A DNA stretch of 64,000 nt from Actinomycetota bacterium (GTDB lineage: Bacteria; Actinomycetota; Acidimicrobiia; Acidimicrobiales; Ilumatobacteraceae), in contig WLIV01000012.1 in the NCBI GenBank assembly GCA_009702045.1, positions 1 to 64,000 on the forward strand. Reading direction: 5' to 3'. Position 1 is the first letter of the stretch. Every line of letters starts with the position of its first letter. Positions 1 through 64,000 of the stretch are shown here, piece by piece. The notes under the pieces were generated by a model that was not told the origin of the DNA, searched no databases, and was given only the letters and a program-made list of their open reading frames with translations. The position numbers and the translations under genes are program-made.

Positions 1-283
1 ACGCGTTGAACGCTTCACCCAGGCGGACGCGCGAGGCCGCGTCGCCATAGGAGGTGTTGGTGCGCCCTGCCAGCCAGTCGGCCATGTTGCGTGCCCCACT
101 GCCTTCCCACACACGCTGGCGGTCGGCCTCGGCCACGACCACTGCGTGTAAGGCGCGGACCCGATCGAGGTGTTGTTGCAACCCCAACGCACCCAACGCC
201 AACGACTCGCGCGACAGCGAGTGCACGTTGACCATCGCGACTGCTGCTGCGCCGAGTTCGAGGAGTTCCAGGGATGTTTCCAC
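1..283 (-). CDS. DUF222 / 13E12-type protein, N-terminal part (runs off the window)
   Basis: The reading frame is open to the window edge and encodes about 94 residues. The segment around W-E-G-S-G-A-R-N-M-A-D-W-L and the following R-T-N-T-S-Y-G-D-A-A-S-R-V-R-L-G-E-A-F is typical of the DUF222 N-terminal domain of actinobacterial 13E12-repeat proteins. These often end in an HNH nuclease domain, which would lie outside the window. The start is uncertain. GTG at 283 follows a GATAAT box (293-298), and an in-frame GTG at 304 is also open, with a stop just upstream of it. Members of this family are often multicopy and repeat-associated. The function of this copy cannot be told from the part seen. 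Confidence 0.6.
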   Translation of the reverse strand, partial: METSLELLELGAAAVAMVNVHSLSRESLALGALGLQQHLDRVRALHAVVVAEADRQRVWEGSGARNMADWLAGRTNTSYGDAASRVRLGEAFNA

Positions 284-352
284 ACTTCCCGTATTATCGA
301 ACACCAGTTCGCATCACAACCCCGAACGAAAAGAATTTCGTAGCGGCGAACC

Positions 353-2431
353 TCATGGCCGACGGTGCAGCACCAGCGGCATCGAGGTGGTGCCGAACAC
401 GTCGTACAGCAGGGCCGCGGCAACCGTGAGCGTCCAGCCGGTGCGCATGCTGGTGGCGCACAACAGCACCGGCCCACGCGGCACGTCGGCGGCCGGATCG
501 AGCACCAGCGCGCCCTCCAGGTGGGCGACCACCGGTGTGCTGGACGAGTCGGCGGGCGCCGCACCACCCTGCATGGTGAAGCAGTCGACCAGCGGCAGCT
601 TCCCCACCGCAGACAGGTGTTGGGCCAGCAGGCGGTTGGCCTGCATCTCTGCGCCGAACGCCGGTGCGGGCACCACGGCGACGGGACGTGCCGGCCACGT
701 ACTGCGCCAGCGACCCAGCGCGGCCACCGCGCCATCGAGCATCTCGGCAGGGATGCTGCTCCAGGCCGAGCGTTGCAGCGCAGCCACCTCGGCCGACCAC
801 CCGGGGTCGTCGGCGAAGGCCACGGCGCGCCCCTCGGCAATGCCGGCGATGGCACCTTTGCGCGACACGCCGCCAGGCCACCGCTTGCGTGGGTCGATGA
901 CCAGATCGGCGCCGCGCAGGAACTCGCGTGCAGCGGTGAGGTGCTGCGCGCCTGGCACCGCGCCGGGCCCGGGCAGCGCACCGGTGCACACCGAGCATTT
1001 GCCGCACGGTGCCGGGTTCGGGTCGTCGAGTGCGGTCTGTAGGTAGGCCATCAGACAGCCCTCGCCGTGCGCATAGTGGCGCATGATGTCGGCCTCGGCG
1101 CGGCGGCTGGCGGCCAGCGCACGCCACTTGTCGTGATCGTGTGTGTAGGGCGCACCCGTGGCTTCCCAACGGGTGCCGTCCTTGGCCACCACACCGTCGA
1201 CCGCGAGGATCTTCAACAGCGCCTCCAACCGCCCGCGCCGTGCACCGGTGGCGGACTCGATGTCGAGCAGCCCGAGCGGCCCGGCAGACAGCGCGGCGAG
1301 CGCTTTCTCCGCCATCTCGGGGTCGGGTATCGAGGCGGTGGCGAAGTACTCCCAGATCTGCTCATCGTTGGCGGCCGGCAGCAGCACCGCTTCGGCGTGG
1401 GCGACGGCGCGTCCAGCACGCCCGACCTGCTGGTAGTAGGCGACCGGTGTGGAGGGGGAACCGACATGGATGCAGAACCCGAGGTCGGGTTTGTCGTACC
1501 CCATACCGAGGGCCGACGTGGCGACCACGGCCTTGACCTCGTTGCGGCGCAGAAGGTCTTCAATGCGCACGCGATCGTCGGCCTCCATCTGGCCGGTGTA
1601 TGCAGGTGTGGAGTAGCCGCAATGGCGCAGGAACGCCGCCAGCCGCTCGGCCTCGGCCACGGTGAGCACGTAGATGATGCCCGAGCCCTCGATCGTGGCC
1701 AATGCATCGGCGACCCACGCATAGCGCTCGATGGCGGAGAGTTCGGGCACCACGGACAGACGCAGCGACGTACGCGCCAGCGTGCCGCGGAACGTGACCG
1801 TGCTGTCGCCCAACTGTCGTTCGACATCTGTGGTGACGCGCTGATTGGCCGTGGCCGTGGTGGCGAGCACCGACGCGCTGGGCGTGTTCAGCAGCGCACG
1901 TGCCAGGCGCTGGTAGTCGGGCCGGAAGTCGAACCCCCAGTCGCTGATGCAGTGCGCTTCGTCGATGACCACCAGACCCACGCGGCGCATGAGCTCGTCG
2001 AGGCGGGCGGCGAAACGCGGATTGCCCAACCGCTCGGGCGACACCAGCAGCACATCGAGCTCGTCGCGGTCGAGCGCGGCGAATACCGGGTTCCACTCAT
2101 CCAGGTTGGTGCTGTTCACCGTGGCGGCGCGCAAGCCTGCACGCTCGGCCGCCGACACTTGGTCGCGCATCAGTGCCAGCAGTGGCGAGATGACCAACGT
2201 GGGCCCGGCCCCGGCGGCACGCAACGCCGACGTGGCGGCCCAGTAGACAGCCGACTTGCCCCACCCAGTGGCCTGCACCACCAGCACCCGCGCTGCCGGT
2301 TGCACGATGGCCTGCACTGCTGCCACCTGATCGCCACGCGGGGTGGCCTGCGGGCCGGCCAGGAGGTGCAGCACGGTGGTGAGGTGCTGTGTAGCCGCCT
2401 CGGCGGAAACCAGGTGGGGTGCGGCGGACAT
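353..2431 (-). CDS. recQ: RecQ-family ATP-dependent DNA helicase with C-terminal phosphoribosyltransferase-like domain
   Basis: A 692-residue superfamily 2 DNA helicase. Walker A ATGWGKS is near residue 54, the DEAH box (VIDEAHC) near 157-161, and a QVGRAGR motif VI near 340. A cysteine cluster C-G-K-C-S-V-C matches the RecQ zinc-binding region. No HRDC domain is evident. Instead the last ~100 residues contain PVLLCATSMRTGWTLT, which resembles the PRPP loop of phosphoribosyltransferases, as in some actinobacterial RecQ proteins. The ATG at 2431 is preferred because CAGGCT lies six bases upstream and a longer frame would run into the divergent gene. RecQ unwinds DNA in repair and recombination. 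The role of the added domain is unknown. Confidence 0.9.
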   Translation of the reverse strand: MSAAPHLVSAEAATQHLTTVLHLLAGPQATPRGDQVAAVQAIVQPAARVLVVQATGWGKSAVYWAATSALRAAGAGPTLVISPLLALMRDQVSAAERAGLRAATVNSTNLDEWNPVFAALDRDELDVLLVSPERLGNPRFAARLDELMRRVGLVVIDEAHCISDWGFDFRPDYQRLARALLNTPSASVLATTATANQRVTTDVERQLGDSTVTFRGTLARTSLRLSVVPELSAIERYAWVADALATIEGSGIIYVLTVAEAERLAAFLRHCGYSTPAYTGQMEADDRVRIEDLLRRNEVKAVVATSALGMGYDKPDLGFCIHVGSPSTPVAYYQQVGRAGRAVAHAEAVLLPAANDEQIWEYFATASIPDPEMAEKALAALSAGPLGLLDIESATGARRGRLEALLKILAVDGVVAKDGTRWEATGAPYTHDHDKWRALAASRRAEADIMRHYAHGEGCLMAYLQTALDDPNPAPCGKCSVCTGALPGPGAVPGAQHLTAAREFLRGADLVIDPRKRWPGGVSRKGAIAGIAEGRAVAFADDPGWSAEVAALQRSAWSSIPAEMLDGAVAALGRWRSTWPARPVAVVPAPAFGAEMQANRLLAQHLSAVGKLPLVDCFTMQGGAAPADSSSTPVVAHLEGALVLDPAADVPRGPVLLCATSMRTGWTLTVAAALLYDVFGTTSMPLVLHRRP

Positions 2432-2510
2432 GCGGTCAGCCTGCCACGGGGGTGCGCGAAGGATGCGGGCCGCGCCCACATCGGGGCGAGGGATCGGCAA
2501 AGCTGGAGCA

Positions 2511-2912
2511 ATGACGGCACCCGATCGGCGAATCACACGGCTGATCGGCGTGTACGACGCCGACCACACGTTGCGCGGTGAACTCGCTTACTGGATCGGT
2601 GCCCGCCTCGGCCGCCGCCACTGCTCGCTGTGCGAGATCACCCATGGATCGATCCGCGTACGCCCCGAGTGGAAGGCGCGCCTGGCCGACCTGCCGACGC
2701 CGTTCGACACGTACCACCGCGACGACCAGCCCGACGCAGTCCGTGCCGCAGCGAACGCTACCTATCCGGTCGTCGTCGCTGAACATGCGGATGGCCACAA
2801 GCTGTTGCTGACGGCCGCCGACCTCCACGAGTGTGACGGCTCGATCGACCGGCTGATCGAAGCCGTCGAACGCCGCGCAGTCGAGCTCGACCTCGTCTGG
2901 GCGAGCACCTGA
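2511..2912 (+). CDS. conserved hypothetical protein (133 aa)
   Basis: A small soluble protein divergent from recQ. It starts at an ATG preceded by CTGGAG. The N-terminal block L-I-G-V-Y-D-A-D-H-T-L-R-G-E-L-A-Y-W, then GARLGRRHCSLCEITHG, looks like a conserved actinobacterial family of unknown function. The C-x-x-C-x-x-T-H arrangement could bind metal or act in redox chemistry, but this is only a guess. The C-terminus is an acidic/basic helix. There is no signal peptide or membrane segment. The shared 79-bp intergenic region suggests divergent promoters with recQ. Confidence 0.7.
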   Translation: MTAPDRRITRLIGVYDADHTLRGELAYWIGARLGRRHCSLCEITHGSIRVRPEWKARLADLPTPFDTYHRDDQPDAVRAAANATYPVVVAEHADGHKLLLTAADLHECDGSIDRLIEAVERRAVELDLVWAST

Positions 2913-2986
2913 TCGAACCCGGCTCAGGGGGACTCCGACCCTAGGGATCAGACCGCGAGCAGCTCACCATGGTGTTGGAGCTGCTC

Positions 2987-3673
2987 ATGAGCGAATCTCT
3001 TGCCCCCGTCGTGGTCGTACGTGATGTGACCCGCACGTACCGGCGCGCGGGAACGCCGGTTGCTGCCCTGCGCGGCGTGCACCTGGAGGTCGCAGTCGGC
3101 GAGCTGATCGTGCTGATGGGGCCGAGTGGCTGCGGCAAGACGACGTTGTTGCACGTGTTGGGCGGCCTCGACCGAGCAGACAGCGGCTCCGCCCGAGTGG
3201 CTGCCGTGGACCTGATGGCAGCCGACCAGGGCGACCTCGATCGGCTGCGGCAGCACCACGTCGGCATCATGTTGCAGTCCGACAACCTGTTGTCGACGGC
3301 GACGGCCCGCGACCAGGTCGCACTGCGGTTGTTGGCACGCGGTATGGGTTGGCGAGCGGCACGCGCCGAGGCGGATCGGCTGCTGGGCTTGGTGGGTCTC
3401 GCCGATCGCCTGCACCACCGGCCGGCCAGTCTGTCGGGCGGCGAGCAGCAACGTGTGGCGCTGGCGCGGGCGTTGGCGGGTGGCCCTGACCTCGTGCTGG
3501 CCGACGAACCGACCGGCGAACTCGACAGCGAGACCACCCGCGAGATGGTGGAGCTGATTTCGCGGACCAACCGCGAGTTGGGGTGCACGTTCGTGATCGC
3601 GACGCACGACCCTCTGTTGGCCGAGGGAGTCGGGCGAGTCGTACGGATGCGTGACGGACAGGTGGTGGAGTGA
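2987..3673 (+). CDS. ABC transporter ATP-binding protein, MacB/LolD type
   Basis: The 228-residue ATPase of an exporter-like ABC system. It has Walker A GPSGCGKTT (45-53), a Q-loop near 97, signature LSGGEQQ (149-155) and Walker B LVLADEP (169-175), all intact, so it should hydrolyse ATP. The D-loop reads TGELDSETT. The start at 2987 has GGAG eight bases upstream; an ATG at 2969 is also in frame. The stop TGA shares a base with the ATG of the following FtsX-type permease, so ATPase and two permeases form one translationally coupled operon. Such MacB/FtsX systems move lipoproteins, peptides or cell-envelope components. The substrate is not visible here. Confidence 0.9.
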   Translation: MSESLAPVVVVRDVTRTYRRAGTPVAALRGVHLEVAVGELIVLMGPSGCGKTTLLHVLGGLDRADSGSARVAAVDLMAADQGDLDRLRQHHVGIMLQSDNLLSTATARDQVALRLLARGMGWRAARAEADRLLGLVGLADRLHHRPASLSGGEQQRVALARALAGGPDLVLADEPTGELDSETTREMVELISRTNRELGCTFVIATHDPLLAEGVGRVVRMRDGQVVE

Positions 3674-4833
3674 TGCACCGCAGCGCCCGTGCTGATCACG
3701 TCTCGGTGGCAATGCGCGCGCGGCTGGCGCTGGGCGACCTGCGGGCCGAGCCGCTGCGTACTCTCCTGGCTGTCGTCGTGCTGACGCCGATGGCCGCCAG
3801 CTGGTTCCTGTTGGCCACTATCTCAGGTTCGCTCGATCGGCTGGGCAAGACCGGGTTCGAACGAAATCTGGTGGTCACCGAGACGGATATTTTCGACCTC
3901 GCCAACATCCGCCTGGGCGCCGATGAACTCACGGTCGCCACCGCAGCGGCGGGTAGGGATGCGGACTCAGTCACACCGGCCGTGTTGCGCGTCGTGCGGA
4001 TGGATGATCGCGTGCTGCAACTGCGGGCGGCCGACCCTGCAATCTGGACCACCGTCCACGATGTGCGGTTGCTCGCCGGCCGTCTGCCCGATGCCAGTGC
4101 CGACGAGATCGCAGTGACCTCGGCGGTCACTGTGGCCACCGGTTGGAAGGTGGGTGATCTGGTGCGGGTGTTCGGCACCGAGTTCACGGTCACCGCCGAA
4201 CTGCAGGGCTCGGGCAGCAAGGTGGCGGCGCTGTGGTTGCCGCTCGCGCGGGCCCAGAAGTTGTTCGACCGGCCGAACGAGTTCCAGATGGTGATCGTCC
4301 GCCTCCGCTCCGGAGCGGACGGCGACGACGTGCGCGCTCGCCTCCGTGCGGCGATGCCCGGCTACCTCGTGGTCGACGAATCGGCGATCGATGCCGAGGC
4401 CACGCGTGGCGTGCGATCACTCGGCGATCTGGCCCTGGTGTTCACCGCTGTGGGTATCGTCGGGCTCGCTGTCGGCTGTGCGAACGCGACGGCACTCACG
4501 CTCGCTGAGCGCGGCCGATCGGTCGGCCTGTTGCGGGTCATCGGCTTCAGCCCGCGCAGCGTTCGTGGCCTGTTGACGATGCGCGCGATGTTCCTCACCC
4601 TCGCTGCGCTCGTCAGCGGCCTTGTTGTCGCGTGGCCGTTCATCTCTGCAACTGACTCGTTTGTGCTGCGCTCGTTCACGATTGCGCCGCGCCTGACGCT
4701 GACGACTGCACTCGCCGGTTGTCTGCTGTCATTGTCGAGCGCTTGGCTCGGGTCGGTGTTGGCCGCGCGGCGAGTGCTCGCCCGGCCCGCCGGCGCGCTG
4801 ATGGTCGGTGCGGAGACGAGAGCGAGGCGCTGA
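3673..4833 (+). CDS. ABC transporter permease, FtsX/MacB family (first)
   Basis: A 386-residue membrane protein with the FtsX-like layout. There is one hydrophobic segment near residues 25-45, an extracytoplasmic core of about 200 residues, and three membrane segments in the last 140 residues, beginning at the LGDLALVFTAVGIVGLAVG region. The motif L-A-E-R-G-R-S-V-G-L-L-R-V-I-G-F-S between helices is the conserved cytoplasmic coupling loop that touches the ATPase. Its ATG overlaps the ATPase stop (TGATG), and the next permease begins one base after its stop. It probably heterodimerises with that permease. Confidence 0.87.
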   Translation: MHRSARADHVSVAMRARLALGDLRAEPLRTLLAVVVLTPMAASWFLLATISGSLDRLGKTGFERNLVVTETDIFDLANIRLGADELTVATAAAGRDADSVTPAVLRVVRMDDRVLQLRAADPAIWTTVHDVRLLAGRLPDASADEIAVTSAVTVATGWKVGDLVRVFGTEFTVTAELQGSGSKVAALWLPLARAQKLFDRPNEFQMVIVRLRSGADGDDVRARLRAAMPGYLVVDESAIDAEATRGVRSLGDLALVFTAVGIVGLAVGCANATALTLAERGRSVGLLRVIGFSPRSVRGLLTMRAMFLTLAALVSGLVVAWPFISATDSFVLRSFTIAPRLTLTTALAGCLLSLSSAWLGSVLAARRVLARPAGALMVGAETRARR

Positions 4834-4834
4834 C

Positions 4835-5920
4835 ATGGGCACGATCGCACTCCTCGCCCTTCGCGACATGTGTCGCCGTTGGCGGCTGATGATCGCTCTC
4901 GGCGTGATGGTGGCGCTGACCGTGCTGATGGTGACGCTGCTCGACGGCTACGTGCGCAGTGTCGACGTGCGGTTCCGCTCGGCGCAGCCGCGCCTCGTGG
5001 TACAGCAGGAGAGCACGGTGGGCGAGTTCGCCGGCAGTCGCATTCCTGCGGCGGTGGGCGATGATCTGCGTGCAGCTGGCGTCGCCGACCCGATCCCCGA
5101 AGTGCACGCGGTGACCGGCACGTCGGGCAGCGATGCGGTGCTGATCGTCGGCGTCGACCCAGCGCAGTATGCGACCCTCGATCCGTATCACCTCGTGTCG
5201 GGCCGTCATCTGCGTTCGGGAGAGTCGGGTCGCACGGCGATCGTCGGTGCCTCACTGGCCCGGCGCTTCGACCTCGGCACCGGCGACACGATCCGTCTCC
5301 GCGGTCGCGACTTCGCCATCGTCGGTGTGTTCGAGCTTGGAACCTACGTCGACGACGCGGCGATCGTGCCGTTGGCAGATGCACAGCGCCTCTTGGGGTG
5401 GGGCGACGAGGTCTCGCTGTACGTCATTCCGGTGGACGGGCCGTACGTGGACGGTGCGCTGCTGCCGGGCGGGTTGGTGGTCGCGCAACGCGGTGACGTC
5501 GCATTGGTCGACGAGTGGGGGCCGCTGATCGCGATGCTCACTGCCTCCGTGCGTCTGCTCGCTCTCGGCGCGGTCGCGGTGATGGCGGTCGCTCTCTGGC
5601 GGTTGGCCTGGCTACACCGCATCGACTTCGGCCTGTTGCGACTGGTTGGCTTCTCGCGTCGCGTGGTGGCGGTGTTCTTGAGCACCCAGGCCGTCATGTT
5701 GGTTGCAATCTCCACCCTCATCGGAGCGCTCACCTCGTGGTTGATCGCGCCGTACCTGGCGCGCACGACACTCGCTGTCACCACCGGCCCCGAGGTGGAC
5801 AGCAGCGTGTTGGCCCGCTCGTTGCTCTACGGCACGGCCGTGCTCGTGGTGGCCCTGGCCGTACCCCTGATTGCCCTGTCGCGGCGAGGTGTCGGAGACC
5901 TCGTACAACGCGACGACTGA
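4835..5920 (+). CDS. ABC transporter permease, FtsX/MacB family (second)
   Basis: A 361-residue partner permease with the same topology: an N-terminal membrane segment near residues 14-34, an extracytoplasmic MacB-like core, then three C-terminal helices. The loop IDFGLLRLVGFSRR is the counterpart of the FtsX coupling helix. The N-terminus MGTIALLALRDMCRR supports the ATG at 4835, one base after the previous stop; an upstream in-frame extension would overlap the previous gene. It is shorter and diverged from its neighbour, consistent with a heteromeric exporter. A DUF2510 protein follows 41 bases later and could belong to the same unit. Confidence 0.87.
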   Translation: MGTIALLALRDMCRRWRLMIALGVMVALTVLMVTLLDGYVRSVDVRFRSAQPRLVVQQESTVGEFAGSRIPAAVGDDLRAAGVADPIPEVHAVTGTSGSDAVLIVGVDPAQYATLDPYHLVSGRHLRSGESGRTAIVGASLARRFDLGTGDTIRLRGRDFAIVGVFELGTYVDDAAIVPLADAQRLLGWGDEVSLYVIPVDGPYVDGALLPGGLVVAQRGDVALVDEWGPLIAMLTASVRLLALGAVAVMAVALWRLAWLHRIDFGLLRLVGFSRRVVAVFLSTQAVMLVAISTLIGALTSWLIAPYLARTTLAVTTGPEVDSSVLARSLLYGTAVLVVALAVPLIALSRRGVGDLVQRDD

Positions 5921-5961
5921 ACTGCGACCGGCCGGCGATCGCCGACCCGAAAGGAGAGATC

Positions 5962-6951
5962 ATGTCGAACACAACAGCAGGCTGGTACCCGGACCCGAAG
6001 GGTCGCGCCCAGCAACGTTGGTACGACGGCACCACGTGGACCGACTTCGTGATGATCGACGGACAGTCCTTCGTCGACGACGGTCTGCCTGCGCCGAATC
6101 CGACGCCCGTGCAACCGGCGCCCCCGGTCGCGGCGCTCGGCGTCGCTGCCATCCCCGTGCAGAAGCCGCCACGCGGTGCGAACCAGAAGATCGCGATCGT
6201 CGGTCTTGTCGCACTGCTGGCCGGTGGTGTGCTCGGGTACGTCGTGCGCGGTGGCGGCGACAGTGGCGGCGGTGGTGGAGGTGGAAGTGGCGGCGCCGTG
6301 TCCGGCGGGGCACTGTCCACGCCCTTGCTCGAGGGCCTGGCCAGCCTCGACTCGTACGAGTGGAACATCACCGTCGCGTCGGTCGGGCCCACGGCGGGCG
6401 ACTACAACGAGATGACCGGCACCGGTGCGTCGGACAGTGCGCAGCAACTGCGCTACATGAAGATGACGAATACGTCTGCCGCGGCCGACGATTCCGATGG
6501 GCCGAGTACCAGCACCACCGAGTCGTGGCGTGCCGCCGAGTCGTCGTGCTCGTTCGACGGCGAGTCGTACTCGCAGACCGCGACGAACCCGTTTGAGTCC
6601 GACATCGGCACTGTGCTCTCGGGCGTGTTCGACATCGTGATCCCCAAGGGCAACGCCACGAAGGTCGGTACCGAGAAGGTCGCTGGCATTGACGCCGATC
6701 ACTACACGTTCACCATCAAGGGTCTCGGCGGCGGTTCAGGCGCTCAGGTGGAGGCGAACACGGGTGAGGTGTGGGTGGCCCAGGACGGTGGGTACGTACT
6801 GCGCTACACCGTGACCGCGAAGATGGTCGATGCTGCACAGGGTGGCAAGCAGTACTCGCTGACCATGACATTGGAGATGACCAGCGTGAACCAACCGGTG
6901 AGCATCGTGATGCCAGATGCCTGCGCAAACGCCCCGATGACTACTGGCTGA
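5962..6951 (+). CDS. DUF2510 membrane-anchored protein with LppX/LprG-like outer domain
   Basis: A 329-residue protein with the strong ribosome-binding site AAGGAGA. Residues ~5-25 form a DUF2510 module (AGWYPDPKG...RWYDGTTWTD). A Pro-rich linker follows, then one membrane segment near 75-92, a Gly-rich hinge, and an extracytoplasmic domain of about 220 residues. The outer domain starts with LLEGLASLDSYEWNITV and resembles mycobacterial LppX/LprG-type lipid-carrier folds in its strand pattern; that is a tentative reading. Its position directly behind the FtsX-type exporter suggests an accessory or substrate-handling role. Confidence 0.75.
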   Translation: MSNTTAGWYPDPKGRAQQRWYDGTTWTDFVMIDGQSFVDDGLPAPNPTPVQPAPPVAALGVAAIPVQKPPRGANQKIAIVGLVALLAGGVLGYVVRGGGDSGGGGGGGSGGAVSGGALSTPLLEGLASLDSYEWNITVASVGPTAGDYNEMTGTGASDSAQQLRYMKMTNTSAAADDSDGPSTSTTESWRAAESSCSFDGESYSQTATNPFESDIGTVLSGVFDIVIPKGNATKVGTEKVAGIDADHYTFTIKGLGGGSGAQVEANTGEVWVAQDGGYVLRYTVTAKMVDAAQGGKQYSLTMTLEMTSVNQPVSIVMPDACANAPMTTG

Positions 6952-7029
6952 CGGTTCGGCACGCGGCGCGAAGAGCGGCCGACCTGGGCGCGCGAGTGCG
7001 GGAAACAGGACTCGTGGCAGGCTGTGGCC

Positions 7030-7821
7030 ATGACGCAGCCCCGTATGCCGGTCGCTTACATCAGCCACGGCGGTGGGCCGTGCTTCTTCATGGACTGGGA
7101 TCCGCCGCGCGAATGGGACGGGCTACGTGCCGCGCTCGAGGGCATCGGGCCGTCGCTGCCCTCTCAGCCGACGGCGATCGTGGTGGTCACCGCGCACTGG
7201 GAGTCACGCGACGTCGCAGTGGACAGCGGCGCCACCCCCGGCCTGATCTACGACTACGGCGGCTTCCCCGCGCACACCTACCAACTCACCTATCCGGCAC
7301 CCGGTTCGCCAGTCGTGGCGAACGAGATCGATTCACTGCTCACGGCGGCTGGCATTCCACATCACCTGGAACCCGCGCATGGCTGGGACCACGGTGTATT
7401 CATCCCGCTCAAGGTGATGTTCCCCGACGCACAGATCCCTGTCGTCGCCGTCTCGGTGCTCGCCGACTTCGACCCGCTCGCCCATCTCGAGCTTGGCCGG
7501 GCGCTGGCGCCGCTGCGCGACCAGGGTGTGCTGATCATCGGTAGCGGTTCCAGCTTCCACCACTTCGGCAACTTCGGACGTGAGGAGTTCGCGGTGCCGT
7601 TCGACCATTGGCTGCACCTCACACTGGACCAACCCGAGCATCAGCGCTGGGAGTCACTGGTGCACTGGACGGACGCGCCGCACGCACGCAAGGCGCACGG
7701 CCGCGAAGAGCACCTGCTGCCGCTGATGGTGGTGGTGGGCGCGGCCGGTGCCGACGCTGCGCACTCGATCTTCAACCAGCGGGTGATGAGCACCACGATG
7801 TCGTGTTGGCAGTTCCACTGA
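7030..7821 (+). CDS. class III extradiol dioxygenase-like protein (YgiD/DODA family)
   Basis: A 263-residue member of the LigB/DODA superfamily of metal-dependent enzymes, which open aromatic rings such as DOPA. The motifs are in the usual order: YISHGGGP near the N-terminus, VTAHWES, G-W-D-H-G-V-F-I-P-L, IGSGSSFHHFG and EEHLLPLMVVVG. These carry the expected metal-binding and catalytic histidines. Length fits the family (about 260). The ATG at 7030 has CAGGCT exactly six bases upstream; GTG at 7024 is an alternative. The physiological substrate cannot be read from the sequence. It is a single gene on the plus strand. Confidence 0.85.
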   Translation: MTQPRMPVAYISHGGGPCFFMDWDPPREWDGLRAALEGIGPSLPSQPTAIVVVTAHWESRDVAVDSGATPGLIYDYGGFPAHTYQLTYPAPGSPVVANEIDSLLTAAGIPHHLEPAHGWDHGVFIPLKVMFPDAQIPVVAVSVLADFDPLAHLELGRALAPLRDQGVLIIGSGSSFHHFGNFGREEFAVPFDHWLHLTLDQPEHQRWESLVHWTDAPHARKAHGREEHLLPLMVVVGAAGADAAHSIFNQRVMSTTMSCWQFH

Positions 7822-7857
7822 GCCGCCCAGCCCCTGGGCACGTGGCAGACTGCGGCC

Positions 7858-8409
7858 ATGCGCACCACACCACGTCTCGCGTCAGCGGCACTGCTCGGTG
7901 CCGCCCTGCTCGTCGGCTGCACCAGCGCTGCCAACAGCCAGCCCACGCAGCCCAGCACGCTCGCCACCGGCGGGTCGGGGATCACCTCGTCCACCGCGTC
8001 ACCGACCGGGTCGACGGGGACCACTACGCAGCCCACCGCGACGGTCGTCGACACGACCCTCCCGGTCGTCACCGCGGATTCCTCCACCACGGTGCTGCCC
8101 ACCAGCACGGCGCCCGCCGGTGCCTCGGTCTCGATCGCTCGTGGCGGGTTCATCACCAAGGACCACGGCAGTTGCACACCCATCAGTTGCAAGTACGTGC
8201 AGATCACCGCCACCGGGTGGACGCCAAAGCAGCCGCTGTCCGTCACGTGCTACTCCGACTCGGGCAGCTCGGGCCCGTACCCCAAGTTCGCCGATTCGTC
8301 CGGCAACCTCAGCGCCGCCACGACGTGCTTCTTCGGCAACGTCACCCACGTCTACGTCGAGATCGACGGGGCCAAGAGCAACGTCGTCACCCCCTGGAAG
8401 GACTGGTAG
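7858..8409 (+). CDS. small secreted lipoprotein
   Basis: A 183-residue protein with a typical lipoprotein signal ending in LLVGC, Cys about residue 21. A Ser/Thr-rich linker of about 75 residues follows, then a compact C-terminal domain with four cysteines (SCTPISCKYV, VTCYSDSG, TTCFFGN). The paired cysteines probably form disulfides outside the membrane. The domain S-C-K-Y-V-Q-I-T-A-T-G-W resembles short Ig-like beta domains in which 'GW' precedes a strand, but no family is recognised. CAGACT sits six bases before the ATG. Confidence 0.75.
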   Translation: MRTTPRLASAALLGAALLVGCTSAANSQPTQPSTLATGGSGITSSTASPTGSTGTTTQPTATVVDTTLPVVTADSSTTVLPTSTAPAGASVSIARGGFITKDHGSCTPISCKYVQITATGWTPKQPLSVTCYSDSGSSGPYPKFADSSGNLSAATTCFFGNVTHVYVEIDGAKSNVVTPWKDW

Positions 8410-8715
8410 CTGCTCGCCATCCGCAGTGCTCAACGGGCGCGGTTCATGCCAGCGTGTGGCACGAACCGAACCCGTGGGGGCTGGACCGGACACCAGCGGC
8501 ACGAATCGCGCCCGACCTGGCGGCGGCGCGAGAGCGGGTGACGGGAGCCGTCGCTGCGCTCCTCAGGTTGGGAATTCGTTCTGGTCGGGTCCGTGACAAG
8601 GTGCTTCGCGCGAAAAACCTGTTCAGAGGGTCCGGGTGGGTCCGGGTGATGTTGCCGTGTGCCGCTCAGTTGTGGCACAGATATGGCACGCCGAGGGCCT
8701 CGAGTTGGGAGCGTG
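8410..8715. other. gene-free stretch holding a solo copy of the tRNA-linked repeat
   Basis: No credible gene is seen on either strand over 306 bases. At 8531-8564 there is a near-perfect copy (33 of 34 bases) of the core of the 68-bp repeat found next to tRNA-Gly. Short duplications such as GGTCCGGGTG occur at 8630-8650. The stretch lies just beyond the 3' end of the ParE toxin gene. Confidence 0.6.
8531..8564. repeat. solo copy of 68-bp-repeat core
   Basis: This 34-base segment begins AGAGCGGGTGACGGGA and ends CCGTCGCTGCGCTCCTC. It differs at one base from the matching segment of each 68-bp tandem unit at 9463-9666. Like those units it starts with the sequence of the tRNA-Gly 3' end. It is in the same orientation as the array, with the toxin-antitoxin genes lying between. 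Confidence 0.75.
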
Positions 8716-9042
8716 TTAGGCGTCGTCCGTCACGTCGGCAAGGATGCTGGGCAGGTCTTGCGAATCGGCGAGCAGCCGGACGATATCGACCTGGTCAGTG
8801 GTGACGAAGTAGAACCAGCTGCACGGAAAACCGACGACACGGCGGACTCTGAGTCCCGGGATGCCGCACACCACGCCGACGCGGGGCGATCCGGCGCCAG
8901 GCATGCGTGTGATCGCGCCGAGTGCTGCCACAGCTGCATCGAAGAACCGTTCACCGAGGGCGTCGCCGCCCTCACGACGGTAGTAGTGGGTTCGAGCGAC
9001 GAGGTCGGCCTCGGCCAGAGGCCGGAGCAGTGCAATCGTCAC
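8716..9042 (-). CDS. parE: ParE-type toxin of a type II toxin-antitoxin pair
   Basis: A 108-residue basic protein of the RelE/ParE fold. The helix D-L-V-A-R-T-H-Y-Y-R-R-E-G-G-D-A-L-G-E-R-F, the region GIPGLRVRRVVGFPC, and the closing strands WFYFVTTDQVDIVRLLAD-S-Q-D match the ParE pattern. The GTG start overlaps the antitoxin stop by four bases (GTGA), so translation is coupled to the antitoxin. Family members inhibit gyrase or cleave mRNA; this copy's target is not known. A longer upstream in-frame extension is rejected because it would overlap parD. Confidence 0.85.
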   Translation of the reverse strand: MTIALLRPLAEADLVARTHYYRREGGDALGERFFDAAVAALGAITRMPGAGSPRVGVVCGIPGLRVRRVVGFPCSWFYFVTTDQVDIVRLLADSQDLPSILADVTDDA

Positions 9043-9290
9043 GCGCTGGCGCCGAATGCATCCGTACGGAGTGCAGCGACCACGTCGTCGGTGACAACGC
9101 GCCCGGCGCCCGATGCAAGCCCATCCGCGATCAGGTCGCGGAGGTGCTGGGCGGATTGCTCGTGCTGATCGCGTCGGATGAGGTCGCGCAGGTATTCGCT
9201 GGTGTTTCCGTAGCTGCCGTCGCGGACTCGTGCATCGATGTAGTCGCGCAACGATTCGGGCAGGGCGAAGCTCATCGTGTTGCGGCTCAT
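9039..9290 (-). CDS. parD: ParD-type antitoxin
   Basis: An 83-residue antitoxin with an N-terminal ribbon-helix-helix (MSFALPESLRDYIDARV, then YGNTSEYLRDLIRRDQ) and a charged C-terminal tail that should wrap the toxin. Antitoxin first, then toxin with a four-base overlap, is the standard order. The promoter is readable on the minus strand: TTGACA (-35), a 17-base spacer, CAGAAT (9297-9302), then six bases to the ATG, with no ribosome-binding site. The pair probably represses itself through the RHH domain. Confidence 0.87.
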   Translation of the reverse strand: MSRNTMSFALPESLRDYIDARVRDGSYGNTSEYLRDLIRRDQHEQSAQHLRDLIADGLASGAGRVVTDDVVAALRTDAFGASA

Positions 9291-9462
9291 CCTGAGATTC
9301 TGTACCTGCTATCAACTGTTGTCAACGCGGCATCGATTGCGATTCGCGCTCCACGAAGGTTGCTCAACGGCGTGGGTTTGGCGACGGTGTTGCGCGGTCA
9401 TGGCTTGCAGGCGAGCGTCGTCCGCCCAGGACACAAAGGGGCTCTCCGCGTGGTGGTGGGGA
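9291..9462. other. parD upstream region up to the tandem repeats
   Basis: This 172-base stretch carries the parD promoter at its left end. The rest shows no gene, tRNA or obvious hairpin. The repeat array begins at 9463. Confidence 0.5.
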
Positions 9463-9666
9463 CGGGTGACGGGATCCGTCGCTGCGCTCCTCCCGATTCC
9501 GTGCGCCGTGCGTGCGGCTGCGCCGCGAGAGCGGGTGACGGGATCCGTCGCTGCGCTCCTCCCGATTCCGGGCGCCGTGCGTGCGGCTGCGCCGCAGAGC
9601 GGGTGACGGGATCCGTCGCTGCGCTCCTCCCGATTCCGGGCGCCGTGCGTGCGGCTGCGCCGCAGA
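9463..9666. repeat. three 68-bp tandem repeats abutting tRNA-Gly
   Basis: Units run 9463-9530, 9531-9598 and 9599-9666, each exactly 68 bases and nearly identical; the first has a few changes at its ends and a T for G in the middle. Each begins GCGGGTGACGGGA, which is also the first 13 bases of the tRNA-Gly gene read on the plus strand, so the tRNA 3' end is in effect a truncated fourth unit. Inside each unit are two short inverted repeats, GACGG-GAT-CCGTC and GCGGC-TGC-GCCGC, so the transcript downstream of the tRNA would fold into a series of hairpins. There are no spacers, so this is not a CRISPR array. Confidence 0.9.
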
Positions 9667-9736
9667 GCGGGTGACGGGAATCGAACCCGCGTTCTCAGCT
9701 TGGGAAGCTGATGTTCTGCCTCTGAACTACACCCGC
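9666..9736 (-). tRNA. tRNA-Gly (anticodon CCC)
   Basis: The 71-base cloverleaf is complete. Acceptor GCGGGTG pairs with CACCCGC; the D stem is GTTC/GAAC; the anticodon stem TCAGC/GCTGA has loop TTCCCAA (anticodon CCC at positions 34-36); the T arm is GCGGG-TTCGAAT-CCCGT. The discriminator is T, as expected for glycine. The CCA end is not encoded. Immediately 3' of the gene lie three tandem copies of a 68-bp unit that starts with the tRNA's own 3' end. Confidence 0.95.
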
Positions 9737-9799
9737 AGAAGTGCCTGAGGTTATCGCTGCGCATCCGGCCCTGCCACCGCGACGTGGGAGGATCTGGGC

Positions 9800-10513
9800 A
9801 TGGCATGGCGGCGTCGGCACGCAGAGTCGGCTGCGGAGCCGGTCGACTTCAGCGGCGACAACCCGCTGCTGCTGGAGTTCCGCGCTCGGCCGGAGCCGAC
9901 ACCGACCGATGTTGAGGCGCTCACCGCCCAGTACGCGTTCGCGATTCCCACTGATCAGGCACTCGCCGCCATCCGGTTGCACTCACCGAACGGCATCGTC
10001 GAGATCGGCGCAGGCACTGGCTACTGGGCTTCGCTGGTGCACGCGCTCGGGGTGCCGGTCACCGCATACGACCCCGCACCGCCCATGTCGCCCGACAACA
10101 AGTGGTTTCACTCGTCGGCCGCGTGGTTCGACGTGCAGCAGGGCGACGAGACCGTGGTAGACCGCCACGGTGACCGCACGCTGCTGATCGTGTGGCCCAC
10201 GCGCGACCAGACATGGCCGGCCGACGCGCTCGATCGCTACTTCGCCGCTGGCGGTGACACGCTGATCTACGTGGGTGAGCGGCCGGGGAACAAGACCGGC
10301 GACTCCCGCTTCCACGCACTGCTGGGCGGCTTTGACCACTGTGTCGCTTGCACCTACGGGGCCCTCGACCTGGCGTGCGTGTGCGGCACCAGACCCATCT
10401 GGCAGCAGCGAGCGCATGTGGCCCTGCCGCACTGGCCCGGTCACCACGACGACCTGTATGTGTACGCCCGGCGCGAAGCCCAGGGAAAAACATTGGCGCG
10501 GCGGGTTCGGTGA
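9800..10513 (+). CDS. class I SAM-dependent methyltransferase-like protein
   Basis: A 237-residue soluble protein. VEIGAGTGYWASLV near residues 62-76 is a good motif I for S-adenosylmethionine binding, followed by an acidic strand end, VTAYDPAPP. The later segment TLLIVWPTRDQTW with DTLIYVGERPG fits the remaining Rossmann strands. The methyl acceptor is unknown, and related eukaryotic and bacterial proteins are poorly characterised. The ATG has GAGGAT six bases upstream. The gene lies just beyond tRNA-Gly, divergent from it. Confidence 0.75.
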   Translation: MAWRRRHAESAAEPVDFSGDNPLLLEFRARPEPTPTDVEALTAQYAFAIPTDQALAAIRLHSPNGIVEIGAGTGYWASLVHALGVPVTAYDPAPPMSPDNKWFHSSAAWFDVQQGDETVVDRHGDRTLLIVWPTRDQTWPADALDRYFAAGGDTLIYVGERPGNKTGDSRFHALLGGFDHCVACTYGALDLACVCGTRPIWQQRAHVALPHWPGHHDDLYVYARREAQGKTLARRVR

Positions 10514-10576
10514 TCGGCACGCAGCTCGGCGCTCCCACCGGCAACTCCCACAGTTCACTCAGATTTAAGGAGATGT

Positions 10577-13315
10577 GTGTTTCTGTGGCAAATCAAATTC
10601 GTACTCTCCAAGAATGGATTTCGAGCGTGGACGTCAAGGGTGAGTCGGCCCGGGTCCATGCGCCGCGCTCAGCGCAGTCGGCGTCTCCTGATGGCGCTGC
10701 CACTGCTGCTCGCGCTGATGGGTTTGTGTTCGAGGTACATCGGCGCCGCCAGCGCCGATTCCGGAGAGACATCGTCCGGCAGTGACTACCGGGTCGCGCA
10801 GGCCTCGATCTCCGCATCGAACTACCAACAGTGCGGTGTCACCTCCGCCGGTGGGGTCAAGTGCTGGGGCTACGGCGGCGGTGGCCGCCTCGGCGACGGT
10901 ACCGAGAACTCGTCGAGCACCCCTGTCGACGTGGTCGGCCTGTCGGGCAGCGTGCAGGCCATCGCTACGGGGTCCGCCGCCACCTGCGCGCTCACGGCGA
11001 CTGGTGGGGCGCAGTGCTGGGGCAACATCGTGGGCGACGGCAGCGTCAACAACTTCTCGACATCCGCGGTCGACGTGCTCGGGATGACCTCAGGAGTCCG
11101 CCAGATCGACATCGGCGGCGGTTTCACGTGCTTCGTCACGACGTCGTCCGATGTGCAGTGCCTGGGCGAGAACGGGTGGGCCCAACTCGGCGACGGAACC
11201 CAAACGGGCACGAGCACCGTCAGCACGGCGATCCAGGGTCTTGCCGGCAACGTGCGTTCCATCGCCACGATGGCGCAGGCGACGTGCGCGCTGATGCTGG
11301 ACACGACCGTGAAGTGCTGGGGCTACGGCGGCTACGGCCAACTCGGTGACGGCACCTTCGGTATCGATTCGAACAACCCGTACGTCCTGGCACCCACCAC
11401 GGTGACTGGCCTGTCGTCCGTCGTGGCACTCGCCGGCGGTGAGGCCCACATGTGTGCGCTCACCACGGCCGGAGCCGTGAAGTGCTGGGGTTCCGACAGT
11501 TTCGGTCAGTTGGGTGACGGCACCACGAACAACAGCGCAGTGCCCGTCGACGTGGTCGGACTGCAATCGGGAGTGCGCACGATCACAGCTGGCGGCTACG
11601 GAATGTGCGCCCTGCTCTACTCCAACGACGTGCAGTGTTGGGGTCGCAACACCGAGGCGTTCCTCGGTCAGGGTTCGACCAGCGGTCCGGTGTACACGCC
11701 GACCAACGTTCCCGGCCTCAGCGGCACGATCACCGCCGTGACCGCCGGCTTCTACAACGCATGCGCGCTGAACTCGATCGGCGAGCTGCGCTGTTGGGGC
11801 TACCTCGCAGCGGTGGCGACCACGCCGAGCCCCACACTGGTGAGCAACTTCGACGGCGTGCACACCAGGATCGTCACGTCTGGCGCAACCGTGCTGCTGG
11901 CCGGCTACTACCCAACGCTGTTCCAACCGTGGGTCGGCACCAACCCCGTCAACCTCGGCGTGCGGGTGTCCACGGCCGAAGCAGGCACCGTCACCAAAGT
12001 GCTGTTCGCCAAGGACCCCGCCAACTACGGCGCGCACACCGCCGTCGTGTGGGACGCCGGTGGCAATGTGCTGGCGACGCAGAGCTTCGTCAACGAATCG
12101 GGATCGGGTTGGCAGGAAGTGGCCTTGGACACCCCGGCGGTCATCGCTGCCGGTGCCACGTTCACGGTGGGCTACTCGCTGGAGCACACCGGCTACGCGT
12201 ATGGTCCGGCGTTTCCCTCTCTCACCGTCGGGCCACTGACCATCGACACCGGCACCTACGTGTACAGCGGGAACCCCACCGACTACCCCAATGGCAGCGT
12301 GGGCTCGAACTACGGCATCGACTTCGAGTTCATGGCGGGTACCCCGACCACGACGACCACGACGACCACGACGACGGTGCTGGACACGACGACCACGGTG
12401 GTGGACACGACGACCACGACGACGGTGCTCGACACGACGACGACGGTGGTGGACACGACCACGACGACGACCGTTGTGGACACGACCACGACGACGACCG
12501 TGCTCGACACGACGACGACCACCGTGCTCGACACGACGACGACCGTCGCATCGACCACCACGACCACAGCGGCACCCACGACGACGACCGTCGCTCCGAC
12601 AACTACGACCACGACGACCACGGTGGCGCAGTTGCCGCCGCCGCCCACCTCCAATCCGACACCGCCGACGGTCACCACCGCCTCGGCGCCAGTGATCACG
12701 ACGGCGATCGCGACCACCACGACGGTCGCGCCGACCACCTCGACGACCACGACGAGCGTGGAGCCATCGACCACGACCACCACGACACCGCCAGCCCCTG
12801 CCGCGCTCGTCACGCCCGCAGCACAGATCGAAGCAGTCGCCGCGCTCGACTCGCCCTCCGTCACCCCGTCCGAGGTGGCCGCCACGGTGACCAACCTCAT
12901 CGACTCTGGCCTCACCGGTACAGCGGCCACCGACCTGGCCACCAGCGACAAAGTGCTCACCAGCATCGACCCGGCGCAGGCCGAGTCGGTGTTCGCCGCG
13001 ATCCCGGTGTCGTCGTTGAGTCAGGAACAGGTCGACGCCGTGTCGGCCGCCGTGACGAACGCGCCGACCGAAATCAAGAACGCGTTCGAATCCACCATCG
13101 ACGTGTACGGCAGTGGCTTCGACAAGTACGTGCCGGTCGGCTCGAACATCGACGTCTCATCGCGCCGGACACTCGTCGCCGCGGCCGCCGCTGTCACCAG
13201 CATCGCCGCTGCGGCGGCCACGGGTGGCTCCGGCGGCTCTGCTCCGGCCGGGGGTAGCTCTTCTGGAGACTCGGGCGGCTCCGCACCGGCGGGTCGCAAA
13301 CCTGAGGACGCGTGA
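10577..13315 (+). CDS. large secreted RCC1-repeat / DUF4082 surface protein with Thr-rich stalk
   Basis: A 912-residue protein. After a signal peptide (hydrophobic core ALPLLLALMGLC) there are seven RCC1-type blades of about 50 residues, each with a Cys pair in the pattern C-A-L...C-W-G-x-x-x-x-G-Q-L-G-D-G-T. They span residues ~70-430 and are likely one seven-bladed propeller. Residues ~440-590 match DUF4082 (V-N-L-G-V-R-V, W-D-A-G-G-N-V-L-A-T-Q, S-G-W-Q-E-V-A-L). A Thr/Val/Pro-rich stalk of ~150 residues follows, then a helical Ala-rich domain and a Gly/Ser-rich tail. GTG 10577 has AAGGAG four bases upstream; ATG 10658 gives a more normal signal peptide and could be the true start. The small membrane protein 32 bases downstream may be co-transcribed. 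Confidence 0.8.
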   Translation: MFLWQIKFVLSKNGFRAWTSRVSRPGSMRRAQRSRRLLMALPLLLALMGLCSRYIGAASADSGETSSGSDYRVAQASISASNYQQCGVTSAGGVKCWGYGGGGRLGDGTENSSSTPVDVVGLSGSVQAIATGSAATCALTATGGAQCWGNIVGDGSVNNFSTSAVDVLGMTSGVRQIDIGGGFTCFVTTSSDVQCLGENGWAQLGDGTQTGTSTVSTAIQGLAGNVRSIATMAQATCALMLDTTVKCWGYGGYGQLGDGTFGIDSNNPYVLAPTTVTGLSSVVALAGGEAHMCALTTAGAVKCWGSDSFGQLGDGTTNNSAVPVDVVGLQSGVRTITAGGYGMCALLYSNDVQCWGRNTEAFLGQGSTSGPVYTPTNVPGLSGTITAVTAGFYNACALNSIGELRCWGYLAAVATTPSPTLVSNFDGVHTRIVTSGATVLLAGYYPTLFQPWVGTNPVNLGVRVSTAEAGTVTKVLFAKDPANYGAHTAVVWDAGGNVLATQSFVNESGSGWQEVALDTPAVIAAGATFTVGYSLEHTGYAYGPAFPSLTVGPLTIDTGTYVYSGNPTDYPNGSVGSNYGIDFEFMAGTPTTTTTTTTTTVLDTTTTVVDTTTTTTVLDTTTTVVDTTTTTTVVDTTTTTTVLDTTTTTVLDTTTTVASTTTTTAAPTTTTVAPTTTTTTTTVAQLPPPPTSNPTPPTVTTASAPVITTAIATTTTVAPTTSTTTTSVEPSTTTTTTPPAPAALVTPAAQIEAVAALDSPSVTPSEVAATVTNLIDSGLTGTAATDLATSDKVLTSIDPAQAESVFAAIPVSSLSQEQVDAVSAAVTNAPTEIKNAFESTIDVYGSGFDKYVPVGSNIDVSSRRTLVAAAAAVTSIAAAAATGGSGGSAPAGGSSSGDSGGSAPAGRKPEDA
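12340..12790. repeat. low-complexity ACG-rich coding repeat
   Basis: This DNA encodes the Thr-rich stalk of the RCC1 protein. It consists of short iterated ACGACGACC and GTG-CTG/GTG-GAC-ACG tracts encoding poly-Thr blocks separated by V-L-D and V-V-D. Such tracts are prone to slippage, so stalk length may vary between strains. Confidence 0.75.
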
Positions 13316-13347
13316 ACCATGAATAACGTGATCGAGGAGACAACGAG

Positions 13348-13626
13348 ATGAACAAGAACGTGCGCAGCCGTCAGGTACTGAAGAACATCGTGCGGTCGGT
13401 GTCCGGGGTTTCGTTCCCCATCGCCGGCAGCGTCGTGGTGATCTACACGCTCTCGGGTGAGACGCGGAAGGTGGCGGTCATTGCCACGTTGTTTGCGATC
13501 CTCGGACACATCGTCCACTCGACGATGGCACTCAACGACCGCGACGACCGCAAGCGCGACGTCAACAACTCGTACGCCAGCACTGAACTCGACAATATTG
13601 TGGACGCGAACGACATCGTCATCTGA
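13348..13626 (+). CDS. small membrane protein
   Basis: A 92-residue protein with a basic N-terminus (MNKNVRSRQVLKNIVRS) and two hydrophobic segments at about 18-34 and 43-60, separated by a short turn SGETRK. It has a charged tail D-R-D-D-R-K-R-D. GAGGAG lies about ten bases before the ATG. It follows the RCC1 surface protein closely and could help anchor or export it, but nothing in the sequence proves that. No family is recognised. Confidence 0.65.
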   Translation: MNKNVRSRQVLKNIVRSVSGVSFPIAGSVVVIYTLSGETRKVAVIATLFAILGHIVHSTMALNDRDDRKRDVNNSYASTELDNIVDANDIVI

Positions 13627-13644
13627 GTCGGGTCCTCCGACCTG

Positions 13645-15294
13645 TCAGGCATGCACGGTCATCGCCGGCGCGGCGTACGCGTCGGGAACTGGCAGGCCGA
13701 GGAACCCCAGCAGGGTGGCGGCCACGTTGGCCAGACCTGCGCGCTCGATGTGGTTCACCGTGATCGTGCGGCCCATGAAGTCGAGCACCACGAACGGCAC
13801 TGGTGACAGCGTGTGCGACTTCTTCGGCACCGGGGTGCCATCGGCGAGGTACTGCACCGTGCCCTTGGAGTCGCGCTCAACCATCACCTCGCAGTTGCCG
13901 TGATCGGCGGTGACCACCAACGTGCCGCTGGCGCGACGCACTGCTTCGAACACACGGCGCAGCGAGACGTCGAGCCCCTCAACAGCGATGGTGGCGGCTT
14001 GCACGCTGCCCGTGTGGCCCACCATGTCGCCGGCCGCGAAGTTGGCGCGAATGAACTGGTGCGAGCCTTCATGGATACAGCGGATGATCTCGTCGGCGGT
14101 CTCCGCGGACTTCATCCACGGCCGCTGCTCGAACGGCACACGGTCGCTCTCGATCTCCACGTAGTCCTCGAGCGAGGCGTCGAACTTGTCGCTCTGGTTG
14201 CCGTTCCAGAAGTAGGTGACGTGCCCGTACTTCTGTGTCTCGGCGATGGCGGCCTGGCGGAGACCGGCCGCGGCGATGACTTCGGAGACGGTGTTGGTCA
14301 CTCGCGTGGGCGGCACCAGGAACTCGGCGGGAATCTTGAGGTCGCCGTCGTACAGCGCGAGGCCGCTGACCAACAGATCGGCAGGCAGCGGGCCACGATC
14401 GAACGCGGTGAACGGCGTCTCGGTGAGCGCCCGGTAGATCTCGATCATGCGGTCGCCGCGGAAGTTGAACAGCACCACTGCGTCGCCGTCGTGCATCGCT
14501 CCCACCGGCGCGCCGTCTGCACCGACGACGGTGAACGGCGGAAGGAACTGATCGCTGACGCTGGGGTCCTCGGCGCGGAACGTACGGACCGCATCGAGTG
14601 CCGACGGGAACGGCCGCGCCGTGCCCGCGCAGTGCGCCTGATAGCCGCGCTCGACGACGGCCCAGTCGGCCTCGTAGCGATCCATCGTGACGCCCATACG
14701 GCCGCCACCTGAGCCGATGATCGGGATGATGCCGGTGCGTGCACCGAGCTCGGCGCAGAACGCCTCCAACTGCTCGACGTACTTGTCGCCGGTGCCGTCG
14801 CGCACGTCGCGGCCGTCGAGCAGCACATGCGCGACGAGGTGCGCGGCACCTGCCTCAGCAGCCTTCTCCAGCATGATCTGCAGGTGCTTGATGTGCGAGT
14901 GCACATTGCCGTCGGACAGCAGACCGATGAAGTGAATGCTCCGACCGGCGACACCACGGGCGAGGACGTGCTGCCACGCCGGGCCCCAGATCGTGCCGTC
15001 CAGCAGCGACTGCTCGACCTGCTTGGCGCCCTGGTCGAAGATGCGCCCGGCGCCGAGAATGTTGTGGCCAACTTCGCTGTTGCCCATGTCGGCATCGGAC
15101 GGCAGGCCCACAGCCGTGCCGTGTGCGCGTAGTTCCGTGCGCACCGCAGGCTGACCTTCGACAAACTCGTCGCGCAGCACCGAATGTAGGAACGGCGCCC
15201 GAGCCAACCACACCGAGTTGTCCTCGGTGGGCGGTGCCAGGCCGACCCCGTCAAGGATCGCGAGCACCAACGGAGCGGCGGAACTGTTGGCCAT
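13645..15294 (-). CDS. gpmI: 2,3-bisphosphoglycerate-independent phosphoglycerate mutase
   Basis: A 549-residue alkaline-phosphatase-superfamily enzyme that interconverts 3- and 2-phosphoglycerate in glycolysis. The first metal-binding strand is LVLAILDGVGLAPPTEDN, with V where most homologues have W. The nucleophile serine lies in MGNSEVGHN (Ser73). Other motifs are HFIGLLSDGNVHSH, HVLLDGRD, GSGGGRMGVTMDR, F-N-F-R-G-D-R, A-A-G-D-M-V-G-H-T-G and VVTADHGNCE. All metal ligands appear present. The ATG at 15294 has TAGCGT seven bases upstream. It is divergent from dcd. Confidence 0.95.
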   Translation of the reverse strand: MANSSAAPLVLAILDGVGLAPPTEDNSVWLARAPFLHSVLRDEFVEGQPAVRTELRAHGTAVGLPSDADMGNSEVGHNILGAGRIFDQGAKQVEQSLLDGTIWGPAWQHVLARGVAGRSIHFIGLLSDGNVHSHIKHLQIMLEKAAEAGAAHLVAHVLLDGRDVRDGTGDKYVEQLEAFCAELGARTGIIPIIGSGGGRMGVTMDRYEADWAVVERGYQAHCAGTARPFPSALDAVRTFRAEDPSVSDQFLPPFTVVGADGAPVGAMHDGDAVVLFNFRGDRMIEIYRALTETPFTAFDRGPLPADLLVSGLALYDGDLKIPAEFLVPPTRVTNTVSEVIAAAGLRQAAIAETQKYGHVTYFWNGNQSDKFDASLEDYVEIESDRVPFEQRPWMKSAETADEIIRCIHEGSHQFIRANFAAGDMVGHTGSVQAATIAVEGLDVSLRRVFEAVRRASGTLVVTADHGNCEVMVERDSKGTVQYLADGTPVPKKSHTLSPVPFVVLDFMGRTITVNHIERAGLANVAATLLGFLGLPVPDAYAAPAMTVHA

Positions 15295-15301
15295 GGGGGG
15301 A

Positions 15302-15307
15302 ACGCTA
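15302..15307 (-). promoter_or_regulatory. -10 box of gpmI
   Basis: TAGCGT on the minus strand, seven bases before the ATG at 15294; no ribosome-binding site fits. Confidence 0.5.
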
Positions 15308-15410
15308 GTGGCACGGTCCCGTTCCACCCGCCCCTGCCACACACCGGCCACCGCACCCCGTGGCCGATGTGGGACACGAACGAGGTGGGGGTGGGGGCAG
15401 GACGGACAAC

Positions 15411-15416
15411 TAGGAT
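15411..15416 (+). promoter_or_regulatory. -10 box of dcd
   Basis: TAGGAT six bases ahead of the GTG at 15423, implying a leaderless or nearly leaderless mRNA. Confidence 0.55.
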
Positions 15417-15422
15417 CGCATC

Positions 15423-15986
15423 GTGATTCTTTCCGACGTGACGCTGCGCGAGTACATCAGCTCCGGGTACATCACGCTCGAGCCGTACGAACCGGATCTG
15501 GTGCAACCGGCCAGCGTCGACGTGCGCCTCGGCACCGAGTTCCGCGTCATGCGCAACAGCCGCCTTACGCACATCGACCCGTTCGAGCCGCAGCAGAAGC
15601 TGATGGACACCGTCACCGTGCCCAACGGCGAACCGTTCATCCTGCACCCCGGTGAGTTCGCGCTCGGCCACACCGCGGAGACCATCGGCTGCCCCAGCGA
15701 CATCGTCGGCATCGTCAACGGCAAGTCGTCGCTCGGTCGAATGGGTATCCAGGTGCACGCCACCGCCGGTTTTATCGACCCCGGGTTCAAGGGCACCGTC
15801 GTGCTGGAACTCAGCAACGTCGCCAACCTGCCGATCCTGTTGCGGCCCGGTATGAAGATCGCCCAGATGGTGTTCCAGCGACTCGATCGTCCCGCCGAGC
15901 GCCCGTATGGTCACCCCGATCTGAACAGCAAGTACCAGGGTCAACAGGGCGCAGTCGCCAGCAAGTACGACCAGAACACGCTGTAA
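15423..15986 (+). CDS. dcd: dCTP deaminase (possibly dUMP-forming)
   Basis: A 187-residue trimeric nucleotide enzyme. GKSSLGRMG (100-108) and the general-base glutamate in HATAGFIDPGFKG-T-V-V-L-E-L-S-N (Glu129) are intact. It deaminates dCTP. Actinobacterial members are often bifunctional and also hydrolyse dUTP to give dUMP; which activity holds here cannot be decided by eye. It starts with GTG, with TAGGAT six bases upstream. Confidence 0.93.
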   Translation: MILSDVTLREYISSGYITLEPYEPDLVQPASVDVRLGTEFRVMRNSRLTHIDPFEPQQKLMDTVTVPNGEPFILHPGEFALGHTAETIGCPSDIVGIVNGKSSLGRMGIQVHATAGFIDPGFKGTVVLELSNVANLPILLRPGMKIAQMVFQRLDRPAERPYGHPDLNSKYQGQQGAVASKYDQNTL

Positions 15987-15997
15987 CTGCGTGGGGC

Positions 15998-16540
15998 TCA
16001 GGCGCGTTCGGCGCTGAGGAACGACAGGCGCGGCTGGCCGAAATCGGCGTAGTAGATCGCATACGCCGCTCCGGGTGTGAAGGCTTCGGCCTGCTCGGGG
16101 AGGAAGCGGAACTTCACCTCGCCGATGGAGACCTCCCAGCCGACGACGTGGTCACCGTCGGTGAGCCAGTTGTAGGGGTTCTGGTCGACTGCCACCGGCC
16201 CGCGTGCGACCTGCACCGCAGCGCCTGCTTCGAAACGGTCGGCCTGCGAGTAGTTCTTGCGGACGAGCAACACGATGACGCCCATCGCCGCGACCGTGGC
16301 ACCGAGCGCCAGCGCGATCTGCCCGGTGTCGCCCTTCGCCTGCGACAACACCATCACGATCACTGCCACCAGTGCGACGGCAAGGAGCCACATGATCTTC
16401 GGCACTTGCTTGCGGTACAGAACCGCACCGTCGCGAAACATGGTCTCTTGACGCGCGGACAGACGCCCCGTCCGGTTGGCGATGACGTCGGGCTCCTCGA
16501 AGTAGAACGCCTCAGCGAGGGCCTGATCGAACTGTGGCAT
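15998..16540 (-). CDS. two-helix membrane protein of unknown function
   Basis: A 180-residue protein with a soluble N-terminus (residues 1-45), two membrane segments near 50-68 and 75-93 (IMWLLAVALVAVIVMVL and IALALGATVAAMGVIVLLV), and a C-terminal domain of ~85 residues. The C-terminal domain contains Y-N-W-L-T-D-G-D-H-V-V-G-W-E-V-S, probably beta-rich. GGGAGG lies five bases before the ATG at 16540. It is downstream of the EtfD-like gene, 43 bases away on the same strand, and may share its transcript. No family is recognised. Confidence 0.7.
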   Translation of the reverse strand: MPQFDQALAEAFYFEEPDVIANRTGRLSARQETMFRDGAVLYRKQVPKIMWLLAVALVAVIVMVLSQAKGDTGQIALALGATVAAMGVIVLLVRKNYSQADRFEAGAAVQVARGPVAVDQNPYNWLTDGDHVVGWEVSIGEVKFRFLPEQAEAFTPGAAYAIYYADFGQPRLSFLSAERA

Positions 16541-16583
16541 GGTGACCTCCCGGTGGGAACCGTCCGCCGACGGGTGTGTTTCG

Positions 16584-18839
16584 TTACGTACCTGCGATGG
16601 GTGTTGCTGGGTTGGCCAGCGCACGGTCGCCGGCTTCGAGTGCGTCGAGCAGGTGAATCGAGATGTCGGCCACCTTCACGTCGGTCTCCTCGACGCCCGC
16701 GGCCTTCACGCCATCGTCGAGCATGATGTAGCAGAACGGGCACGCGGTGGCGATGCGGGTGGCTCCCGTGCTGAGTGCCTCCTTGGCGCGCTCGTCGTTG
16801 ATCTTGGTGCCGACGTTCTCTTCCATCCACATCCGTGCGCCGCCAGCGCCGCAGCACATGCCCTTGGTGCCGTTGCGCGGCATCTCGACCACCTGGATGC
16901 CCTTGATGCTGCCCACCACCTTGCGCGGCGCCATGTAGACGTCGTTGTGGCGGCCGAGGTAGCAGCTGTCGTGGTACGTGAGACGTTCTTCCAGCGTGGC
17001 CTGGCTGACATCGAGCTGGCCGCTGGCGATGAGCTCCTCGAGCAGCTGGCTGTGGTGCACGACCTCGTAGGTGCCGCCGAGCTGTGGGTACTCGTTGGCC
17101 AACGTGTTGAAGCAGTGCGGGCACTGGGTGATGATCTTGCGCACGCCCATCCCGTTGAGCATGGCGATGTTCGGCATGGCCAGCATCTGGAACAGGTACT
17201 CGTTCCCGGAGCGTCGGGCCGAGTCGCCCGTGCAGTTCTCGCTGGGACCAAGAATCGCGACGGTGATGCCAGCTCGCTTGAGCAGCTTGGCCATCGCCTG
17301 GGTGACCTTCTTGTTCTTGTCGTCGAACGAACCGGCGCAGCCGACCCAGTACAGGTACTCGGCGTCGAAGGCCTCGCCCGGATCGACGACCTGCACATCG
17401 AGGCCAGTCGCCCAGTCGGCGCGCTCGCCCTGGTTCATACCCCACGGGTTGCCCTGGTTCTCCATCGCGCGGTAGGCGTTGCCCAACTCGGCGGGGAAGT
17501 TGCTCTCCATCAGCGACAGGTAGCGCCGCATGTCGAGGATCTTGTCGAGGATCTCGATGTGCACCGGGCAGATTTCGTCACACGCGCGGCAGCTGGTGCA
17601 CGCCCAGACTTCCTCGGCAGTGATGCGGTCGAACAGCGAGTTGGCGGAGATGGTGATCTCCTTGTCGGTGCTGAGCGGCGGCGTGACGTGCGCATGCTTC
17701 GCGCTGGCGGCCATGATCTCGCCGGTCTTCAGCACGATCTCGCGCGGGTCGAGCGACTTACCCGTCGCGTGCGCCGGGCACACGCTGGTACAGCGACCGC
17801 ACATGGTGCAGGCGTCGGTGTCGAGCAGCTGCTTCCACGTGAAGTCCTCGATGACGCTCGCGCCGAAGCTTTCCAGCGAGGTTTCGGTGAGGTTCGGCAT
17901 CGCGCGCATCGCGCCCTTGGGACGCTCGCGGTCCTTCAGGTACATGTTCAGCGGGCTGGTGAAGATGTGCCGCAGCATGGTGATCGGCAGCAGCACGAGG
18001 AACGCGGCAAACGCCACCACGTGCACGGCCCACATGATCTGGTGCCACTGGGTGAGGGTGTGCTCGGCCAAGCCGGTGAACATGTTGCTGAGCGGGTAAC
18101 CGATGAAGCTCCACTTTTCGTGGTCGGGCTGGCCGGACTCGGCGATGCGGAACGCTTCGGCGAAGAATCCGCTGGCGCCGATGAGGAAGAAGATGCCGAG
18201 GATGATTGCGTGCTCGGGCTTGGTCTTGATGCGGATGCGGTACGGGCGCTGGATGTAGCGGCGGGCGGCGGCCCACACGATGCCGATGACGAACACCAGG
18301 CCGGCGAGGTCGCCGAAGAAGCTGTACGCCAGGTACGTGCGGCCGTGGAGGAACTTCAGGCTCTCGGGCAACTGGTGGTCGACCTCGAGCACCGTGGTGA
18401 CGCCGAGCAGCGCCATGAACCCGAAGTAGATCATCGAGTGCATCAGGCCGGCACCGGCGTCACGCAGCAGGGTCTGCATGTAGGCGCCGGCGCGGAAATC
18501 CCTGAGGCGGCGGCTGATGTTCTTCTTAGTGGTGCGTCGCCGATCGGGGGCGCCACGTTCCCAGTTCTTCACTCGCTGCGAGAATGCGAACGCACCCCAG
18601 ATCAGCAGCGCCGGGATGACGGTGTAGAACGCGACCTGCATCGCGCCGGGGATGCCGTCGAACACTTCACGAGCGGGTTCCTTTGTGCCGTGCCACTTGG
18701 TCAGCTGCGGGATGATGCCCGAACCGAGGGTGAACAGGCCCATGAAGATGCCCAGGCCGATGGCCAGCTGATGCGGTTTGAAGCGCTTCAGGAACGGGCC
18801 TTTGGGGGCGTCGGGCGTAGGCGACGGGTGCGTGCTCAT
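16584..18839 (-). CDS. EtfD-like membrane iron-sulfur oxidoreductase (heterodisulfide-reductase-related)
   Basis: A 751-residue membrane enzyme. Six hydrophobic segments (roughly 24-43, 67-85, 130-150, 170-190, 208-230, 265-287) form a NarI-like domain. Two [4Fe-4S] motifs follow: CTMCGRCTSVCP (Cys 344-354) and CTSCRACDEICP (Cys 414-424). Then come two CCG domains (CPHCFNTLANEYP and the later CYLGRHN...MCCGAGGARM). This is the architecture of mycobacterial EtfD, which passes electrons from electron-transferring flavoprotein, reduced by acyl-CoA dehydrogenases, to the quinone pool. Fatty-acid and acyl-CoA genes elsewhere in the window fit. No etfAB is in the window. Confidence 0.87.
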   Translation of the reverse strand: MSTHPSPTPDAPKGPFLKRFKPHQLAIGLGIFMGLFTLGSGIIPQLTKWHGTKEPAREVFDGIPGAMQVAFYTVIPALLIWGAFAFSQRVKNWERGAPDRRRTTKKNISRRLRDFRAGAYMQTLLRDAGAGLMHSMIYFGFMALLGVTTVLEVDHQLPESLKFLHGRTYLAYSFFGDLAGLVFVIGIVWAAARRYIQRPYRIRIKTKPEHAIILGIFFLIGASGFFAEAFRIAESGQPDHEKWSFIGYPLSNMFTGLAEHTLTQWHQIMWAVHVVAFAAFLVLLPITMLRHIFTSPLNMYLKDRERPKGAMRAMPNLTETSLESFGASVIEDFTWKQLLDTDACTMCGRCTSVCPAHATGKSLDPREIVLKTGEIMAASAKHAHVTPPLSTDKEITISANSLFDRITAEEVWACTSCRACDEICPVHIEILDKILDMRRYLSLMESNFPAELGNAYRAMENQGNPWGMNQGERADWATGLDVQVVDPGEAFDAEYLYWVGCAGSFDDKNKKVTQAMAKLLKRAGITVAILGPSENCTGDSARRSGNEYLFQMLAMPNIAMLNGMGVRKIITQCPHCFNTLANEYPQLGGTYEVVHHSQLLEELIASGQLDVSQATLEERLTYHDSCYLGRHNDVYMAPRKVVGSIKGIQVVEMPRNGTKGMCCGAGGARMWMEENVGTKINDERAKEALSTGATRIATACPFCYIMLDDGVKAAGVEETDVKVADISIHLLDALEAGDRALANPATPIAGT

Positions 18840-18893
18840 AGCGCCGCCAACCCTAGTTCGCGGTGTGCCGCGCGACCACCTCCGCCACGCAGG

Positions 18894-19766
18894 TCAGGGC
18901 GTGCTGCCCTTGGTGGACAGCAGATCGGCGCACAATTTCGTCGCATAGTCGTGGGCTGCGGTCTGGTCGGCCGCCACTGGCAAGTAGGCCGCGAGGAACG
19001 CGCGGTAGTCCTTGTTGGCGACGATCTTGTCGTAGTTCACGGTGCCATCGGCTCCGGTGTACTTGTCGAGGACGGTCTTGTAGCGCAGGTACCAGTTGGC
19101 AGTGAAGGCCGCCCAGCGATCGATCGCCGCGAGCACCTTCGAGGGGGTGCGCCCCGGCAGCGGCTCGAGTGCGTTCAGTACGTCGTCGCGGCCGAGGCCC
19201 AACTTCTCGAACTCGTAGGTCTTGCCCCACGCTTCCATGCAGACATCGCCGAAGTCTTCGTAGTAGTCGGCCGGGTCGCCGTACATCGGGTCGGGCACGA
19301 ACCCATCCTTCTGCGCCAACCAGTCGTCGATTTCCCCGTTGCTGGCGGTGATGGGTGTGGTGGTCGGGGTGTCGCCCTGGGTGTCGCCCTGGGTGGTGGT
19401 GGGCGAGGCTCCCTGCGTTGTGGTGGTGCATTCGACCTCTGGCACGGAGATGACATCACCCGGGAAGATGGGGTGGTCGATGCCATCGGACCAACCGTTC
19501 GCTTTCGCGATGGCGGGAGCCGTGGTGCAGTGGTGCTTGGAGATGGCCCACAGCGAATCGCCCTTGGCGACGGTGTACGAGGTGGTGACACCGCTGCCGG
19601 ACTGACCCGGTTGGGTGGTCTGGCCACCGACGGCGAGCGTGCTCGACCCCGTTGCTCCTGCGGCGTTGGCCACCGTGGCCGTGTCGTGCTTCCCGCAGGC
19701 GGCCAAGGACAGCACCAGAGTCGACAACAGGAGGGGGGCCAGCAGAACCAGGCCGCGACGCTTCAT
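18894..19766 (-). CDS. LysM lipoprotein (first of a tandem pair)
   Basis: A 290-residue lipoprotein: signal peptide ending LAAC, a Ser/Thr linker, then a LysM module at about 62-112 (YTVAKGDSLWAISKHHC...ANGWSD...IFPGDVISVP) that should bind peptidoglycan. A Thr-rich linker leads to a C-terminal helical domain with two Cys (FGDVCMEAW...KLCADLL) of unknown family. The next gene upstream encodes the same architecture. TACGCT is seven bases before the ATG. It probably acts at the cell wall. Confidence 0.8.
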   Translation of the reverse strand: MKRRGLVLLAPLLLSTLVLSLAACGKHDTATVANAAGATGSSTLAVGGQTTQPGQSGSGVTTSYTVAKGDSLWAISKHHCTTAPAIAKANGWSDGIDHPIFPGDVISVPEVECTTTTQGASPTTTQGDTQGDTPTTTPITASNGEIDDWLAQKDGFVPDPMYGDPADYYEDFGDVCMEAWGKTYEFEKLGLGRDDVLNALEPLPGRTPSKVLAAIDRWAAFTANWYLRYKTVLDKYTGADGTVNYDKIVANKDYRAFLAAYLPVAADQTAAHDYATKLCADLLSTKGSTP

Positions 19767-19817
19767 GGGGTCGAGCGTATCCGGCAGGTGTGACGTGGTT
19801 CGGGCAGTGAGACCGGG

Positions 19818-20660
19818 CTAGGGGGTCGAGTTGTGTGTCGTGAACAGGTTCGTGCACAGATCGGCGACGAAGTACTTCGCTGCGAACTGCACATCGGGGC
19901 CGATCGCCTCATAGGCCTGCAGCAGCGACAAGTACTCCACGTCGTCGAACAGGATGCGGTAGTACGTGTCGGTGTCGGGGTACATCGGGTGCGCCGCCTG
20001 GATTCGGCTCGTGATCTCGGTGTACACCGGGAACCATTGGTTCGAGAACGGCACCCACTTGTCGATCTGCGTCTGCACACCACCCGGCACCGCACCAGGC
20101 AATGGGTCGAGCGCCGCCATCAGGTCGGCCTTGCTTGCGCCTTGTGTCGCGAACGCCTGGGCCGACCAGTAGGCGGAGTAACACACCGCGCCCCAGTTCC
20201 TGTGGTCGCCAGTATTCGGGTTGAACGGGTTGGTGATGATGTGCTCGTTCACGTAGCGGGCGAGGTACGTGTTCATCACGATCGTGGTGGATGTGGTGGA
20301 AGTACTGGCCACCGGGCAACCCGGGCCGGGCACCAGGATCGTTTGGCCGGGAAGAATCACATGGGCGAACCCGTCGCTCCACGCGTTGAGCACGGCGATG
20401 TCGGCGGCGTTCGTGCAGAAGTCGTCAGCGATCTTCGTCAGCGCATCACCGCGTTGCACGACGTAGGGAATATCGGGGGGCACGGTCGTGGTCGTCGCAT
20501 CACCCGGCAGCGTCGAAGTGGTGTTCCCGATGGTGTCGAACGACACGATGGTGGATTGAACGGAACTGCCGTTGTCGCTACAGGCGGACAGCACCGCAGG
20601 CCCGAGGGCTGCGCCGAACGCGGCAAGGGTCAGTAGCACTCCGTGGAGCCGCGTACTCAC
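19818..20660 (-). CDS. LysM lipoprotein (second of a tandem pair)
   Basis: A 280-residue paralogue of its neighbour: lipobox LSAC, LysM-like module Y-V-V-Q-R-G-D-A-L-T-K-I-A-D-D-F...ILPGQTILVPG-P-G, a Thr-rich hinge, and the same C-terminal helical domain (WGAVCYSAYW...DPLPGAVPGGVQTQIDKW...VADLCTNLF). The GTG at 20660 is chosen because it directly precedes the signal peptide; an upstream extension would overlap the neighbouring gene. The cyclic-nucleotide-binding gene ends 19 bases upstream on the same strand, so the two may be co-transcribed. Confidence 0.78.
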   Translation of the reverse strand: MSTRLHGVLLTLAAFGAALGPAVLSACSDNGSSVQSTIVSFDTIGNTTSTLPGDATTTTVPPDIPYVVQRGDALTKIADDFCTNAADIAVLNAWSDGFAHVILPGQTILVPGPGCPVASTSTTSTTIVMNTYLARYVNEHIITNPFNPNTGDHRNWGAVCYSAYWSAQAFATQGASKADLMAALDPLPGAVPGGVQTQIDKWVPFSNQWFPVYTEITSRIQAAHPMYPDTDTYYRILFDDVEYLSLLQAYEAIGPDVQFAAKYFVADLCTNLFTTHNSTP

Positions 20661-20679
20661 GACGGGCTGCTGCAGTGGC

Positions 20680-21105
20680 TCAGCCGTAGTACTGACGGTC
20701 GAGTTCGCGGATGCGGCCCGCGAGCGTCGCCAACAGTTTGTGCGCCAGCGTCGGCACGGCATCGAGGACGCCCATGAAGTGGCGCTGGTCGAGCAGCAGG
20801 AGCACGCAATCGGTCTCGCAGATCACGGTGGCGGTGCGCGGCCCGTGATCGAGCAGGCTCAGTTCGCCGACGACGGTGCCGGGGCCCATCGTGTTGATCT
20901 TCTTGCCGTTGCGGCGGACGATGACCGTGCCTTCGACGAGCACGAACGCTTCGCGACCGGTCTGCCCCTGATCGACGATCAACGAACCGGCGGGCATGGA
21001 GATCTGATCGCTCGCCTTTGCGATCTTCTCGAGGTCCTTGGTGGAGCAACCCTGGAACAGGGAGACATTGCGCAGGTGCTCGAGGTATGCCTTCTTGCTT
21101 GCCAT
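20680..21105 (-). CDS. cyclic-nucleotide-binding domain protein
   Basis: A 141-residue single cNMP-binding domain. The beta-roll and phosphate-binding cassette read P-A-G-S-L-I-V-D-Q-G-Q-T-G-R-E-A-F-V-L-V-E-G, then MGPGTVVGELSLLDHGPRTATV, close to the Crp/PKA consensus with the conserved Glu and Arg. There is no DNA-binding helix-turn-helix, so it is a sensor or regulatory subunit rather than a transcription factor. TACGCT lies six bases before the ATG. It is located between the two-component system and the LysM lipoproteins, all on the minus strand. Confidence 0.85.
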   Translation of the reverse strand: MASKKAYLEHLRNVSLFQGCSTKDLEKIAKASDQISMPAGSLIVDQGQTGREAFVLVEGTVIVRRNGKKINTMGPGTVVGELSLLDHGPRTATVICETDCVLLLLDQRHFMGVLDAVPTLAHKLLATLAGRIRELDRQYYG

Positions 21106-21155
21106 GTAGGCAGCGTATACCCCTTGCTGCGGCTCACCCGACGCGGAGCGACCGA

Positions 21156-22559
21156 CTAGTCGTTGCGCGACGGTGTGACCGGGAGAACGACGCTCGCATC
21201 GAGGCCGCTGCGGTCGGCGCGGTTGTTCAGTTCGACCGACCCACCACTGAGTTGCGCAAGGTGCTGCACCACTGCCAAGCCGATACCCGAACCGCCGTGT
21301 GGGGCGTCGGGGGCCCGCCAGAAGCGGTCGAACGCCTGCGACAGGTGCTCGGGTTTCATGCCCGGTCCTTCGTCGATCACGTGCACCGCGACACCGCTGT
21401 GTCGCCGCAGCGCCGTGACCGTCACCGTGTCGCCCTCGGTGGCGACTCCGAGCGCATTGTCGAGGTAGTTGTCGACGATCTGTTCGAGCGCATTGGGCAC
21501 CGCCAACGCGTGGAGCCCGTCGGGCACGCTGGTGAGCAAGCGCACGCCGCGCTCGGCAGCGAATGGTTCCCACACCTCGGCTCGTTCGCGGACGATGGTG
21601 CTCACGTCGATCACCCTCCGTTCCGGGTCGCTGCCGTCGCTGCGGGCGATCATCAGCAGTCCCTCGATCAGCCGCTGGAGCCGTTCGGTCTCGGCACTTG
21701 CGGCCTCGATACGTTCGCGGGCGCCTTCGGGGTCGTGATCGACCATCGCTGAGGCCCGTTCCAACTGCAGCCGCAACGCAGTGAGTGGTGTGCGCAGTTG
21801 GTGCGACGCATCGCCCGCGAACGCACGCTGTTTGGCGACCAGACCGGCGATACGACCGGTCATCGAGTTGAACGATCGGGCCAGGCTGCGGATCTCCTTC
21901 GGCCCTCTCCCGTCATCGGCACGTTCAGTGAAGTCTCCTGAGGCGAGTTGCTCAGTACTGCGTTGCAGCCTCCGCAATGGTGAGGTGATGCTGGCTGCGA
22001 GAAACATCGCAGCCAGCACAGCTCCGACGAGCGAGATGCCCAGCACCGCCAGTAGGCCACGCGCCTTCTCGTTGGCCCGATCGTCGATCACTGACGCAGG
22101 AAACGTGATGCGCACGACTCCCGAGACCGCCGCCCCGGACAACACAGGTACGGCCACGTACACGAGGTTGCCTGCGGTCGCAGACTGTCGTTCCCCGGAA
22201 GCAGGGTTGCGTTGCAGCGCTTGAGCGACCTCGGGTCGGTTGGTGTAATCCTCACCGGGCACATCGGAGCTGTCGGTGGACACGAGGAGCTTGCCTGTCG
22301 CGTCGATGATGACCACGCGGGCTCCATCGGCGGCGGCATAGAGATCGATGGTCGACTGCAGATCGGTCATTGTCTCCACGCTGCTCTCACCCGACAGCAG
22401 ATTTTCGGCCGCGCCGCCGAGCAGGAACCCGTCGCGTTGCAGATCGGCGATCAACCGCTCGTTCTCGATGCGGCGCAGATAGCCGGCGAGCGGGATGTCC
22501 TGCGCCAGGAGCACCATCGAGATCAGCCCGGTCATGGCCAGCAGCAAGCGCCATTTCAT
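21156..22559 (-). CDS. sensor histidine kinase
   Basis: A 467-residue membrane kinase with TM1 at residues ~4-22, an extracytoplasmic sensor (~135 residues), TM2 near 160-182, and HAMP (SPLRRLQRSTEQLASGDFT). The HisKA phosphoacceptor is FAGDASHQLRTPL, and HATPase_c has N-box EQIVDNYLDNAL, G1 VIDEGPGMKP and G2 GGSGIGLAVV. All catalytic blocks are present. Its ATG overlaps the response-regulator stop (ATGA), so kinase and regulator are made together. The stimulus is unknown. Confidence 0.92.
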   Translation of the reverse strand: MKWRLLLAMTGLISMVLLAQDIPLAGYLRRIENERLIADLQRDGFLLGGAAENLLSGESSVETMTDLQSTIDLYAAADGARVVIIDATGKLLVSTDSSDVPGEDYTNRPEVAQALQRNPASGERQSATAGNLVYVAVPVLSGAAVSGVVRITFPASVIDDRANEKARGLLAVLGISLVGAVLAAMFLAASITSPLRRLQRSTEQLASGDFTERADDGRGPKEIRSLARSFNSMTGRIAGLVAKQRAFAGDASHQLRTPLTALRLQLERASAMVDHDPEGARERIEAASAETERLQRLIEGLLMIARSDGSDPERRVIDVSTIVRERAEVWEPFAAERGVRLLTSVPDGLHALAVPNALEQIVDNYLDNALGVATEGDTVTVTALRRHSGVAVHVIDEGPGMKPEHLSQAFDRFWRAPDAPHGGSGIGLAVVQHLAQLSGGSVELNNRADRSGLDASVVLPVTPSRND

Positions 22560-23236
22560 GCGGGCGGCTCGAGTCGGAACCCCACACCTCGTACCGCCTG
22601 GATCCAGTCGCTGTGACCCAGTTTCTTGCGCAGCGAGGCGACGTGGGCATCGACGGTCTTCGTTGGGCCGTACCAGTGTGCATCCCACACGTTCTCGAGG
22701 ATCTCAGTACGCGTTCGCACCGCGCCGATGTCCGTGGCGAGGAACGCGAGCAGGTCGAACTCTTTGGCCGTCAGTTGTGTCTCGAGCCCGTTCAGGTGCA
22801 TCCGCCGGGTGCGCCGGTCGAGCAGCATCGGGCCGACTTCCTGGGGCAGGTTCGAGTCGTCAGCGGAGGGAGAGTCGGCGAGTTGCTCGACCGTGCGGCG
22901 TCCGACCGCACGGATCCGAGCGGCCAGTTCCCGAAAGCTGAACGGTTTGGTGACGTAGTCGTCGGCGCCCAGTTCGAGACCGAGCACGCGGTCGAACTCC
23001 TCGGTGCGGGCAGTGAGCATGATGATTGGGGCTGAGCTGCGCTGACGGATCTGGCGGCAGACATCGCGTCCGTCCATGTCGGGGAGGCCGAGATCGAGCA
23101 GCACCATGTCGTACCCTTCGGCGGCCAACGCCGCGGCGCCGGTGGCGGCATGTGCAACCTCGTGGCCTTCGGCGGTGAGCCCGTCGACGACACTTTCGGC
23201 GATCGAGCGGTCGTCTTCCACCAGAAGGATCTTCAC
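22556..23236 (-). CDS. OmpR-family response regulator
   Basis: A 226-residue regulator. Receiver domain: LLVEDDRS acidic pocket, phospho-acceptor Asp in MVLLDLGLPDMDG, and TKPFSFRELAARI with the conserved Lys. The C-terminal winged helix contains QLTAKEFDLLAFLATD and the recognition region TVDAHVASLRKKLG. The GTG at 23236 is preferred over GTG 23254 because CAGAAT lies exactly six bases before it. The kinase gene follows with a four-base overlap. The divergent secreted protein at 23359 is a candidate target. Confidence 0.92.
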   Translation of the reverse strand: MKILLVEDDRSIAESVVDGLTAEGHEVAHAATGAAALAAEGYDMVLLDLGLPDMDGRDVCRQIRQRSSAPIIMLTARTEEFDRVLGLELGADDYVTKPFSFRELAARIRAVGRRTVEQLADSPSADDSNLPQEVGPMLLDRRTRRMHLNGLETQLTAKEFDLLAFLATDIGAVRTRTEILENVWDAHWYGPTKTVDAHVASLRKKLGHSDWIQAVRGVGFRLEPPA

Positions 23237-23242
23237 CTGGTC

Positions 23243-23248
23243 ATTCTG
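23243..23248 (-). promoter_or_regulatory. -10 box of the response regulator gene
   Basis: CAGAAT on the minus strand, six bases before the GTG at 23236; it decides this start. Confidence 0.5.
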
Positions 23249-23342
23249 ACGCACAGTTTCGTCGACCCGACACCGCAGATGGGTCGTGAGCGTGATTTGG
23301 ATGAATCTTGGACGTCCCTGGGCGGAGTGCGAGGGACAGCAT

Positions 23343-23351
23343 CTTTACGCT
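23343..23351 (+). promoter_or_regulatory. -10 box of the secreted protein gene at 23359
   Basis: TACGCT (23346-23351), seven bases before the ATG, in the divergent interval with the response regulator gene. Confidence 0.5.
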
Positions 23352-23358
23352 TGGCTCC

Positions 23359-23889
23359 ATGAAGGCCGGTCTCGCCACAGCGCTATCGCTCGCAGGTGTT
23401 CTCATCACTGGTTCTGCCGCGGCCTTGGTGAACTCGAATGTGCTGCAGCCCAGTGCTCCTGCCGCTCAGGACGGCGTGCCGGCGCAGTCGATCGCGCAGA
23501 CCCAGTCGAGCAGCCCGGTAGGCCCTGAGGTCGCGCCGCCGGCCGCCACCCAGGCGATCTACATGGTCGACGGGGCGGGATCGGTCACACTCGACTCGGC
23601 CGGTGAGGTGCTGGCGGTTGTGCACGTCATGGCCAACGAAGGCTGGACCGTCGTGTCCTCGGTCAACGTCGACCCAACCGACATCCTGGTGTCGCTGCAG
23701 TCAGGGAACACACTGGTCGAGTTTCGCGCGGCGCTGCTCTATGGCGTGGTCGACACCTCGGTAACCACTACCGACCTGGCTGCCATCACACAGCCGACGA
23801 CAGCGCCGGTCACGAAGACCACGACTCGCCATCGCACCGTCCCGCACCCAGTGGTCACGAACGATACTGACGATCAGGAGGACGACTGA
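23359..23889 (+). CDS. secreted Thr-rich protein of unknown function
   Basis: A 176-residue protein with a signal peptide (MKAGLATALSLAGVLITGSAAA) and a Pro/Ala linker. A small domain of ~75 residues (YMVDGAGSVTLDSAGEVLAVV...GWTVVSSV...LVEFRAAL) follows, then a Thr/His/Asp-rich tail. The central part looks like a short beta-rich module with a 'GW' turn. It is divergent from the response regulator, with TACGCT seven bases ahead of the ATG. A link to that two-component system is inferred from position only. Confidence 0.7.
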   Translation: MKAGLATALSLAGVLITGSAAALVNSNVLQPSAPAAQDGVPAQSIAQTQSSSPVGPEVAPPAATQAIYMVDGAGSVTLDSAGEVLAVVHVMANEGWTVVSSVNVDPTDILVSLQSGNTLVEFRAALLYGVVDTSVTTTDLAAITQPTTAPVTKTTTRHRTVPHPVVTNDTDDQEDD

Positions 23890-23919
23890 GGTTCGGCTCT
23901 GCGGGCTCGTGAGTCAGGC

Positions 23920-23925
23920 TATTCT
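23920..23925 (+). promoter_or_regulatory. -10 box of kbl-tdh
   Basis: TATTCT six bases before the kbl ATG. Confidence 0.6.
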
Positions 23926-23931
23926 TGGTAC

Positions 23932-25137
23932 ATGCGTACCGGAATACTGACCGACCTGGCACAACGCGCGGCGGGGCTCGTCGACGAAGGTCTGTTCAAA
24001 CACGAGCGAGTGATCGCCTCACCGCAGAGCGCCCATGTCCGCCTCGCCGGCATGCCAGGTGTGCCAGGTGTTGAGGTGCTGAACCTGTGCGCCAACAACT
24101 ACCTCGGTCTGGCCGATCACCCGGCGCTGGTGCAGGCCGCGCATGAGGCACTCGACGAGTTCGGCTACGGCATGGCGTCGGTGCGGTTCATCTGCGGCAC
24201 GCAGACCGTGCACAAGGCGCTCGAACAGGAACTCAGCACGTTCCTCGGTACGGACGACACGATTCTGTACTCGTCGTGCTTCGATGCGAACGGTGGGCTG
24301 TTCGAGACGATCCTCGACGAGCCTGATGTGATCATCTCGGACGCGCTGAACCATGCCTCGATCATCGACGGCATCCGGCTCAGCAAGGCGCAGCGCATGC
24401 GCTACGACAACAACGACATGGCACAGCTCGAGCAATGCCTGCGCGACGCGGCCGGTGCGCGCTACCGGTTGATTGCCACCGACGGTGTGTTCTCGATGGA
24501 CGGTGTGATCGCCGACCTGCGCTCGATCTGCGACCTCGCTGAACGGTACGACGCGATGGTGATGGTGGACGACTCGCACGCCGTCGGCTTTGTCGGCGCG
24601 TACGGCCGAGGCACCCCCGAGTACTGCGGTGTGAGTGGTCGCGTCGACATCATCACCGGCACGCTCGGCAAGGCACTCGGTGGGGCCAGTGGCGGCTATA
24701 CCAGCGGGCGCCAGGAGGTCATCGACTGGCTGCGACAACGTTCGCGCCCGTACTTGTTCAGCAACTCGCTCGCCCCGGCGATCGCGGCCACGACGCTGAC
24801 GGCGCTGAGGATGCTGACGCCGGCGAACGATCTGCAGCGCCAACTCGAGCGCAATGCCCGCCGCTTCCGGGAGGGGATGTCGGCGGCCGGCTTCACGTTG
24901 GCCGGTGCCGGACACCCGATCATCCCGGTGATGTTGGGTGACGCCAAGGTGGCCGGCGAGATGGCGCAGCGTCTGCTGGCGCTCGGTCTATACGTGGTTG
25001 CGTTCAGCTACCCGGTGGTGCCGCAGGGCAAGGCTCGTATCCGAACACAGATGTCGGCGGCGCACAGCGACGACGACATCGACCGTGCCGTGGCTGCATT
25101 CGTGCAGGTCGGCCGAGAGATGGGGGTCCTGTCGTGA
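23932..25137 (+). CDS. kbl: glycine C-acetyltransferase (2-amino-3-ketobutyrate CoA ligase)
   Basis: A 401-residue PLP enzyme of the alpha-oxoamine synthase family. It cleaves 2-amino-3-ketobutyrate with CoA to glycine and acetyl-CoA in threonine catabolism. Diagnostic segments are [43 protein letters not shown] and the PLP-lysine region [15 protein letters not shown]. Length is typical (~397). It is followed by tdh with a GTGA overlap, the classical kbl-tdh order. TATTCT is six bases before the ATG. Confidence 0.95.
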
Positions 25138-26171
25138 GCAGCACGATGCGGGCGTTGGTGAAGGCGCGGCCCGAGCCGGGGCTATGGATGCAGAATGTGC
25201 CGGTGCCCACTGTGGCTGAGGGTGATGTCTTGATCCGCGTGCGCAAGACCTCGATCTGCGGCACCGACCTGCACATCCATCATTGGGATGCGTGGGCCCA
25301 GGCCACCATCCCAGTGCCGATGGTGGTGGGCCACGAGTTCATGGGCGAGATCGCCGCGGTCGGCCCCGGGGTCAAGGGTCTGGATGTCGGCCAGCGCGTC
25401 GCCGGTGAGGGCCACGTCACGTGTGGCCACTGCCGTAACTGCAAAGGCGGCCGCCGCGAGTTCTGCCACCACCACACGGGCGTCGGTGTCACCCGCCCGG
25501 GCGCATTCGCCGAGTACGTCGTCATCCCGGCGCAGAACGTGTTTGTCGTACCCGAGCACATCAGCGACGACGTCGCCGCGGTGCTCGACCCACTGGGGAA
25601 CGCAACGCACACGGCGCTGTGCTTCGACGTCGTCGGTGAGGACGTGTTGATCACCGGCGCCGGCCCGATCGGTGTGCTGGCTGCGGCGATCGTGCGCCAT
25701 GTCGGCGCGCGTCACGTCGTGGTCACCGACATCAACCCGTACCGCTTGGGTATGGCCGAGGCGCATGGCGCGAGCCGCGTGGTCGATGTGCGCAGCGAAC
25801 AACTGGCACCGGTGATGGCGGCACTTGGCATGACCGAAGGGTTCGACGTCGGGCTGGAGATGTCGGGTGCCGAGGCGGCCTTCAACCAGATGCTCGACTC
25901 GATGAACCACGGTGGTCGGATCGCCGTGCTGGGCATCCCCGCCGGGCCGATGACGCTCGACGTCAACGACGTGATCTTCAAGGGTCTCAACATCCAGGGC
26001 ATCTACGGTCGCCGCATTTTCGAGACCTGGTACAAGATGGCCGCGATGTTGCAGAGCGGACTCGACATCAGCGGCATCGTCACTCATCGCTTCGATGCGG
26101 GCGACTATCAGCAGGCCTTCGACGTGGTGCACCGCGGTGAATGCGGCAAGGTGATCCTCGACTGGGCGTGA
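25134..26171 (+). CDS. tdh: L-threonine 3-dehydrogenase
   Basis: A 345-residue zinc-dependent medium-chain dehydrogenase that oxidises threonine to 2-amino-3-ketobutyrate with NAD+. Catalytic zinc ligands lie in [13 protein letters not shown] and GHEFMGEI. The structural zinc loop is [15 protein letters not shown], and the Rossmann motif is [12 protein letters not shown]. The GTG start overlaps the kbl stop by four bases, so product channelling partners are translationally coupled. Its stop codon lies inside the loop of a 12-bp hairpin. Confidence 0.95.
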
Positions 26172-26185
26172 GCCGCCCAGTCGAG
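26157..26185. terminator. 12-bp perfect hairpin at the tdh / surface-protein junction
   Basis: CTCGACTGGGCG (26157-26168) pairs with CGCCCAGTCGAG (26174-26185) around a five-base loop that holds the tdh stop codon. There is no T tract. It sits between convergent genes, so it can serve both strands. Confidence 0.7.
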
Positions 26186-26204
26186 GAACAGACCAGTGAG
26201 CGGG

Positions 26205-26798
26205 TTAGCGCAGCGCGAGGCGGCGCGTGCCCACGATCAGTGCGCCACCGGCCAGGACGCACAGCGTCGCGATCAGCGCGGTCGGGGTGGTGGTGCCGCC
26301 GGTGGGCGGCAGGCCGAGGCTGGCGGTGATCGCCTGCTGACAGGCGAGTGGAATGTCCACCGTGCTGTAGGGAATTGCCATCGGCCGGTGCGCAGCTCGC
26401 GCGGGTCCTTTCACCGTGCTGCTGGTGGGCGGAATCGTGGTGGTGGTGGTTGTGGTCGGCGGAATATAGGGCGCGACGTCGACCGTGAACGCGCACTCTG
26501 GGGCGAGCGGAACGCACGGCTGGCCGGCGACGCGGTGTGCCTCACGCGGGCCGTGTGCCGCACGTGATGGACCTGCCGGGTACCGCACGGTGACGCAGAT
26601 GCCGGTGACGTCGATGCACAGCGGCGGGGTGCTGACAGTGGCGGGCTGCGGTGAGTGGGCTGCGCGTGACGGGCCGGTGAGCAGTGGCGTGGGCACGTTG
26701 CACTGCGTGGGCACCGTGCTGGGGACCGCCGATGCGGGTGCCGCGATGGACAGTGCTGCGAGGCTAGCCACCAGGCCGGCGATGATCTTGAGCTTCAT
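26205..26798 (-). CDS. LPXTG-like surface protein with RAAH repeats (paralogue A)
   Basis: A 197-residue protein: signal peptide (residues 1-24, ending PASA), an extracellular part with six cysteines, and a C-terminal anchor LPPTG (163-167), hydrophobic helix and TRRLALR tail, the layout of a sortase substrate. The heptapeptide GPSRAAH occurs at 42-48 and 77-83 and GPARAAH at 131-137. A poly-Thr hinge lies at 115-121. No domain family is recognised. A near-identical paralogue follows upstream on the same strand. No sortase is in the window. Confidence 0.75.
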   Translation of the reverse strand: MKLKIIAGLVASLAALSIAAPASAVPSTVPTQCNVPTPLLTGPSRAAHSPQPATVSTPPLCIDVTGICVTVRYPAGPSRAAHGPREAHRVAGQPCVPLAPECAFTVDVAPYIPPTTTTTTTIPPTSSTVKGPARAAHRPMAIPYSTVDIPLACQQAITASLGLPPTGGTTTPTALIATLCVLAGGALIVGTRRLALR

Positions 26799-26874
26799 GG
26801 TTCCACTTTCGTCGCTGTTGGTGGCGAACGTAGCACCGTCAGCTGCGGCGGCATTGACAACTCATTGACGGCCG

Positions 26875-26919
26875 ATGGCGGATCTCATTGCGTTCATCGA
26901 ACGCAACGAGATCCGCCAT
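26875..26919 (-). terminator. 21-bp hairpin between the two surface-protein paralogues
   Basis: Arms 26875-26895 and 26899-26919 are complementary at 20 of 21 positions around an ATC loop. It starts 21 bases after the stop of the upstream paralogue and probably ends its transcript. There is no T tract, as is common in high-GC actinobacteria. Confidence 0.75.
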
Positions 26920-26940
26920 ATCAGCCTGGCAACCTGATCG

Positions 26941-27534
26941 TTAGCGCCGCGCGAGGCGACGGGTACCGACGATCAAGCCGCCACCGGCCAGGACGCACAT
27001 GGTCGCGATCAGTGCGGTCGGGGTGGTGGTGCCGCCGGTGGGCGGCAGGCCGAGGCTGGCGGTGATCGCCTGCTGACAGGCGAGTGGAATGTCCACCGTG
27101 CTGTAGGGATTCACCATCGGCCGGCGCGCAGGTCGCGAGGGTCCATTCACCGTGCTGCTGGTGGGCGGAATCGTGGTGGTGGTGGTTGTGGTCGGCGCAA
27201 TATAGGGCGGGACGTCGACCGTGAACTCACACGCTGGGACGAGCGGGATGCAGCGTGTGCCGGCAACGCGGTGCGCAGCACGTGAGCTGTGTGCAGCACG
27301 TGAGGGGCCAGTTGGGTACTGCACGGTGACGCAGATGCCCGTGACGTCGATGCACAGCGGCGGTGTGACGACATCTGCCGGTCGCGGTGAATGTGCTGCG
27401 CGTGACGGGCCGCCGAGGATTGGCGTGGGCACGTTGCACTGCGTGGGCGTGGTGCTGGTGACTGCCGAGGCGGGCGCCGCCATCGACAGTGCGGCCAGGC
27501 CAGCCACCAGGCCGGCGATGATCTTGAGCTTCAT
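26941..27534 (-). CDS. LPXTG-like surface protein with RAAH repeats (paralogue B)
   Basis: A 197-residue tandem duplicate of the neighbouring gene, with the same length, signal peptide, cysteine positions, Thr hinge and LPPTG-helix-RR ending. The heptapeptide repeats vary (GPSRAAH twice, then GPSRPAR). Most differences fall in the outer domain, while the anchor is nearly unchanged, which fits recent duplication followed by drift. It lies directly upstream of, and divergent from, the dnaK operon. Confidence 0.75.
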   Translation of the reverse strand: MKLKIIAGLVAGLAALSMAAPASAVTSTTPTQCNVPTPILGGPSRAAHSPRPADVVTPPLCIDVTGICVTVQYPTGPSRAAHSSRAAHRVAGTRCIPLVPACEFTVDVPPYIAPTTTTTTTIPPTSSTVNGPSRPARRPMVNPYSTVDIPLACQQAITASLGLPPTGGTTTPTALIATMCVLAGGGLIVGTRRLARR

Positions 27535-27613
27535 GGTTCCTCTTTCGTCGCTGTTGATGGCGAACGTAGCACCGTCAACAGGCGCCGCGGAACGACCCTC
27601 GGCGTAGCTGTGA

Positions 27614-27634
27614 CTTGAGTCGTATGCACTCAAG
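27614..27634. promoter_or_regulatory. HAIR operator 1 (HspR box)
   Basis: CTTGAGT, seven bases, ACTCAAG is an exact match to the HspR-associated inverted repeat. It lies upstream of the dnaK promoter. HspR, encoded at the operon end, should bind here with DnaK as co-repressor. Confidence 0.93.
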
Positions 27635-27650
27635 TTTGCTGACTCTCCAG

Positions 27651-27680
27651 TTGTGGCTGATCGACGCCGACCTCTACACT
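27651..27680 (+). promoter_or_regulatory. dnaK promoter
   Basis: TTGTGG at 27651-27656, 18 bases, then TACACT at 27675-27680, flanked by the two HAIR boxes. The second box overlaps the -10 end. Confidence 0.5.
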
Positions 27681-27699
27681 TGCGCGTAGTTCGCTCAAG
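27679..27699. promoter_or_regulatory. HAIR operator 2 (imperfect HspR box)
   Basis: CTTGCGC, seven bases, GCTCAAG matches the HAIR consensus at 11 of 14 arm positions. It overlaps the end of the -10 box and the likely start of transcription. Confidence 0.75.
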
Positions 27700-27734
27700 T
27701 TCCCCCCAGGAATTCGCACACAAGGAGATACCCC

Positions 27735-29588
<1,854 letters not shown>

Positions 29589-29592
29589 GCGC

Positions 29593-30123
29593 ATGAGCGA
29601 CCAGGCCGAACCCGACGACCTCGACCCGCAGACGGTGGCCGATATCGACGCTGCCCTCGCCGGCGTCGACACATCCGAAGTGGATGCCGCGGAAGCGGCA
29701 ATCGAGCACGACGTCGACGCCTTGCTCGCCGAGCGCGACTCGTTCAAGGACATCGCCCTGCGCTTGCAGGCCGACTTCGACAACTACCGCAAGCGCGTGG
29801 CCAACCAACAGGCCGACGAAGTGCAACGGGCCACCGGCAAGTTGGCCGAGGCACTGCTGCCCGTGCTCGACGCGTGCGAGGCGGCCTATGTGCAACATCC
29901 CGCTGAGGTCGAGCCGATCTTCAACCTGATCCTCGGCTCGCTGAAGAAGATGGGCCTGGAGGCGATGAACCTCCACGACCAACCGTTCGATCCCAACCTC
30001 GCCGAGGCAGTGATGCACGAGCCCGGCGATGAGGGCGACCCGATCGTCAGCGAAGTGCTCCGCAGCGGCTACACCTGGCACGGCAAGGTGCTCCGCGCGG
30101 CAATGGTGAAGGTACGCGGCTGA
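29593..30123 (+). CDS. grpE: nucleotide exchange factor GrpE
   Basis: A 176-residue protein with an acidic N-terminus, a long helix ending in DIALRLQADFDNYRKRV, and the beta domain segment YTWHGKVLRAAMVKV. It releases ADP from DnaK. It starts four bases after the dnaK stop; the ATG at 29593 gives the expected acidic N-terminus, whereas a longer reading frame would overlap dnaK. Confidence 0.95.
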   Translation: MSDQAEPDDLDPQTVADIDAALAGVDTSEVDAAEAAIEHDVDALLAERDSFKDIALRLQADFDNYRKRVANQQADEVQRATGKLAEALLPVLDACEAAYVQHPAEVEPIFNLILGSLKKMGLEAMNLHDQPFDPNLAEAVMHEPGDEGDPIVSEVLRSGYTWHGKVLRAAMVKVRG

Positions 30124-30158
30124 CCGTCGACGCACGTCGACAAAGGGGGTGACGGCGA

Positions 30159-31286
30159 GTGGCAGCACAACGAGAGTGGTTCGAGAAGGACTACTACAAG
30201 ATCCTCGGCGTTGCCAACGACGCCGACCCAAAGGCGATCACGAAGGCGTACCGCAAGCTCGCCCGTGAGAGCCACCCCGACACGCATCCCGGCGACAACA
30301 AGGCCGAGGAGCGGTTCAAGGAAGTCAGCGCGGCCTACGACGTGGTCGGCGACGAGACCAAACGCAGGGAGTACGACGAAGTACGCCGGGTGGGCCCGAT
30401 GGGCGGGGTCGGTGGTCCGGGTGCAGGTGGCCCCGGTGGATTCAACTTCAATGTCGGTTCCGACGGTATGGGCGACCTGCTCGGGCAGATGTTCGGCCGC
30501 GGTGGCCGCGGTGGCCGCGGGCCGTCGGCCTCGGCCGGGCCGCAACGCGGCGCTGATGTAGAGGCCACGCTGACGCTGGAGTTCGCGGATGCAGCCAAGG
30601 GTCTCACCACCACGCTGCACCTCACCAGCGATGCGCAGTGCAGCACCTGCGACGGCAGCGGGGCCAAGCCTGGCACCGTGCCGCGTACCTGCTCGCAGTG
30701 CGGCGGTCGCGGTGCGGTCGACGACAATCAGGGTTTCTTCTCGTTCTCTCAGCCGTGTCGTGTGTGTGGTGGTGGCGGCGTCATCATCGATCAGCCGTGC
30801 ACCACGTGTCGTGGGTCGCGAGTCGAGCACCGACCGCGTGAGGTGCAGGCGCGTATTCCTGCCGGTGTGTCGGATCGGCAGAAGATCCGCCTACGCGGGC
30901 GTGGTGCCCCCGGTCGCCATGGTGGCCCTGCCGGCGACCTCATCGTCGAGTGCCATGTCTCCCCGCACCCGTTGTTCGCTCGTAATGGCCACGACCTCAC
31001 GACGCGAGTCGCGATCACGTTCGCCGAGGCTGCACTGGGTGGCGAGATCGACGTACCGACGCTCGATGGGCCGCTCGTCACCCTGCGCCTGCGGCCCGGT
31101 ACACAATCCGGCAGTCGTCACCGCGTGAAGGGCAAGGGACTCGTCACCACCAAGGGCGCTGGCGACCTCATCGTCACCACCGATGTCCACGTGCCCACCG
31201 TCCTCACCGCCGACCAACGAGCAGCAATCGAGGCACTCGCCGCGGCGACTACGGTGTCGCCGCGCGACGAGATGAGAGGGGTCTGA
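30159..31286 (+). CDS. dnaJ: co-chaperone DnaJ (Hsp40)
   Basis: A 375-residue type I DnaJ. The J-domain begins D-Y-Y-K-I-L-G-V-A and carries HPD in ESHPDTHPG. A Gly-rich segment follows, then four zinc motifs (CSTCDGSG, CSQCGGRG, CRVCGGGG, CTTCRGSR), and a C-terminal substrate domain with GAGDLIV. The GTG start has GGGGGTGA upstream. It stimulates DnaK's ATPase. Confidence 0.96.
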   Translation: MAAQREWFEKDYYKILGVANDADPKAITKAYRKLARESHPDTHPGDNKAEERFKEVSAAYDVVGDETKRREYDEVRRVGPMGGVGGPGAGGPGGFNFNVGSDGMGDLLGQMFGRGGRGGRGPSASAGPQRGADVEATLTLEFADAAKGLTTTLHLTSDAQCSTCDGSGAKPGTVPRTCSQCGGRGAVDDNQGFFSFSQPCRVCGGGGVIIDQPCTTCRGSRVEHRPREVQARIPAGVSDRQKIRLRGRGAPGRHGGPAGDLIVECHVSPHPLFARNGHDLTTRVAITFAEAALGGEIDVPTLDGPLVTLRLRPGTQSGSRHRVKGKGLVTTKGAGDLIVTTDVHVPTVLTADQRAAIEALAAATTVSPRDEMRGV

Positions 31287-31287
31287 G

Positions 31288-31671
31288 ATGCGATCACGCG
31301 ATCACGCCGTCTATGTCATCTCGGTAGCAGCGGAACTGGCTGGCATGCACCCGCAGACCTTGCGTATCTACGAGCGCCGCGGTCTAGTGCAGCCGGCGCG
31401 TACGCAAGGCGGCAATCGTCGCTACAGCGATATCGACATCGACCGGCTGCGACGTATCAGCGATCTCGCCGGCGAGGGAATGAACCTCGAGGGTATTCGA
31501 CGGGTGATGGCGCTGGAGGCCGAGTTGGAGCGGCTGCATGCCGAGAACCAAGCGCTGCGGGCGATTGCCGCCGACGCACGTGCCGACGCTGAACGCCGGC
31601 CACCGCGCCGCGATCTCGTGCCGTTGCGGCAGGAGATCACGGTCTTCGGCGGCAAGCGCCTCGGTAGCTGA
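31288..31671 (+). CDS. hspR: heat-shock repressor HspR (MerR family)
   Basis: A 127-residue MerR-type repressor starting one base after dnaJ. The N-terminus Y-V-I-S-V-A-A-E-L-A-G-M-H-P-Q-T-L-R-I-Y-E-R-R-G-L and TQGGNRRYSDIDIDRLRRI form the winged HTH. A short coiled coil (LEAELERLHAENQALR) mediates dimerisation. It ends with a basic tail. It should bind the HAIR boxes upstream of dnaK, giving feedback control of the operon. Confidence 0.95.
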   Translation: MRSRDHAVYVISVAAELAGMHPQTLRIYERRGLVQPARTQGGNRRYSDIDIDRLRRISDLAGEGMNLEGIRRVMALEAELERLHAENQALRAIAADARADAERRPPRRDLVPLRQEITVFGGKRLGS

Positions 31672-31672
31672 G

Positions 31673-32173
31673 CTACTTCTTCGATTCCCAGACGCTCTTG
31701 GCTCCGCTATGGCCGGTGACGGTGACCGATGCCGTCGCGGCGATGCCCGACACAACGACCAGCACCGACAGGATGATGGCGATGACCTTCGGCTGCTTCA
31801 CCACAGCAGTGACCTTCTCCTCGCCGGAGCGGCGACGCCACCAGGCGAACAGCACCCAGACCGCCAGGAGGGCAAAGAAGACGGCGGCGAAGCCCTGCGC
31901 AGCGTCGCCCATCTCGGCGTGGTCCTCAAGTGTGCTGGTGATCGTCTGCCCGGTCGCTTCGAGCGTCTCCTTGTAGGCCTCGCCGCTCTGGGCGGCGAAG
32001 ATTGCGCCGAGTAAGCCAACTCCGGCAACTCCGGCAAGCAGCCAGCCGAAACTGCGCATCCATCGCGGTCGAACGGCAATCGCCAGCGCACCGAGTGCTG
32101 CCAACGGAATGAGTACGACCGGAATGTGAACCAGCAATGGGTGCGCCGGAAGCCCGCCGAGTGTGTCGAACAT
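31673..32173 (-). CDS. DUF2231 membrane protein
   Basis: A 166-residue integral membrane protein with four hydrophobic helices. The N-terminal F-D-T-L-G-G-L-P-A-H-P-L-L-V-H-I-P is the DUF2231 signature, with two histidines that could bind heme. Its ATG shares a base with the stop of the cytochrome c gene (TGATG), so the two are translated together. A redox or heme-linked role with that cytochrome is inferred. Confidence 0.85.
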   Translation of the reverse strand: MFDTLGGLPAHPLLVHIPVVLIPLAALGALAIAVRPRWMRSFGWLLAGVAGVGLLGAIFAAQSGEAYKETLEATGQTITSTLEDHAEMGDAAQGFAAVFFALLAVWVLFAWWRRRSGEEKVTAVVKQPKVIAIILSVLVVVSGIAATASVTVTGHSGAKSVWESKK

Positions 32174-32553
32174 CAGTATCCCTTCAAGTACGCGATCAGG
32201 TCGGTGACCTGCTGTGTAGTGAGCCCGCCGAAGCCCGGCATCTTTCCCTTACCGTAGGCGATGGTGAACTGCAGGGGTTGGTCACCCAGGCTGGCGATTC
32301 GAGTGGCGTCAAGCCCTGGCGACTCGTAATCGCCGGTGCGATCGGCGCCATGGCAGCGAGCGCACGAAAGTACGTACACTTCTTCGCCGGGCGACGAGTA
32401 CGAACTGCCGCCGCCGTTGGATGCTGCGCCGCCGTTGTTGGCGGTCTGCGCGCCACACGCCGTGAGCGCCCCGGCGAACACGATCAGGGCTGGGCCGAGC
32501 CATGTGGCGTGGCGCGTGAGGAACGAGTGGGAGCGTCGCAAGGATCGAGGCAC
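32173..32553 (-). CDS. cytochrome c lipoprotein
   Basis: A 126-residue lipoprotein: signal peptide with lipobox LTAC, a Gly/Ser/Asn linker, then a class I cytochrome c domain with heme-binding CARCH and the distal Met in GKGKMPGFGG. The GTG at 32553 is chosen because TACGCT lies exactly six bases upstream; a slightly longer ATG frame (32574) would overlap this box. A 16-bp palindrome at 32567-32582 overlaps the promoter. It probably carries electrons at the outer face of the membrane together with the coupled DUF2231 protein. Confidence 0.85.
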   Translation of the reverse strand: MPRSLRRSHSFLTRHATWLGPALIVFAGALTACGAQTANNGGAASNGGGSSYSSPGEEVYVLSCARCHGADRTGDYESPGLDATRIASLGDQPLQFTIAYGKGKMPGFGGLTTQQVTDLIAYLKGY

Positions 32554-32559
32554 GCTTGC

Positions 32560-32565
32560 AGCGTA
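32560..32565 (-). promoter_or_regulatory. -10 box of the cytochrome c gene
   Basis: TACGCT on the minus strand, six bases before the GTG at 32553, adjacent to the CsoR-like palindrome. Confidence 0.6.
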
Positions 32566-32566
32566 T

Positions 32567-32582
32567 ATACCCATTGGGGTAT
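32567..32582. promoter_or_regulatory. CsoR-like palindrome in the cytochrome c promoter
   Basis: ATACCC-ATTG-GGGTAT is a perfect 6-4-6 inverted repeat, close to the G/C-tract-flanked-by-TA operators of the CsoR/RcnR repressor family. It lies just upstream of the -10 box (32560-32565), where a repressor would block transcription. No CsoR gene is in the window. Confidence 0.6.
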
Positions 32583-32622
32583 GCCCTAGGGACGTTGGTC
32601 CTGCTGTGACGGACGACCTCTG

Positions 32623-33396
32623 TCAGTCCGTGGTAGTGAGCTCGACGATCGCACTGCGCACCCAGGCACCGAGGTCGATCGTGCCGAGCATGGCTCGTCC
32701 GGTTGCCGCGGGCTCGTTCGGCACTTCCGGTGGCTCTGGTGGTAGGTCGCCGAGGAATCGCTTCCATTCGGCACCCTCCCACGGCGGCGTCGGCTCGGGC
32801 GCCAGCACTCGCGGCGCGGAGCGGCTGGTGGCGGACGGGATGGCGACACCCCCGGGCGCCGGAGCGCTGCCCGGGGCAGTGGCAAGTCGAAGATGGCGCT
32901 CGCCTGGCTTGGCTCGTGAACCGACCCGTGCGCGGCCCCCTTCGACCTCAGCGCCCGTCTTGCAGCGCCACTCGACGAGCAACTCTGGGCGTGCGACCAA
33001 CTCGTTGGCGAACGCCAACAGCGCGGCAATCGAGTGTTTGCAGGGATCGTCCCAGTCGGGGCAGCTGCAGCTGACCGCAAGGTCGGCGGCGTCCGGGGTG
33101 AGTTCGTTGATGTGCTGACGGAACGCCTCGGGTGAACCGAGTACAGGGCGCTCGATCGTTTCGACCGCGATGATCACCTGGTAGGGCGCGCGTCGACTGC
33201 CGCTCACGTTGGCGACGAGGCGCCCCGAGGAGATGTCGAGCTTCGCGACTGCACGCTCGGTGACGTAGGTCTTGCCCTTGCGGAAGCGAGTGGGGTCGGA
33301 CATCCCGGCGACGCACACCGACAACAGGGTGCTGGCCAACTTGCCGACCGGATGCGGTTGGTCGCGAAACGTGCCGGGGACGACGACGATGCTCAT
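32623..33396 (-). CDS. SWIM zinc-finger protein
   Basis: A 257-residue protein with the SWIM motif C-S-C-P-D-W-D-D-P-C-K-H near residues 108-119. An N-terminal domain (R-K-G-K-T-Y-V-T-E-R-A-V) and a Pro/Ala-rich C-terminal region ending in a short helix flank it. The ATG overlaps the stop of the SNF2 helicase gene (ATGA), the usual arrangement for actinobacterial SWIM/SNF2 pairs. It may guide the helicase to DNA or protein targets. Confidence 0.85.
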   Translation of the reverse strand: MSIVVVPGTFRDQPHPVGKLASTLLSVCVAGMSDPTRFRKGKTYVTERAVAKLDISSGRLVANVSGSRRAPYQVIIAVETIERPVLGSPEAFRQHINELTPDAADLAVSCSCPDWDDPCKHSIAALLAFANELVARPELLVEWRCKTGAEVEGGRARVGSRAKPGERHLRLATAPGSAPAPGGVAIPSATSRSAPRVLAPEPTPPWEGAEWKRFLGDLPPEPPEVPNEPAATGRAMLGTIDLGAWVRSAIVELTTTD

Positions 33397-36365
33397 GAGT
33401 TGCGCACCTTCGAATGGTCGAGCACGACAAGATCGCGAAGGGCGTCGGTGCTGAGTTCGCTGAGCCAGGCCTCGCCGGTGGTGCCCACCACCGCGTCGGC
33501 CAGCTTGCGTTTGTCGTTGATCAACGCGTCGATGCGTTCCTCCACGGTGCCTTCGCACACCAGCTTGTGTACGAACACGGCTCGCGACTGACCGATGCGC
33601 CACGCACGATCGGTGGCCTGATCTTCCACAGCCGGGTTCCACCAGCGGTCGTAGTGCACGACCCGCGACGCGGCGGTGAGGTTCAGACCGGTGCCACCGG
33701 CCTTCAGTGACACCAGCAACAGCGGCGAACTGGCAGTACCGGCTTGGAAGGACTCGACCATGCGGTCGCGGTGTGGTTTGGTGATGCCGCCATGCAGGAA
33801 TGGCACGGTCTGGTTGAAACGCTCGAGCAGGTGTTGTTGCAGCAACAAGCCCATCTCGCGGAACTGGGTGAACACCAACGCCTGTTCGCCGGCATCGAGC
33901 AGGTCGGTGACCAGTTCGTCGAAGCGGTGCAGCTTGCCCGAACGCCCGGCCAGCTTTGAGCCATCACCCAACGCATGCGCCGGGTGGTTGCAGATCTGCT
34001 TCAGGCGCGTCAGCGCGGCCAGTACCAACCCGCGTCGGCGCATACCGGTGGCCTGCTGGGCATCTGCGAGCAACTGGTCGACGACCGCCTGGTACATGTG
34101 CGCCTGCTCGCGGGTGAGCGGAGCCCAGGCAACCTGTTCGACCTTGTCGGGAAGGTCGGGTACCAGCGACTTGTCGGCCTTGGTGCGGCGCAGCAGGAAG
34201 GGGCCGGTGAGTCGGCGCAGTTCCAAAGTGGCGGCGACATCGTGTTCGCGCTCGATGGGCTGGATGAAGTGTTGGCGGAACTGGGCGGCGTTGCCCAGCA
34301 GACCGGGGGCGACGATCTGGAAGATCGACCACAGCTCGCTGAGCCGGTTCTCGACCGGTGTTCCGGTGAGGGCGAGGCGCTGCCCGGCCTGCAACGCGCG
34401 CATCGCGCGAGCGGTGCGCGTGTCGGGGTTCTTCACCGCTTGCGCTTCGTCGAGCACGACGGTGGACCACGGCACCTTCTGGAACGTTTCGAGGTCGCGA
34501 GCAGCCACCTGATACGTGGTGACGACGAGATCGTGCTGGCCGACGAGTTTCACGAACTCGGCATCGCCGGCACGACCGGTGCCATGGTGCACCATCACGC
34601 GCATGAGCGGTACGAACCGCGCAGTCTCCGACTCCCAGTTGCGCACGACCGACAGCGGGCAGACCACCAAGTGTGGGCCGGGTAGCCCGGCGAGGTGGGC
34701 CAGTGTGGTGGGCGTCTTGCCGAGGCCCATGTCGTCGGCCAGGCAGCCACCCAGACCGAGGCGGTGCAGGAACTGCAACCAACCCAGACCGCGCCGCTGG
34801 TAGGGGCGCAACGTGGCGGTGAACCCCTCTGGCACGACTCCTTCGGTGAGGGCTTCGTCGGGCAGCCCATCAAGTAACTCGCCGGCCCACCCTGTGGCTT
34901 GCAGCAAGTCGGTGACGGCGGCGTCTTCGGCCAGACCGGCAGCCTCCAACTCGCGTTGCAGTTCGGCTGCCAGATTCAGCAACTGCAGCGCCGACATCTC
35001 GCCGTGTTCAGCACGGTGCTGTTGCAGGTTGGCGAGCGCACGTCGGGCTTCGGCGCGATCGATCTGCACCCATCTTCCGCCCACCTCGATGAGGTTGGCA
35101 CCGTCTTCCGCGGCGCGTTGCAACACCTCGTCGGAGACCGGGTTGCCGTCGACGACGACCTGCCACTCCATCAGCGCGCTGGCAGCGAAGCGCCCGCTGC
35201 TGTTGCCCTCTTTGGGCTGTGCCGTGGCGCGGGTGGACGGCCGTCGGCGGATGAGCTTCTCGGGCGCCAACAACTCGACACCAGCGATGGCCAACGCGTC
35301 GGTGCCCTCGAGCGCAGCAGCAGCTACCTCGACATCGACACCGACGGACGGCTCGGCCAGCCAGCTGGCGAGCTCGGGCACCGCCAGACCGATATCGGTG
35401 GCCGCCTGGTGCAGACGCTGCTGCAACAGGTGATGAAAGCGTTCATGACCGGCAAGAACCCGTGCGTTGGGGGCACCAGCGCGCAACTCGTCGGCAGTGC
35501 ACCAGCGGCTGCGATCGTCGACGTCGACCAGTTCGAGGCTGAGCGGCCACGCGGCAATCGACGGGTCGGAGTCGCCGATGGGAAACCCCGTGGCGTCGTC
35601 GACCGCTTGCTCGGGCATGCCGAGACGTAAGCGAACGCGCACGATCGGTTCACCCTGGGCCCGGCGCTCCATGGTGGACAACTCGCGAGCGATGTGGGCG
35701 ACAGCCTCGCCAAGTTCGGACGACACCGGAAACTGACCGTGCTCGGCGATGAGCGCGCGGCTGATGATGCGGAGTGCGCGACCATTGATGGCGCGGGTGT
35801 CGGGCAACACCGCCTTCCATCCGCGGTGGGCGAGTGTGAGACGGCACAACCGGTCCACCATCGAGTGCAGCAGCTCGCGTGGCTCGACCGGTGCAGCAGC
35901 GGCCACTACTTGGGGCATCGCCGCCAGCAGTGCCTCGGCGGCCTGGACATCAGCCGCCAGCGGTTGCCACTCGGCTAACCAATAGGCGAGGCCGCTGGCG
36001 GGTGTGCCCACGTGGGTGAGCACCGGGAGCACACGGCCGCGGACCACGACGTCGGTGGCATAGCGATGTACCGCACCGAACCAGGCGACGGAGGCGCTGA
36101 TTTCGTGGTGCAATGCGTCGAGTTCGCCGAGCGCGGAGAGCGTTGCCGAATCGAGCCGCTGGCACATCACCTGTGTGGCGCCCTCGGGTAGCTGCATGGG
36201 CAGCAGTCGGGTGGCGCCGCTGTAGGCCAGGCTGGCACGACGGGCGACGCGGGCGACCTCATGGTGCAGGTTGCCGCCGTACGCACCGCGGCCGGGTTGC
36301 CAGGCGAAGGCGTGGCCGTCGTACCAGGCGAGCTGCAATGCGGGGGGAGGTGTGCGGGCAGCCAT
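33393..36365 (-). CDS. SNF2-family helicase (HepA/RapA-like)
   Basis: A 990-residue DNA translocase. The N-terminal ~480 residues are a family-specific region. The SNF2 core contains LADDMGLGKTPTTLAHL (Walker A), a VVLDEAQAVKNP DEAx box, L-T-G-T-P-V-E-N-R-L-S-E-L and, in the C-terminal half, S-L-K-A-G-G-T-G-L-N-L and D-R-A-W-R-I-G-Q. The ATG at 36365 has TACACT six bases upstream; the longer frame into the divergent intergenic region has no support. It is coupled to the SWIM protein gene. It probably remodels protein-DNA complexes. Confidence 0.92.
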   Translation of the reverse strand: MAARTPPPALQLAWYDGHAFAWQPGRGAYGGNLHHEVARVARRASLAYSGATRLLPMQLPEGATQVMCQRLDSATLSALGELDALHHEISASVAWFGAVHRYATDVVVRGRVLPVLTHVGTPASGLAYWLAEWQPLAADVQAAEALLAAMPQVVAAAAPVEPRELLHSMVDRLCRLTLAHRGWKAVLPDTRAINGRALRIISRALIAEHGQFPVSSELGEAVAHIARELSTMERRAQGEPIVRVRLRLGMPEQAVDDATGFPIGDSDPSIAAWPLSLELVDVDDRSRWCTADELRAGAPNARVLAGHERFHHLLQQRLHQAATDIGLAVPELASWLAEPSVGVDVEVAAAALEGTDALAIAGVELLAPEKLIRRRPSTRATAQPKEGNSSGRFAASALMEWQVVVDGNPVSDEVLQRAAEDGANLIEVGGRWVQIDRAEARRALANLQQHRAEHGEMSALQLLNLAAELQRELEAAGLAEDAAVTDLLQATGWAGELLDGLPDEALTEGVVPEGFTATLRPYQRRGLGWLQFLHRLGLGGCLADDMGLGKTPTTLAHLAGLPGPHLVVCPLSVVRNWESETARFVPLMRVMVHHGTGRAGDAEFVKLVGQHDLVVTTYQVAARDLETFQKVPWSTVVLDEAQAVKNPDTRTARAMRALQAGQRLALTGTPVENRLSELWSIFQIVAPGLLGNAAQFRQHFIQPIEREHDVAATLELRRLTGPFLLRRTKADKSLVPDLPDKVEQVAWAPLTREQAHMYQAVVDQLLADAQQATGMRRRGLVLAALTRLKQICNHPAHALGDGSKLAGRSGKLHRFDELVTDLLDAGEQALVFTQFREMGLLLQQHLLERFNQTVPFLHGGITKPHRDRMVESFQAGTASSPLLLVSLKAGGTGLNLTAASRVVHYDRWWNPAVEDQATDRAWRIGQSRAVFVHKLVCEGTVEERIDALINDKRKLADAVVGTTGEAWLSELSTDALRDLVVLDHSKVRNS

Positions 36366-36371
36366 AGGTGG

Positions 36372-36377
36372 AGTGTA
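36372..36377 (-). promoter_or_regulatory. -10 box of the SNF2 gene
   Basis: TACACT on the minus strand, six bases before the ATG at 36365; it decides this start. Confidence 0.55.
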
Positions 36378-36576
36378 CGGAACGGGTGCGCGTGGGAACC
36401 CGTGACGAGTGACCAACTCCGCAACATCGGTCACGTTGCGCCCAGCAGCCCCGTCACCTCGGCCGCCGGGCGCTCGCCCGTCGAGCGAGTGCACGATGTG
36501 GCGCGTGCCCCGCGCCAGGCCTGGCACACTGTGCTCAGGGCCGGGCGACGGGAATCGACCGGGCAAGGAGGCGATC

Positions 36577-37617
36577 GTGAGCTATCAGATGCCCACCACG
36601 GTGCCCACCATGACGATCAACGCTCCGCCGAAGGATCGCACTGCGGCGGTTCTGGGCTTGACCGCCGCGGTGCTCTACGTTGCGGCGTACTTCTCGCCAC
36701 TGCTGACGGTGGGCGGTGAATCCAACAGCATGGGCGACGGTGACAACAAGATGTTGTGGCTGTGGGTCGTGCCCGGCCTTCTCGCCGCGATCGCTGGCGG
36801 CCTGGGCCTGGTCGGCAAGGGCGTCGGCGCTGCGCTGTCCGTGGGCCTTGATCTCGGCATGGCGGGGCTCACCATCTTCGAGATGATCGTGGTCCACAAA
36901 GCCACCGACCTGTCGGTGAACGATGGCTTCGGGTTGGTGATCGAGAAGGGTGTCGGCTTCTGGATGTTCTGCGCAGCGGCGGTGCTGTCGGTGATCGCAG
37001 CGATGACGTTGAGCCTTGGGCGCTCACCTGGCGACGCGAAGTGCGATCACACGCTCAGCGTGTTGGCCGGGCTCGCGTTGGCGGGCGTGTCGCTCGCCGT
37101 CCTGCTGCCGGCGAACGGCTTCTCAGTACTCGACATTGATGACACGCTGGTGCAGTTTGGGTTCATCATCTGGGGTGTGCTGGCGCCGCTGTTCGCACTG
37201 TTGATGGCGTTCAGTCACACGCGAACCGCCGTCGCTTTCGTACTCGGGGTGGGAATCGCGCATGTAGGTCTCAGCCTTGCAATCCTGCAAGACATCGGCG
37301 TGTCCGGTGGTTCGGTCACCGGGTCGCTGACCACCAGCCACCCGGCGATCCTGCACACGTCGGTCCTGGCCTCGGTAGTGCTTGCCGGGTTGGCGTTGGG
37401 TCGCGTGGTGCAGGCCGTGGCACCCGTCGCTCGATTCGCACCCTATGCACCGGGTCCGGTTGGCGCGCCAACGCCGTATCAACCACCGGTGCAGCCGGAA
37501 GTGCGCAGCCAGTGGGCTGCCGACCCGTATGGACGCCACCAGTTCCGCCTGTGGGACGGACATACCTGGAGCGCCAGCGTCTCCGACAACGGGATTGTCG
37601 GCAACGACCCCGTCTAG
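36577..37617 (+). CDS. multi-pass membrane protein with C-terminal DUF2510
   Basis: A 346-residue protein: eight or so hydrophobic segments over residues 20-285, then a Pro-rich linker and a C-terminal DUF2510 module (W-A-A-D-P-Y-G-R-H-Q-F-R-L-W-D-G-H-T-W-S). DUF2510 is usually N-terminal, so its position here is less common. The GTG at 36577 has AAGGAGG seven bases upstream. Function unknown. It is divergent from the SNF2 helicase gene. Confidence 0.75.
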   Translation: MSYQMPTTVPTMTINAPPKDRTAAVLGLTAAVLYVAAYFSPLLTVGGESNSMGDGDNKMLWLWVVPGLLAAIAGGLGLVGKGVGAALSVGLDLGMAGLTIFEMIVVHKATDLSVNDGFGLVIEKGVGFWMFCAAAVLSVIAAMTLSLGRSPGDAKCDHTLSVLAGLALAGVSLAVLLPANGFSVLDIDDTLVQFGFIIWGVLAPLFALLMAFSHTRTAVAFVLGVGIAHVGLSLAILQDIGVSGGSVTGSLTTSHPAILHTSVLASVVLAGLALGRVVQAVAPVARFAPYAPGPVGAPTPYQPPVQPEVRSQWAADPYGRHQFRLWDGHTWSASVSDNGIVGNDPV

Positions 37618-37620
37618 GGT
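37615..37620 (+). promoter_or_regulatory. -10 box of the TolB-like gene, overlapping a stop codon
   Basis: TAGGGT, seven bases before the ATG at 37628; its first three bases are the stop codon of the preceding gene. Confidence 0.55.
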
Positions 37621-37627
37621 TGCGCCC

Positions 37628-38695
37628 ATGTCCTCCACCTCGACCCCCCGGTCGGGTGCGACGCCCCATCGCTTCACCGCGTGCTGCGCCGCCGCACTCC
37701 TGATGCTTGCAGCGTGCTCCGACCGCAGCGGCGGCACGTCCAACAACACCGTGGGCACCTCCGCATCCACCCTGTCGTCGACGTCGGTGCTCACGCCCAC
37801 CACCGCACCGTTCACAGCCAACGGGCCGATGTGCCCGCCTGTACCCGGGGGCCGGGTGGCCTACCAGCGCGGCGAGCCGAACGGCAGCGCGTACACCTGG
37901 AGCGTGCGCGTCACCTCACCGAGCTCGGGTGCCGACAACGAGCTGTTGGCAGGCGATGCGGGTGTGCAACTCGGCGAGCCGTCCTGGTCGCCCGACGGCA
38001 CCCGGGTGGTGGTCAGCGCAGGTGACGGCACGAACTCCAAGTTCGTCGTCCTCCGCTGCGACGGATCCTTGGATCACGAGCTCCCGCAGTTGCAGGTGCA
38101 GACGCCGACAACACCGCTGGCGATCGACCGGCCCACCTTGCCCACCTGGTCACCCGACGGCAGGCTGTTGGCGTTCGTCTCTTCCGACGGGCTGTTCTTC
38201 GTACCCCCCGATGGCAGCGCTGCGCCGCAGATCACGGCATCCGACCTGACCATCGCGATCGGTCGAGCCACGTGGTCACCCGACAGTCAGCGCGTCGTCG
38301 TCGGCGCCACGGCAGCCGACGGGAACACCGATCTCTATCTCGTCGACCCCGCCACCGGCACGTTCACCCGACTCACCACCGACCCTGCCGAGGACTACCA
38401 ACCAGCGTGGTGCTCCGATGGCTCGCTGATCGCGTTCCGCTCCGGGCGTGACGGGCAGATCTGGGTGATGAACGGCGATGGCACCGACCAACATTCGCTC
38501 TCCACCGGAGAAGGCGCAGAGTCCGCGTTCCAACCGGTGTGGTCGTCCGACTGCACCCGCATCGCGTATGTCGTCGGCGAGCAGGGGAACACCCGACTAC
38601 ACGTGATGAATGCCGACGGATCGGCAGACCATCAGATCACCGCCACCGACCCGTCACCGCGTGTGGAGGGCTGGCCGTCCTGGACGGCCGGCTGA
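37628..38695 (+). CDS. TolB-like beta-propeller lipoprotein
   Basis: A 355-residue lipoprotein with lipobox LAAC. The mature part holds WD40/TolB-like PD40 repeats: P-S-W-S-P-D-G-T-R-V-V-V, P-T-W-S-P-D-G-R-L-L-A-F, A-T-W-S-P-D-S-Q-R-V-V, P-A-W-C-S-D-G-S-L-I-A-F and P-V-W-S-S-D-C-T-R-I-A-Y, one per blade. Such propellers are often peptidoglycan-associated or protein-binding. The upstream gene's stop TAG lies within its -10 box (TAGGGT), with seven bases to the ATG. Confidence 0.85.
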   Translation: MSSTSTPRSGATPHRFTACCAAALLMLAACSDRSGGTSNNTVGTSASTLSSTSVLTPTTAPFTANGPMCPPVPGGRVAYQRGEPNGSAYTWSVRVTSPSSGADNELLAGDAGVQLGEPSWSPDGTRVVVSAGDGTNSKFVVLRCDGSLDHELPQLQVQTPTTPLAIDRPTLPTWSPDGRLLAFVSSDGLFFVPPDGSAAPQITASDLTIAIGRATWSPDSQRVVVGATAADGNTDLYLVDPATGTFTRLTTDPAEDYQPAWCSDGSLIAFRSGRDGQIWVMNGDGTDQHSLSTGEGAESAFQPVWSSDCTRIAYVVGEQGNTRLHVMNADGSADHQITATDPSPRVEGWPSWTAG

Positions 38696-38698
38696 GCG

Positions 38699-39472
38699 TC
38701 AGGCTTTCATCTCGGCGATCGCCGCCTCGATCACGGAGCGAGTGCGGTTGCGCAGGTCGCCGATGTCGTCCTTGGTGAGACCGGTGGTCTCGATCGGGTC
38801 GAGGACACGGACCTCTGCGCTGGTGATGCCGAAGCGCCAGTCGCCCTTTGGCATCGCCTCACGCGTACCGACAACCGCGAGCGGCAGGATGGGAACCTGG
38901 TTCTCGATCGCCAGTCGGAAGGCGCCGTCCTTGAACTCACCCAACGATCCGTCGCGGGTGCGCGTCCCCTCTGGAAAGATCATCACCGACACACGCTTGT
39001 CGAGTCGGTCCTTGGCTCCCCTCATTGCCGACACGATGCTCTGCTTGCTGCCACGGATCAGCTTGATGTCGGCCGACATGTGCATCAGCCAGCCGATGAG
39101 TGGGAACTTGAAGAAGGTTTCCTTCGACATCCACTTCATCTCCCACGGCAGGTGCGAGATCAGGAACATGTCGGCGAAGCTCTCGTGGTTCGACACCACG
39201 ACGTACGGCCGCCGGGGGTCGCGGATCTTCAGGCCGGTGGTGCGAAATTGCCACAGCGGGTTCAACCACTGGTGGACCACGCACAGTCGCCGGAACACGA
39301 AGCCCGGCCAGTAGCGACCTTTGTCGAACGGGGCGGTGACCACCCACACGATGGCCACTAGCGGCAGATCGATGATGACCACGACCCCGAGGAGGAACCA
39401 GGCCCACACGGACAGGATCGTGCGCATCGCCGGGTTAGCCAGGACACGGCGGCGAAGAGGTGAAACTTCCAT
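38699..39472 (-). CDS. plsC: 1-acyl-sn-glycerol-3-phosphate acyltransferase
   Basis: A 257-residue membrane acyltransferase of phospholipid synthesis. One hydrophobic helix lies near residues 20-42. Block I is SNHESFAD (His-x4-Asp) and block III is FPEGTRTRDG, with block II near L-I-R-G-S. The ATG at 39472 is preferred; a GTG six codons upstream is possible. It is divergent from the metalloprotease lipoprotein. Confidence 0.88.
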   Translation of the reverse strand: MEVSPLRRRVLANPAMRTILSVWAWFLLGVVVIIDLPLVAIVWVVTAPFDKGRYWPGFVFRRLCVVHQWLNPLWQFRTTGLKIRDPRRPYVVVSNHESFADMFLISHLPWEMKWMSKETFFKFPLIGWLMHMSADIKLIRGSKQSIVSAMRGAKDRLDKRVSVMIFPEGTRTRDGSLGEFKDGAFRLAIENQVPILPLAVVGTREAMPKGDWRFGITSAEVRVLDPIETTGLTKDDIGDLRNRTRSVIEAAIAEMKA

Positions 39473-39507
39473 CGCCGTCCATGCTGTCACGCTCGAGCCG
39501 CTGCGCC

Positions 39508-39513
39508 TAACGT
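39508..39513 (+). promoter_or_regulatory. -10 box of the metalloprotease gene
   Basis: TAACGT six bases before the GTG at 39520. Confidence 0.5.
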
Positions 39514-39519
39514 CGCGTC

Positions 39520-40716
39520 GTGCACGCGCGTGGTCTGAGAGTGACGGTCCTGGGTTTCGTTGCGCTGTTCGGTGTCGCCTGCTCGAACAGCAGCACCGCA
39601 ACATCCGTGGCCACGACCGATGTCGGCTCTACTCTGGCGCCGGTTCCGACCACACTCGGAGACGCCCTCCCCGCGCCATTGACTGCGGTGTTGGCCGAGG
39701 CTGCCCGCTGGCAGCGGTTCACCACGGGCGACGACACGATCGAAGTGTGGATCTGCCATGTGCCGCTCGACAGCACCGCCGCGATCTACGGCGGGATGCA
39801 GTTGCGGCAGCCGCTCACCCCTGCTGGCGTAGCCGACGTCATGACTCGGCAGGTCACCCCGTACTTCGACACGCTCTCGCACGGTGAGTATCACCCGGTC
39901 TTCCGCGCTGGCGGCGAGGTCAACATGGCGACCGCCGACGAGCCGCAGTCGTGCGTCGACGAGGCGGTTGCCGGCGCAGCCAGCGACACGAACGCGGTGT
40001 TCGCCGTGGCGGACGCAGAACACGGCGACACCCAGCCCGGTGGGTTCGGCACCGTCGGTGATCAGTGCGACGCACCGCCCTGCTCGGTGGACGCCACCGG
40101 CCGCTCTGCGTACATCGGCGCCAGCGACTTCCATGAGGACTGGGGCGACCTCAAACCGATGGATCTTGCTGAGCACGAGATCGGCCACACCCTGGGCTGG
40201 ATGCACAGTGGTGTGGAGACGACCGGCGAGTACCTCAGCGCGCTCGACGTGATGAGCAACAGCGCTGCGCCTCGCGATGTGAACCCCGACCGGCGCGATG
40301 CATCCGACACGCTCGGTCTGAATCGACTGCTCGCCGGCTGGCTACCGCCGTCGGCAGTGTGGGCGGCCCCCGCCGTTGGCGGAACGGTGACGCTCGCGCC
40401 ATCGATGAGTCTGGTTGACACGCGCCTGGCCGTGGTGGCGATCGACGCCACCCACTTCCTCACCATTGAGTTGCTCACGGCTGACGGTTTCGACGCTCAC
40501 TTACCGGCCGACGGCATCGCCGTGCACCGTGTGGAGGTGAACGACGGAATCATCCAGGACGCCGTGCCGCTGGTGGGGGAGAAGCCGTTCGACAAGTTGC
40601 TGCAGGTGGGAGGAGTGCTCACGACCGACAACGTTCGCATCACCGTCGATGCTGGCGGTGGGAAGGGCCCGGCCGCGGAGTGGACCGTGACGATCGTGCC
40701 TAGCCTCGGGTCATGA
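39520..40716 (+). CDS. lipoprotein metalloprotease (metzincin-like)
   Basis: A 398-residue lipoprotein with lipobox GVAC. The zinc motif HEIGHTLGWMH near residues 222-232 gives three His ligands and the catalytic Glu. A downstream DVMSN is a plausible Met-turn, as in metzincins such as M6/M10-type proteases. The N-terminal part contains a Cys pair, and the C-terminal ~130 residues form a beta-rich domain. It should act outside the membrane. The GTG start has TAACGT six bases upstream. Confidence 0.78.
   Translation: MHARGLRVTVLGFVALFGVACSNSSTATSVATTDVGSTLAPVPTTLGDALPAPLTAVLAEAARWQRFTTGDDTIEVWICHVPLDSTAAIYGGMQLRQPLTPAGVADVMTRQVTPYFDTLSHGEYHPVFRAGGEVNMATADEPQSCVDEAVAGAASDTNAVFAVADAEHGDTQPGGFGTVGDQCDAPPCSVDATGRSAYIGASDFHEDWGDLKPMDLAEHEIGHTLGWMHSGVETTGEYLSALDVMSNSAAPRDVNPDRRDASDTLGLNRLLAGWLPPSAVWAAPAVGGTVTLAPSMSLVDTRLAVVAIDATHFLTIELLTADGFDAHLPADGIAVHRVEVNDGIIQDAVPLVGEKPFDKLLQVGGVLTTDNVRITVDAGGGKGPAAEWTVTIVPSLGS
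40701..40706 (+). promoter_or_regulatory. internal -10 box for cdd
   Basis: TAGCCT six bases before the cdd ATG, inside the end of the metalloprotease gene. Confidence 0.5.
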
Positions 40717-41141
40717 CCACGCAGCCGACCTTGCCGATGACTCCCGCCCAGCGCGAACTGTTCGATGCTGCGGTGGCCAAGCAGGCGCTGTCGTACTCGC
40801 CGTATTCCCACTTCAAGGTCGGGGCTGCCATCCGCACGAAGGCAGGCAACATCTACGCCGCCTGCAACATCGAGAACGCGGCCTACCCGCAGAGCACATG
40901 CGGCGAGGCCAGCGCCATCGCCATCATGGTCGCCAACGGCGAGCGTGAGATCGCGGAAGTGCTCACCGTCTGCGACGGCGACCTCATCGGTACCTGCTGT
41001 GGCGGGTGCCGTCAGCGCATTCGCGAGTTCGCCCCGCTCGACACGCCGATCTATGCGTGTGGCCCCGACGGCCTGCGAGCGATCTTCACCCTCGACCAGT
41101 TGTTGCCGAACAGCTTCGGTCCCGAACACCTGCTGGGCTGA
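40713..41141 (+). CDS. cdd: cytidine deaminase
   Basis: A 142-residue zinc deaminase that converts cytidine/deoxycytidine to uridine forms for pyrimidine salvage. S-P-Y-S-H-F-K-V-G-A-A-I, N-I-E-N-A-A-Y-P, C-G-E (zinc Cys and catalytic Glu) and CCGGCRQ carry the active site. The ATG overlaps the previous stop (ATGA), yet it also has its own TAGCCT six bases upstream. Confidence 0.93.
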   Translation: MTTQPTLPMTPAQRELFDAAVAKQALSYSPYSHFKVGAAIRTKAGNIYAACNIENAAYPQSTCGEASAIAIMVANGEREIAEVLTVCDGDLIGTCCGGCRQRIREFAPLDTPIYACGPDGLRAIFTLDQLLPNSFGPEHLLG

Positions 41142-41155
41142 GCACGCCCACGCCG

Positions 41156-41161
41156 TAACCT
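41156..41161 (+). promoter_or_regulatory. -10 box of the aminotransferase gene
   Basis: TAACCT seven bases before the GTG at 41169. Confidence 0.5.
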
Positions 41162-41168
41162 GGCGCAC

Positions 41169-42341
41169 GTGCCATCGTCACGTGAACCGTTCCTCACCGC
41201 CAAGCTGCAGGGCTTCGGCACCACGATCTTCGCCGAGATGTCGGCGCTCGCCGTCGCGACCGGCAGCGTCAACCTGGGTCAGGGGTTCCCCGACACCGAC
41301 GGTCCGCGGGAGGTGCTCGACGCGGCCATCGCAGCGATCAACGGCGGCCTCAACCAGTACCCGCCGGGGTTGGGCATGCCGGTGCTGCGTGAGGCGATCG
41401 CAGCGCACCAGCAACGTTTCTACCGGCTCACCTACGACCCGAACACCGAGGTGCTCGTCACGGCCGGTGCCACCGAGGCGCTTGCTGGCGCCCTGCTGGG
41501 TCTGCTCGATACGGGTGACGAGGTGGTGTTGTTCGAGCCGATGTACGACAGCTACCAGGCGTGTATCGCGCTCGCCGGTGCGGTGGCCAAGACGGTGACG
41601 CTACGTCCGCCGAACTACGACTTCGACCCGGCCGAACTGCGGGCCGCGATCAGCCCGAAGACGAAGCTGATCCTGGTCAACACACCCCACAACCCGACGG
41701 GCAAGGTGCTTGACCGCGCGGAGCTGCAGGCCATCGCCGACCTCGCCATCGAACACGACCTCATCGTGCTCACCGACGAGGTCTACGAGCACCTCACATT
41801 CGACGGTGTCGAGCACATTCCGATGGCCACGTTGCCCGGTATGCGCGACCGAGTGTTGAACATCAGCAGCGGCGGCAAGACGTTCAACACCACCGGCTGG
41901 AAGGTCGGCTGGCTGTGTGGTCCGCCCGCGCTGGTGGCGGCGGCGCGCACCGCCAAGCAGTTCCTCACCTACGTCAGCAGCGGCCCGTTCCAGCCGGCCA
42001 TCGCCGTCGGTCTGGGCTTGCCCGACTCGTACTTCACCGAGTTCAGCGCGGGCATGCAAGCTCGTCGCGACCGGCTGATGCCTGGGTTGCAGTCGGCCGG
42101 GTTCGAGGTCTACCCGACGAAGGGCACGTACTTCGTCACCGTCGACATCCGTCCGCTGCAGGCCGACGGTGACGGCCTCGCGTTCTGCCGTCAGCTACCG
42201 CATCGGTGTGGCGTGGTCGCGATCCCCAATGAGGTGTTCTATGCGAACAAGCACGAGGGCCGACACCTCGTACGGTTCGCGTTCTGCAAGCAGTTTGCGG
42301 TGCTCGACGAAGCCGTCGCCCGCCTCAAAACCCTCGGCTAA
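41169..42341 (+). CDS. class I/II aminotransferase (DapC / methionine aminotransferase-like)
   Basis: A 390-residue PLP aminotransferase. Fold signatures are N-L-G-Q-G-F-P-D, NQYPPGLGMPVLREAI, V-T-A-G-A-T-E-A, NTPHNPTGKV, TDEVYEHLTF and SSGGKTFNTTGWKVGW with the PLP lysine. The closest named actinobacterial family is N-succinyldiaminopimelate aminotransferase DapC; methionine aminotransferase YbdL is similar, so the substrate is undecided. It starts with GTG; TAACCT is seven bases upstream. Confidence 0.87.
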   Translation: MPSSREPFLTAKLQGFGTTIFAEMSALAVATGSVNLGQGFPDTDGPREVLDAAIAAINGGLNQYPPGLGMPVLREAIAAHQQRFYRLTYDPNTEVLVTAGATEALAGALLGLLDTGDEVVLFEPMYDSYQACIALAGAVAKTVTLRPPNYDFDPAELRAAISPKTKLILVNTPHNPTGKVLDRAELQAIADLAIEHDLIVLTDEVYEHLTFDGVEHIPMATLPGMRDRVLNISSGGKTFNTTGWKVGWLCGPPALVAAARTAKQFLTYVSSGPFQPAIAVGLGLPDSYFTEFSAGMQARRDRLMPGLQSAGFEVYPTKGTYFVTVDIRPLQADGDGLAFCRQLPHRCGVVAIPNEVFYANKHEGRHLVRFAFCKQFAVLDEAVARLKTLG

Positions 42342-42480
42342 CCCCCCACCCCAGTGCGAGTGCCTGGGCCCCGGTGCGAGTGGGTGGTGACACCCGAGTG
42401 GGTGGTGGCACACGGGGTGTCACGTGGCACTCGGGTGCGCTGCGGGCACTCGGGCCGGCGGCGTGGCACTCGCACCTAGC
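42342..42480. repeat. convergent-end repeat element, copy A
   Basis: Made of GAGTGCC/GGCACTCG modules with the core GAGTGGGTGGTGACACCC at 42378-42395 and a variant directly after it. The right end supplies the TAG stop of the minus-strand amidase (42476-42478) as part of CTAGGTGCGAGTGCC. Related elements are at 54558-54660 and 62270-62385. Confidence 0.8.
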
Positions 42481-43246
42481 GGCGGTCGGGGAGGAACTGG
42501 AAGCGTTGGCGCACGGCAGCCACGGTGGCCGGTTCGATGTCGGCGAACAGGATCGTCTCGTCGTGCGCGCCAGTGGCCAGCAACTCGCCCAGCGGGTCGA
42601 CGATGCGGCTGTCGCCGACATAGTTGAGTCCGCCGCCGGAGCCGACGCGGTTCACCCCCACGACATACGCCTGGTTCTCGATGGCCCGTGCTTGGAGCAG
42701 CGCCATCCAATGTGATCGGCGCGAGTCCGGCCAGTTGGCCGGTACGAGGTACAGGTCGGTGGTGGGTGCGAGTCCCCAGAACTCGTCGGCGAAGCGCAGG
42801 TCGTAGCAGACGAATGGGCTGATGCGCACACCCTCGATCTCCACCTGCACCAACTTCGTGCCAGGTCGGAAATGGTGGTGCTCGCCGCCGAATGTGAATG
42901 GGTGGATCTTGTGATAGCGGTGCACGGTGCCGTCGGGACCGGCGAGCACGAAGCTGTTCGCCGGACGCGTGTCGGCCGGGTCGGCGCCAGCCGGGATCTC
43001 CGGGCATGTGCCGCAGACCCACGCGCCGTGCAGTGCAGCCTGCTCCTGCAAGAACTGCGCGGAGGGCCCACCCTCGGGTTCGCCGAGGAGCGGATCGTCG
43101 ACGGCGAACCCCGTGGAGAACATTTCGGTCAGTTGGATCAACTGCGCGCCACCGGCCCTTGCGGACGCAATAAGTGGGGCGAGACGCCGAAAATTAACAG
43201 TTCGATTACACCACTCAATATCGTGCTGAATTGCTGCGAGACGCAT
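42476..43246 (-). CDS. carbon-nitrogen hydrolase, omega-amidase/nitrilase family
   Basis: A 256-residue nitrilase-superfamily enzyme with the catalytic triad Glu in LTEMFSTGF, Lys in YHKIHPF and Cys in PFVCYDLRFAD. The pattern matches omega-amidases (YafV/NIT2), which hydrolyse alpha-ketoglutaramate or alpha-ketosuccinamate and often sit near a methionine-type aminotransferase, as here on the opposite strand. The ATG at 43246 has TACTGT seven bases upstream. Confidence 0.85.
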   Translation of the reverse strand: MRLAAIQHDIEWCNRTVNFRRLAPLIASARAGGAQLIQLTEMFSTGFAVDDPLLGEPEGGPSAQFLQEQAALHGAWVCGTCPEIPAGADPADTRPANSFVLAGPDGTVHRYHKIHPFTFGGEHHHFRPGTKLVQVEIEGVRISPFVCYDLRFADEFWGLAPTTDLYLVPANWPDSRRSHWMALLQARAIENQAYVVGVNRVGSGGGLNYVGDSRIVDPLGELLATGAHDETILFADIEPATVAAVRQRFQFLPDRR

Positions 43247-43253
43247 ACCCCCC

Positions 43254-43259
43254 ACAGTA
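43254..43259 (-). promoter_or_regulatory. -10 box of the amidase gene
   Basis: TACTGT on the minus strand, seven bases before the ATG at 43246. Confidence 0.5.
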
Positions 43260-43282
43260 GGTGGATTTTCAGGACGTCGCCG

Positions 43283-43288
43283 TATGGT
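43283..43288 (+). promoter_or_regulatory. -10 box of the TetR gene
   Basis: TATGGT seven bases before the ATG at 43296; favours this start over 43284. Confidence 0.5.
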
Positions 43289-43295
43289 GACCTTG

Positions 43296-44021
43296 ATGCA
43301 GGAGTTGCGTACCGTCCCACGCCAACGTCGCAGTCAACAGTCGATCGACGCCATCCTGGATGCCGCCGAACGGTTGATCCACGACCAGGGCCAAGTCAGT
43401 TTCACTGCCAACGAGTTGGCAGTTGAGGCAAGTATGTCCATCGGGCGCGTCTACTACTGGTTCCCCGATATGCCCAGGGTGGTCACCGCTCTCGCCGAGC
43501 GAGCGACCCAGCGGCTCCGTGAATTGCTCGATGGGCTGAAGCGTTACGAGCCCACCGATTCGGCGCCGCTGCTGCTGGCGGATGCCATCTCCACGTTGTG
43601 TGAGCACATCGACGCCAACCCGTCGACCGTGGCGCTGTGTCTCAGCGGAAGCGGCCCCCGCGACTACGGCGCAGTGGTGCGCGAGTGCGTCGTGCCCGCC
43701 GCCGTCACCATGCTACGCGAACGTATTCCGGGTCTGCCCGACGTTGAGGCCGAGCTGGTGGCGCGTACCGCAGTCGACATCACGCTCGGCATGCTGCACG
43801 AGTACCTCGGCGCGTCTGCAGAGCGTCGCCCGATTATTCAGCAAGAGCTGGTGTATGTGCTCTCGTCGTGGCTGCACAGCCGATACCCACAAGTCGGCGA
43901 TGTTGCGTGGTCCGATTCGCTGTACCCGATCCAGCCGTCGCGCATGCCGTCGCAGGTCGATCCGCGGATGCCGGTCTACCCCGCGTTGTCGCCTCACCAG
44001 CACCCAGCCACCGTCCGCTGA
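43296..44021 (+). CDS. TetR-family transcriptional regulator
   Basis: A 241-residue regulator with an N-terminal HTH (RSQQSIDAILDAAERLIHD, FTANELAVEASMSIGRVYYWF) and a helical ligand-binding domain. ATG 43296 has TATGGT seven bases upstream; ATG 43284 is also open. It is divergent from the amidase gene and could regulate it. Confidence 0.85.
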   Translation: MQELRTVPRQRRSQQSIDAILDAAERLIHDQGQVSFTANELAVEASMSIGRVYYWFPDMPRVVTALAERATQRLRELLDGLKRYEPTDSAPLLLADAISTLCEHIDANPSTVALCLSGSGPRDYGAVVRECVVPAAVTMLRERIPGLPDVEAELVARTAVDITLGMLHEYLGASAERRPIIQQELVYVLSSWLHSRYPQVGDVAWSDSLYPIQPSRMPSQVDPRMPVYPALSPHQHPATVR

Positions 44022-44041
44022 GACGGCCGGTCACTGAGCGC

Positions 44042-44536
44042 TCAGGCGCTCGGAGCGAGTGACAACTCCAGGAGACTGACGGTCTTGCGCCCTTCGTCAG
44101 TGTCGTGTTGGCCGACCTCGCGGAACCCGATCGAGTGGTGGAATCGCAGCGACCCTGCGTTCATTGGCCGAATGTTCACTTCGCACAACAGCACCGGCCA
44201 CTCCGGCGCGTTCTGCTGGATCAACTCGGTGTAGAACGCTCGGCCGATGCCGTGGCGTCGGAACTCGGGGTGGACGGCGATGCGATCGAGGTACACGAAC
44301 TCGTCGTAGCGCTCGCTGAACCAGCGGTAGTTGAGGCTGCCGTATGGCTGCCCGGGCGCGATCACCCAGCAGAAACCGGCGAAGTGGCCGTCGATTTCGG
44401 CTACCAGAGCACATGCGGCCAGTTCGGCGAGTCGCTCGACTTCGGCCGCGTCGAGTTCGTTGAGCTCGGGGACGTTGGCGTTGTTGAGCGCCAACGCAGC
44501 CTCGATGTCGTGGGGGGCGAAGGGCCGGATCAGCAT
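44042..44536 (-). CDS. GNAT N-acetyltransferase
   Basis: A 164-residue acetyltransferase. The acetyl-CoA loop is R-R-H-G-I-G-R-A-F-Y, preceded by strand VYLDRIAVHPEF. C-terminal strand residues are FHHSIGFREVGQ. Substrate unknown. It is convergent with the TetR gene, with 20 bases between stops. Confidence 0.87.
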   Translation of the reverse strand: MLIRPFAPHDIEAALALNNANVPELNELDAAEVERLAELAACALVAEIDGHFAGFCWVIAPGQPYGSLNYRWFSERYDEFVYLDRIAVHPEFRRHGIGRAFYTELIQQNAPEWPVLLCEVNIRPMNAGSLRFHHSIGFREVGQHDTDEGRKTVSLLELSLAPSA

Positions 44537-44582
44537 TGCGACTCACGCTAGCGACAGCGTGGACCGAAGGCGAGAGGGGCCG

Positions 44583-44588
44583 TAGTCT
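44583..44588 (+). promoter_or_regulatory. -10 box of msrA
   Basis: TAGTCT six bases before the ATG at 44595. Confidence 0.55.
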
Positions 44589-44594
44589 TGCGGC

Positions 44595-45239
44595 ATGCTC
44601 TTCCGTCAGAAGCCAGAGATGGTCGCACGTGCCGAGGCGTTGCCGGGTCGCACCGACCAGAGGGTGCCGGTTCCCGAACGTCACTTCGTGCTCGACGCAC
44701 CGCTGGTCGGGCCGTGGCCCGCTCCGCTACAGACAACGGTCTTCGCCCTCGGTTGCTTCTGGGGTGCCGAGCGCAAGTTCTGGCAGACCGACGGTGTGCA
44801 TTCGACGGCCGCTGGTTACGCAGGTGGCTATACCGCGAACCCGACCTACGAGGAGACCTGCAGCGGCCGTACGGGCCACACCGAAGTCGTGCTCGTGGTC
44901 TTCGATCCGACCAAGGTCTCCTTCGCTCAGCTGCTGAAGGTGTTCTGGGAGAACCACGACCCCACACAGGGGATGCGTCAGGGCAACGACATCGGCACCC
45001 AGTACCGCAGCGCGATCTACACCACCGACGATACGCAACGCGCCATTGTGGACGAGAGCCTGGCGATGTACCAGGCGCGTCTTGCCGCTGCCGGCTACGG
45101 GACGATTACCACCGAGGTGGCTGCACTGGGCGAGTTCTATTACGCCGAGCCGTACCACCAGCAGTACTTGGCGAAGAACCCCAACGGGTACTGCGGGATC
45201 GGTGGCACGGGCGTCAGCTGCCCAGTCGGTGTTGCCTGA
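44595..45239 (+). CDS. msrA: peptide methionine sulfoxide reductase A
   Basis: A 214-residue enzyme that repairs oxidised methionine (S form). The catalytic motif is [11 protein letters not shown]; other family segments are [34 protein letters not shown] and [10 protein letters not shown]. Resolving cysteines lie in the tail [13 protein letters not shown]. An N-terminal extension of about 48 residues precedes the core. TAGTCT is six bases before the ATG. Its 3' end overlaps the convergent deoxyribosyltransferase gene by 26 bases. Confidence 0.95.
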
Positions 45240-45642
45240 ACTCGGCCAGCCCGACCTTCAGCTCATCGAGCGAGTGCACCATGCGGTGCAATGAGCACTC
45301 GAGCATCAGGTTCACCACTTCGTGGTCGAACCGCTTGCGCCAGTCGGTGTGCATCCCGATGAGGTGTTTGCCGGTGGCATAGGCGTAGCCCAATTCCCAC
45401 GCGGTGCCGTCGTCGGTGATGATGCCGTTGAGGTTGGCCACCACCACATCGCACGTGTCGATGCCGCGCTTGTCGTTCTCGAAGATCTGGCGGACGTTGA
45501 ACCGATCCTTGGGCGGGTTGTCGCGATGGGGCAGGAATGTGATGAATCCCGCCTCTGCTACCAGTCGGTCGATGGTCTCGATCCAGTACCGCTCCCCCTC
45601 GTCGAACAGCGGTCCGGCAACGTACGCGCGCAACTCGGTCAT
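45214..45642 (-). CDS. nucleoside 2-deoxyribosyltransferase family protein
   Basis: A 142-residue protein with the family motifs [42 protein letters not shown] and an acidic [10 protein letters not shown]. These enzymes exchange bases between deoxynucleosides or hydrolyse nucleoside monophosphates. Its ATG overlaps the CaiB stop by four bases (ATGA), placing it last in the accD-led cluster. Confidence 0.87.
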
Positions 45643-46772
45643 GGGTTCCAGCCTTTCGATCTGATCTCGGCGCCGTCGGCGTCTTTCGCTCGGCCCTGCC
45701 AACGCAGCGCACCGGGTGTCATGCTCAGCTTGGCGACCAAACCCTGCATCGGTGTGCCCTCCAGGTCGACGATCGCCTGACGGAACGTGAAGTGCGGGTC
45801 GGCGGCGATGTCAGCCATGTCCATCACCGGGCCGATCGCAGCCTCGGCGTCGGTGAACACTTGCACCACCTCGGCCTGCGTGCGCGTGTGGCAGAACTTG
45901 CGCATCAGCAACTCCAGCGCCTCGCGGTTGACCATGCGGTCGGCGAACGTGGCGAAGCGCGCGTCGCCCTCCACGCCCAGCAGTCGAAGCACTCGCGCCG
46001 CCACCGAATCGCTGGATGCCGACAGACCGACCCACTTGCCATCCGAACACTGGTAGGTGCCGCGCGGCACCGTGTACGGCAGGCCGGCGCCAAGGCGACC
46101 TTGTTGTTCGCCGGTGAGGCCGAACAGTGTCACCAGCGGACTCATGATCTGGAACAGGCTTTCGATCAGGCTGACATCGACCACCTGACCAACGCCACTG
46201 TGCAGCGCCACCATTGTCGCGAACGCGGCGACGACGCCGGTGAGTTCGTCGGTGAGTGCGATCGCTGGCAGCAATGGCTGGCCACTGGGCTCACCGCTGA
46301 TCGATGCGAGACCGGACATCGATTCAGCGATCGTGGCGAACCCGGGACGGTTGCGGTACGGGCCGGTTTGTCCGAAGCCGGTGACGCGTGTGATCACCAA
46401 GCGCGGGTTCAGCGCCAGCAGTACATCGGGGCCGAGGCCGAGGCGCTCGAGCGTGCCCGGGCGGAAGTTTTCCACCAGCACATCGGCCGATTCGATCAGC
46501 TGCTTCAACAGCGCAAGGTCGTCGTCGGACTTGAGATCGAGGGCGATGGTGCGCTTGTTGCGATTGACCAGCTTCCACCAGATGCCCTCGCCGTCACGAG
46601 GGTCGCGCCACGCCATGTTGCGCAGACTGTCGCCGCCGTCCGGGCGTTCCACCTTGATCACGTCGGCACCGAAATCGCCCAGGTAGCGGGCGCAGTTCGG
46701 GCCGGCGATCACCGTCGACAGATCGATGACGCGCAGATTTGCGAGGGGCAACGCGGCCGGTGGCTGTGTCAT
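45639..46772 (-). CDS. CaiB/BaiF family (class III) CoA-transferase
   Basis: A 377-residue CoA-transferase. N-terminal R-V-I-D-L-S-T-V-I-A-G-P and D-F-G-A-D-V-I-K-V-E-R-P, plus L-V-E-N-F-R-P-G-T-L and GFGQTGPYRNRPGF, are diagnostic. Members move CoA between carboxylic acids, as for formyl-CoA, carnitine or bile acid. The substrate here is unknown. It lies four bases after the DinB-like gene and overlaps the downstream gene. Confidence 0.9.
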   Translation of the reverse strand: MTQPPAALPLANLRVIDLSTVIAGPNCARYLGDFGADVIKVERPDGGDSLRNMAWRDPRDGEGIWWKLVNRNKRTIALDLKSDDDLALLKQLIESADVLVENFRPGTLERLGLGPDVLLALNPRLVITRVTGFGQTGPYRNRPGFATIAESMSGLASISGEPSGQPLLPAIALTDELTGVVAAFATMVALHSGVGQVVDVSLIESLFQIMSPLVTLFGLTGEQQGRLGAGLPYTVPRGTYQCSDGKWVGLSASSDSVAARVLRLLGVEGDARFATFADRMVNREALELLMRKFCHTRTQAEVVQVFTDAEAAIGPVMDMADIAADPHFTFRQAIVDLEGTPMQGLVAKLSMTPGALRWQGRAKDADGAEIRSKGWNP

Positions 46773-46776
46773 CGAG

Positions 46777-47391
46777 TCAGCCGAGCACGTTGAAGTCGGT
46801 CGGCAGCGGGCGGCGGCCGGTGAGCGCCAGGATCAGCGGCGCCGGTGACGCCAGTTGCGTCAGCACGGACAACACGACCGCCGAGGTCTCGGAATGCAAC
46901 TGCATCAGTTGTCCGGTGGCGCGCTGCAGGTCGAGTGTGTGCACACCGATCTCGACGACACGTGTGGCGAGGTACTCCGACAGTGTGATCTGCCCCGCGA
47001 AGGTGTTCACCGGTTCGTCGTCGGCGGTCGCGGCCACACGTGCGAGCGTCTGCGCGATCACCGCCTCGGCCTCACCCACCGGGTCGAGGAGTTGCCGACC
47101 TGCTTCGTGGCCGCGTGCAGCGACACCGCGGTGCACCGACGGGTCGGTGAGCACGGTGCTGTAGTACTCACCGGCGTCGGCGAGCACGCGGTCAACCTTC
47201 GGTTCGCCAAGCAGGTAGCCCTCGATGGTGAGGAAGGCCCGCAACGAGTGCGCCGCAAGCTCCCGCGTCGTCCATTCGCCGAGCGCCCCCGCGCGGTCCC
47301 ACTGGTCGGCGGTAATCGACCGCAACGTGTTCAACAGGGTGCGACTGCCTTCCTCGAAGCCGGCTCTCACCGCAGCGGGATGTTGCAGCAT
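46777..47391 (-). CDS. DinB/MDMPI-like (TIGR03083-type) metal-binding protein
   Basis: A 204-residue four-helix protein. E-W-T-T-R-E-L-A-A-H-S-L-R-A and EYLATRVVEIGVHTLD carry the His/Glu residues expected to bind metal in mycothiol-dependent maleylpyruvate isomerase N-terminal domains. GGAGG lies four bases before the ATG at 47391. It overlaps the phosphoesterase gene by 25 bases, so translation is coupled. A thiol-dependent reaction is inferred only from the family. Confidence 0.8.
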   Translation of the reverse strand: MLQHPAAVRAGFEEGSRTLLNTLRSITADQWDRAGALGEWTTRELAAHSLRAFLTIEGYLLGEPKVDRVLADAGEYYSTVLTDPSVHRGVAARGHEAGRQLLDPVGEAEAVIAQTLARVAATADDEPVNTFAGQITLSEYLATRVVEIGVHTLDLQRATGQLMQLHSETSAVVLSVLTQLASPAPLILALTGRRPLPTDFNVLG

Positions 47392-48374
47392 CGGTCCTCC
47401 AGTGCGCCGAGCGCGTACGTCTCGTAGTTCACTCCGAAGTCGCGATACAGCTGGCGGCAACGTTCACTCCACGACAGTGCCTCGGGTGTGGACACGCGGT
47501 GCACCACCTGAGTGATGCCGCCCTCGTACACCCGGTACTCGGCCCATGTTCCGGGGAAGTCCTTCACGCACCCGATCTCGATCGACGGCACACCGCACGG
47601 CATGTGGCGTACCCGATGGCGATGTGTGTGCCCCGCCGTGTAGGCCACGATCGATTGGCGGCGAGCGACGACCGCCGCCAGCGCATCGCTGGGGTCGGGC
47701 TGCAGCCCGAAGTATTGCTCGGAGCGGTGGTCGTGCGCAGTGCCGTCGATCCATTGCTGATGGTGACCCATTGCGAGGACGGGACGGTCGGACTGCGCAG
47801 CCATCGCGTCCAGCCACTCAAGCTGTTCGGCACGCAGGGATCCGTTGGTCTCGCACGGTGTCACGGTGTCGAGCAGCGCGATCGCCACACCAGGCAACTC
47901 GATCCAGCGATCGCCCGAGAAGACATCTTGTCCGCGGTAGGAATCGTGGTTACCGCGCACGACGTGCAGCCGGTCGCCGAACGCTGTTCGGTAGTGGCGT
48001 TCGAAGTCCGCGAACTCCTCTGGCTGGCCGTCGGCGGTGACGTCACCCTTCACGATGACGGCCGCGGCATCGAGCTCGAGGATCTCGGCGACCGCACCGC
48101 GGTTCATTGTCTCCGGGTACGGCGCCTCGCCCGGCAGGGCCCGCTGGATGGGGCCCTCGGGGCTGTCGCCGATTCGGCCGCACTCGATCTCCCCGAAGTG
48201 CACATCGTTGACCGTGGCGAAACGCGCCAGCAGTTCACCCGCAGGCCGGGAGAGCGTGGTGACCTGGTGCCCGAGCACGGTGTAGCTGGTGGACGGCTGC
48301 AGGCCGGTGAGCCGCGTGACCTCGGCTCCATCGTGCAGAACGATCAGATCGTCGGCGACCGTCGTGACGTCCAT
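47367..48374 (-). CDS. calcineurin-like metallophosphoesterase
   Basis: A 335-residue enzyme. The metal motifs are in order: T-V-N-D-V-H-F-G, V-K-G-D-V-T-A-D-G, GNHDSYRG, MGHHQQW and GHTHRHR. The first ~60 residues look like a small beta domain (G-L-Q-P-S-T-S-Y-T-V-L-G). The phosphoester substrate is unknown. It follows accE by six bases. Confidence 0.88.
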   Translation of the reverse strand: MDVTTVADDLIVLHDGAEVTRLTGLQPSTSYTVLGHQVTTLSRPAGELLARFATVNDVHFGEIECGRIGDSPEGPIQRALPGEAPYPETMNRGAVAEILELDAAAVIVKGDVTADGQPEEFADFERHYRTAFGDRLHVVRGNHDSYRGQDVFSGDRWIELPGVAIALLDTVTPCETNGSLRAEQLEWLDAMAAQSDRPVLAMGHHQQWIDGTAHDHRSEQYFGLQPDPSDALAAVVARRQSIVAYTAGHTHRHRVRHMPCGVPSIEIGCVKDFPGTWAEYRVYEGGITQVVHRVSTPEALSWSERCRQLYRDFGVNYETYALGALEDRCCNIPLR

Positions 48375-48380
48375 CGTGGA

Positions 48381-48572
48381 TCAGCGGTACGGGCGACCGC
48401 GGCGCGACGGTACCGGCCGTGCCCACCAACGTCCGCTGAAGCGCCATGTGGGGATGCGACGGTCGCCGTCGGACGAAGCGTCCGCCATCGGGCGCGGCCA
48501 CAACGCCTCTACTGCAGCGACGACGGCTGCGGCCTCTTCGTCAGTGGGTGCTGGCGTGATCTGGGCTTCCAT
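48381..48572 (-). CDS. accE: acyl-CoA carboxylase epsilon subunit-like protein
   Basis: A 63-residue protein. The N-terminal helix P-T-D-E-E-A-A-A-V-V-A-A-V-E-A-L-W and the C-terminal basic W-rich tail (TWRFSGRWWARP) match the small epsilon subunits that stabilise actinobacterial acyl-CoA carboxylases. Its ATG shares a base with the beta-subunit stop (TGATG). Too short for confident assignment without the context, which supports it well. Confidence 0.75.
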   Translation of the reverse strand: MEAQITPAPTDEEAAAVVAAVEALWPRPMADASSDGDRRIPTWRFSGRWWARPVPSRRGRPYR

Positions 48573-50128
48573 CAGAGCGGCACGTTTCCGTGCTTGCGGT
48601 GCGGCAACTCTTCGCGCTTGGTGCGCAGCATGCGCAGACCGGCGACGATCTTCTGTCGGGTCTCGGCCGGGTCGATCACGTCGTCGATGTATCCACGCTC
48701 GGCTGCGTTGTACGGGTTGGCGTACTTGTCGGTGTACTCCTGCACCAGCTCGGCGCGGCGGGCCACCGGATCGGCGGCCTGCTGCAACTCGCGGCGATAC
48801 ACGATCTCGACGGCACCCTGCGGACCCATCACTGCCAGTTCGGCGGTGGGCCATGCGTAGGCAAGGTCGGAGCCGATCGACTTCGAGTCCATGACCACGT
48901 AGGCGCCGCCGTAGGCCTTGCGGGTGATGATCTGGATGCGCGGCACTGTGGCCTCGCAGTAGGCGTACAACAGCTTGGCGCCGTGGCGGATGATGCCGCC
49001 GTACTCCTGGTCGACACCGGGCAGGAAGCCGGGCACGTCAACGAACGTGAGCAACGGGATGTTGAACGCGTCGCACGTGCGCACGAAGCGGGCGGCCTTC
49101 TCGGCCGACTCGATGTCGAGCACACCGGCGAGGATCATCGGCTGGTTGCCGACGACGCCGACGGAGCGGCCTTCGACGCGGCTGAAACCGCAGACGATGC
49201 TCTTCGCCCAGTGCGGGAAGTATTCGAAGAACTCGCCGTCATCGACGACTTCCTTGATGACCTTCTTCATGTCGTACGGCTGGTTCGACGAGGCCGGCAG
49301 GATGGTGCGCAGGTTCTCGCACAAACGGTCGGGATCATCGTCGGACTCGGTGGCCGGTGCCTCTTCCAAGTTGTTGCTGGGGAGGAATCCGAACAGGAAG
49401 CGCACATCCTCGAGGCACGACTTCTCGTCGTTGCTGACGAAGGTGGCGACACCGCTCTTGCTGGCGTGACTCATCGCTCCGCCGAGTTCCTCGAGCGTGA
49501 CTTCCTCGCCAGTGACGGTCTTCACCACGTCTGGCCCGGTGATGAACATGTGGCTGGTCTCGCGCACCATGAAGATGAAGTCGGTCATCGCCGGGCTGTA
49601 CACCGCGCCGCCGGCGCAGGGTCCGAGGATCACGGAGATCTGCGGGATGACTCCGCTGCTGAGCACGTTGCGGTGGAAGATGCCGCCGTAGCTGGCAAGG
49701 CTGACCACACCCTCTTGGATACGGGCACCAGCGCCGTCGTTGAGCCCGATGACGGGCGCGCCCACCTTGAGGGCGAGGTCCATCAGCTTGTGGATCTTCT
49801 CGGCGAACACCTCGCCGAGGGCGCCACCGAATACGGTGAAGTCCTGGCTGAAGACGAACACCTTGCGGCCGTCGATGGTGCCCCAGCCGGTGATCACACC
49901 GTCGGTATAGGGGTGCTCTTCCAGGCCTGACGCATGGGCGCGGTGGCGGGCGAGCAGGTCGAGTTCCTGGAAGCTGCCCGGGTCGAGCAGCACGTGGATG
50001 CGCTCACGAGCGAGCAACTTGCCCTTCTCGTGTTGGCGCTCTACTGAACGGGGGGAACCGGCGTGGAACGCTTGCTCACGTCGTTCCTGCAGATCGCGGA
50101 GCTTGTCGGCCATAGGGTCTGTGGTCAC
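48572..50128 (-). CDS. acyl-CoA (propionyl-CoA) carboxylase beta subunit
   Basis: A 518-residue carboxyltransferase subunit (AccD/PccB). Oxyanion-hole regions are V-I-G-L-N-D-G-A-G-A-R-I-Q-E-G and GPCAGGAVYSPAMTDF, and VDVPGFLPGVDQEYGGIIRHGAKLLYA in the second half is typical of propionyl-CoA-type enzymes. It carboxylates propionyl- or acetyl-CoA with a biotin-carrying alpha subunit that is not in the window. The GTG at 50128 has TAGGGT eight bases upstream; ATG 50113 is also in frame. Confidence 0.93.
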   Translation of the reverse strand: MTTDPMADKLRDLQERREQAFHAGSPRSVERQHEKGKLLARERIHVLLDPGSFQELDLLARHRAHASGLEEHPYTDGVITGWGTIDGRKVFVFSQDFTVFGGALGEVFAEKIHKLMDLALKVGAPVIGLNDGAGARIQEGVVSLASYGGIFHRNVLSSGVIPQISVILGPCAGGAVYSPAMTDFIFMVRETSHMFITGPDVVKTVTGEEVTLEELGGAMSHASKSGVATFVSNDEKSCLEDVRFLFGFLPSNNLEEAPATESDDDPDRLCENLRTILPASSNQPYDMKKVIKEVVDDGEFFEYFPHWAKSIVCGFSRVEGRSVGVVGNQPMILAGVLDIESAEKAARFVRTCDAFNIPLLTFVDVPGFLPGVDQEYGGIIRHGAKLLYAYCEATVPRIQIITRKAYGGAYVVMDSKSIGSDLAYAWPTAELAVMGPQGAVEIVYRRELQQAADPVARRAELVQEYTDKYANPYNAAERGYIDDVIDPAETRQKIVAGLRMLRTKREELPHRKHGNVPL

Positions 50129-50204
50129 GTCGGAGAACCCTAATGGGCGAACCCCCGCGCCTCCACACGCGATTGCCGCGCCCGTGCCGTTCGGGCGGTT
50201 GGTG

Positions 50205-52016
50205 TCAGGTACCTGACGGCGCCAGCGACGCCGTCGCGACAGGCACTGTCTCGTTGGAGGAACCAGTGCTGGCCACCACCACGACATCGGATGCGATCTC
50301 CTGCGAACCGAGACGTACGCGGATCGTCCACGAACCGGAGACGGCGAGGTTGAACCCGCTCGACTTGCGCAACACTGCCGCGCCCTTACCGGTGAGCGGG
50401 ATGTAGTTGATCGACATACCCGACACGTTGGTGTCGGCGGGAGGCAGGAAGTCAACGGCGAGTCCGGTGGTGCCACTGGCTGGGGCGGTGAGCACTTCGA
50501 TGCGCACATCGTTGGCCCCGACCTTCTCGCTGAACGCGACGGTGACATCAATGCCCAGCGCCGGATTCGAGTACTTATGCACCGTGCCGAGATCGAGTGG
50601 CGCGAGAGAGGCTGCGCCAAGGCCCGACGGGGTGAGGGTGAGCAATCCGGCGGTGAGCGCCATGACCACGACGCCGACGGCGGCTTCGATGCCGAGCGCG
50701 CGTCGAAGGCGAGTTGCCAGTGGGGCGGACATCACATCGACGCGTGAGACGCGTTGATTGATGAACTGCCGCGCAGCGACACCGACGAACACCATCAGCG
50801 ACACGAACAGCGTCTTCAGGATGACGACGACGCCGTGGCTGGTGCCGAGCGCACCGCGATCGAGACGGAACAACTGGATTGCGCCCGTGCCGACGGTGGC
50901 CCAGAGCGCTGGTGTGGAGATACGCGAGAACCCGCGGACTGCGTGCACGAGGTCTTCCTCGCCAGGGCCGGCGAGCACCACACGAGTGAGCAGCACCAGA
51001 CCGCCGAACCACGCAGCCATCGCCAGTGCGTGCACAGTGCCGACCCCGAAGTCGATCAGACCGAACTGCTCGCGGCTAAACCCCATCGTGGCCACTGCGA
51101 TGCCAGCGGGTACCAGCGCAGGGATCTGCGAACTGGGGTCGATCGCCCGTTCGGGCCGGACGACCACGTAGGCGGAGCCGAGTACGAACACGAAGCGCAA
51201 GAGCGCTGCCTTGCCCGGTGTGCTGTCGAGTAGATCGCCCCATCCGGTGGGCAGCAGCGTCGTGCCGAAGCCTTTTCCGGTGAGGTTGGAGGCCAGGGCA
51301 CCAGCGAACAGGAACGTGGACCCGGCAGTGACCATCCAGACCGTGCGCAGGAAGCGAACCGTGATGATGTACTCGACACCTTCGGGCCACGCGATGGCGA
51401 TGACCACGAGCGAACCGAACAGCACCGCGAGGCCCATGTTGCTGACGAGACGGAACAGCGCCAACGGGCCCTTGCTGGTGTCGCCTTGGGCGGCGACGGT
51501 GGTTTCCGAGCTGCCGCCCCCACTGGAGGGCTTGGTGGTGGTGGTCTTGCCGGCCACCGTGGTCTCACCGAGTTGCTGGTCGATCGACAGCGTCGACGTA
51601 GTGGGCGGGATCGGATCGTTGGCGATCTTGAACGTGAAGGCGCCGCTGCCGTTCGGTTGCAGGTTGGCGTCGGTGACCGACCAGGCGACGGTGCACGAAC
51701 CCTTCGGCGCTGCGGACAGCAATGAGACCTGCAGTGACACACCGTCCTGCAGTACCACCGGATTGCCGAGGGCGACGATGGTGCCACCGTTGCAGGTCAT
51801 GCTGACCGTATTGGTCGCTCCGACGGCGGCACTGAACTTCAGTGCAAGCTCGGTGGGCGAGGTGTCGATGGTGCCACCGGACAGCGGCGTGCTCGACACG
51901 AGCGAGTTATCGGCCGCATACGCAGTAGGTGCCCACAGTGACCCAACCAGCCCGATGAGGGTGAGGGTGAAGAGCCAGCCGAGGGCTGGGCGGGCGGCGT
52001 GCCGGGTTGCGTTCAT
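50205..52016 (-). CDS. CopC/CopD-type copper resistance fusion protein
   Basis: A 603-residue protein: signal peptide (1-34), a CopC-like beta domain (LVSSTPLSGGTIDTSPTEL to about 135), a Ser/Thr linker, eight or so membrane helices of a CopD-type domain (~185-440), and a second extracytoplasmic domain of ~150 residues. CopC normally begins with a copper-binding His; here the mature start is A-D-N-S-L, with no His. It is divergent from dnaX. Confidence 0.85.
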   Translation of the reverse strand: MNATRHAARPALGWLFTLTLIGLVGSLWAPTAYAADNSLVSSTPLSGGTIDTSPTELALKFSAAVGATNTVSMTCNGGTIVALGNPVVLQDGVSLQVSLLSAAPKGSCTVAWSVTDANLQPNGSGAFTFKIANDPIPPTTSTLSIDQQLGETTVAGKTTTTKPSSGGGSSETTVAAQGDTSKGPLALFRLVSNMGLAVLFGSLVVIAIAWPEGVEYIITVRFLRTVWMVTAGSTFLFAGALASNLTGKGFGTTLLPTGWGDLLDSTPGKAALLRFVFVLGSAYVVVRPERAIDPSSQIPALVPAGIAVATMGFSREQFGLIDFGVGTVHALAMAAWFGGLVLLTRVVLAGPGEEDLVHAVRGFSRISTPALWATVGTGAIQLFRLDRGALGTSHGVVVILKTLFVSLMVFVGVAARQFINQRVSRVDVMSAPLATRLRRALGIEAAVGVVVMALTAGLLTLTPSGLGAASLAPLDLGTVHKYSNPALGIDVTVAFSEKVGANDVRIEVLTAPASGTTGLAVDFLPPADTNVSGMSINYIPLTGKGAAVLRKSSGFNLAVSGSWTIRVRLGSQEIASDVVVVASTGSSNETVPVATASLAPSGT

Positions 52017-52117
52017 GGAATCGCACCAACGCTAGCCAAGTCCGTCCTGGTACACGCCGCTTTGTGTCATCCCGGTCCGCGAGCGTGATCTCGCTCCCGC
52101 GTGTCCCACCCCCTGGA

Positions 52118-52123
52118 TAGAGT
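52118..52123 (+). promoter_or_regulatory. -10 box of dnaX-recR
   Basis: TAGAGT seven bases before the dnaX ATG. Confidence 0.55.
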
Positions 52124-52130
52124 CGCAGCG

Positions 52131-53945
52131 ATGGCCACCCAGTCGCTCTACCGCCGCTACCGACCCCGCCGCTTCAGCGAGGTGAAGGGTCAGGAACATG
52201 TCGTGCGCGCGTTGCGCAACGCGGTGATCAACCACCGCGAGGGCCAGGCGTATCTGTTTTCCGGCCCACGCGGCACGGGCAAGACCACCTCGGCGCGCAT
52301 TCTGGCGAAGGTGCTCAACTGCGAAAACCCCCAGGATGGCGAGCCGTGTTGTGAGTGCGACTCGTGTCTGGCCGTTGAGCGTGGCACCAGTTTCGATGTG
52401 CACGAACTGGACGCGGCCAGTAACAACGGTGTCGACGCGATGCGCGACATCATCGACAAGGCGTCGCTGGGCACCCCGGGACGTCACCGCGTATACATCC
52501 TCGACGAAGTGCACATGCTCACCAAGGGCGCCGAGGCTGCGCTGTTGAAGACGCTGGAGGAACCGCCAGCGCACGTGGTGTTCGTGCTGGCCACCACCGA
52601 CCCGCAGAAGGTCAGCGAGACCATCCGCAGTCGCACGCAGCATCTGCAGTTTCACCTGCTGCCGATGGATGTGATGGAGGATCACATTCGCTGGCTGGCC
52701 GGCGATGCTGGCATCGAGCTCAGCAACGAGGCGTTGCAGTCGGTGCTCCGTCAGGGCGGCGGTTCAGCGCGCGACACCGTGTCGGCGCTGGAGCTGGTTT
52801 CGTCGGGTGGCGGCGAGCCGCTGTTGTCCACTCCGCTCGACGAGTTCATCGAGGCGTTCATCGAGTACGACCCAGGCCGTGCGCTCACCGTTGTTGCGCA
52901 AGCGATACAGCAGGGTCGCGATCCGCGCACGCTCACCGACGACATCGTGCGCCACCTGCGCGATTGCTTCTTGTCGCTGATGGCCCCCGAATTGGTGCAG
53001 TTGCCCACAGAGCGTGCGCAGGAGGTCAGCGAGCTGGCCACGCGAATGGGTGCGCCGGCCACGGTGCGGGCAATGGAGCGCTTGGGCGAGATGTTGGTCG
53101 AGATGCGTCATGCTCCGGATCCGCGTCTGCTGCTGGAAGTGGCGCTGGTGCAGCTGACGCATCAGGCATCCAGCAACGACATGTCGGTGCTGCTCGATCG
53201 CCTGGAACGGCTCGAGCACCAAGTGGCCGCTGGGGGAGTTGCCGCGGCACCTGTACGCACCGTCGCGATCGATCCGGTCACCGGGCGTGCAGCGCTGGGT
53301 GGCCGCGCTCGCCGCGACCCGAACCCGCCGCCGCCCGAGGCGCCGCCTGGGGCACCGCGTGAGGTGCCGGTGCCGAAGGCAGCGCAGCACGGCGCTGACG
53401 ACACCAATGAGCAGAGGTCCGCGACCATCGAGACTCCGGCCACCGTGCCCACCGTGTCCGCAGCTGCCACTCCCGACCCAGTTGATGCCGCCACTCGTGC
53501 GGCACAGGTGTGGGGTAGCGAGATCATGCCGACGATGAAATCGTTGGCCCGTGCCATCTTCGCAGCCACCAAACTGTTGGGCGCTCGCGAGGGTGCGCTT
53601 GCTGTGGCTGCACCCAACGACGCCCATCGCGCCAAGTGTCTGCAGCACCTGAACGAGATCGAGGCCGCGGTGGCCAAGGCCGTCGGTGCGCCGGTGAAGG
53701 TCGTGGTGGTCGTCGATGGTGCGGTGGCGTTCGACGACTTCGGCTCCGACGATGCTGCTCCGGCGCCCACACGTGCGACCGGCGCCACCAACACCACAGT
53801 GACGCGGCTGCCGACGCCTGCGCCACCTCCGGACGATGACGACGTCGACCTCGACGATCTCGTCGACGTACCTGCTGAGGCGGTCGTCTCCCCACTCGAT
53901 CGGCTCACCTCGGCGTTCCCCGGCTCCCAGCTCGTCGACGAGTGA
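52131..53945 (+). CDS. dnaX: DNA polymerase III subunits gamma and tau
   Basis: A 604-residue clamp-loader ATPase. Y-R-P-R-R-F-S-E-V-K-G-Q-E-H-V is followed by Walker A GPRGTGKTTSAR, a zinc cluster C-x8-CCECDSC, Walker B YILDEVHML and the sensor LATTDPQKV. The C-terminal ~250 residues are Pro/Ala-rich tau-like sequence with an acidic end. TAGAGT lies seven bases before the ATG. recR follows after three bases. Confidence 0.96.
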   Translation: MATQSLYRRYRPRRFSEVKGQEHVVRALRNAVINHREGQAYLFSGPRGTGKTTSARILAKVLNCENPQDGEPCCECDSCLAVERGTSFDVHELDAASNNGVDAMRDIIDKASLGTPGRHRVYILDEVHMLTKGAEAALLKTLEEPPAHVVFVLATTDPQKVSETIRSRTQHLQFHLLPMDVMEDHIRWLAGDAGIELSNEALQSVLRQGGGSARDTVSALELVSSGGGEPLLSTPLDEFIEAFIEYDPGRALTVVAQAIQQGRDPRTLTDDIVRHLRDCFLSLMAPELVQLPTERAQEVSELATRMGAPATVRAMERLGEMLVEMRHAPDPRLLLEVALVQLTHQASSNDMSVLLDRLERLEHQVAAGGVAAAPVRTVAIDPVTGRAALGGRARRDPNPPPPEAPPGAPREVPVPKAAQHGADDTNEQRSATIETPATVPTVSAAATPDPVDAATRAAQVWGSEIMPTMKSLARAIFAATKLLGAREGALAVAAPNDAHRAKCLQHLNEIEAAVAKAVGAPVKVVVVVDGAVAFDDFGSDDAAPAPTRATGATNTTVTRLPTPAPPPDDDDVDLDDLVDVPAEAVVSPLDRLTSAFPGSQLVDE

Positions 53946-53948
53946 CCG

Positions 53949-54557
53949 ATGGCGAACGTCTATACACCCCCTGTCCAAACGCTCATCGATGAACTCGGCC
54001 GCCTGCCGGGGGTCGGGCCGAAGTCGGCGCAGCGCATCGCCTTCCATCTGCTGAAGATCCCGGCCGAGGATGTCGCCCGTCTCGCCATGGCGATCACCGA
54101 CGCCAAGGCCAGGGTGCGGTTCTGCGCACGTTGTTGGAACGTCGCCGAACAAGAGCTGTGCCCGATCTGCCTCGACGATCGCCGCGACAGCAGCATCATC
54201 TGCGTGGTGGAAGAGAGCCGCGACATCGTTGCCGTGGAGAAGACCGGCGAGTTCCGGGGCCGCTATCACGTGCTGTTGGGGGCGATGAACCCGTTGGAGG
54301 GCATCGGACCCGAGCAGTTGAAAGTGAAAGAACTGTTCGCCCGCATCGAACCGGAGCAGGTGCAGGAAGTGATCCTGTGCACGAACCCGAACACCGAGGG
54401 CGAGGTCACCGCGATGTACATCGCGCGGATGATGAAGCCGTTCGGGGTGAAGGTCACCCGGATTGCCAGCGGCCTGCCCGTGGGCGGCGACCTCGAGTAC
54501 GCCGATGAGCTCACGCTCGGGCGTGCCCTCGAAGGCCGCCGCGACATCACCAACTGA
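53949..54557 (+). CDS. recR: recombination protein RecR
   Basis: A 202-residue DNA repair protein working with RecF/RecO. N-terminal [17 protein letters not shown] HhH, zinc finger [16 protein letters not shown], and Toprim domain [14 protein letters not shown] are present. Usually ybaB separates dnaX and recR in bacteria; here recR follows dnaX directly. Confidence 0.96.
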
Positions 54558-54622
54558 CCAGCGCGAGTGCCTCGGCCCCGGCCCGAGTGCCTGGAGCGCG
54601 GCCCGAGTGCCTCGGTACTTCC

Positions 54623-54659
54623 GAGTGGGTGGTGACACCCCGGGTGTCGCCACCCACTC
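54623..54659. terminator. GAGTGG-type hairpin downstream of recR
   Basis: Two 18-base arms separated by one base, one mismatch. Located between convergent recR and thiolase genes, suited to stop transcription from both sides. Confidence 0.6.
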
Positions 54660-54674
54660 GGTGGGAAAACGTAA

Positions 54675-54737
54675 CTGGGGTACCACTCCTGGACCTGGTA
54701 GCGGGCGGACGGGCCAGCTCCAGAGGTGGTACCCCAG
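54675..54737. terminator. second long hairpin between recR and thiolase
   Basis: Arms 54675-54698 and 54714-54737 match at 21 of 24 positions, outer part CTGGGGTACCAC perfect, loop 15 bases. Confidence 0.65.
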
Positions 54738-54856
54738 ATCGTGTGCAACGTCGTGGCCCACGGAGGCGAACTACGACGTTGTATGTTGCGGTTATGTTAC
54801 AACAAGTGCCGAAATATGTCAAGCGTCGTCATAATCGGGCGGATGCCCAGGTCGCC

Positions 54857-56038
54857 TCAGACGGTGCGCAGGATCAGCGCATCGCCCTGACCGCCGCCGC
54901 CGCACAGGGCGGCCGCACCCATTCCGCCGCCACGGCGACGCAGTTCGTGCAGCAGGGTGAGTGCCACGCGGTTACCGCTCATGCCGATCGGGTGACCGAG
55001 GGCGATCGCGCCACCATTGACGTTGGTGATCTCGTCGGTGATGCCCAGATCCGCCATCGACGCGATGCCGACCGCGGCGAAGGCCTCGTTCAGCTCGAAC
55101 AGCGACAGGTCGCTGACCTTCAGGTTGGCGCGTGAGAGTGCCTTGTTGATCGCATTGCTGGGCTGGTGCAGCAGGTTGGTGCTGTCCGGGCCGGCAACCA
55201 TGCCGTACGACACGAACTGACCGAGCGGAGTGACGCCGCGAGCGTTCACTGCCCGCTCGCTCATGATCACCATCGCCGAGCCGCCGTCGCTGATCTGCGA
55301 GGCGTTGGCGGCGGTGATCGTGCCGTCCTTGGTGAAGGCGGGCTTGAGGCTGCCCAACGACTCCATTGTGGTGTTGGCGCGCACACCCTCGTCGGTGGTG
55401 ACGAGCACCGGGTCGCCCTTGCGCTGCGGGATCGCGACCGGCACGATCTCGTCGGCGAACTTGCCGGCGGCGATGGCGGCAGCGGCGCGCACGTTGCTCT
55501 TCATTGCCGTCTCGTCCTGCTGGTCGCGGGTGATGGCGCCCGCGTTGAAATTCTCAGTGCCCGTGCCCATCAGTACGGATTCGAACGCGCAGAACAGACC
55601 GTCCTTGATGATCGCGTCGGCGAGTTCGGTGTTGCCGTAGCGGAAACCACCGCGGGCACCCGCAGCGATGTACGGCGCGTTGGTCATGCTCTCCATGCCA
55701 CCGGCGATGACGATGTCGGCCTCACCGGCCATGATCATCTGGTTGGCGAGGTAGATCGCGTTGAGGCCACTGAGGCACACCTTGTTGATGTTGATCGCCG
55801 GAACGCTCAGCGGGATACCGGCCTTGACTGCCGCCTGGCGGGCGGGCACCTGTCCCTGGCCGGCCATCAGCACCTGCCCCATGATCACGTGCTCCACCTC
55901 TTCGGGCGCCACACCGGCGCGCTCGAGAGCGGCCTTGATCGCGAAGCCACCGAGGTCGGCTGCGCTGAACGAGGCGAGGGCGCCGCTCATCTTGCCGATC
56001 GGGGTGCGGGCTCCGGAGACGATGTACGAACCAGACAT
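54857..56038 (-). CDS. acetyl-CoA acetyltransferase (thiolase)
   Basis: A 393-residue thiolase, standard length. Nucleophile Cys in I-N-K-V-C-L-S-G-L-N, catalytic His in G-G-A-I-A-L-G-H-P-I-G and final Cys in AALCGGGGQGDALI are present. It condenses two acetyl-CoA (or cleaves acetoacetyl-CoA). AAAGAGG precedes the ATG at 56038; the longer open frame upstream overlaps the GH18 gene and is rejected. It fits with ccr as entry to the ethylmalonyl-CoA route. Confidence 0.94.
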   Translation of the reverse strand: MSGSYIVSGARTPIGKMSGALASFSAADLGGFAIKAALERAGVAPEEVEHVIMGQVLMAGQGQVPARQAAVKAGIPLSVPAININKVCLSGLNAIYLANQMIMAGEADIVIAGGMESMTNAPYIAAGARGGFRYGNTELADAIIKDGLFCAFESVLMGTGTENFNAGAITRDQQDETAMKSNVRAAAAIAAGKFADEIVPVAIPQRKGDPVLVTTDEGVRANTTMESLGSLKPAFTKDGTITAANASQISDGGSAMVIMSERAVNARGVTPLGQFVSYGMVAGPDSTNLLHQPSNAINKALSRANLKVSDLSLFELNEAFAAVGIASMADLGITDEITNVNGGAIALGHPIGMSGNRVALTLLHELRRRGGGMGAAALCGGGGQGDALILRTV

Positions 56039-56118
56039 GGGGGACCTCTTTACGTGTTCGGGCCAATGTGCGCCGCCAGCGTATTCGGCGAGGACCGTTC
56101 CCGTGGAACGGAGCAGCG

Positions 56119-57699
56119 TCAGCCGGCGATGACGGTGAACGTCTGGCTGCAGTCGCTCTGCAACGTGGTGCCGCCCCAGCCGAGTTGCGTCACGCACAAT
56201 GTGTAGGTGTCCGGCGCCAGGAACCACGACTGGCTGAAGCCGTGGAACGGACCGACACCGGCGGGCAGGCCGCTGCGGCTCTCGCGGGCGAGCTTGGTGA
56301 CCGTAGCCGTGTCGCCGTTGAACTGCCGCGTGACGGTGATGCGCACGGGTACCGACAGGTCGAACTCGCCGTGGTAGGCGATGCCGCTGATGGTGGTGGT
56401 CGAGCCAGTGGGCGTCGGCGAGGTGAACGTGATCGGAGTGTCGATGGTGATCGGCGGTGTGGTGTTCGGCCGCTGTGCGGAAACCGTCGCGAGCGCGCTG
56501 TACACCTCGGAGGTCTCGTAACCGAGGGCCCAGATCGCAATGCCGCTCCAGTGCGCGGCCAGCGCGGCATCGGCGCGCTGGCGGATGCTGGTGGCATCGG
56601 GGACGTGCACGGTGTGCTGCACCGTGCAGTTCGCCGGAATATTCGGATTCACCCGCTGTGCGCGACCCAGCACTTCGCCGGTCGGGGAGTTGACGTTCGC
56701 AGCGATACTGCCCGATGTTGCGTAACCAGGCGGGGTGCTCGTGACCACCTGTTCCCCGGCCGAACTCTCGACCCACGAGAAGGTGAGTTCACCGTATGAA
56801 TCACGTACGGGTGTGACGCCATGTGAAGCAGCAAGGGGACCCACCTCGGGCAATGTGATCGCGTCGTTGAAGACCATCGCAGTCGAACACACGTCGGCGG
56901 CGTTCTTCTTCACTGCCCAGTGGCGCCCGTACGCGGGCACGCCGAGCTGCAACTTGGAGACGGGCACCACCGAACTGCTGTAGGCAATCACCGAGTTCAC
57001 CCACGACATCGGCGCAATCGGACCTGGGGTGCTGACGCTCCAGTCGTAGACCATCAGTCGGAGGCGGTCGACCCACGGGGCGATCTCTGCCTGCGCGTAC
57101 ACCGTGTAGCCCGACGCTCCGGAGTTCCACACCGGCGGCACGGTGACGCTAAGCACCTTGCCCCGCACGTGCAGTTCAGCCGCCAACTGGCTGACGAAGG
57201 CGATCCAGTTCGGCTTGATGGTGCTCCAGATCGCGATCTGGCTCTTGTTGTAGGCAAACACCTCGTAGTCAAGGTCGACCCCGTCGTAGCCCTTGGTCGT
57301 GACGAGGGCGACGAGTTGGCTGATGTGGTTTGCCCGCTGGACGCTGTTGGCGAGGATGCCGCTCATCGTGCCGGGGGCAGTGCCGTCGACGACCGTCGGG
57401 ATGACGGGCAGACCCTGCGCCCGCAGCGCGTTGACGGTGGTGGTGAGGTTGCCCTGGGTGCCGTTGAGCGTGACCGTGCCGTCGCCGCGGGCGCCGTACC
57501 AGAACAGCGACGCCTCGCTGAACAGGGTGGTCGTGCTGGCGTCGGTGATCGCCGCCCGGCTTTTGGTGCCGCCCCAGTACGGGATCCAGCCGCTGATGAA
57601 ACGGTTGGGCTGGCAACTCGACATGGCCAGCATCGCCACGACGCCGAGCGCGATGGTGCGGACGCGGTGCGTCCGGTGAGGTGCCGCGATCGTGCTCAT
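56119..57699 (-). CDS. glycoside hydrolase family 18 lipoprotein
   Basis: A 526-residue lipoprotein (lipobox MSSC). The GH18 active-site motif D-G-V-D-L-D-Y-E has the catalytic Glu. Supporting strands are F-I-S-G-W-I-P-Y-W, L-R-L-M-V-Y-D-W and I-A-I-W-A-L-G-Y-E. A C-terminal ~110-residue beta domain follows. Substrate could be chitin-like or peptidoglycan-derived glycans. TACGCT is six bases before the ATG. Confidence 0.9.
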   Translation of the reverse strand: MSTIAAPHRTHRVRTIALGVVAMLAMSSCQPNRFISGWIPYWGGTKSRAAITDASTTTLFSEASLFWYGARGDGTVTLNGTQGNLTTTVNALRAQGLPVIPTVVDGTAPGTMSGILANSVQRANHISQLVALVTTKGYDGVDLDYEVFAYNKSQIAIWSTIKPNWIAFVSQLAAELHVRGKVLSVTVPPVWNSGASGYTVYAQAEIAPWVDRLRLMVYDWSVSTPGPIAPMSWVNSVIAYSSSVVPVSKLQLGVPAYGRHWAVKKNAADVCSTAMVFNDAITLPEVGPLAASHGVTPVRDSYGELTFSWVESSAGEQVVTSTPPGYATSGSIAANVNSPTGEVLGRAQRVNPNIPANCTVQHTVHVPDATSIRQRADAALAAHWSGIAIWALGYETSEVYSALATVSAQRPNTTPPITIDTPITFTSPTPTGSTTTISGIAYHGEFDLSVPVRITVTRQFNGDTATVTKLARESRSGLPAGVGPFHGFSQSWFLAPDTYTLCVTQLGWGGTTLQSDCSQTFTVIAG

Positions 57700-57705
57700 A
57701 CGAAA

Positions 57706-57711
57706 AGCGTA
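57706..57711 (-). promoter_or_regulatory. -10 box of the GH18 gene
   Basis: TACGCT on the minus strand, six bases before the ATG at 57699. Confidence 0.55.
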
Positions 57712-57760
57712 GTGGCCGATATTCGGCGGGGGTCGCGCCTAGTTGCGGCTCGGCGATCGA

Positions 57761-58426
57761 CTACTGCTCGTCGATGGTGATCGAGATGATGTCGATCGGC
57801 TGCAGCGGCGGGCCATCCACCGGGTTGGCCAGGGAGTCCAGCAGTGCCACGTTGCCGAGATCGTTGTCCTCGACTTCGCCGAACAGCGTGTACTTGGGCG
57901 GCAGCGCCGCTCCGTCATCGCCACTGATGATGAAGAACTGGCTGCCGTTCGTGTCCGGCCCGCTGTTCGCCATCGCCAGTGAACCGATTCGGTACGGCTC
58001 GATCTTGCTGACTTCGTCGGCGAACGTGTAACCGGGACCGCCGTGGCCGGTGGCCGTCGGGTCGCCGCACTGGACCACGAAGTTCTGGACCGCGCGGTGG
58101 CAGGTGGTGTCGTCGAAATAGTGGGAGCGGGCGAGGTTGACGAAGCTGTTCACCGTCAGTGGTGCGATGTCTGGCCGCAGGTTCACGCGCAACGTCGCCC
58201 GATTGGTCTGGATGACGGCCACATAGGCCGTGCCCTGCACCAGGCACATCGGCGGTGCGGTGGTGAAGGCGGTGACCTTCGTGCCGCTGCCGTCGGCCGG
58301 GGCACAGCCGTTGGGCAACGAGCCGCCGGCGGGTGCTGCGGTGGAGCCCTTGTTGTCGTCACCGCACGAGGCGAGCAAGAGGGCCGCGCCAGCAAGAGCA
58401 AGTGCGAGGGAGCGTGTGCGAATCAT
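57761..58426 (-). CDS. cyclophilin-type peptidyl-prolyl isomerase lipoprotein
   Basis: A 221-residue protein with lipobox LASC, a Gly/Ala linker and a cyclophilin domain: R-A-V-Q-N-F-V-V-Q-C-G-D-P-T-A-T-G, G-G-P-G-Y-T-F-A-D-E, and S-L-A-M-A-N-S-G-P-D-T-N-G-S-Q-F-F-I. It isomerises prolyl bonds in exported proteins. It precedes the GH18 gene on the same strand by 61 bases. Confidence 0.92.
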   Translation of the reverse strand: MIRTRSLALALAGAALLLASCGDDNKGSTAAPAGGSLPNGCAPADGSGTKVTAFTTAPPMCLVQGTAYVAVIQTNRATLRVNLRPDIAPLTVNSFVNLARSHYFDDTTCHRAVQNFVVQCGDPTATGHGGPGYTFADEVSKIEPYRIGSLAMANSGPDTNGSQFFIISGDDGAALPPKYTLFGEVEDNDLGNVALLDSLANPVDGPPLQPIDIISITIDEQ

Positions 58427-58496
58427 GACGCCCGACTCTGCCACGCTCAGCGTGAACTTCCTGTTCACCGGCTCGCCTGGTGAGACTACCCGTCAG

Positions 58497-58502
58497 TAAC
58501 AT
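58497..58502 (+). promoter_or_regulatory. -10 box of ccr
   Basis: TAACAT six bases before the ATG at 58509. Confidence 0.6.
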
Positions 58503-58508
58503 TTCCGC

Positions 58509-59837
58509 ATGCAGCACGTCCTTGACGCCATCCAATCCGGCGCCCACGCCGACGAGATCGCCCACCTCCACATCCCCGAGAGCTATCGCGCGGTGCATGT
58601 GCTGAAGTCCGAACAGGACATGTGGAAGGGTGTGCCGTCCAAGGAGAAAGACCCGCGCCAGAGCCTGCATCTGGACGAAGTGCCGACACCAGAGCTGGCC
58701 CCGGATGAGGTCTACCTGGCCGTGATGGCCAGCAGTATCAACTTCAACACAGTGTGGTCCAGCATCTTCGAGCCGATCAGCACGTTCGGTTCGCTGGCCC
58801 GCCTGGCCCGCGAGAGCGAGTCGGCCGTGCGCCACGACCGGCCGTACCAAGTGGTCGGCAGCGACGCCTCGGGTGTGGTGCTGCGCGTGGGCGCCGGGGT
58901 GCGCAACTGGAAGCCGGGCGACCGGGTGACGGTGCACTGCAACCATGTTGACGATCAGGATCAGAGCGCACACAACGACTCGATGATGGCCGCCAATCAG
59001 CGCATCTGGGGCTACGAGACAAACTTCGGTGGCCTCGCCGACCTCGCCGTGGTGAAGGCCAACCAGCTGATGCCCAAGCCCGCCCACCTCACGTGGGAAG
59101 AGGCCGCGGTCAACGCGCTGTGTAATTCGACGAGCTATCGCATGCTGGTCGGCCGCAACGGCGCGCAGATGAAGCAGGGCGATGTCGTGCTGATCTGGGG
59201 TGCCACCGGTGGCATCGGCGCCTTCGCCACGCAGTACGTGTTGAACGGCGGCGGCATCCCGGTGTGCGTGGTCAGCTCACCCGACAAGGCCGACATCCTG
59301 CGCAAGATGGGCGTCGAGCACATCATCGACCGTGCGTCCGCGAACTACCAGTTCTGGAAGGACGAACACACACAGGACGAATCCGAGTGGCGTCGGCTGG
59401 GCAAGGACATCCGCGACCTGTGCGGCGAAGACCCCGACATCGTGTTCGAGCACCCCGGACGCTCCACGTTCGGCGCCTCGATGTACGTCGCCAAGCGCGG
59501 TGGCACCGTCGTCACGTGCGCAGCCACCAGCGGCTTCCAGTTGGAGTTCGACAACCGCCACTTCTGGATGCGCCTGAAGAAGCTCGTCGGCTCACACTTC
59601 GCCAACTACAAGGAGGCGTGGGAGGCCAACCGGCTGATCAGCAAGGGCATGGTGCACCCGGTGCTGAGCCAGGTGTTCACGCTCGAGCAGACCGGTGAGG
59701 CCGCCTACCAAGTGCATCACAACATGCACGAGGGCAAGATCGCCGTGCTTGCCCTGGCCCCTTCGGAGGGTCTGGGCGTCACCGATGAGCTGTTGCGCGC
59801 CAAAGTCGCCGACCAGCTCACCTGGTTCCGCCGCTAG
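58509..59837 (+). CDS. ccr: crotonyl-CoA carboxylase/reductase
   Basis: A 442-residue enzyme of the medium-chain reductase superfamily. I-W-G-Y-E-T-N-F-G-G-L-A, N-A-L-C-N-S-T-S-Y-R-M-L, R-N-G-A-Q-M-K-Q-G-D and IWGATGGIGAFATQY match Ccr, which reduces and carboxylates crotonyl-CoA to ethylmalonyl-CoA. TAACAT is exactly six bases before the ATG. Together with thiolase, accD and mce it suggests ethylmalonyl-CoA chemistry in this strain. Confidence 0.9.
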   Translation: MQHVLDAIQSGAHADEIAHLHIPESYRAVHVLKSEQDMWKGVPSKEKDPRQSLHLDEVPTPELAPDEVYLAVMASSINFNTVWSSIFEPISTFGSLARLARESESAVRHDRPYQVVGSDASGVVLRVGAGVRNWKPGDRVTVHCNHVDDQDQSAHNDSMMAANQRIWGYETNFGGLADLAVVKANQLMPKPAHLTWEEAAVNALCNSTSYRMLVGRNGAQMKQGDVVLIWGATGGIGAFATQYVLNGGGIPVCVVSSPDKADILRKMGVEHIIDRASANYQFWKDEHTQDESEWRRLGKDIRDLCGEDPDIVFEHPGRSTFGASMYVAKRGGTVVTCAATSGFQLEFDNRHFWMRLKKLVGSHFANYKEAWEANRLISKGMVHPVLSQVFTLEQTGEAAYQVHHNMHEGKIAVLALAPSEGLGVTDELLRAKVADQLTWFRR

Positions 59838-59851
59838 GTCCATCCGGCGTT

Positions 59852-59926
59852 CGCAGTTCGGTTTCTGGGAAGGAATCGTCCCAACCCGGCTTCTGGGAAG
59901 CCGCAGTCCCGGAAACCGGAACTGCG
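59852..59926. terminator. nested convergent hairpin after ccr
   Basis: Outer arms 59852-59870 and 59907-59926 pair over ~19 bp with one bulge and one mismatch. Inside lies GGCTTC-TGG-GAAGCC (59888-59902). It sits between the ends of ccr and the thioredoxin-like gene. Confidence 0.7.
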
Positions 59927-59943
59927 CCTTCCCGGAGCGCGGA

Positions 59944-61299
59944 TCACTCGCCGGTGTGGGCGAGGGCGACCACGTCGTCGATGGGCATCTCACCCGAGGC
60001 ACGGGCGGTCACCAGGCCGTCGGAGCCCACCATCACGACGTACGGGAAGCCGGGCGTACCGAAGTAGCCAGCCATCATCCCGGGTGCACCGTCGCTCGAC
60101 GTGGTGTCGTTCACCGTCTCGCCGGTCCAGCCGAGGCTCGCCAGCCACGAGGCGGGCGGGTAGTTGGCACCGGAGGTACTGGCGGCGGTGGACACCATCA
60201 CCACGCGCACACCGGCGAGCGTGCCGTCGTCGATCGCCTGCTGCAGGAGCGGGATCTCCTTGGCGCAGTGCGGGCACCAATGGGCGACGAACACGAACAA
60301 CGTCGGGCTGTCGACGGTGAGTTCGCCGGTGGTGAGCTGGATCGGCGGCACCTTCTGACCGACGGCCGGATCGGGCGTGCTGCCGTCGAAGGGGGCGAGT
60401 GCGTACGACGACGTGGCCGTCCCCATCGAGACCTCGACGGGCGCTGGCACGACGGCGAGAATCAGACCTTCGACTCGGTCGGCCATGTCGGCGTGAATGG
60501 TGAGCGACACCCACTGGCCGCCGACCGGATCACGCCAGAAGACGACGGTGACTCTGTTGGGTGTGAGGAGCCGCCAGCCCGGCTGGCCAGCGATGGCGAC
60601 CTTGGTGATGGTGTCAGCCGAGGCCAACTCGGCGAGAAGGGTGATGTTCATCGGGCCGCTCGCAATCGTCGCGGCGTCACCGAATGATTGCCACTGCGTC
60701 GGACCGTCGGCCGGCGTTGCCATCGCCACCATCGTCCAGCCGTCCACCGGCAGGATCCACGGCAGGCCCGACCCAGGGATCACCTGAGCGACGAGCGCCT
60801 CGCGTTCGGATGCGCTGAGACCATGCGAGTTGAACCGCAACGTCGTGCCGTCGATTACCCGCTCGGCGGAGGCGGCTGCCGTGGCAACGGTGGCACCCGA
60901 GTCGACAGCTTGCACCACCAATAATCCGTCAGCCATATCGCCATTGCGGGCCCAGGCGATCACGACGGGACCACCGCCGGTGCTGGGCGTGCTCGTCACT
61001 TCGCCCGGCGCGAGGTCGGCGGCGGCGAGGAAGTAGGGCATCGTGAGATCGCCGATGGCAGGCACGGTCGACGTTGTGGTCGTCGGATCGGTGGCGACCT
61101 TGGTGGAGTCGCCGCGGTACATGGCGATGCCGACGATCGCACCGGCGACGATCACCAGCGAGGCGGCGATGGCCACCCAGCGGCGGGCATCAAGCGGGCG
61201 GCGGGCCGGCGCTGTGTGCATGGCACGCACTGCGGGCTTGGCGGCAACCTCGTCCAGCGCGTTGCGCAGGTGGGCGACGATCTTCGGGTCGTGCGTCAT
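59944..61299 (-). CDS. putative anti-sigma membrane protein with C-terminal TlpA-like thioredoxin domain
   Basis: A 451-residue protein. A ~40-residue cytoplasmic N-terminus is followed by one membrane helix (41-61), a ~270-residue extracytoplasmic region, and a thioredoxin fold with W-C-P-H-C (Cys342/Cys345) and a TPGFPYVVMVG cis-Pro strand. The ATG overlaps the ECF sigma-factor stop (ATGA), the usual place of an anti-sigma factor. No zinc anti-sigma motif (HxxxCxxC) is seen. Sensing of redox state by an anti-sigma factor is inferred. Confidence 0.75.
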   Translation of the reverse strand: MTHDPKIVAHLRNALDEVAAKPAVRAMHTAPARRPLDARRWVAIAASLVIVAGAIVGIAMYRGDSTKVATDPTTTTSTVPAIGDLTMPYFLAAADLAPGEVTSTPSTGGGPVVIAWARNGDMADGLLVVQAVDSGATVATAAASAERVIDGTTLRFNSHGLSASEREALVAQVIPGSGLPWILPVDGWTMVAMATPADGPTQWQSFGDAATIASGPMNITLLAELASADTITKVAIAGQPGWRLLTPNRVTVVFWRDPVGGQWVSLTIHADMADRVEGLILAVVPAPVEVSMGTATSSYALAPFDGSTPDPAVGQKVPPIQLTTGELTVDSPTLFVFVAHWCPHCAKEIPLLQQAIDDGTLAGVRVVMVSTAASTSGANYPPASWLASLGWTGETVNDTTSSDGAPGMMAGYFGTPGFPYVVMVGSDGLVTARASGEMPIDDVVALAHTGE

Positions 61300-61754
61300 T
61301 CCTCGATCTCCTTCTTCAGCGCACCGATTCCTCGGTGCAGCAGGACACGGACGGTCGCTGGCGCGCAGTTGAGCGCCTCGGCGATCTGCTCGTCGGTCCA
61401 GTCGGCCCAGTAGCGCAACGTCACCGCGGCGCGCTGCTTGTAGGGCAGCGCACCCAGTGCGTCGAGCATCTCGTTCGTCGGTTGCGAGTACGACCTCGGC
61501 TGCCCGGCGGTCGCACGTGTGATCCGCCGTCGTTCGCGTGTGTGCCATCGGTGCCACGACGCGCAGCGGTTCACCACCGTGCGGCGCAGATAGCCCGCCG
61601 GGTTGTCGAGTCCACCCAGCCGGGGCCGCAGCGCCTCCAACGAGTCCTGCGCCAACTCCTCGGCGACCTCGCGCGAACCCACCAGTGCGATCGCCCAGCG
61701 CACCGCATCACGGTGGTGCGCTCGGTAGAACTCGTCGAACCCGCTCGTGCTCAT
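61296..61754 (-). CDS. ECF RNA polymerase sigma factor
   Basis: A 152-residue sigma factor. Region 2 runs from F-D-E-F-Y-R-A-H-H-R-D-A-V-R-W, and region 4 is L-G-A-L-P-Y-K-Q-R-A-A-V-T-L-R-Y, then T-D-E-Q-I-A-E-A-L-N-C-A-P-A-T-V-R-V-L-L-H-R-G. The ATG at 61754 fits region 2; longer starts at 61763 and 61796 are open. The downstream membrane thioredoxin-like protein is probably its regulator. Confidence 0.87.
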   Translation of the reverse strand: MSTSGFDEFYRAHHRDAVRWAIALVGSREVAEELAQDSLEALRPRLGGLDNPAGYLRRTVVNRCASWHRWHTRERRRITRATAGQPRSYSQPTNEMLDALGALPYKQRAAVTLRYWADWTDEQIAEALNCAPATVRVLLHRGIGALKKEIEE

Positions 61755-61834
61755 CGATGTCACCTGCAGCCCCAGTGTGCTCGCTTGCATACCCACCTTG
61801 ACGCCACCGGGCCGAAATCTGTTTCACTGTTCGA

Positions 61835-62254
61835 ATGCTGCTGACAGAGATCGACCACATTGCCATCGCCGTGAAGGACCTCGAGGCCGCCGTCGCCTAC
61901 TACCAGGAGGCCTTCGGCGCTGAGGTGCACCACCGCGAGATCGTGGAGAAGGACGGTGTGGAGGAGGCACTGCTGAAGGTGGCCGACAGCTACATCCAGC
62001 TCACACGCGCCACCCGCCCCGACAGTGCGATCGCCAAGAGCATCGAGAAGCGCGGCGAGGGGTTGCATCACGTCGGCTACCGCGTGGCCAACTGCCAGGA
62101 GGCTTATGACGCAATGGTCGCGGCTGGCGCCGTCCCCATCGACCCGGCCCCGCGCCCGGGCAGCCGTGGCACCACCGTCGCCTTCTTCCACCCGAAGTCC
62201 AGCTTCGGCACGCTCATCGAGCTCGTGCAGGAGAACCCCGGCTCCGGCCACTGA
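61835..62254 (+). CDS. mce: methylmalonyl-CoA epimerase
   Basis: A 139-residue glyoxalase-fold protein. I-D-H-I-A-I-A-V, G-L-H-H-V-G-Y-R-V and T-L-I-E-L-V-Q carry the metal ligands (His, His, Glu) of the epimerase family. It interconverts (R)- and (S)-methylmalonyl-CoA, linking propionyl-CoA carboxylase with methylmalonyl-CoA mutase. It is divergent from the sigma factor. Confidence 0.9.
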   Translation: MLLTEIDHIAIAVKDLEAAVAYYQEAFGAEVHHREIVEKDGVEEALLKVADSYIQLTRATRPDSAIAKSIEKRGEGLHHVGYRVANCQEAYDAMVAAGAVPIDPAPRPGSRGTTVAFFHPKSSFGTLIELVQENPGSGH

Positions 62255-62269
62255 TCCGCTTCCGCCCGT

Positions 62270-62385
62270 CCCTTTCGAGTGGCACGTCGCGCCTTGGGTG
62301 TCACCAGCCACTCGGGTGCACACGTGGCACTCGGGCCGGCGGGGTGGCACTCGCACTGGGGGGCTGGCACTCGCACCTAGGGGGC
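62270..62385. repeat. convergent-end repeat element, copy C
   Basis: GGGTGTCACCAGCCACTC (62296-62313) is the reverse complement of the copy A/B core with one change. GGCACTCG modules follow to 62376. The right end, CTAGGTGCGAGTGCC on the minus strand, supplies the TAG stop of the RlmI-like gene, exactly as copy A does for the amidase. Confidence 0.8.
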
Positions 62386-63582
62386 TTGGAGGATGAGGCC
62401 TTTGAGGTACTCGGCTTCGGGGAACGACAGCGGCACCGGGTGGTCGCTCGGCTGGTGCAGGCGGCCGATGATGCGCAGCTCGCGGCCAGCACCGTTGCGT
62501 CCTGCGTCGAGCGCAGCACCAGCGACCACCTTCTGGAACAGGTCCATGCTCATCGCCCCGCTGCAACTCCAGGTCATCAGCACGCCACCTGGGGCGAGGA
62601 GTTTGGCGGCCAGCAGGTTGAGGTCTTTGTAGGCGCGAGACGCCTTGTCGAGTTGCTGCTCGGTGTTCGCCAACTTCGGCGGGTCGAGCAGGATCAGGTC
62701 GTACTGCTTGGCTCGGTCGCGCAACCCGCGCAGGGTGGTGAAGGCGTCGCCTTCGATCAGTTCGCCGACGTCGACACCGTTGAGCTCGCCGTTGCGGACA
62801 GCCACCGCCAATGCCGGCCCGGAGGAGTCGATCGAGGTGACAGCGGAGGCACCCGAGCGAGCGGCGATGACGCTGAACGCCCCCGTGTACGAGAACACGT
62901 TCAGCACCGAGCGACCCGGCGCCCACTGTGCCATGGCGGCGCGGGCATCGCGCTGGTCAAGGTAGAAGCCGGTCTTGTGCCCACCCTCGACCTCGACGGC
63001 GAAGCGGAACCCGCCCTCGTTGGCCACCAAATCGGGTGATGGCGCGCGACCGCGCATCAGCCCGACTCGGGCCTGCAGACCCTCGCGCTCGCGCACATCG
63101 GCGTCGCTGCGCTCGTAGACACACTCCACACCCGGCAGCGCGAACAGCGCATCGGCCAGCACCTCGCGCCAGGCATCGGCACCCACCGTGGTGAGTTGGC
63201 ACACGATCGTGTCGCCATAGCGGTCGGCGATGAGGCCGGGCACACCATCGGCCTCGCTGAACACCAGCCGCGCAGAGTCGGTGTGGCCAGATGACAACAG
63301 CGCCGAGCGCCGCTCGGCGGCCGCGGTCACCCGGGTGGCGACGAACCCGGCGGTCACCTGTTCTGTGGGGTCGAAGGTCCACATGCGAGCGCGGATCCGC
63401 GAGGCCGGGCTGTAGGCAGCCAACCCCAGTCCGTTGCCGTCGGCACCCTTCACCAGCACGGTGTCGCCTGGCTGCGGGTCGCCCTCCACACGCGTCACCG
63501 CGCCGCTGAACACCCACGGGTGCCGCCGGGCCAGCGAACGTTCGGCCGCAGCCTTCAACCACACGGACTTCGTAGTGGACAT
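62377..63582 (-). CDS. RlmI-like class I rRNA methyltransferase
   Basis: A 401-residue SAM-dependent methyltransferase of the RlmI/YccW family: N-terminal PUA-like domain (S-L-A-R-R-H-P-W-V-F-S-G-A-V), E-A-D-G-V-P-G-L-I-A-D-R-Y, G-F-Y-L-D-Q-R-D, VLNVFSYTGAFSV and LILLDPPKLA, with catalytic region TWSCSGAMS. Its likely target is a cytosine of 23S rRNA. The ATG at 63582 is preferred over an upstream open frame. Confidence 0.9.
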   Translation of the reverse strand: MSTTKSVWLKAAAERSLARRHPWVFSGAVTRVEGDPQPGDTVLVKGADGNGLGLAAYSPASRIRARMWTFDPTEQVTAGFVATRVTAAAERRSALLSSGHTDSARLVFSEADGVPGLIADRYGDTIVCQLTTVGADAWREVLADALFALPGVECVYERSDADVREREGLQARVGLMRGRAPSPDLVANEGGFRFAVEVEGGHKTGFYLDQRDARAAMAQWAPGRSVLNVFSYTGAFSVIAARSGASAVTSIDSSGPALAVAVRNGELNGVDVGELIEGDAFTTLRGLRDRAKQYDLILLDPPKLANTEQQLDKASRAYKDLNLLAAKLLAPGGVLMTWSCSGAMSMDLFQKVVAGAALDAGRNGAGRELRIIGRLHQPSDHPVPLSFPEAEYLKGLILQAP

Positions 63583-63590
63583 GGGCGCGG

Positions 63591-63998
63591 TCAACCCAGC
63601 GTCAGATCGGAGGGGTCGCCGCTGACCAGCCATCCTTCGCGCCGCATGGCACGTTGCTGCAGTTCGTCGACCTGCTGGCGCAGGTGCTCGTTCTGGTGCA
63701 CGGTGGCCTCCAGCAGACCGGTCAGCGCCGCAAGCTGTTCCTCCATCGCGGAGATGCGACCGGCGAGGTCGCCTCCCGCGACGGGAGCGACGGGAGCGGG
63801 AGCTCCGGACGACGCCAAGTGACGGGGGACCTCGAGTGCATCGAGGCGTTGTTGGAGATCGGCGCGTAGCCGATCGAGCAACCCGATGATGGTGGCCTGC
63901 GACCGATCGAGATCCGCGCGGGCCTCGGCGCGGGCCTGTTCGACGGCCTGCTGACCGAGCGTCGCGTAGGCGGCGGTGGCGGTGTACTGGGAGAGCAC
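63591..63998 (-). CDS. coiled-coil protein (probably continues beyond the window)
   Basis: At least 135 residues, Ala/Arg/Glu-rich heptad-like sequence (ARAEARADLDRSQATIIGLL, AMEEQLAALTGLLEATVHQN) with a Pro/Ala linker. The GTG at 63998 may be an internal codon, since the frame is open to the window end. It ends eight bases before the RlmI-like gene, suggesting co-transcription. Function unknown. Confidence 0.6.
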   Translation of the reverse strand: MLSQYTATAAYATLGQQAVEQARAEARADLDRSQATIIGLLDRLRADLQQRLDALEVPRHLASSGAPAPVAPVAGGDLAGRISAMEEQLAALTGLLEATVHQNEHLRQQVDELQQRAMRREGWLVSGDPSDLTLG

Positions 63999-64000
63999 CT

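Follow-up and report, generated by a model that had tools for sequence, protein, structure and literature searches.

An array of tandem units behind the tRNA-Gly(CCC) gene of this actinobacterium (family Ilumatobacteraceae) repeats a near-invariant core, each time followed by a copy of the 3′ end of the tRNA itself. We lean, with some reserve, towards regarding it as a tRNA-anchored repeat of the same kind as E. coli tyrT/RtT, with the core as a stem-loop module landing at the T-loop. The initial annotation had described tandem repeats built on this tRNA 3′ end, and these are real. Tandem Repeats Finder gave a period of 68, 3.2 copies and 98% matches at 9463-9679 of the window (the whole stretch of 64,000 nucleotides that was analyzed). 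A 32-base unit pattern, allowing up to three mismatches, matched four times in the window versus none in 100 dinucleotide-preserving shuffles; the fourth match is a lone partial unit at 8534-8565.

ARAGORN placed the tRNA gene on the minus strand (Table 1), and the array therefore lies on its 3′ (trailer) side. Read on the tRNA strand, the units consist of a hairpin, a spacer, the near-invariant core AATCGGGAGGAGCGNAGCGACGGAT and then the echo, which copies, in direct orientation, the 3′ strands of the T-stem and acceptor stem of the tRNA. In unit 1 these are TGCGGCGCAGCCGCA (hairpin), CGCACGGCGCCCGG (spacer), AATCGGGAGGAGCGCAGCGACGGAT (core) and CCCGTCACCCGCTC (echo), the last being the tRNA 3′ end copied from the T-stem onward. 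The sequence GCGGGTGACGGGA starts at 9531, 9599 and 9667, and ACGGGTGACGGGA stands at 9462 in the outermost copy. This gives spacings of 69, 68 and 68, the longer one arising from a single extra base in the hairpin of unit 3. The units had been described as exactly 68 bases long and as all beginning with the same 13 bases. The first statement is right for two spacings and wrong for one, and the second is right for the copies at 9531 and 9599, while the outermost shares 12 of the 13 bases. The tRNA was correctly seen as a truncated unit: the first partial unit of the array is the 3′ end of tRNA-Gly(CCC), and GCGGGTGACGGGA recurs inside the gene at 9667. The assembly is split into 56 contigs, and the count of three copies may therefore reflect the assembly. 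An Rfam scan of the window matched the tRNA alone. The ParD-like antitoxin gene listed in Table 1 is presumed to be the cargo of a presumed islet. Elsewhere in the window, a 912-aa open reading frame (10577-13315, plus strand) carries CALxxxGxxxCWG-type motifs in repeated form and, at 12345-12615, a repetitive linker rich in Thr; it perhaps encodes a surface protein.

Table 1. Positions in the window of the units behind tRNA-Gly(CCC), of the lone partial unit and of the gene between them.
Feature	Position	Strand	Basis
tRNA-Gly(CCC), which hosts the array; the echoed stretch is the final 14 nt	9665..9736	-	ARAGORN; Rfam RF00005, 69.9 bits
Unit 1 hairpin, TGCGGC(GCA)GCCGCA, directly adjoining the tRNA	9650..9664	-	sequence
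Unit 1 core, ATCGGGAGGAGCGCAGCGACGGAT	9611..9634	-	pattern search
Unit 1 echo of the tRNA 3′ end, CCCGTCACCCGCTC	9597..9610	-	sequence
Unit 2 hairpin	9582..9596	-	sequence
Unit 2 core	9543..9566	-	pattern search
Unit 2 echo, CCCGTCACCCGCTC	9529..9542	-	sequence
Unit 3 hairpin	9513..9528	-	sequence
Unit 3 core	9474..9497	-	pattern search
Unit 3 echo, 11 nt, CCCGTCACCCG	9463..9473	-	sequence
ParD-like antitoxin gene, between the array and the lone unit	9039..9290	-	Pfam PF03693, E 4e-7
Lone partial unit: anticodon-arm-like remnant TTCCCAACCTGAG, GAGCGCAGCGACGGCT and echo CCCGTCACCCGCTC	8532..8574	-	sequence

A search of 100 genomes (this one and relatives) gave matches in 11. With up to two mismatches, the 24-base core was found in 19 of 221 family genomes and the reversed-pattern control in none; one match (G253) lies away from tRNAs, so that 18 genomes, from three genera, remain. 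The other 202 genomes, many of them incomplete assemblies, are without the long core. An order-wide search with a shorter pattern matched 27 of 397 genomes. Among the loci examined, three genomes of one other family (f53) have the core at a tRNA together with an echo; most one-mismatch matches outside the family lie away from tRNAs, as seen in 30 loci taken from the places listed. A scan of named genomes returned 27 stretches, nearly all listed as environmental actinobacterial MAGs. Two MAG records with units (L108 and L131) are labelled Bifidobacterium breve, names that look wrong.

Loci L001-L204 contain 63 distinct units, counted with a script that scored same-strand tRNAs only. For 50 of them a complete tRNA lies less than 300 bp upstream (26 Gly-CCC, 17 Gly-TCC, 3 Thr, 3 SeC and 1 Met). 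The core thus stands in the same orientation behind five kinds of tRNA (Gly-CCC, Gly-TCC, Thr-TGT, SeC and Met), in slightly changed form at Met, and a check of both strands at the order-wide loci found no long-core unit with an opposite-strand tRNA alone. The remaining 13 units comprise five next to a tRNA 3′ fragment (for two, on contig C56 of our genome, the tRNA is truly cut, and for three it is interrupted by a contig edge), three in an array with no neighboring tRNA (L052, also record L114 of mtb01), three that lie at most 180 bases from a contig end and two chance matches. Repeated duplication at a tRNA, one of the possibilities first raised for this array, is therefore borne out in outline, with 50 units at a complete tRNA, five more at a fragment, and echoes that copy the local 3′ end.

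Echoes follow their own tRNA closely. Their mean length is 17.0 nt against the own tRNA and 6.6 nt against the best tRNA for another amino acid, and in 48 of the 50 tRNA-linked units the own-tRNA echo is longer than that of any tRNA in the set for another amino acid. It reaches at least 11 nt in 46 units and at least 15 nt in 37. Two units are without a usable echo: unit 1 of L060, through one mutation, and L072, altogether. Variants in the echo match variants in the tRNA, namely CCCGCC (G006 and G013), CCGGTC (G008), CTCGTC (L064, L108 and L126) and CCCGTCATCC (L091). As even small tRNA variants are mirrored, the echoes must either be copied afresh from the tRNA or be under strong selection. 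At one orthologous site whose flanks are 93-98% identical, G013 has three copies and G006 one. At the loci examined, arrays terminate in an echo, never in a core. The length of the duplicated stretch, from 8 to about 48 nt, is variable, which is unusual for an enzyme-made duplication and counts against an insertion. A clean empty site was not found among 24 genomes of genus g22, where the tRNA-SeC loci without a unit are too diverged around the site, and no transposition event was seen.

We also surveyed the 450 bases downstream of the 3′ end of each of the 45 tRNA genes of our own genome. Units follow four of them, Gly(CCC), Gly(TCC) (contig C40), Met and Gly(GCC), with echoes of 15-19 nt and a core that is diverged at Gly(GCC); on contig C56, an array of units lies behind a cut 3′ tRNA-Gly fragment. 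The inner 16-base motif of the core, GAGGAGCGNAGCGACG, has eight exact sites in this genome, all in such units, including two at the cut tRNA of C56 and one in the lone unit (8549-8564). A different arrangement is found at tRNA-Leu(CAA) (L135, C34:36311-36393), where a 30-nt echo at +37 belongs to a core-less tandem duplication of the 3′ part of the tRNA plus its trailer; plain duplication of a tRNA end thus also occurs in this genome. The remaining direct matches are shorter: those of His(GTG) (13 nt) and Glu(TTC) (10 nt) fall inside the next clustered tRNA gene, and those of Tyr and Val(TAC) are 9 nt long. An echo-less stretch resembling the core lies at +306 of Val(TAC). On contig C40, nearly 10 copies of a 180-base repeat form part of a long open frame (L007, 613-2353) close to the tRNA-Gly(TCC) array.

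Repeats of tRNA ends are a kind already known from E. coli, where those of tyrT were described in the 1970s; to our knowledge, no origin has been accepted for them. Like the tyrT-tyrV and RtT (RttR, RF00391) repeats of E. coli, Salmonella and Klebsiella, the units described here are tandem repeats behind a tRNA that end in the 3′ end of that tRNA, and vary in copy number. Both also have hairpins, several with GNA-type loops. The tyrT-tyrV-rttR locus of E. coli K-12 carries 19-nt echoes of tRNA-Tyr. After tyrT, GGTGAGGAGCGAAGCGACGAAT directly precedes the echo, and the tyrT-tyrV spacer consists of GAGGAGCGAAGCGACG, three bases and the 19-nt echo, with the RttR/RtT repeats adjacent. The core in the window shares these 16 bases, with C for A at a variable position, and is likewise followed by three bases and the echo. 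Salmonella has the same spacer motif with one mismatch and Klebsiella a changed form. Behind tRNA-Pro of Salmonella, two annotated RtT RNAs carry 18-nt echoes of tRNA-Pro, and a T-run terminator is repeated in each unit, between the tRNA and the echo.

The enterobacterial units differ in being about 169-178 bases long, in having further hairpins and in containing an imperfect inverted copy of the T-arm. Within them, the motif is confined to the tyrT-tyrV spacer unit (E. coli, and Salmonella with one mismatch), while the RttR units have other apex stems. Searching our genome with the RtT covariance model (RF00391) gave a best score of 14.6 bits against a gathering threshold of 45, at a place other than the array, and there was no match at 9300-9800 with E up to 1. 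Convergence on a very stable hairpin could account for the 16 bases shared with E. coli. In Enterobacteria the unit clearly resembles a copy of the T-arm opened in the T-loop (GGTTCGA^insert^ATCC). For the actinobacterial units, the likeness of the left arm to the T-arm 5′ half is weak: the left arm scored 7.06 against GGTTCGA (shuffled, 6.00 +/- 0.22) and GGT-N0-5-CGA occurs in 21 of 63 units (shuffled, 1.65), in both cases among related units that are not independent. The longer left-arm pattern GCGGGTTCGA scored 8.03 versus 7.34 +/- 0.26, which is not above the best shuffle. Excerpts of two papers mention a 175-bp change in copy number at an rtT RNA locus of Salmonella (PMC2658671) and an entry of RttR as containing a REP (PMC12306157).

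The motif GAGGAGCGNAGCGACG was found in 65 of 396 Actinomycetota genomes (own family included), with 10-35 copies in six of them; its reversed control reached at most 2 per genome among the rows listed. In G867 it precedes a 15-nt echo of tRNA-Ser and a 12-nt echo of tRNA-Glu, and in G898 a 30-nt echo of tRNA-Pro; in this last case it stands before a whole T-arm and not within the T-loop. Among 71 sites at 60 further selected loci, two are near a tRNA and one has an echo (the tRNA-Glu of G867). Among another 30 loci, apart from L209 and L211, the Ser (G867) and Pro (G898) echoes were seen, together with one opposite-strand tRNA-Met. Many other sites are dispersed palindromes of the forms GTCATTGC-motif-AAGCAATCTC and GTCATCGC-motif-AAGCGATCTC, whose arms change in step, and further ones look like isolated chance occurrences. 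The 16-mer thus forms the loop of a large superfamily of repeats, in which the tRNA-linked units may be a branch; alternatively, they may have converged on the same loop. The tie of the unit to tRNA genes that was noted initially stands for the long core in most cases, while the inner 16-base motif does occur widely away from them, in other lineages.

Dispersed palindromes with GAGGAGCGNAGCGACG as loop were seen in G614, G837, G916, G919, G796, G924 and G867. Several have co-changing arms such as ATTGC/GCAAT and ATCGC/GCGAT, and ATTCT/AGAAT was seen in G817 and G910. Another repeat, of the form CGGAGGAGCGCAGCGACGGAGCCTCAGAC, has seven dispersed sites in G344; the copies examined are not at tRNAs.

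A broader version of our reading is tentative. Pan-bacterial miniature DNA stem-loop elements, with GAGGAGCGNAGCGACG as the inner motif (16-25 bases), would home to tRNA T-loops, where copying of the 3′ end on arrival would let the tRNA survive; members would be the arrays described here, the Ser, Glu and Pro units and E. coli tyrT/RtT, with the dispersed palindromes as a free-living branch. The mover would seemingly be neither a Y1 transposase nor Cas1. Like REP/RAYT (IS200/IS605-like) elements, the units are small and palindromic with a conserved motif, and the inner 16-mer is the loop of dispersed palindromes; unlike them, the long core is tied to tRNA ends and not dispersed. A Y1 transposase was detected in 20 of 221 family genomes and in none of the 19 bearers, several of which are incomplete. 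Integration of the casposon/CRISPR type produces serial units that duplicate a tRNA 3′ end, but the "spacers" here would be one conserved core and not diverse. Cas1 (E up to 0.001) was detected in three of 221 family genomes, two of them over the cut-off, and again in none of the 19 bearers, several of them incomplete. A place of the units among REP/RAYT elements or casposon/CRISPR arrays is not supported, as neither a Y1 (RAYT) transposase nor Cas1 was found in these 19 genomes.

We consider it improbable that the units are attachment-site scars, left where integrative elements reused tRNA 3′ ends as attB, each unit being an attR remnant after loss of the element. The tRNA-Gly genes do look like a hot spot. 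On contig C192 of G009 (L053), an orthologue of the window stretch (95.7% over 2.7 kb), tRNA-Gly is cut in the anticodon arm, and the sequence on the far side of the cut aligns at 80% (179 bases) with 8524-8693 of the window, the stretch containing the lone unit. This cut tRNA and the fragment on C56 of our genome (C56:116524-116860) are att-like: each retains a tRNA portion of 42-48 nt that begins in the anticodon arm and is followed by an array. Both are probably integration scars. The lone unit at 8532-8574 likewise seems to lie within an old scar, and may be read as a tRNA-Gly integration scar carrying part of the core. A phage-type integrase gene (PF00589, E 2.3e-14) also lies behind a tRNA-Gly(TCC) unit, on contig C381 of G009.

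The use of tRNA 3′ ends and the direct repeats are indeed shared with the tRNA attachment sites of prophages and integrative elements. Unlike the scars, however, the units start at the T-loop/T-stem border and not in the anticodon arm, behind an invariant core, and there is no cargo between them; their spacings are mostly 45-73 bases. The two PF00589 genes of our genome are on contigs C13 and C12, and none is on the array contigs C4, C40 and C56. The 22-base core had no exact match in IMG/VR, the array had no match in phage records, and in plasmid records all of the matches listed (8 of 177) hit the tRNA part. With 68-69 bases between copies and neither integrase nor cargo, a prophage or ICE attachment site is not supported for the array, and neither is the attachment site suggested initially, if taken in the phage sense. 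We read tRNA-Gly as a putative integration hot spot with anticodon-arm crossovers that are separate from the units.

A function of the array in trailer RNA appears somewhat less probable still. The array would be co-transcribed with the tRNA, and the units would be processed small RNAs or act in 3′ processing, the two roles that have been proposed for the E. coli rtT RNA. RttR/RtT is annotated as RNA in E. coli and Salmonella, and its tandem-GA motif is backed by covariation in the RtT family according to an excerpt of PMC7657543. A GA-framed apex is kept here too. RNAalifold of 51 units gave one hairpin, CGGGAG..GC(GNA)GC..C...TCCCG, with an apex, GCGNAGC, flanked by GA on both sides; GA faces GA, which by our own reading may form tandem sheared G.A pairs. 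On the kept base, the apex varies between GCGNAGC, GCAAAGC, GGCTCC-GCAA-GGAGCC (a 6-bp stem with a GCAA loop) and a 73-nt form; one 6-nt apex, GCCTGC (L197), does not fit the hairpin.

The outer stem showed no covariation in the 51 units: its left side stays CGGGA and its right side follows the tRNA. The one unit that was folded is no more stable than shuffles as RNA (z 0.31 and -0.13 for the two strands), and as DNA the values were -0.64 and -1.41. The series of small hairpins proposed initially can be drawn, but not with more than shuffle-like stability. Given these energies and the uncompensated outer stem, we take the core for a conserved stem-loop, of DNA or possibly RNA, that may be recognized by something, and not for part of a stable folded trailer. 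No terminator-like site (stem-loop with T-run) or promoter was found at 9300-9850, and a terminator array, also proposed initially, is not supported. A T-run hairpin or long dyad separates the tRNA from the unit at Salmonella tRNA-Pro, L080-L084, L129 and L246; in our genome, tRNA-Met and tRNA-Gly(GCC) are likewise set apart from their units by a long dyad. These separations also argue against a trailer RNA, as do the failure of the RtT model in this genome and the absence of the long core from 202/221 family genomes, many of them incomplete.

Plain tandem duplication, in which slippage copied the end of the tRNA along with the trailer, so that the core would be no more than old trailer sequence, agrees with the core-less copy at tRNA-Leu(CAA) and with the varying copy number of the arrays but is quite unlikely, because slippage alone cannot place a near-identical 24-base core behind Gly, Thr, SeC and Met tRNAs of two families, with the local tRNA end each time, and because arrays finish with the echo and not with the core.

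Under the tRNA-anchored repeat that we favor, the core would arrive at a tRNA gene as a small DNA module and land at the T-loop. Landing would duplicate the tRNA 3′ end, and the copy next to the tRNA body would keep the tRNA whole. The unit would then multiply by slippage or by unequal exchange between the direct copies. We infer that the units are mobile; we know of no protein that moves the core, and we think that any RNA function is secondary.

In the open-licence PMC literature, we found no published description of tRNA-end arrays of Actinobacteria, nor of this form, phylum, range of tRNAs or shared motif. The 16-mer, searched in four forms, was absent from the same literature, and seven papers containing one of four dispersed-repeat strings were judged, by their listing, to be unrelated. 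The same design and 16-base motif behind Gly, Thr, SeC, Met, Ser, Glu and Pro tRNAs, in a phylum other than that of E. coli, suggest a general process that copies tRNA ends. The units collected here form a comparative set for testing the origin, movement and possible function of such repeats.
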